From a virus, in IMG/VR virus record IMGVR_UViG_3300035665_000300, positions 1-20,013 of that record: a stretch of 20,013 bases of DNA, one strand, 5' to 3'. Made by a program: the position numbers and the translations under genes. This document shows positions 1 to 20,013 of the stretch, in pieces; the stretch's first letter is position 1; each line of letters begins with the position of its first letter. The notes beneath the pieces were generated by a model, which did not search any database, had not been told where the DNA came from, and was given only the letters and a program-made list of their open reading frames with translations.

Positions 1-2861
1 CCGTACAGGCTTTGCAAGTTATTCACCGCGTTGCTTACACCCTGGGAATCTACTGCGGCTTCACGCAATTCGGTAGCGTCCTGGACCCCGGAGACCGGTG
101 ACGTCGTAGCTGTCGTGCTTTTCCCTACTGCAGCACCTGCTACCGCTTGAGTGAGTGCCCTGTTCACATCGATATCGCGGCCGAGAGCCACATCCACCGC
201 TGCTGAAGCGAAGCCCTCTTGCCCACCCTCGGTGACTCCCTCAGCGCCGACTCTTCCGATGCCTTTAGAGACCACATTGTCGAGTTTACCAAGCGCGAGA
301 TCGCCAAGCTTGCCGATCGTTAATTGCACTGCTGCTTCAGTAGCCCCAGCGGCGAACCCTGCTTTGCGAGCATCGGCAAGTGCGTCGCTATGATTTTTAC
401 CGGCCTTTACCGCATCGTCGTACGCATCAATGGCTGCACCACCTGCGGTGTCTTTGGTGTCGACGAGCCCACTGGCCACTAGCACACCACGCGCCGTGCC
501 ACCACCAAGGAAAAGTGCGGGTAGCTCTTGACGAAGTTCAACCGCCGTTTGTCTTCCGAGTCCGCTCGTTCCATCGATGATTCGACCGGCGATCACTCCG
601 AGCTTTTCGAGGCCTTGCGCTTGGTCCACCAGCTGCAGGGTGTCGTTCCAGTTCTTAGTGTCTTGTGGGCCGGTGCCGATTGACTGCCCAAGCTTGATTA
701 ATTCGTTTCCGCCCTTAATGAAAGCGTCGGCCACAGGTTTGTTATCAAGCATGAGCGCGGTGCCACCGATCACATTCTTCTGCAACTCCCCTGCGGCTTC
801 TAGTGCGGTACTCACCGACTGAGTAATCGGGGAATTTGGGTTATTCTGCAGGTAAGCGTTCGCGGCGTCACTGCTGAGCTTCATCTGGTTCGAGAGTGCA
901 TTCGACAGATTCTGGAAGAACCCGGTGGATTCTACAGGCTTCGCGCTTTGTGCAGCAGCAAGTGCATTTGCGGTGTTGAGAAGCGCGGCTTCCTGCTCGG
1001 CTGTCTTACCCGAGGCCACACCCCGACCACTACCCTCAACTGGGGTAAGACCCAGTTTCGGATCTTCTTGGAAGGTCGCAGTGCTGTAAAGCTTTCCTTG
1101 GAAATTAAAGGTGGAGTTAGGACCGAATGCTTCTCTCGCTGCAGCGTAGGCAGCGCTGAAATTCGGAGCGTTTGAGATCTTCTCGCTCACCGCCTGAGAA
1201 GCACCCGCTCCTGCGAACTCTCCGGCTCCTGCCTTGATTTCGCCCGTACCCACGGCTTCCCCCGCACCCATTCGCACCGCTTCTTGCGCATTCGCGATTT
1301 GGGTAGCGAGCGCTTGCCCTGCGGTAGCATCCACGAGATCTGGATCGTAGCTGGTGTCGCGCGAAGTTGTAACTGCCGCTGGCGCTACCGCACCGGTGGT
1401 CACTGCCTTTGAGACTTCGAATGCGGTCTGGTCGTCTGCTCCTGCGGCTTTAGCGGCGGTGAAGGCCGAAGCTCCTAAATCCTGCTTGGCGTCAAGACTT
1501 TCTTGTCCGGCAGTCGAGAGCGCAGCGACCTGGGAATTCGCGGTCGCTTTATCGATGGTGCGAGTGAGATCTCCAGCTGCCATCACCGCTGCGTTAAAGT
1601 TACCGCTCTCCACCGCTTTTATTACCTTAAGTGCGGTCGCGGCGGTTTGCATGTCGGTACTGCCGGTGAGCTTCGAAGCCGAATCCAGTGCTCCTACCAA
1701 ATCTCCGGACTGAATCTTGGTAATCGTACTCGCGGCGTTCAACGTGTCGCCTAGTGTGATGTTACCGCCTAGGCTCGTTCCTGCCAGTTCCGCCCCCATT
1801 GTGGTTCCGGCCAGGGTGGAGAGTGCACCCATGACATTACCCTTCTGCGCGGCATCTGCAGCTCGAAGCACAGCAGAGGCATCCGCGAATCCACCGGCCC
1901 CCAATAGGCTTGCCCCAGCACCAAGCACGTTGCCTTGGCTGGCTGCAATCACCCCATTTAGCACCTGAGCGAAGGGAGCAGTTGCAGGGATAAAAGAAAG
2001 AATCGTTAATGCCGGTCCGACTTTATCGAGATCGCTAGTACTGACTCCAGAGGTCGTGATCTTGGGACCACCCTCGCCAAGCATCAAGTTGTACATTGTC
2101 CCACCGGGTCCGGTGTAGGTGGAACCAAATGTACTGCTGAATTCTTTCCCGGTCGGGTCGATCAGGCCTTGCCTCTGCGTACTATAATCACCTTGTTCGG
2201 TGACCTCGGTGTCTTCAAATGTGTGGGCTTTCAATTCTCTTAGCTGGTCAACGTTTGTGATTCCGGAGTCGATCAACTGTCTTGCCATATCAATTACGAC
2301 TTGCTCAGCAGAGGAGGGGGCACGCCCCAACACCGCCGCCGTTTGGTCAAAGTCGAAGCCTACCGACTGGCCCTGAGTGCCATAGACTCCACCTTTAGAC
2401 TGTTTTAGATCGACCAATGGGGCTAGTGCACTTGCGAAGCTTAGTACTTGCTTCGTGTCGTAGGTGTTTCCCCGGTAATCGGTCATCTTCGTCGGATCAC
2501 CGACTGAGATCGGAATTCCGGAGTCCTCTTGGTAGGAGTCCTGTTCAGTATAACCATTCGAGCGCTGTAACGCTCCACCCCCAGAGGTCGTGGTCCCGCT
2601 GGCTAAGGATCCCAAGGGTCCGACGCCCGGAACACCCCCGGCGGGAGCGCCCATGTTATCGTCAATCGTAGGAAAGTAGTCACTAAAGCTTCTGCCGGTA
2701 GCGCGTAAAATGTCTTCATCACGCACTAAAAATTCGGCCATCGCAGCCTTAGTCGCCTCCTCGGTGGGATTGTTGGCGAAGAAGTTACGAATATTTTCGT
2801 TCATCGCCTCAAGGCCTATACCGCTGGGTTCAATCGCGTAGTCGTAGGCGTATTTGGTCAT
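1..2861 (-). CDS. Giant Ala/Gly-rich virion protein, probable ejection (internal virion) protein, 3' end outside window
   Basis: The frame is open from the ATG at 2861 to the left edge: 953 complete codons without a stop, C-terminus missing. The ATG overlaps the TAA of the 80 aa gene (TAATG). Residues 18-57 form a small helical motif ending in ILRATG, of a kind I recall in many environmental phage proteins. Residues 71-130 are Gly/Ser-rich linker. Residues 280-360 are hydrophobic and Gly/Ala-rich, and 305-430 hold about four degenerate helical repeats built around a (Q/E)xG(N/D) core. Near 874-883 lies an EGVTEGGQEG motif followed by an Ala-rich helix, typical of very large phage virion proteins. 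Size, composition and position after the nozzle gene suggest a protein injected with the genome. No peptidase, transglycosylase or polymerase motif is visible here; an enzymatic domain could lie in the missing part. The gene is certain, the role inferred. Confidence 0.85.
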   Translation of the reverse strand, partial: MTKYAYDYAIEPSGIGLEAMNENIRNFFANNPTEEATKAAMAEFLVRDEDILRATGRSFSDYFPTIDDNMGAPAGGVPGVGPLGSLASGTTTSGGGALQRSNGYTEQDSYQEDSGIPISVGDPTKMTDYRGNTYDTKQVLSFASALAPLVDLKQSKGGVYGTQGQSVGFDFDQTAAVLGRAPSSAEQVVIDMARQLIDSGITNVDQLRELKAHTFEDTEVTEQGDYSTQRQGLIDPTGKEFSSTFGSTYTGPGGTMYNLMLGEGGPKITTSGVSTSDLDKVGPALTILSFIPATAPFAQVLNGVIAASQGNVLGAGASLLGAGGFADASAVLRAADAAQKGNVMGALSTLAGTTMGAELAGTSLGGNITLGDTLNAASTITKIQSGDLVGALDSASKLTGSTDMQTAATALKVIKAVESGNFNAAVMAAGDLTRTIDKATANSQVAALSTAGQESLDAKQDLGASAFTAAKAAGADDQTAFEVSKAVTTGAVAPAAVTTSRDTSYDPDLVDATAGQALATQIANAQEAVRMGAGEAVGTGEIKAGAGEFAGAGASQAVSEKISNAPNFSAAYAAAREAFGPNSTFNFQGKLYSTATFQEDPKLGLTPVEGSGRGVASGKTAEQEAALLNTANALAAAQSAKPVESTGFFQNLSNALSNQMKLSSDAANAYLQNNPNSPITQSVSTALEAAGELQKNVIGGTALMLDNKPVADAFIKGGNELIKLGQSIGTGPQDTKNWNDTLQLVDQAQGLEKLGVIAGRIIDGTSGLGRQTAVELRQELPALFLGGGTARGVLVASGLVDTKDTAGGAAIDAYDDAVKAGKNHSDALADARKAGFAAGATEAAVQLTIGKLGDLALGKLDNVVSKGIGRVGAEGVTEGGQEGFASAAVDVALGRDIDVNRALTQAVAGAAVGKSTTATTSPVSGVQDATELREAAVDSQGVSNAVNNLQSLY

Positions 2862-3103
2862 TATTTCACCGATGTGCTAACAACATTAACTAATTCAGCT
2901 GCCCAGTCTTTCCAGTCGTCGAAAACGTAAGGACTCGGTACCGCATCTTTTACGAATACATCGATTCCGGCGAATCCTGCAGCCCAAGATTTCCAATCGT
3001 CTTCGCTCCCTGGAATCTCGAGCTGCTGTGCACCGTAAGCCTCGACCATGAGCGCCGCCCAAGAGTCCCAGGTGTGGTAGCGGGGGTCGTAAACGAGCGC
3101 CAT
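2861..3103 (-). CDS. Small virion-module protein with three WxxWAA motifs, function unknown
   Basis: This 80 aa protein has three copies of a Trp motif: W12-x-x-W15-A-A, W37-x-x-W40-A-A and W64-x-x-W67-A-A, spaced 25 and 27 residues apart. Each copy is preceded by a short acidic or aromatic stretch (DPRYHT, GSEDD, FDD). It therefore looks like three copies of one small helical unit. Start and stop are both coupled: its ATG overlaps the TGA of the nozzle gene (TGATG) and its TAA overlaps the ATG of the giant protein gene (TAATG). It has no signal peptide or membrane segment. I recall similar WxxWA proteins near tail genes of environmental phages but know no assigned function. A linker between nozzle and ejection protein, or a chaperone for the latter, would fit the position; this is inference. 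Confidence 0.8.
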   Translation of the reverse strand: MALVYDPRYHTWDSWAALMVEAYGAQQLEIPGSEDDWKSWAAGFAGIDVFVKDAVPSPYVFDDWKDWAAELVNVVSTSVK

Positions 3104-5106
3104 CAGGAGTAACCTCGGACATCGCCAAGGTCTGCACTCAGCAGCAGCTTTCCGAGTTGATAGTTACCACCGGCGACATTCGACACGAACTGCAGCCGAA
3201 GCTCTCGACGTTGCTCACGTAGGTCGATTTTGGTGGTAGAGGAATCGAAGGTGTACGGCCCCGTGGTGTCGTCTGACCCCTGCGCATAAGATCGACCCTT
3301 GACGTACATTTGCATTTCGCCGGAGAGAATAAAATCAGGTTCTACGCGCTCCAGGTGCAACCAATTATTCTGGCCGGTCGGTGCGGGTTCCGAAGGACCA
3401 CCCGAGACCCACCCGAGGTCATTAGTCTCGAAGTAAGACTCGATCGCAAGCACCGTCGTGCCACTCACCTCGTCGGTCCCGTATTCGTGTTGCCACATGG
3501 TGACGTAATTCCCGACCGTAGCGACGGTGAGCACAAGCCCAGCACCAGCGGGGATTGAAGCGGAGAGTGCGTCTCCGACCGTGTAGCCCTGCCCTGGATT
3601 GTAGATGATAGCCGAGGTGATCACGCCACCGGCGACGATGATGTTCGCGGTAGCTCCCGTTCCAGTACCGCCCGTTAAGGCTTGATTGTTGTAGGTACCG
3701 TTCGTGTATCCAGCACCAGGATTCGTGATCGTGAGACTCTCAATACCGTTCGCTGAAGTGATATCATCACCAGTCTCGATCGGTCGGGCGAACACTTGCG
3801 AGAAGTACCCGGCGGATCTTCGTGCACCAACTGCAGTACCGACGTCGTACCAGCAGTTTTCGCGAATATTATAAATGACCGCGTCGTTACACTCGGACTC
3901 AGATGACCCATTCGGGAAGAACCACCAGACTTCGCCAAATCTGGGAACCTTGGTAACCCACACCTTTTCGCGGTAGTTGTAATTCAGATTATCAAAGAAA
4001 TAGTTCTGATTAAACGGATTGGGGATCTCTTTAACCACCCCGTTGTACAACAGGAATCGATCAACGCCGCACCAGTAGTAAATGCCGTCGTATTCGATGA
4101 CGCATTGCGAAGACATGATCGAAGACTGAGTCGAAATTATGTCGTAGCGCCAGTATTGGGTGACCGTAGTCGCTCCTGCGGTAATCGAGGTCGGAGCGTA
4201 ACTGACTCGAACCAAAGAGTCCAGCGACCAAAAAAGTCCCGAGGGTGAATTAGAGCCACCCCGGACAGGGAGTCCTTGAACGATTTTACCAGTAGCGACG
4301 TTCACCTCGTTCGCATCAGCGGTGACCCAGTCCTGGAAATTACCACTTGAGCAATTACGAATCAGGCCATTGTTACCATAGACGAACACATAGGGATGTA
4401 GGACCACCACGCCACCCGAGACGCTGACGTTATTATCAAAGGTGAGTGTGGCTGCACCGGTGGTCAAGGCGTTGGTCGAAAATGTCACCGTGGTGCCTAC
4501 GATGCTCACTACCGTGGTACCCGCCGCGAAATTAGTGGTCGGTCCTACAGTCTGCCCCGCGCCGATAAGCGGATTCGCAGCTGCAATAGTACCCGTGTTC
4601 GAACCGGTGGTGAGAGTGACCGAGTCGGTAAACGTTCCGATCTTCCCAAGCGTCGATCCCGTGATGTCGCCAGCCAGCACCGGGGTGTTCGCCGAGCTGT
4701 TAAGATCCGCGAGATTCTGCCCGGGATGTGCAAGAAGATAAGTGAGTCCGGAACCCAGTGTGTCCGTGAAGGAGTCGAATTGCCAAAGGTTATTCGCGCT
4801 GGCCGTGAAATCCGTAAGTGTCATGTCGGACACCCCGGAGCCCACACCGCTGTTATCTACAGGGGTCTTCTGAAGACCACCCGAGTAGCCAGTGAACACA
4901 TTATTTAGCACTCCCTGTGGATTTACGAACATTCCTCGCACTGGCCCACGAATAGAACCGGTGATTTTTGAATACCCGCCGATTTTTCTGGGTCTTCCAC
5001 GTTGGAATCGTACCCATCGACCGTCGGTGTAGTACAGCTTGTCGAAAAGCGTGCCATCCCGCTGAATCCCGGGCTTCGTATCTAAAGCGAAGACTTTAGA
5101 GGTCAT
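3103..5106 (-). CDS. Tail nozzle / DNA-stabilisation-like structural protein (beta-propeller type)
   Basis: This 667 aa protein is rich in aromatic residues and beta strands. Its N-terminus (residues 15-60, with QRDG, LYYTDGRWVRF and RPRKIGGY) and its centre (320-430, with EYDGIYYWCGVDRFLLYNG and VWWFFPNG) resemble the propeller-like nozzle or P22 gp10-type DNA-stabilisation proteins of short-tailed phages, which close the tail tube. Two stretches look like added beta modules: 145-228 (GTTVVSIVGTTVTFST type) and 455-532, which carries two NPGxGYTxG motifs at 462-469 and 503-511. The propeller-like sequence resumes after the second one (EYGTDEVSGTTVLAIESYFET). The gene follows a fibre-like gene, with its ATG overlapping that gene's TAA, and precedes the WxxWAA and giant protein genes, an order that fits a tail tip. 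The assignment rests on motif resemblance, not a search; a general tail protein is the alternative. Confidence 0.65.
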   Translation of the reverse strand: MTSKVFALDTKPGIQRDGTLFDKLYYTDGRWVRFQRGRPRKIGGYSKITGSIRGPVRGMFVNPQGVLNNVFTGYSGGLQKTPVDNSGVGSGVSDMTLTDFTASANNLWQFDSFTDTLGSGLTYLLAHPGQNLADLNSSANTPVLAGDITGSTLGKIGTFTDSVTLTTGSNTGTIAAANPLIGAGQTVGPTTNFAAGTTVVSIVGTTVTFSTNALTTGAATLTFDNNVSVSGGVVVLHPYVFVYGNNGLIRNCSSGNFQDWVTADANEVNVATGKIVQGLPVRGGSNSPSGLFWSLDSLVRVSYAPTSITAGATTVTQYWRYDIISTQSSIMSSQCVIEYDGIYYWCGVDRFLLYNGVVKEIPNPFNQNYFFDNLNYNYREKVWVTKVPRFGEVWWFFPNGSSESECNDAVIYNIRENCWYDVGTAVGARRSAGYFSQVFARPIETGDDITSANGIESLTITNPGAGYTNGTYNNQALTGGTGTGATANIIVAGGVITSAIIYNPGQGYTVGDALSASIPAGAGLVLTVATVGNYVTMWQHEYGTDEVSGTTVLAIESYFETNDLGWVSGGPSEPAPTGQNNWLHLERVEPDFILSGEMQMYVKGRSYAQGSDDTTGPYTFDSSTTKIDLREQRRELRLQFVSNVAGGNYQLGKLLLSADLGDVRGYS

Positions 5107-6302
5107 TAAAATGCGCCCCCGGCTAGGCCCTCGGAAGTCAAAAGGAATTTATTCACCCCAGTCACTGCGAATGCTAATTGACCCGCTGCGGGACGCCAAA
5201 GCCCGGTACCGGTTTCGGAGGCGAAGGACAACGATGGTGCAGTGACAGTGCCGTCGACGAGAGTCACCGTTGCCGAAGTCACCGAAGCCGAACTCGCGGT
5301 GTAAAAATTCGTACCGTCGCAAATTACCGTGGCTCTTGTGCCTTGCGCCACCGCAGTCGTAGCACCCAGGCCAGTGCTCAGAGTCAGCGTGAATGAACCC
5401 GAAGTCTGATTGTTCACTACGTAAAGATTCACGACCGGGGGATAAATCACCATAGCATTGCTGGTAAGAGCCCCGGTGAAGGTTTGGATATTGTTTTGCG
5501 CTTCGCTTGAATTCAACGTTGTCGTACCACCCGGAGCGACGGATTTCACTAAGGCTGTGAAAGCGAAGTTCGCATTAACCCCATAGCCGACCGTTATATA
5601 AGCGCTGCCAGTACAGACGATGAAGGACGACTCCCCGGGATTGTAGACCTTAGCCGATGCCCCATCAATAAGCTCGGCACCAGTCGTCGAGACCGTGAAT
5701 GCGCCAGTGCCGTTGTTTTTAAACAACGCGAACCAGTTGTCGCCCAACGTCGCTGCAGCGGGTAACGTGTAACTCCCAGCACCGCCAGACCAAAGTAGTG
5801 TTTGTGCGCGATCGGTGGTCGCGAACGTACCACCCGAAGAAGCTGCGAGCACTGGGTGGCTTTGATTCAGCGTCGTCGTAATCGCCAGGAGCCCTTTACC
5901 CGCTAGTGCTGCCGCGTCAGCACCCGAAGATCCGATCCCGAATGCGATTACGCCCCAAGTACCCGCAGCCGTGGAATTCGTGGTGACGTAGACGTACTGC
6001 GCTTCTCCAGCGGCGATGGAAACTATCGTATTTCCAGCGTTATCAGCTACCGTGAAAGAACTAGCACCTAGGTTACGTATCAGCGAGTCAGTGCCTACCG
6101 AAGTCGCGTTAGCCGCAGGCATTCGCAGCGTGAGCCCCGCAGTCGTCGGTAGCACCTCCATGATTCTCGAGGCGTACGTCCCGGTGTTGCTGTTGGCCAG
6201 GGGCCATTCCAGCGTCGTGTTCGTCGAAAGTGTGAACGATCGGTAGCTTACATCAGTAGGCTGGACGATGTCGCCGGTAAAGGGGGAGACGTAAGTTGGC
6301 AT
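5106..6302 (-). CDS. Tail fibre or appendage protein
   Basis: This 398 aa protein is low in charged residues and rich in Thr, Ser, Ala and Gly, as in trimeric beta fibres. The N-terminus (YVSPFTGDIVQPTDVSYRSF) resembles phage appendage proteins. Around 350-390 is the module ASETGTGLWRPAAGQLAF, common in fibre proteins including those carrying S74 chaperones. The protein then ends in GLAGGAF with no S74 domain. The start lies one base after the TGA of the adaptor gene (TGATATG) with only a weak upstream ribosome site, so re-initiation is likely. The last Gly codons (GGG GGC) give a purine-rich stretch before the overlapping start of the nozzle gene. It probably forms a fibre or spike attached near the adaptor-nozzle; receptor and partner are unknown. 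Confidence 0.75.
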   Translation of the reverse strand: MPTYVSPFTGDIVQPTDVSYRSFTLSTNTTLEWPLANSNTGTYASRIMEVLPTTAGLTLRMPAANATSVGTDSLIRNLGASSFTVADNAGNTIVSIAAGEAQYVYVTTNSTAAGTWGVIAFGIGSSGADAAALAGKGLLAITTTLNQSHPVLAASSGGTFATTDRAQTLLWSGGAGSYTLPAAATLGDNWFALFKNNGTGAFTVSTTGAELIDGASAKVYNPGESSFIVCTGSAYITVGYGVNANFAFTALVKSVAPGGTTTLNSSEAQNNIQTFTGALTSNAMVIYPPVVNLYVVNNQTSGSFTLTLSTGLGATTAVAQGTRATVICDGTNFYTASSASVTSATVTLVDGTVTAPSLSFASETGTGLWRPAAGQLAFAVTGVNKFLLTSEGLAGGAF

Positions 6303-6303
6303 A

Positions 6304-6933
6304 TCATGTATCCACGGCTACGGCTTGACGATCGGCGATGCGGAGCTTGTCTTCGGTCTTGAGTTCGGCGACGTATTTATCGTACATCGACTGCCAAGTC
6401 GGAATCCGGGGGTCGTTCTTCAGGAACGGCATAGCTTGCAGGAGCGACCCGTAGAGCATAGCTTGGGGCGCGTATTCGGTAAACCAATTGGTTTGATTCG
6501 TGGAATCCAGCGGTACCGGACGCTCGTAGTAAAGCACTTCGAAAGCGTAGGCTGCAGCCGGGGTGGGTCCAAGAAACCAGTGCGTGTAATCGTAGTCCGC
6601 GTAGTAGAGCGGGACGTCGGTCTCGGTGGGGTCGGGCCAATAGTTCCGTATATATTCGTAGCGACGTTCAAGCACCGGTCGACGTTCACCCGCTACAGTT
6701 ACATTGATGGATACCGTTTTGCGCCACCTCGCGGGTTTAGCTACCACCGGGTCACTTGCGGTGAGTGTGGACGTATCGACCGTGAGGTTCCCGAGAAATT
6801 TTATCTCTGCCGCCAGGATCTGCTCAGCTAACATTATGAACGTCGGAATCTTATCAATAGTGGCCGTATCCGTACGTTCCAAGTAGGATTGGACGTCCGC
6901 AGCGAGGCTCGTATAAGTCATCGTTACTGCCAT
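6304..6933 (-). CDS. Head-to-tail adaptor protein (SU10/T7 gp11-like)
   Basis: This 209 aa protein begins with two helices (residues 8-48, including IPTFIMLAEQILAAEIKFLG). A beta region with Arg/Tyr pairs follows (RRYEYIRNYWPDP), then the segment FLGPTPAAAYAFEVLYYERP and a closing helical region (TEYAPQAMLYGSLLQAMPFL to the end). This helix, beta sheet with a G/W-P-x-P turn, helix arrangement is what I know from adaptor proteins of short-tailed phages, which form a ring below the portal. The length fits. It follows the lysozyme gene with a 4-base gap; AGG in ATGAGGTAA supplies a ribosome site 7 bases before the ATG. A second protein with a similar plan is encoded at 14279-15355. The family call is from memory of sequence patterns and should be tested by structure prediction. 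Confidence 0.75.
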   Translation of the reverse strand: MAVTMTYTSLAADVQSYLERTDTATIDKIPTFIMLAEQILAAEIKFLGNLTVDTSTLTASDPVVAKPARWRKTVSINVTVAGERRPVLERRYEYIRNYWPDPTETDVPLYYADYDYTHWFLGPTPAAAYAFEVLYYERPVPLDSTNQTNWFTEYAPQAMLYGSLLQAMPFLKNDPRIPTWQSMYDKYVAELKTEDKLRIADRQAVAVDT

Positions 6934-6937
6934 GGTT

Positions 6938-7405
6938 TTACCTCATGAGTGCGGCTTCGGCTGCGCGGCGGCGAGTAAGTCCAGGGAGAACGCGACCGGC
7001 AGCTTTATTCCAGAGCATACATTGGTCTGCTGCACCATTCCAATCCCCCGCATCAATGCGCTTTTTGAACGTGGAAACCCGATAGTTCCCTAGACCACAA
7101 TTATACACCCAACTCGTCACGGCAGCAATGCGTCTTGGTAAAGCAGTTTGTATTTTGGGGGATAGCTTTACCAGACCTCGGACAAAATACTCCACATGAT
7201 GATCCAGCGCATCTTCGCACTGCCCCATCGTCCAGATGGTACCGGGGTTGATGTCAGGACCTGTTGCACCCCAACCAATAGTCCATGGATGCCCACGGGT
7301 TCCTGGGTCAGGATAAGCTGTCACGCGCCCATCAGGCAGACGCTTTGCTAACCCCTCAAACGGCTTGATGAGAACATCTTTGCAAAGCTTCTTAGCCTCG
7401 TTCAT
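6938..7405 (-). CDS. Endolysin, GH24 lysozyme (muramidase)
   Basis: This 155 aa protein would cleave the glycan backbone of host peptidoglycan at lysis. The T4-lysozyme-type catalytic set is recognisable: Glu17 in KPFEG, Asp33 in AYPDPGTRG and Thr42 in WTIGWG, the last a hallmark of the family. The gaps between these residues are longer than in T4 lysozyme because of a short insertion (KRLPDGRVT). The C-terminus has the typical GLTRRRAAEAAL helix at 143-154. I see no signal peptide or signal-anchor helix at the N-terminus, so export presumably depends on a holin. The start overlaps the end of the 3TM holin gene by four bases (ATGA), which supports a coupled lysis cassette. The length matches RrrD-like phage lysozymes. 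Confidence 0.93.
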   Translation of the reverse strand: MNEAKKLCKDVLIKPFEGLAKRLPDGRVTAYPDPGTRGHPWTIGWGATGPDINPGTIWTMGQCEDALDHHVEYFVRGLVKLSPKIQTALPRRIAAVTSWVYNCGLGNYRVSTFKKRIDAGDWNGAADQCMLWNKAAGRVLPGLTRRRAAEAALMR

Positions 7406-7887
7406 GACTTGTTGTACTTCTCAATGCTGCGGCCAACGAACCAAAAAGTGAGCATCATGTTAAGCATGGCGAAATCATCTTCGTCATAGGACTTAGTTAG
7501 AACTTCAGCCCAGTTCGCGTTGGTCTGGAAGGCGATTGTCAGGCCAGCAGCTTTAACAACAACATAAACCCCAAAAGCAATCCAAGTGAGGCCAGGACGG
7601 GTGATAGCAGTGACAAAAGAAGCAAACCAACCTGCCTCCTTTGCGGTCTGAGCCTGCTCCTTGAACGCCTCTTTGATGGTGTCCATCTGTTGGATGGAGT
7701 AGTCGACATATTTCTCCTCCATGCGGAATTCTCCGCGCAGCTTCTCAAGGTCGGTCTGGAGTTGAAACATGCTGAGTTCATGCTGGCGCTCGTTCTTCTT
7801 GTCCAGGAACTTCAGCACTTCAGGGGCCAAGCGAAACAAGCCACCGAAGATTGAGCCAAGAAGACCGCCGCCGAGTAGCTCAAACAT
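7402..7887 (-). CDS. Holin of the gene-transfer-release 3TM type
   Basis: This 161 aa protein probably makes the membrane lesion that lets the lysozyme reach the cell wall. It has a Gly-rich hydrophobic N-terminus (FELLGGGLLGSIFGGLF, 2-18), a long charged coiled-coil-like stretch (28-85), a clear membrane segment at about 99-119 after ITRPGLTW, and a last hydrophobic segment at 139-152 ending in FWFVGRSIEK. The RPGLTW and FWF-x-R-x-x-E-K signatures match what I recall of the 3TM holins first described for gene-transfer-agent release. It lies directly upstream of and overlaps the lysozyme gene (ATGA). A strong ribosome site, AGGGGG, sits 5 bases before the ATG, overlapping the end of the preceding 2TM protein gene. 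Confidence 0.85.
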   Translation of the reverse strand: MFELLGGGLLGSIFGGLFRLAPEVLKFLDKKNERQHELSMFQLQTDLEKLRGEFRMEEKYVDYSIQQMDTIKEAFKEQAQTAKEAGWFASFVTAITRPGLTWIAFGVYVVVKAAGLTIAFQTNANWAEVLTKSYDEDDFAMLNMMLTFWFVGRSIEKYNKS

Positions 7888-7889
7888 GA

Positions 7890-8306
7890 TTACCCCCTGG
7901 CCGTCACGATGTCGGAACCCTTCTTAACCGTTACCTTGCTGCCTTCAACGTCCACTTGCATGGGGGGCTCGGCACGGTCGAGCTTATCAAGACGGGTGAT
8001 CAAGTCCTTGATGACTTCAAACTCGGGCTTCTCTTGTTTGGGCGCGGTCCCGGCGATGCCGTTCAGCATCTGGATAAGTGCAGTAAGTGAAGCGCCGAGC
8101 AAGCCCATTACAGCAGCAATCTTCTCGCCTTCTAAAAAGAGGGACGCGCCAACACCCACGAGCACGATCAGGAAGATGTAAAGCAGCCCATCTTCGCCAA
8201 TCGCCTTGCCAGCAACCTCTTTGGCCGTATCCTGGGCCTTTAACTCCTCAAGCCTGATTCTGGCCTGAGTTTTAATAACCGCCAACTCGTGGGCTTTGTC
8301 GTCCAT
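7890..8306 (-). CDS. Two-TM membrane protein, putative holin or lysis accessory
   Basis: This 138 aa protein has a charged helical N-terminus (residues 1-36), two adjacent hydrophobic segments (40-58 LLYIFLIVLVGVGASLFL and 62-84 with a tight EGEK turn) and a soluble C-terminal half with another amphipathic helix (95-111) and a small beta-like tail. Two membrane segments joined by a short turn is a common holin shape. I take the ATG at 8306 rather than an upstream one at 8390: it overlaps the TGA of the 65 aa gene (TGATG), while the upstream extension lies wholly over that gene and reads as Cys/Arg/His-rich nonsense. The function rests on topology and its place before the 3TM holin and lysozyme genes. 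Confidence 0.75.
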   Translation of the reverse strand: MDDKAHELAVIKTQARIRLEELKAQDTAKEVAGKAIGEDGLLYIFLIVLVGVGASLFLEGEKIAAVMGLLGASLTALIQMLNGIAGTAPKQEKPEFEVIKDLITRLDKLDRAEPPMQVDVEGSKVTVKKGSDIVTARG

Positions 8307-8503
8307 CAGATACCTAGTAAGCGTTTTACGAAGGTGGCAGCGACACCGGGTCCAAACAGCACGGCAAGAATGGTGGCATAGAGCAACCACTCAATATGCT
8401 TCATTCGAGCCTTACCATTATCGAGTGACTCCTCGATATTTTTGTATCGCTGCTCGCAAATCGCCTCATGTACCGACAAACGCTTGTCCAGATCGTCGCT
8501 CAT
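8306..8503 (-). CDS. Small single-TM protein, XhlA-like lysis accessory candidate
   Basis: This 65 aa protein has a charged coiled-coil-like N-terminal half (2-36) followed by one membrane segment at about 38-58 (IEWLLYATILAVLFGPGVAA) and a short basic end (KRLLGI). That layout matches the haemolysin XhlA-like phage membrane proteins, which cooperate with holins in some phages, but sequence similarity to that family is weak by eye. It is the first of three membrane protein genes leading to the lysozyme and is coupled to the next by TGATG. The start lies six bases after the preceding stop, with no clear ribosome site. Confidence 0.7.
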   Translation of the reverse strand: MSDDLDKRLSVHEAICEQRYKNIEESLDNGKARMKHIEWLLYATILAVLFGPGVAATFVKRLLGI

Positions 8504-8509
8504 GATCGG

Positions 8510-8674
8510 TCACGCGGCTTGCTCTTCTGCCGGAGGAACCTCCTGCAAGGGGGTCATCGGGGGCTTTGCAGCCTCTTTCATGCCGTCAATCAGGGTGTAG
8601 ACCTCTTGATACGGGCGAGTGCCCAGGTAGCCGATGATTGCGTTTGCGAGTTCGATGGGAATATTCAGTTTCAT
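8510..8674 (-). CDS. Small conserved-looking phage protein with YLGTRPYxEV motif, function unknown
   Basis: This 54 aa protein has an amphipathic helix with the motif IGYLGTRPYQEVYTLIDGM (residues 14-32) and a Pro/Glu/Ala-rich tail. I chose the ATG at 8674 because GAGG lies 5 bases upstream and the longer frame from 8749 begins with a Cys-rich stretch overlapping the previous gene. I recall small proteins with NAxxxYLGTRPYxEV near phage lysis genes, but no function. It has no membrane segment. It stands 11 bases after the 85 aa gene and just before the membrane protein genes, so a role in lysis control or host interaction is possible but unproven. Confidence 0.7.
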   Translation of the reverse strand: MKLNIPIELANAIIGYLGTRPYQEVYTLIDGMKEAAKPPMTPLQEVPPAEEQAA

Positions 8675-8685
8675 AAAATCCTCGA

Positions 8686-8943
8686 TTAGTAAGCCGATCC
8701 AGCAGTAATAGCAGCATTGACAGCAGCGAGTTCGTAGCCCGTCCACCAAGGCTTATCGCGCATGATCTTGAGGTGTTCGACGTTGCGGGAAACAGTGCCC
8801 TTCGCGTCGTCGTTCTTGGTGATGGTGCGGCCTTGGTAGCTGCCTGCCACATAGCCGTTGATGAGATCCACCGAATCGCCCATCGCTGAGAAATGGCGGT
8901 CAAGCTCTTCTTTTGCGGGGATTTCAATAACTTCAGACATCAT
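8686..8943 (-). CDS. Small protein after the S74 fibre gene, function unknown
   Basis: This 85 aa, mostly helical protein has no membrane segment or recognised domain. Its end reads WWTGYELAAVNAAITAGSAY, with a Trp-containing helix. Two ATG codons stand side by side at 8943 and 8940. The first overlaps the TAA of the S74 fibre gene (TAATG); the second is better spaced (7 bases) from the GGAG formed by the fibre's last codons. The protein differs by only one Met. Genes directly after fibres often encode fibre chaperones or small accessory proteins, but S74 fibres carry their own chaperone, so I do not assign that role. Confidence 0.72.
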   Translation of the reverse strand: MMSEVIEIPAKEELDRHFSAMGDSVDLINGYVAGSYQGRTITKNDDAKGTVSRNVEHLKIMRDKPWWTGYELAAVNAAITAGSAY

Positions 8944-11519
8944 TAAGCTCCTTTGAGGGTTGCGATTTCAGCTTCGGCTGCTTCAAGCCTTGCAGTAAGT
9001 TCTTGGACTGCTTTGACTAGCACAGGGACTAAGGACTCGCCTTGGTATTTCAGCTTTTCAGGGACTTCTGTGTCAATAATGACCGGATCATCGCCTTCAA
9101 GAGCAAGAATGTCTTGCGCTAAAAAACCGTACCGTTTGTTTCCGTTTGGCGTTTCATCTTCTCTTGATGTTTTGAATTGAAACGACACGGGGTTAAGTTG
9201 ATTGATAAACCCAAGACCATGCGGTACGGGTTGGATATTTGTTTTGTCTCTTGCGTCTGAAACAACTGTCCATGCAACTTGAACGTAGGCGTTGGTGATC
9301 GCCGTATGCCCCATCACCAACCGGTTATTTTCGGTCGTGACGTTGAACACAGGGTTGTAGTTAATGCCTGCGCCTTCCAAACCGCCGACTTGAATATTGC
9401 TGCTTCCCGTAGTGCAGTTGTAGAGCGCGTATCCTCCAATTGCTGTGTTGCAAACTCCAGTGGTATTTGCTTGAAGTGCTTGACTACCCAATACAGCATT
9501 CCAAGCTCCGGTAGTGTTTGAATCCAAAGCGCCATACCCAACAGCCGTGTTATTTGCGCCGGTGGTGTTGGCGAAGAGGGCTTGAAAGCCGATTGCTGTG
9601 TTGTTGTTTGCGGTGCTATTAGCTTGAAGCGCATCATATCCAAGAGCAGTGTTGCCACTACCAGTGGTGTTGCTAGACATCGCTGATCGACCAATACCGG
9701 TGTTGTATTCTCCAGTCGTATTGTTTTGTACGGAACGTGCCCCAAAAGCAGCGTTGTAGTTACCCGTTGTGTTAGCGCCGAGAGCGTTAAAACCAACAGC
9801 AGCGTTATCCAACCCCGTCGTATTTGCATCCAACGTCGCATAACCAACTGCTGTGTTGTTAGAGGCGGTGGTGTTGGCGGCGAGAGTCTGATAACCAACA
9901 GCGGTGTTGTTTGCGCCAGTGGTGTTGTCGATAAGCGCTTGATGACCGACAGCGGTGTTGTTGGAGGAGGTGGTGACTCGAAGTGCCTCATGGCCAACTG
10001 CGACGTTGTAATTGCCGGTGCTGTTGGCACGAAGTGAAGCGTTCCCGATAGCTACGTTATAAGAACCGGTGGTGTTTGAATGAAGCGCTGCGTATCCGGT
10101 ATTACTATCCTCTGTACCAAAAGCGACGTTATTGACGCCAGTGTTGTTACTGCCTAATGCTGTACGTCCAACAGCGACATTCGCAGACGCCGTGTTATAC
10201 CGTAAGGCAGCGTAACCAACGGCAACATTTGAATTACCTGTACTGTTGGTGGAAGCCGCTTGAAAACCAAGAGCGACGTTATAACCACCTGTAGTGTTGC
10301 CGGAAGCTGCTTGATAACCAACAGCGGTATTGCTTGGGCCAGTGGTATTGTTGTAGAGGGCAGCGTATCCTACTGCATGATTAAATGTGCCGGTTGTGTT
10401 TGCTTGTCCAGCAAATGCGCCAACAAACAAACTATCACTAGCCTTGTTGTTTAACCCTGCTTGATAGCCAATCGCTACAAAGTATGAATTTGTTTGGTTT
10501 GCATTACCGGCTTGATAACCAACAGTGGTGTTGCCTGCGCCAGTGGTGTTGGCGTTGAGGGCTTGATAACCCACCGCAGTGTTGGTGGACACAGCACCTG
10601 CGCCACGGCCTACCCGGACTCCGTAGATCGTCGCATCACCCGTGTCTACAACCAGCTTGCTGCCTGTGACGGCAGAGGTGGTCCCAACCAGCAAGTTGCC
10701 CGAGGAGTCGATACGCATCCGCTCGGTTGAAGTGGCAGAACCATCGGGTGTCGTAAAGAACATTAACCGTCCCGGCATATCATTTGCGCCGGGGGTTCCA
10801 TCTACATGCCCACGAATACTTGCGGCCTCTACAAATTCGGTTCCGTCTGCGCCTTGGAAACTAATAGCGCCTAATCCATCACCTGAAGCAACGGCAGTGT
10901 AATCGTTATTAGCAGTTCCACGGCTTCGTCCAAGAAATAATAAAGAAAAAACATCAGCAGATGTTCCGGGGTTAGTTGCTATAGATATGCTGCTATTGCC
11001 CCCGCTAACAGATCTTTCAACTTGAAGTAAATTTGAACCAATTGTTGAGTTATCCCATTTATCACGATCTGTCGTAGCATTGATCAGCACCTTACCGCCC
11101 GAGAGAATACGCATCCGCTCGGAGCCATCAGTACTAAAAGCAAGCGTATTGGTCGTTGGCAAATACATGCCATTACCCGCAGTGACATTACCTGTGGGAA
11201 TGAGTTTGGTAGCGGTTACCGTACCGCCTGATGTTAAGTTCGTGCCATCAAAAGTAAGGTTTGAAGATCCAGCAAACGCACCAGCATTGTTGTACTGAAC
11301 TTGCGTGGTGGAGCCACCGGGGGAGGTCCCTCCAGCAGTTGCGGAGCTTGCAAGTAGCGTGACAACGCCCGATGAATTCTTGAAATAAAGTTTGCCGTCT
11401 GCGTAATTCAACGCCAGTTCGGCGCCGTTTGAAGAAGACGTGAGATTGCCTGCCGTAGGTACCGCCGAAGCAGTTCCGCTGCCATAAATGAGGATTGGGG
11501 TATAACCTGACTGGGCCAT
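8943..11519 (-). CDS. Long tail fibre with about 23 head-type repeats and C-terminal S74 intramolecular chaperone
   Basis: This 858 aa protein has an appendage-type N-terminus (1-60), then fibre modules with the STERMRI-DSSGN-LLVGT pattern at about 131-148 and 264-281. Residues 313-707 are about 23 tandem units of 16-17 residues with consensus NTAVGYQALxANTTGxx, resembling the left-handed beta-roll head repeats of trimeric autotransporter adhesins. The C-terminus (752-858) is an S74 peptidase/chaperone: SDARDKTNI with Ser754, NPVSFQFK, YGFLAQD at 797-803 and a final heptad coiled coil. In this family the domain helps the trimer fold and then cleaves itself off before the conserved Ser. The start overlaps the stop of the 805 aa fibre (TAATG) with GGAGGT 8 bases upstream. 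It is probably a host-binding fibre; the receptor is unknown. Confidence 0.9.
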   Translation of the reverse strand: MAQSGYTPILIYGSGTASAVPTAGNLTSSSNGAELALNYADGKLYFKNSSGVVTLLASSATAGGTSPGGSTTQVQYNNAGAFAGSSNLTFDGTNLTSGGTVTATKLIPTGNVTAGNGMYLPTTNTLAFSTDGSERMRILSGGKVLINATTDRDKWDNSTIGSNLLQVERSVSGGNSSISIATNPGTSADVFSLLFLGRSRGTANNDYTAVASGDGLGAISFQGADGTEFVEAASIRGHVDGTPGANDMPGRLMFFTTPDGSATSTERMRIDSSGNLLVGTTSAVTGSKLVVDTGDATIYGVRVGRGAGAVSTNTAVGYQALNANTTGAGNTTVGYQAGNANQTNSYFVAIGYQAGLNNKASDSLFVGAFAGQANTTGTFNHAVGYAALYNNTTGPSNTAVGYQAASGNTTGGYNVALGFQAASTNSTGNSNVAVGYAALRYNTASANVAVGRTALGSNNTGVNNVAFGTEDSNTGYAALHSNTTGSYNVAIGNASLRANSTGNYNVAVGHEALRVTTSSNNTAVGHQALIDNTTGANNTAVGYQTLAANTTASNNTAVGYATLDANTTGLDNAAVGFNALGANTTGNYNAAFGARSVQNNTTGEYNTGIGRSAMSSNTTGSGNTALGYDALQANSTANNNTAIGFQALFANTTGANNTAVGYGALDSNTTGAWNAVLGSQALQANTTGVCNTAIGGYALYNCTTGSSNIQVGGLEGAGINYNPVFNVTTENNRLVMGHTAITNAYVQVAWTVVSDARDKTNIQPVPHGLGFINQLNPVSFQFKTSREDETPNGNKRYGFLAQDILALEGDDPVIIDTEVPEKLKYQGESLVPVLVKAVQELTARLEAAEAEIATLKGA
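9399..10583 (-). repeat. Coding tandem repeat of about 51 bp in the S74 fibre gene
   Basis: The fibre gene contains about 23 consecutive units of 48-51 bases, each encoding 16-17 residues of the pattern N-x-A-V-G-Y-x-A-L-x-x-N-T-T-G-x-x. One unit near the middle is seven residues longer (24 residues, containing EDSNTGY). Units differ at the positions between the conserved Gly-Tyr and Asn-Thr-Thr-Gly elements, so they are diverged repeats, not recent perfect copies. The DNA repeat could allow unit gain or loss by recombination. Confidence 0.9.
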
Positions 11520-13936
11520 TAGAAGGCACCTCCATAAATACCTGTTGTTGCGGTCACTGTCGTAAACGTACCTGCCGCTGCCGTGGTTGCACCGATCGTT
11601 GTGCCATCAATCGTACCGCCCGTGATCGCCACACTGCTTGCGTTTTGCGTCGACATGGTACCCAAACCCGAGATGTCCGTGTTGGGGATACTGGCCGAGG
11701 CTGTGAAGGCTGAAGTACCGTTACCCTTAACGTAACCCGTTAAAGTAGCGGCCCCGGTGCCGCCATTGGAGACCACAAGCGTACCACCTAGTGTTAGGGT
11801 TCCGCTTGTAGTGATCGGGCCTCCAGAGAACGTCAGGCCCGTCGTGCCGCCATCGGCAGAGACCGAAGTAACCGTACCGCCAAAAGAAGGGGTGGCGGAA
11901 ATCGTAATGCCGCCTGCCGTATTGCTGATGCTGACATTAGTTCCGGCCGTTAGCGTGTTGAGCGTGTAGCCCGAGCCGTTACCGATTAAAAGCTGGCCGT
12001 TAGTGGGCGTTCCTGTAACTCCAGTGCCGCCGTACCCGATACCGATCGTTGTGGCATTCCAGGTTCCTGCCGTCAGGGTTCCAACGCCCGTGATGCCAGT
12101 ATAAGAGCCCGTAAGACGCGCCGTGTTGAGTGTTCCTGAGGAGATGTTCGAGGCGTTGGTCGTATCCGTTGTGGCCGACGCTGCAAGGCCTGAAACCTGC
12201 CCGGAAGTGATTGCAATCGACACGTCAGTCGCAAGGGTTAGCTGCCCTTGAGCGTTGACTGTAAAGGTCGGAACCGTAGCCGCACCGCCATAGGAGTTCG
12301 CGGTAACCCCGGTATTAGTAATGCTGAACTGCGTACCGGCAAGCGTAAGACCCGTTCCCGCGCTGTAAATCTGCGCAGACGACACCTGCACAAAGGTGAT
12401 CGCAGTCGTGCCGAAAGTGATCGTCCCCGAGGTGTTGCAAACGTAAGTTTCACCCGCGCCGGTAAGCCCCGAGGTGACGAAGAAAGCATCGCCTTCGCCA
12501 AGTGCGTTGGGGTCCTTGAGGCCGTAAGAGTCAGCGTCAGTCGCACGAGTGAGTACCCAAGCGATCGATCCACTACCGACCGTGGTGACCGTGTAAACGC
12601 CGTTTTGGGCAGGGGCGGCTTGGTTATAAACCAGGATTCGATCGTTTACCGAAGCTGTAACGCCGTCGGGCGCAAAAGCCGCCAGGGTGCCTGCGTTGGT
12701 AAGCGTGGCTCCGACGCCTGCAGTGCCGTTGTTATAAGTCGCGGTCAGTGCGCTTGGCGCTTCGTACTTGACTGGCGTGTGATAAGTGATGCCAGAGGCC
12801 GCAATCGTGTCGACATACGACTTGTTAACGATGTCGGTCGCGTTCGTTGGGGTGGTACTAATCGTGCCCGTCGTGGTCGTGACTGAGGTAAACGTACCCG
12901 CAACAGGGGTCGACCCGCCAATGATCGAGTTATCAATCGTAGAACCCGAGATCGTCGCTGCGATCGAGCCGCCGGCAATAGAGACCGAGCCCGAATTCTG
13001 CGTGGACATCGTCCCCAGGCCGGTAATGTCCGTGTTGGGGATGGTCGCACTTGCAGTCATCGCGGTAGTGCCGGTGCCCTTTACATAGCCCGTTAACGTA
13101 TTGGTACCTGTACCTCCGCTACTCACGTTCAGGGTGCCAGCTAGAACAATGTTACCGTTGGTTGGCGTGGACGGAGTGAAGCCGGTAGCACCCGCGCTAA
13201 AAGATAAGACGCCTCCGGCTAATGAAAACTGCTGCCAAGACCCCGAGGTATAGCCTTCAAACTGGGACAGGTCCGCATTAAAACGGAACTGGCCATCAAT
13301 ACCGCCGGGTCTTTGCGCCGTAGTACCCTTGGGCACTTGTATTGATCCCGTACCCGGAATCACCGGATCTGTAGCAATGGCGAGAGTGGGGTTTCCGGAT
13401 ACCCCATTTCCGTTGGTAACGTCTATCTGATTCGCGGTCCCCGCGATTAACCGAAGTCCAGCGGTGGTACCTGCGTTGACGAAAGGAATTCCCGAACCAC
13501 CAAGATTCGCGAAAGCCGCAGCGAGACCTGAAAGCGAAAGTGTAGGATTCGCCCCAGTCCCATCGGCATTGGCGATTGTGAGTCCTGCGCCTGAAGTCGC
13601 TATTTGGCGTGCGACAATGGTAGAAGCCCCGGATTTTACGATAATCCCTGCACCTGCAGCCTCGAGCGATCCAGAAGCACCGTTCAGTGATAATCGCAAA
13701 AAAGAAAGCGCCCCACCGTCGGTTAACCCAAGTCCGGTGTTTACCGCGAAGTAACGACTGTTTGATAATGAAAGCTCCTGATTTACGGTCAGGAACGTTT
13801 GCGTTTGACTGGGTGTAGCAGCTATCGCACCCGTGGTAGTCTGAACGGTTTGACCATTCTGTACGACCGGAACGATTTCCGAGCCTGTGATAGCACCTGC
13901 TGGAGGCAGCTGATTAATTGAGATTTGTGCGGCCAT
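11519..13936 (-). CDS. Large tail fibre protein with internal duplication
   Basis: This 805 aa Gly/Thr/Ser-rich protein starts with a motif shared with the 194 aa appendage (ISxxxPxxxxTGxExxPxVQxGxxVQxT), probably a virion-anchoring segment. Residues 200-240 hold a [20 protein letters not shown]-type module. A segment at 269-357 is repeated at 719-799 ([17 protein letters not shown], [15 protein letters not shown]). Between them, 388-517 resembles a widespread phage fibre module with [14 protein letters not shown] and LTRATDAD motifs. Low charge and repeated beta patterns suggest a trimeric fibre. There is no S74 domain; the protein ends in GIYGGAF. Its start lies one base after the TGA of the zinc-ribbon gene (TGATATG) with a weak ribosome site. 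It is likely a fibre shaft or adhesin; how it relates physically to the S74 fibre that follows is not shown. Confidence 0.85.
11528..11533 (-). promoter_or_regulatory. Ribosome binding site GGAGGT inside the end of the 805 aa fibre gene
   Basis: GGAGGT lies 8 bases before the ATG of the S74 fibre gene. It is formed by the two Gly codons of the fibre's C-terminal GGAF, and the stop TAA overlaps the next ATG. This settles the start of the S74 fibre at 11519. Confidence 0.85.
11540..11782 (-). repeat. Second copy of a duplicated fibre segment
   Basis: Encodes residues 719-799 of the 805 aa fibre. It is similar to residues 269-357 of the same protein through [17 protein letters not shown], [20 protein letters not shown] and AAGTFTxVTxTTG. 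This copy is about eight residues shorter because part of the first copy (around [11 protein letters not shown]) is lacking. Confidence 0.8.
12866..13132 (-). repeat. First copy of a duplicated fibre segment
   Basis: Encodes residues 269-357 of the 805 aa fibre and is the partner of the copy at 11540-11782. The two copies are separated by about 360 residues of unrelated fibre modules and have diverged at many positions, so the duplication is not recent. Confidence 0.8.
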
Positions 13937-13937
13937 A

Positions 13938-14279
13938 TCAGGTGCTCGGAGTCAAGGGGTTGATATTTCCGTTATTACCCGGGGTGTTGTTATTCTGCGT
14001 AGAAGAAATTTGCAGATTGTTCCCTGTGCTAGTAACCAAATATTCGTTCGTATCCGCCACCGATTCGTCTGGGCGAGGAAAACGCAGGTTTATCCGCTCG
14101 GTCTTTCTGGCTGGTAATCGGTAGGGGTCGAACTGGTCAGCGCAACCCTGGTCGCAGACTCGAAGTCCCGGAAAATTCGGGTCCTTACGCATGACCGAGT
14201 AGTAACGTTTCATCTTGCATCGATCGCAAATCGCGATAGCCAGCGAGGAGTTACCGGTGGTATCGAGAAAGATCGGCAT
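13938..14279 (-). CDS. Small zinc-ribbon virion-module protein
   Basis: This 113 aa protein has a four-Cys zinc-ribbon pattern: Cys18-x-x-Cys21 in AICDRCKMK and Cys42-x3-Cys46 in RVCDQGC, separated by a basic stretch with LR-V before the second pair. I recall similar ICDRCG...LRVC proteins in environmental phages, without assigned function. The C-terminal third (about 83-113) is rich in Asn, Ser, Thr and Pro and looks disordered. I use the ATG at 14279, which overlaps the TAA of the adaptor-like gene (TAATG), rather than the 11-codon longer frame that overlaps it further. It sits between the adaptor-like gene and the 805 aa fibre gene. It could be a small structural plug or connector protein or a nucleic-acid binder; neither is shown. 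Confidence 0.78.
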
Positions 14280-15355
14280 TATCGTGTGTACACGGCGATG
14301 TTTGGTGCCCAATAAATCGGGGACTTGTCGCGCTCTTCCTGCTCGGCCTCGTTAAAATACTGGTCGGCGAGTTCTTTCAGGTACTTCGCACGGTCTACGG
14401 CGACTCCAGGGAGCGAAAGCGACATATGCTGCGCGAGCATGTACTGAATGGCCAAGCACCACCGATCGGGGATCTCGAGCGTGTTCGAAAGCTTACCTAC
14501 GTCCTGGACGAGCCGCGAGTACCAGACGGTCATCTGGATAAAAGCATCGCTCGGCGTTGGCCACAAGTAAAGCGTGGGCTTCGGGATCGTACGATCAAAC
14601 CAATACTGGTAGGGCTGGTTCGCGGTGAAGTTCTTATTGGGCAAGTTCGTGTAGTCGTCGCGGTTCAGACGGGCCATCTGAATCTCTCGGCTATTGTTAC
14701 CCAGGTAGAACTCTCTGAGTGCAAGCGTGGTACCTCCGGAGGCCCGGACGCGGTATCCGGTGACATCCTGCCCTGGATCTATATCGGTCCAGAGCCACTG
14801 ATTATCGGTGACGGTCACGGTCCCCAGGTCTTCGAGCGTATTCCAAGTCACTCCGAGATCGTTCGAGTATTCAAGGATCAGCGTCCAAACCGCATCACCA
14901 CCCCCTGAAACATAAGGGAGAAGTCCAATGGAGCCTATGTACTGGGGGTTCCCCGACCCGTACTGAACCGAGATGTTACCATTCGTCGACGTTTGCTGGC
15001 AGTAAGTACTTGTATCACTATCAAAAGCAAAAGCCACTGTCCCACCCGCCGAAGTCGCGTATGTACCCGAGGGTCGATTCATCGTGCGGTAAAGCACGTT
15101 GAGCGCGTCATTCGAACCTAACGGTAATTCGTACTGGTACTGGTCAGGCTTGAGGCCGATCACGATCTTGTCGATCGCCCAATACTGAATGCCTTTGTTT
15201 ATCAGCGCCGAGAGCAGAAAGGTGAGATTCTGCTTGGCCGATCGAGTCTGTTCATTGGTAAGCTCTTCCGCGAGTTTACCGCACTTGCGAGCACCCTCGT
15301 CTATGAACTCTTGAACCGTTACTATTGTGGTGCCGACTGTACCCGAAGTCGTCAT
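14279..15355 (-). CDS. Adaptor-fold neck/tail protein with inserted discoidin-like domain
   Basis: This 358 aa protein has N-terminal helices (14-60, VQEFIDEGARKCGKLAEE to YWAIDK), a beta strand pair, and a C-terminal part (226-358) with DDYTNLPNK, YQYWFDRTIPKPTLYLWPTP and the helices EIPDRWCLAIQYMLAQHM and DRAKYLKELADQYF. This is the same helix, sheet, W-P-x-P turn, helix plan as the adaptor at 6304-6933. Between these halves, about 100-219, is a domain with AFAFDSDTSTYCQ, YIGSIGLLPY, WTLILEYSNDLGVTWNTL and GYRVRASGG, which strongly resembles F5/8 type C (discoidin) carbohydrate-binding folds. The start follows the SFCARM gene by nine bases with AAAGGA 5 bases before the ATG. It is probably a neck or tail ring protein with a surface binding domain; the ligand is unknown. 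Confidence 0.75.
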   Translation of the reverse strand: MTTSGTVGTTIVTVQEFIDEGARKCGKLAEELTNEQTRSAKQNLTFLLSALINKGIQYWAIDKIVIGLKPDQYQYELPLGSNDALNVLYRTMNRPSGTYATSAGGTVAFAFDSDTSTYCQQTSTNGNISVQYGSGNPQYIGSIGLLPYVSGGGDAVWTLILEYSNDLGVTWNTLEDLGTVTVTDNQWLWTDIDPGQDVTGYRVRASGGTTLALREFYLGNNSREIQMARLNRDDYTNLPNKNFTANQPYQYWFDRTIPKPTLYLWPTPSDAFIQMTVWYSRLVQDVGKLSNTLEIPDRWCLAIQYMLAQHMSLSLPGVAVDRAKYLKELADQYFNEAEQEERDKSPIYWAPNIAVYTR

Positions 15356-15364
15356 GAAAGTCCT

Positions 15365-15772
15365 TTACCATCCGGGGCATTTCCACCTGCGGAGACTTGC
15401 CTTGGCTCGTGGTGCATCACCCGATGCGTTCTTCACGACACCCGACATTCTAGCACAGAAACTATCCTTGCGTGAACCCCCCTGAGGCTGCGGGGCTTTC
15501 AGGTTCGATCCGGTTTCCCGGTTGTATTTGGCTCGGCCTTTCGCAGTGAGTCCTGCGCCTTCAGATGTCGGTAACTTTTCACCGCGTCCGACAGCCAGTG
15601 CAACACCTCCCTTAGCCTTTCTTTCAGGAAGCTTGCCATAAGACTTACCTTTCACATTAGACGAAGTATACTCGGCGGCAGTCGAAGGCGAAATTCCGAC
15701 TTTTTTGGCGAACGCGGGGTTGTGCTCCGCAGCTTTCATTAGTCGAAATTGAGCCTTGGACTTTGCTGGCAT
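15365..15772 (-). CDS. Small basic protein with SFCARM motif (DUF6321-like) and DUF3008-like N-terminus
   Basis: This 135 aa protein is rich in Lys and Arg. Residues 1-45 (MPAKSKAQFRLMKAAEHNP, then SPSTAAEYT) resemble DUF3008-type small proteins. The C-terminal 60 residues (75-135) contain GLTAKGRAKYNRETGSNLKA, RKDSFCARMSGV and ASLRRWKC, the hallmarks of the phage DUF6321 family as I remember it. The middle is a Gly/Lys linker. The function of neither part is known to me; the high positive charge would suit nucleic-acid contact. It overlaps the preceding gene by one base (TAATG), so it is co-translated with appendage and neck genes. The family names come from motif memory. Confidence 0.8.
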   Translation of the reverse strand: MPAKSKAQFRLMKAAEHNPAFAKKVGISPSTAAEYTSSNVKGKSYGKLPERKAKGGVALAVGRGEKLPTSEGAGLTAKGRAKYNRETGSNLKAPQPQGGSRKDSFCARMSGVVKNASGDAPRAKASLRRWKCPGW

Positions 15773-16356
15773 TATGACACCTGCACCATAGTAGCAATCA
15801 CCGATGGGATCGCTGGGTAAGCAGGCGAAACGCTTGCAGGCAAATGCTCCATAGTCAGCGTAGCCACCGTCGGTAGCCAGATGATCTCGACGTATTGGCC
15901 AGCAGTAAGACTCAAGAAGATGTTCCAGGCCGTCACGCCATAACCAAAAATGCTTGCACTTTTCCTAGCTGGGATCGTAGTCTGAGTAGCCGAATTCGCG
16001 AGATCCGCGCCATTTACGCGAAACCAAATAGTTACATCCTCCTGCGTGTTCTCGACGTTTTTGAACTGTGCACTGAACTGCAGGTTATAAATGCCAGTCC
16101 TGGGTACCGTGATCCTGCTGTTACTCGCAACAGTAATCCCGTCGGCGATATCGACCGTGTTGTAGGTCATAGCCGTCCCAACAGAAATGCTGCCGGTCTG
16201 GTCCAGCGTGCTACTAAACCCGCCATAGCTTGCGTCATATTGCCTCAGAACATCGAGCGTGGCTTGGACATTGGCGCCACTTTGAACCATGGGGATTAAC
16301 TCCGCTCCAGTCAAAGTAGCTGCACTCGGCATTGCCGAAATTTTTTGATCAGCCAT
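15772..16356 (-). CDS. Virion appendage with C1q/TNF-like jelly-roll domain
   Basis: This 194 aa protein has an N-terminal segment (1-40: KISAMPSAATLTGAELIPMV, then QSGANVQAT) shared with the 805 aa fibre and typical of phage fibre proteins. The rest (43-193) is one beta domain with a jelly-roll pattern: a GGF start, SRITVPRTGIYNLQFSAQF, VTIWFRVNG, TAWNIFLSLTAGQYVEIIW and a final strand. I recall such C1q-like domains as frequent small appendages in environmental phages. It probably binds a surface ligand or decorates head or neck; the target is unknown. Both ends are coupled: ATG overlaps the TAA of the 79 aa gene and TAA overlaps the ATG of the SFCARM gene. Confidence 0.8.
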   Translation of the reverse strand: MADQKISAMPSAATLTGAELIPMVQSGANVQATLDVLRQYDASYGGFSSTLDQTGSISVGTAMTYNTVDIADGITVASNSRITVPRTGIYNLQFSAQFKNVENTQEDVTIWFRVNGADLANSATQTTIPARKSASIFGYGVTAWNIFLSLTAGQYVEIIWLPTVATLTMEHLPASVSPAYPAIPSVIATMVQVS

Positions 16357-16595
16357 TACGAGGCCTCCAAGACAATTTTGCTGTCGTCTTCTTGAAGAAC
16401 ATAGCCAGGACTCGTCTCATCAAGAATGTAAAATGTGGTCACCGGAGTTCCACCATAAACGTCCACCACCCCGTCGTCGCCCACATCAAGACCAAAATCA
16501 GTACCGCCAATGACGTTCTGTGCACCAACCCCCGAGGCAAACCCGTCCGAAGTGTTCGCCTGATTAGCTACGTCGGAATAACCTACGGGTGGCAT
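16356..16595 (-). CDS. Small acidic structural-type protein, function unknown
   Basis: This 79 aa protein is acidic, with many Asp and Gly. The first half (ANQANTSDGFASGVGAQNVI) looks flexible, and the end has the strand repeat FYILDETSPGYVLQEDDSKI. That resembles the ILLED-GxxLLLE beta repeats frequent at the ends of small phage structural proteins. I do not recognise a family. It is coupled to both neighbours by TAATG, which ties it to the virion gene set. A minor head or appendage component is the most likely role, from position only. Confidence 0.75.
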   Translation of the reverse strand: MPPVGYSDVANQANTSDGFASGVGAQNVIGGTDFGLDVGDDGVVDVYGGTPVTTFYILDETSPGYVLQEDDSKIVLEAS

Positions 16596-16897
16596 TAAAT
16601 TCCTGCTTGGATTAACTTAAGCGTCGCAGTACCAGATCCAGAATTGACGAGGACCTTAATCGCGGTTACCGGAAACGCGTAATTTCCGTCGGCGTTCGCC
16701 GCTTGACTCGCTACCGTGGGATGACTGAACCAAGTACTTATCGTACCCGAAGGATCATCAAAAGAATGCTGCACCGTATAATTCACCGTGCCCGAGACTA
16801 TAACGCCGAAACCGACGTTGAATGGGCTGATGTTAGTATTCATGACGATAGAGTCGCTGGACCCGACACCAGTTTTAGAAACTGTTTGAACTCTCAC
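16595..16897 (-). CDS. Small beta-rich structural-type protein, function unknown
   Basis: This protein of about 100 aa is rich in Val, Thr, Ser and Gly, with alternating hydrophobic residues (VGFGVIVSGTVNYTVQHSFD) and a C-terminal strand pattern (ITAIKVLVNSGSG-TATLKLIQAG type). It looks like a compact beta sandwich of the kind used as head decoration or small appendages. The start is uncertain: no ATG stands near the beginning. I prefer GTG at 16897, which has GGGG 6 bases upstream; a TTG at 16909 lies just before that with no ribosome site and is preceded by an in-frame stop. The UUCG hairpin at 16918-16933 lies directly upstream. Its stop overlaps the next ATG (TAATG). Confidence 0.75.
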   Translation of the reverse strand: MRVQTVSKTGVGSSDSIVMNTNISPFNVGFGVIVSGTVNYTVQHSFDDPSGTISTWFSHPTVASQAANADGNYAFPVTAIKVLVNSGSGTATLKLIQAGI

Positions 16898-16917
16898 ACC
16901 AATCCCCAAATATTAGT

Positions 16918-16933
16918 GGGGGCCGAAGCCCCC
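16918..16933 (-). terminator. GC-rich hairpin with UUCG loop between two structural genes
   Basis: On the coding strand the sequence is a perfect 6-bp stem GGGGGC/GCCCCC closed by a UUCG loop, an unusually stable tetraloop. It lies five bases after the TAA of the Gly/Lys-rich protein gene. The bases after it are ACTAATATTT rather than a clean U run, so it may be a weak terminator, an mRNA end stabiliser or an attenuator rather than a full intrinsic terminator. The next start codon is about 20 bases further on. Confidence 0.6.
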
Positions 16934-16938
16934 GACTA

Positions 16939-17685
16939 TTAACAAGCTACCTTACCACCCTTCTTGAAAGTCCCGGAAAGCTGGGAAATCGCAACGGGTT
17001 GAGAAGGAGCCTTTTTCGGCATCGCTACGGGTCGGCCCGAATCAACTACGCCCCCCGTAGCAAAATGCTTTTTTGCAGCACCACCTTTCTTGTAGCCACC
17101 GGCGTTACCCATCTTGACGTCACCAGTAGGCGCAGAATTATGGTCGGGTTTTGCCTCAACCACCTTCGTCGTCTTCTTGGTCATCGTCTTGATGATCCCG
17201 CCGTTTTTAAAGCCACCTTGACCGTCTACTACACCACCTGTCGCATACTCCCCGGGCTTCGTAGACTTCGCGATACCGCCAGTCTTGAGACCCTTGTGAG
17301 CTTTCGATGCAGGCTTACCTGCGTGTGCCTTGAGTGCCTCTAATGCGCCACCCTTCTTGCGCATCATTGGACGACCCATTGGCATCGCCGGTGCTGGAGC
17401 CGGTCCTACTTTGGGTACTGCAGCCGCTGCTGGAGCAGGCATCTTCGCCATACGGCGAGTAGCCATTGCCCTAGCTGCTGCTGGATTTCCCATTGGGGTG
17501 GTCGGAGGGGGAGAACCCGCTAAAGCGCCCATCGCGCCACCGATCGCTTTTCCCATGGGCTTGTGACCCATTTCGCCCCCTTCTTTCATCATCCGCTTAT
17601 GAGTGGCGGATCCGCCGCTCTTCAGCTTCAACATGACCGAAGGCTCGGTAGTCATCATTTTGACCATTGGTTTAAATTGGCCCAT
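16939..17685 (-). CDS. Very basic Gly/Lys/Ala/Met-rich repeat protein, function unknown
   Basis: This 248 aa protein is full of Lys, Gly, Ala, Pro and Met and has few acidic residues. Residues 1-50 are Met/Lys-rich, and 50-105 form a Pro/Ala-rich linker. The second half repeats KxGG and ATGGVVDxG units (GEYATGGVVDGQGGFKNGG and HFATGGVVDSGRPVAMPKK). The end, SQPVAISQLSGTFKKGG plus KVAC, is a motif I recall from similar proteins in environmental phages. It has no membrane segment or folded domain I can name and looks largely disordered. Its position after the head genes and its charge suggest contact with packaged DNA or a head-interior role; this is inference. A ribosome site AAGGGGG stands before its ATG, and the UUCG hairpin follows its stop. 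Confidence 0.8.
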   Translation of the reverse strand: MGQFKPMVKMMTTEPSVMLKLKSGGSATHKRMMKEGGEMGHKPMGKAIGGAMGALAGSPPPTTPMGNPAAARAMATRRMAKMPAPAAAAVPKVGPAPAPAMPMGRPMMRKKGGALEALKAHAGKPASKAHKGLKTGGIAKSTKPGEYATGGVVDGQGGFKNGGIIKTMTKKTTKVVEAKPDHNSAPTGDVKMGNAGGYKKGGAAKKHFATGGVVDSGRPVAMPKKAPSQPVAISQLSGTFKKGGKVAC

Positions 17686-17694
17686 GATGCCCCC

Positions 17695-18084
17695 TTATGT
17701 GAAGGACTTGTAAACGATCGTCACACGACCTGCGCCAGCGGAGGGTGCGGTGCTGGTGTAAGCGTAGGTCAGCGTCGCGTAATCCACGTCGCTCGTCCCA
17801 ACGTTCGCCCATGCACTGTACACACCGGTGGTGGCCACCGAAGCACGACCAGCCGAAGCTACACTCGTCGCAGTGACGTAAGCCGCAGCCGATCCAGTCT
17901 TACCCACCGTCACTTCGTCGTTACCAGCCGCGTTAAACGCGGTAGTGATATCAATATTGATATCTACGATCTGAGCACCGGCAGGGATAGTGCCAATAGT
18001 CACGGTCGTGCTGGTATAGTCGAATGTGGCGGTGATCGCGGACAATACCCCCGCGATATTGGTTACTTCATTATCGTACGCCAT
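17695..18084 (-). CDS. Small beta-rich virion protein, probable head decoration or fibre
   Basis: This 129 aa protein consists of alternating strands (FDYTSTTVTIGTIPAGAQIV, DINIDITTAFN, VDYATLTYAYTS, GRVTIVYKSF) with low charge. The pattern suggests a single jelly-roll or immunoglobulin-like sandwich. The strand motif TIPAGAxIxDIxIDITTAF is one I recall in small head-associated phage proteins. It lies directly after the capsid gene, with AGGAG about 8 bases before its ATG, so high expression with the capsid is plausible. A decoration protein on the head is my preferred role; a tail appendage is possible. Confidence 0.75.
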   Translation of the reverse strand: MAYDNEVTNIAGVLSAITATFDYTSTTVTIGTIPAGAQIVDINIDITTAFNAAGNDEVTVGKTGSAAAYVTATSVASAGRASVATTGVYSAWANVGTSDVDYATLTYAYTSTAPSAGAGRVTIVYKSFT

Positions 18085-18103
18085 TTAGACTCTCCTAGAA
18101 GGA

Positions 18104-18120
18104 GGGGAACCAAAGTCCCC
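18104..18120 (-). other. Short hairpin between capsid and decoration genes
   Basis: GGGGA and TCCCC form a 5-bp stem with a 7-base loop in the 43-base gap after the capsid gene. There is no U run after it, so I do not call it a terminator. It could protect the capsid mRNA end or mark a processing site, or be chance. Confidence 0.35.
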
Positions 18121-18127
18121 CCACGGT

Positions 18128-19042
18128 TTAGACGCCAGGAGTGCCGTACATCGCCCGAGGATCGGTGAAGCCGACGTCGTAACGCTCGGTCGCCTTGTAG
18201 CGCATCGAGTCAGTTTCGAAGTCACCTTCCATCGTCTTCTCAAGCGCACGACGCATCATGAGCTTCATGCCTTCCGGAGCATCGGTCTGCACCCACCAAG
18301 CGGTAGCGGAGGTAAGACGCGAAAGAACGGCTGCACCCTCGTCGAGCAATCCAATGGATTTGACGGGGTTGATGTCGTTGTTCGCGGTACCTGCGCGGAG
18401 CACGGACTTGAGCAACACTTCGGCCTGGAAGACGTTACCGGGTGCGACCACCAACTGGCGAGGCACGAGGCGGATCTTCTTGCCGTTGTTGTCCACGGCC
18501 TGACGGACCTGGATCAACATCTGCTCAAGCGAGGTCTGCGAAAGGTTTGCAGCGGTCGTCAACTGGTTACTAAAGGTACCGTTAACGATCGGGTGCGATG
18601 TGTTGATAAGCGACACACCATCACCACCTGGGTAGGAACTGTTGAAAGCACGGTTAAGCACGTTCGCCGAAAGCGTCTCTTTGGTCTCGATTAAAGACTG
18701 TGCGAGGTGCTTGGCGTAAACCTGACCGATCCGGATGTGGTCGCCGTCTTCCACGAGCACTTTGGTCAACGCGAAGGCCAAGCCATAAACGTTGTACACG
18801 TAGCGCTTCAGGAAGAGCACGCCGCCCTGCTGATAGGTCACCGGAGTGCCATCAGGCAGTTGGGGTGCGGCACCAAATCCGTACAGGACTGGTTCTTCGT
18901 GGTAATTACGAGGAATGCCTTGTTCCTCGCGGAAGACTCTCGACCACTCGTCCTTGCGTTGCTCGTAAATACCGTCGAAGCATTCGTTAAGGATAGGCTC
19001 GACTATCGACCGAAAGTCGGTACTGCGCATCGGGGCTGCCAT
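18128..19042 (-). CDS. Major capsid protein (HK97 fold, Mu gpT-like)
   Basis: This 304 aa protein is the shell-forming subunit. It has an N-terminal acidic helical segment (10-45, IVEPILNECFDGIYEQRKDEW), an E-loop-like region with Gln/Gly (60-80, PDGTPVTYQQGGVLFLKR), a spine-helix-like stretch (100-135, HIRIGQVYAKHLAQSLIETK) and a central domain containing HPIVNGTFSNQL, LVVAPGNVFQAEVLLKS and WWVQTDAPEGM. The end, ERYDVGFTDPRAMYGT, is typical of gpT-type capsid proteins. It shows no protease or long scaffold domain, so scaffolding must come from elsewhere, perhaps beyond the right edge. A very strong ribosome site (AAGGAGGG, 7 bases before the ATG) fits a highly made protein. It follows the decoration-like gene by 13 bases. 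Confidence 0.88.
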   Translation of the reverse strand: MAAPMRSTDFRSIVEPILNECFDGIYEQRKDEWSRVFREEQGIPRNYHEEPVLYGFGAAPQLPDGTPVTYQQGGVLFLKRYVYNVYGLAFALTKVLVEDGDHIRIGQVYAKHLAQSLIETKETLSANVLNRAFNSSYPGGDGVSLINTSHPIVNGTFSNQLTTAANLSQTSLEQMLIQVRQAVDNNGKKIRLVPRQLVVAPGNVFQAEVLLKSVLRAGTANNDINPVKSIGLLDEGAAVLSRLTSATAWWVQTDAPEGMKLMMRRALEKTMEGDFETDSMRYKATERYDVGFTDPRAMYGTPGV

Positions 19043-19049
19043 TTCTTAG

Positions 19050-19057
19050 CCCTCCTT
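19050..19057 (-). promoter_or_regulatory. Strong ribosome binding site of the capsid gene
   Basis: AAGGAGGG is placed 7 bases before the capsid ATG and shares its first bases with the TAA stop of the preceding gene. It is the longest ribosome site match I noticed in the window, as expected for the most abundant virion protein. Confidence 0.85.
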
Positions 19058-19655
19058 AGATAGCGTTAGAAGCGGCAACGTACTGGCTCTTCGAAATCTG
19101 AGCACGTACGATGACGAAATTGTCGCCCCAGGCATTGTCCGGGTACGGCGCGATGTCGATAATACGCATTTGTGCGTTGTTACCGGAACCGGCGAGCGTG
19201 TTGGACAGTGTGCACTGCGAGAGACCCGTGGTGGTGGAACCCGCCGTAGTATTGCTCAGGTCAGCCTCATCACCGATCGAGGTCTGGGCAAGGGTGCCGT
19301 CAGACTGAATCTCGTACACGATGTTGGGGTCCTGGTAATAATAAGCGACGACCGAGCCTACCTGGAACGATTCACTGGCTGGCCAGTAATTCGAAACCCG
19401 GCGACGACCGGTAGAATCGGTCCACTCGACACCGGCGAAAGCGCCCAAGAAGGCGTCACCAGCGGCAGCGACCACGATGTAACCACCGGTGTTCATTTTC
19501 ACGGGCTGACCCTTGAGAATGGTGGTGGCATAACCTAAAGAAACGTTTCCGGAAGTGGAAACGGCCTGAATACCGTTGGCAAGCGCGGCAGCTCTGTCCA
19601 GACCCGACGGGTGAAATGCTGGACGCAAGCCAAACGGAGCAGATGTTGCAGACAT
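19056..19655 (-). CDS. Head decoration / stabilisation-like structural protein
   Basis: This 199 aa protein starts with APFGLRPAFHPSGLD and continues with beta segments typical of small head proteins: TILKGQPVKMNTGGYIVVAA, GDAFLGAFAGVEWTDS, SFQVGSVVAYYYQDPNIVYE, a TTTGLSQ segment and a final ISKSQYVAA strand. I recall this order (FGLRP, then GDAxxGxF, then DPNxxYEIQxDG, then PDNxxGxN) from structural proteins next to the capsid gene in environmental phages. It probably binds the capsid surface or lattice. AGGAG lies 6 bases before the ATG at 19655. The gene stands between the partial upstream gene and the capsid gene, as expected for a head module. Confidence 0.78.
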   Translation of the reverse strand: MSATSAPFGLRPAFHPSGLDRAAALANGIQAVSTSGNVSLGYATTILKGQPVKMNTGGYIVVAAAGDAFLGAFAGVEWTDSTGRRRVSNYWPASESFQVGSVVAYYYQDPNIVYEIQSDGTLAQTSIGDEADLSNTTAGSTTTGLSQCTLSNTLAGSGNNAQMRIIDIAPYPDNAWGDNFVIVRAQISKSQYVAASNAI

Positions 19656-19680
19656 CGATATCTCCTAAATAAAGTATCCG

Positions 19681-20013
19681 TCAGTTAAACACTGGAACGG
19701 GACGTTCTTCATCCATGGAGGCAATGCCATCACCTTCGAGACTGCCGAGAGATCTACCGCGCGAATCTCGACCCAATTGCTGCTCAGCCTGAATTCGGAT
19801 TTTGTCCGCTTCGTCCTGAGGAGCATAGTGGTGAAATTCTTCCATGATCCCTTGATAAATCTCTTCCGGGATCTTGTACAGTAGCATTTCGTTACAAGCG
19901 ATAAAGCCTTCGTGTTCCCCTGCTTTTACTCGGTAATTCTCAAAGCCAGGAACTTCCTCGGGTTTTACCGGCGTGTAACCCATCCGCAATCGCTTGTGGA
20001 TTGGATCGTAGCC
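19681..20013 (-). CDS. 3' end of a gene upstream of the capsid genes, function unknown
   Basis: The frame is open from the right edge (reading GYDPIHKRLRMGYTPVKPEE) to the TAA at 19681, so 110 codons and the stop are visible and the true start is outside. A TTG at 19989 is inside the frame but has no reason to be the start. Visible motifs are LRMGYTPVKPEEVPGF, EGFIACNEMLLYKIPEEIYQ and a charged helix with APQDEADKIRIQAEQQLGR, ending in a flexible acidic tail. I recall short proteins of this LxxGYxPVxPEExPGF type encoded just before capsid genes in marine phages, without a proven role. A scaffold-related or head assembly role would fit the position. Confidence 0.75.
   Translation of the reverse strand, partial: GYDPIHKRLRMGYTPVKPEEVPGFENYRVKAGEHEGFIACNEMLLYKIPEEIYQGIMEEFHHYAPQDEADKIRIQAEQQLGRDSRGRSLGSLEGDGIASMDEERPVPVFN

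Follow-up and report, generated by a model that had tools for sequence, protein, structure and literature searches.

A giant open reading frame at the edge of an uncultured phage contig: a candidate pilot protein with a conserved C-terminal module

The locus and its genes

The window analysed in this study is the whole stretch of 20,013 nucleotides of IMG/VR virus record IMGVR_UViG_3300035665_000300 (positions 1 to 20,013). Its features are listed below, with coordinates in the window.

3..2861, minus strand: first 953 of the 1,490 residues of the slot protein ('giant'); contig L004 (9353-13825) supplies the other 537 codons, which are outside the window
2691..2810, minus strand: helical motif near the N-terminus (residues 18-57), also present in other slot proteins
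117..1184, minus strand: central conserved domain, residues ~560-915, including EGVTEGGQEG; found at 38 loci in viral contigs
1065..1172, minus strand: small helix-plus-hairpin module, residues ~564-599 (pLDDT ~80 and profile)
213..242, minus strand: EGVTEGGQEG, residues 874-883 (sequence and alignments)
2861..3103, minus strand: 80-aa gene (g80) between nozzle and slot protein, conserved beside the nozzle
3103..5106, minus strand: tail nozzle, 667 aa (PDB 8zkk 'nozzle gp16', E 4.1e-9; phrog_3287)
5106..6302, minus strand: 398-aa tail protein (phrog_12796, tail fiber protein, E 2.4e-10)
6304..6933, minus strand: SU10-type head-to-tail adaptor, 209 aa (PF24175, E 6e-24)
8943..11519, minus strand: tail spike or fibre with a Peptidase_S74 chaperone end (profile matches)
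14279-15355: protein of 358 aa, in which a borderline F5/8-type C domain (carbohydrate-binding-like) precedes a borderline SU10-adaptor domain
18128..19042, minus strand: major capsid protein (PF25209, E 2e-11)

The order of transcription is capsid, 358-aa protein, S74 spike, holin and endolysin, SU10-type adaptor, 398-aa protein, nozzle, 80-aa gene and giant. By eye, the product of the 80-aa gene has three similar stretches containing Trp and Ala (DDWKDWAA-like). The 358-aa protein is a second adaptor-like protein besides that of 209 aa.

The minus-strand frame at 3..2861 has 953 codons, starts with an ATG and is free of stops to the left edge of the window. Where it joins the 80-aa gene upstream, the sequence is AAATAATGACC, a TAA/ATG overlap, and the giant frame with its TAATG-coupled start was thus as the initial annotation had described it. 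Sixty shuffles of the window gave stop-free runs of at most 316 codons, so that a run of 953 is far beyond chance. Sixteen loci in the search were relatives of the window. In the slot-protein frame the window and one of these (L005) differ at codon positions 1/2/3 by 17/8/108 bases, in 98 synonymous and 24 non-synonymous codons; since the differences fall on third positions, the frame is coding. A frameshift, an artefact or a non-coding frame is ruled out by the shuffles, the third-position bias and the synonymous excess. Judged by these substitutions, the body of the protein is under purifying selection within close relatives.

The frame was completed with IMG/VR contig L004, which is identical to the window at 12,213 of 12,213 overlapping bases. 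It shows no early stop to the left of position 1 and continues for 537 codons, to give a protein of 1,490 residues. The frame in the window is the N-terminal two thirds of this protein, which belongs to an uncultured bacteriophage of short-tailed type. Its first 953 residues are rich in Ala and Gly, as had been noted (28% together; Ala 16%, Gly 12%), and the N-terminal helical motif (residues 18-57, ending in RATGR) and the EGVTEGGQEG stretch (from residue 874) lie where they had been placed. From residue ~1,010 on the protein is Thr-rich, with 44 Thr within residues 1101-1200, and in this stretch the L004 gene contains a 30-base tandem repeat (3.7 copies). The protein ends in a module of ~90 aa, located outside the window (residues 1340-1490 in alignments A2 and A5).

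The full protein had no match in Pfam, PHROG or NCBIfam at the thresholds used and none among PDB sequences; residues 1-953 alone had no database match, and a PDB profile search with the central domain gave no meaningful match. The two AlphaFold models were of low confidence (mean pLDDT 39 and 54), and residues ~564-599 were the only part modelled at pLDDT ~80. This helix-plus-hairpin module occurs once in the window protein and up to three times in relatives. Among the ORFs of the fetched loci, with overlapping loci included, it was found in 72 proteins (114 copies); the profile of the N-terminal helical motif ('nhel') matched 66 proteins (76 copies), contigs in overlapping loci being counted more than once. 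Short peptides of the two small modules matched nothing in the phage collection.

An enzyme such as a transglycosylase, protease or polymerase had been suggested for the missing C-terminus. That suggestion fell with the completed frame, in which no catalytic domain was detected over 1,490 aa by Pfam, PHROG or NCBIfam. In the relatives scanned (47 of 54 after dereplication) the sole enzyme-like match was a weak one to a NonGDSL lipase-like family (E 5.7e-4). Nor is a membrane or glycine-zipper character claimed for the family, since the counts were not clearly above composition-preserving shuffles: hydrophobic 19-mers occurred in 45 of 67 slot proteins (48.7 expected) and GxxxGxxxG in 52 of 67 (42.9 expected).

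Downstream of the giant, contig L004 encodes a homologue of phrog_4287 ('DNA ejection protein'; the ejection homologue below), two large proteins, a primase and a helicase. The SU10-type adaptor family is present in nine of nine related records, and the related record G003 has terminase and portal homologues. No labelled tail tube or tail-assembly chaperone was matched among the scanned proteins of the window, L004 and G003, many of which are unlabelled. In gene content, the set has the layout of a short-tailed phage. PDB profile searches with the three proteins of the ejection cassette gave no meaningful match. Peptidase_M23 was found in two of five proteins of the second cassette family (ej544) that were scanned (L134 7303-9045 and L121 7553-9445), and was not found in that of L004. 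Its presence in these two downstream genes supports the view that the cassette may be an envelope-crossing machinery.

The slot family

The slot family was defined as proteins with the C-terminal module that are encoded between the nozzle and the ejection homologue. The L004 protein has the module at its end, the nozzle and the 80-aa gene upstream and the ejection homologue directly downstream. A profile of its last 151 residues found at least 445 loci in viral contigs. The best 80 were kept and 76 of these analysed, the other four being contigs already included. A scan of genome contigs yielded two loci only, both in metagenome-assembled genomes (titled beta proteobacterium and Limnohabitans).

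Among the best loci, the module ended 0-8 residues from the stop in 76 of 76. The ejection homologue lay directly downstream in 73, and in the other three (L101, L126, L143) the contig ends at most 121 bases past the stop. In 63 of the 66 loci that are intact on the 5' side, the first gene recognised upstream was the 80-aa gene, in some with intervening sequence; it was the nozzle in one, and none was recognised in two. The module profile matched 123 of 6,782 ORFs of the fetched loci, and 118 of the 123 were directly upstream of the ejection homologue (overlapping loci are included, so contigs are counted more than once). The flanking gene set was unchanged over slot proteins of 351 to 2,028 aa (66 proteins). 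Their length had a coefficient of variation of 0.45; that of the nozzle was 0.14 and that of the ejection homologue 0.11.

Conservation was compared in 25 contigs with complete genes, dereplicated on the nozzle (300 pairs); the body was taken as the whole slot protein minus its last 110 residues. In 297 of the 300 pairs conservation was higher in the module than in the nozzle, and in 299 it was lower in the body than in the ejection homologue. Among the 22 pairs whose nozzles share 70-95% identity, median values were 0.91 (module), 0.78 (nozzle), 0.49 (ejection homologue), 0.29 (next gene) and 0.12 (body). The body was below the next cassette gene, ej544, in just 194 of the 300 pairs, so that ej544 also diverges fast. 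The L007 slot protein is 90-97% identical to that of the window, with ~320 additional residues after residue 93. The body is thus replaced or resized among relatives, and one C-terminal module is common to the family. Since the body is under purifying selection in close relatives, replacement explains this divergence and relaxed drift does not. Hypervariation driven by a diversity-generating retroelement was considered and set aside, a PF00078 reverse transcriptase being found in none of 10 records, a weak result as several of these are fragments.

The same order of nozzle, module and ejection homologue was found with profiles in named phages: GB2A, ctpbd312, DSL-LC04, Planktothrix phage Pag-Yong1, HTVC027P and 023Pt_psg01. 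It was also found in ct7L0027, with one annotated gene separating module and ejection homologue. CRP-901 has a related nozzle and the adaptor, with no match to the module. In HTVC104P the module lies near the end of gp81 (L157 6144-7445), which is encoded outside the slot, between portal and capsid genes; a gene next to the portal can therefore code for the module as well.

The nearest known counterparts include the slot proteins of the Caulobacter phages RW/RLK/KcrB/GB2A. GB2A_gp065c (580 aa) has the C-terminal module (E 4e-27), the nozzle upstream and the ejection homologue downstream, but its body is unrelated and it is 910 residues shorter; it is annotated 'tail length tape measure protein', and its counterparts in RW/RLK/KcrB are hypothetical. 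Pelagibacter phage HTVC027P gp82 (339 aa) likewise has the module near its C-terminus (E 1e-9), the nozzle upstream and a match to the ejection profile directly downstream, but a very short body and a strongly diverged module. The slot proteins of the 65,014-base cyanophage records (L153 8413-9297; H28-H30) are annotated 'extracellular solute-binding protein', 'calcium-binding protein' or hypothetical. The titles and abstracts of open-licence literature on tape measures, ejection proteins and nozzles contained no description of the family.

Similarity to tape-measure proteins

phrog_6090 was matched by 23 of the 47 members scanned, and every function-labelled family that matched at least four of the 47 was a 'tail length tape measure protein'. 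When six members were scanned singly, the match fell within the module in four; L121 and L130 had none at E 0.01. The tape-measure families concerned (PHROG 6090, 17300, 25241 and 23013, Douge gp16 and actinophage proteins) are matched over ~40-70 aa. A tblastn search with the module matched 68 phage records, and 49 of the 60 matches listed were annotated as tape measures: two were slot proteins and 47 lay outside the slot family, chiefly in phages of Arthrobacter, Rhodococcus and Gordonia. In the tape measure of Arthrobacter phage Faja the module profile matches ~75 residues before the end and in two other places. In that of Douge (gp16), profile A2 (7 sequences) matches two internal sites, residues 934-1003 and 1413-1449 (E 3.2e-6).

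According to PMC13033339, the C-terminus of the Douge tape measure is located in the lumen of the baseplate hub, the resolved hub-bound residues being 1658-1699, and tape measures are proposed to form trans-envelope channels. Since the matched Douge residues differ from 1658-1699, docking of the slot protein is proposed by analogy.

Slot proteins share with the tape measures of long-tailed phages a long body of variable length and, by analogy, the character of an ejected channel protein. Unlike these, they show no similarity to tape measures beyond the C-terminal module, and their genes stand in another context, preceded by the 80-aa gene, nozzle and adaptor and followed by the ejection genes, with no labelled tail tube or chaperone recognised. 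The initial annotation had set a tape-measure match against an ejected protein, and the outcome was divided: similarity to tape-measure families is present but confined to the final ~90 residues, in a gene set of short-tailed type. Its idea of a protein ejected with the genome is favoured by the position of the gene between the nozzle and the phrog_4287 homologue.

A candidate pilot protein and its alternatives

The slot protein is probably a tape-measure-like pilot or ejection protein that docks in the tail channel by its conserved end and has a body adapted to the host (probability roughly 0.55). We infer its presence in the virion, its docking and its ejection from gene position and from the analogy with tape measures. 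The C-terminal module would anchor the slot protein in the channel, close to the nozzle, just as the C-termini of tape measures dock in the hub of long tails. At infection the protein would exit first or alongside the ejection proteins, its long variable body may reach into the periplasm or the inner membrane, and the DNA would follow it out. Replacement of the body would then be an adaptation to the host envelope. Points against the pilot reading are the lack of a membrane signal in the family, the low confidence of both structure models, the mismatch with the hub-bound residues of Douge, the position of the module in HTVC104P, the lack of a module match in CRP-901 and the fibre-like repeats (Collagen) in some bodies. 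It is a more speculative and rather doubtful extension that one C-terminal docking module joins long-tail tape measures and a short-tail pilot protein and serves universally, where the tail opens to the outside, to anchor or load the protein, with the body swapped to fit the host envelope and the slot a hypervariable host-adaptation locus inside the virion.

If the pilot reading is true, one conserved module connects tape measures with the pilot protein of podophages and identifies the pilot gene where annotation is poor, in phages from several host groups (Caulobacter, Pelagibacter and Planktothrix, hosts as given in the records). Host range beyond the adsorption step might then depend on a hypervariable internal protein, and a single family would supersede the unhelpful annotations as tape measure, calcium-binding protein or solute-binding protein.

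The slot protein might instead be an ordinary internal ejection (core) protein, the fourth of a set of gp14/gp15/gp16 type, with the module a small recurring motif that has no docking role; we consider this possible but unlikely. Three cassette genes follow directly after its own; the first matches the DNA ejection family and the second carries the M23 domain in two relatives. Like the ejection proteins T7 gp14/gp15/gp16 and P22 gp7/gp20/gp16, it stands at the start of an ejection cassette and varies in size and sequence, as such proteins do according to section 4 of PMC8954989. Unlike these, it is an extra protein upstream of the cassette, has no lytic domain and shows no similarity to known ejection proteins (gp14/gp15/gp16-type; PHROGs, Pfam, NCBIfam and PDB sequences). 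This alternative is weakened by the module, which is better conserved than any other part and is found within 0-8 aa of the end in 76 of 76 loci; both features point to a specific binding role.

Less probable still is an external or plug-like part of the tail, such as a needle or fibre with its C-terminus inserted in the nozzle. The slot gene follows just after the nozzle, which is also the position of the P22 needle gene, and host-recognition parts are typically highly variable. Collagen was found in 3 of the 47 members scanned, DUF4214 in one and Dockerin in one, and tail-fibre PHROGs match a few members. However, needles and fibres usually dock via the N-terminus, whereas the conserved end of the slot protein is its C-terminus, and an S74 spike and further fibre-like proteins are encoded separately in the window. 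That the protein is a true tape measure of long-tailed phages, as the C-terminal module and the annotations in GB2A and DSL-LC04 could suggest, is very improbable given the SU10-type adaptor and nozzle in place of a tail tube, the lack of labelled tail-tube or chaperone matches in the window, L004 and G003, and the range of lengths beside the same flanking genes.

Public annotations of other genes were also noted. The ejection homologue of ctpbd312 (L027 16205-17443; profile E 4.5e-55) is annotated 'coronavirus S2 glycoprotein', a misannotation. That the RW-type phages are short-tailed has indirect support in the literature: PMC11053796 cites for RW a paper with 'the podovirus genus Rauchvirus' in its title. 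According to section 3.5 of PMC11053796, the gene for the major capsid protein had yet to be identified in the RW cluster. The hypothetical protein GB2A_gp085c (L026 3-854; 49457-50371 in the GB2A record) was matched by the capsid profile of the window with E 6.8e-187.
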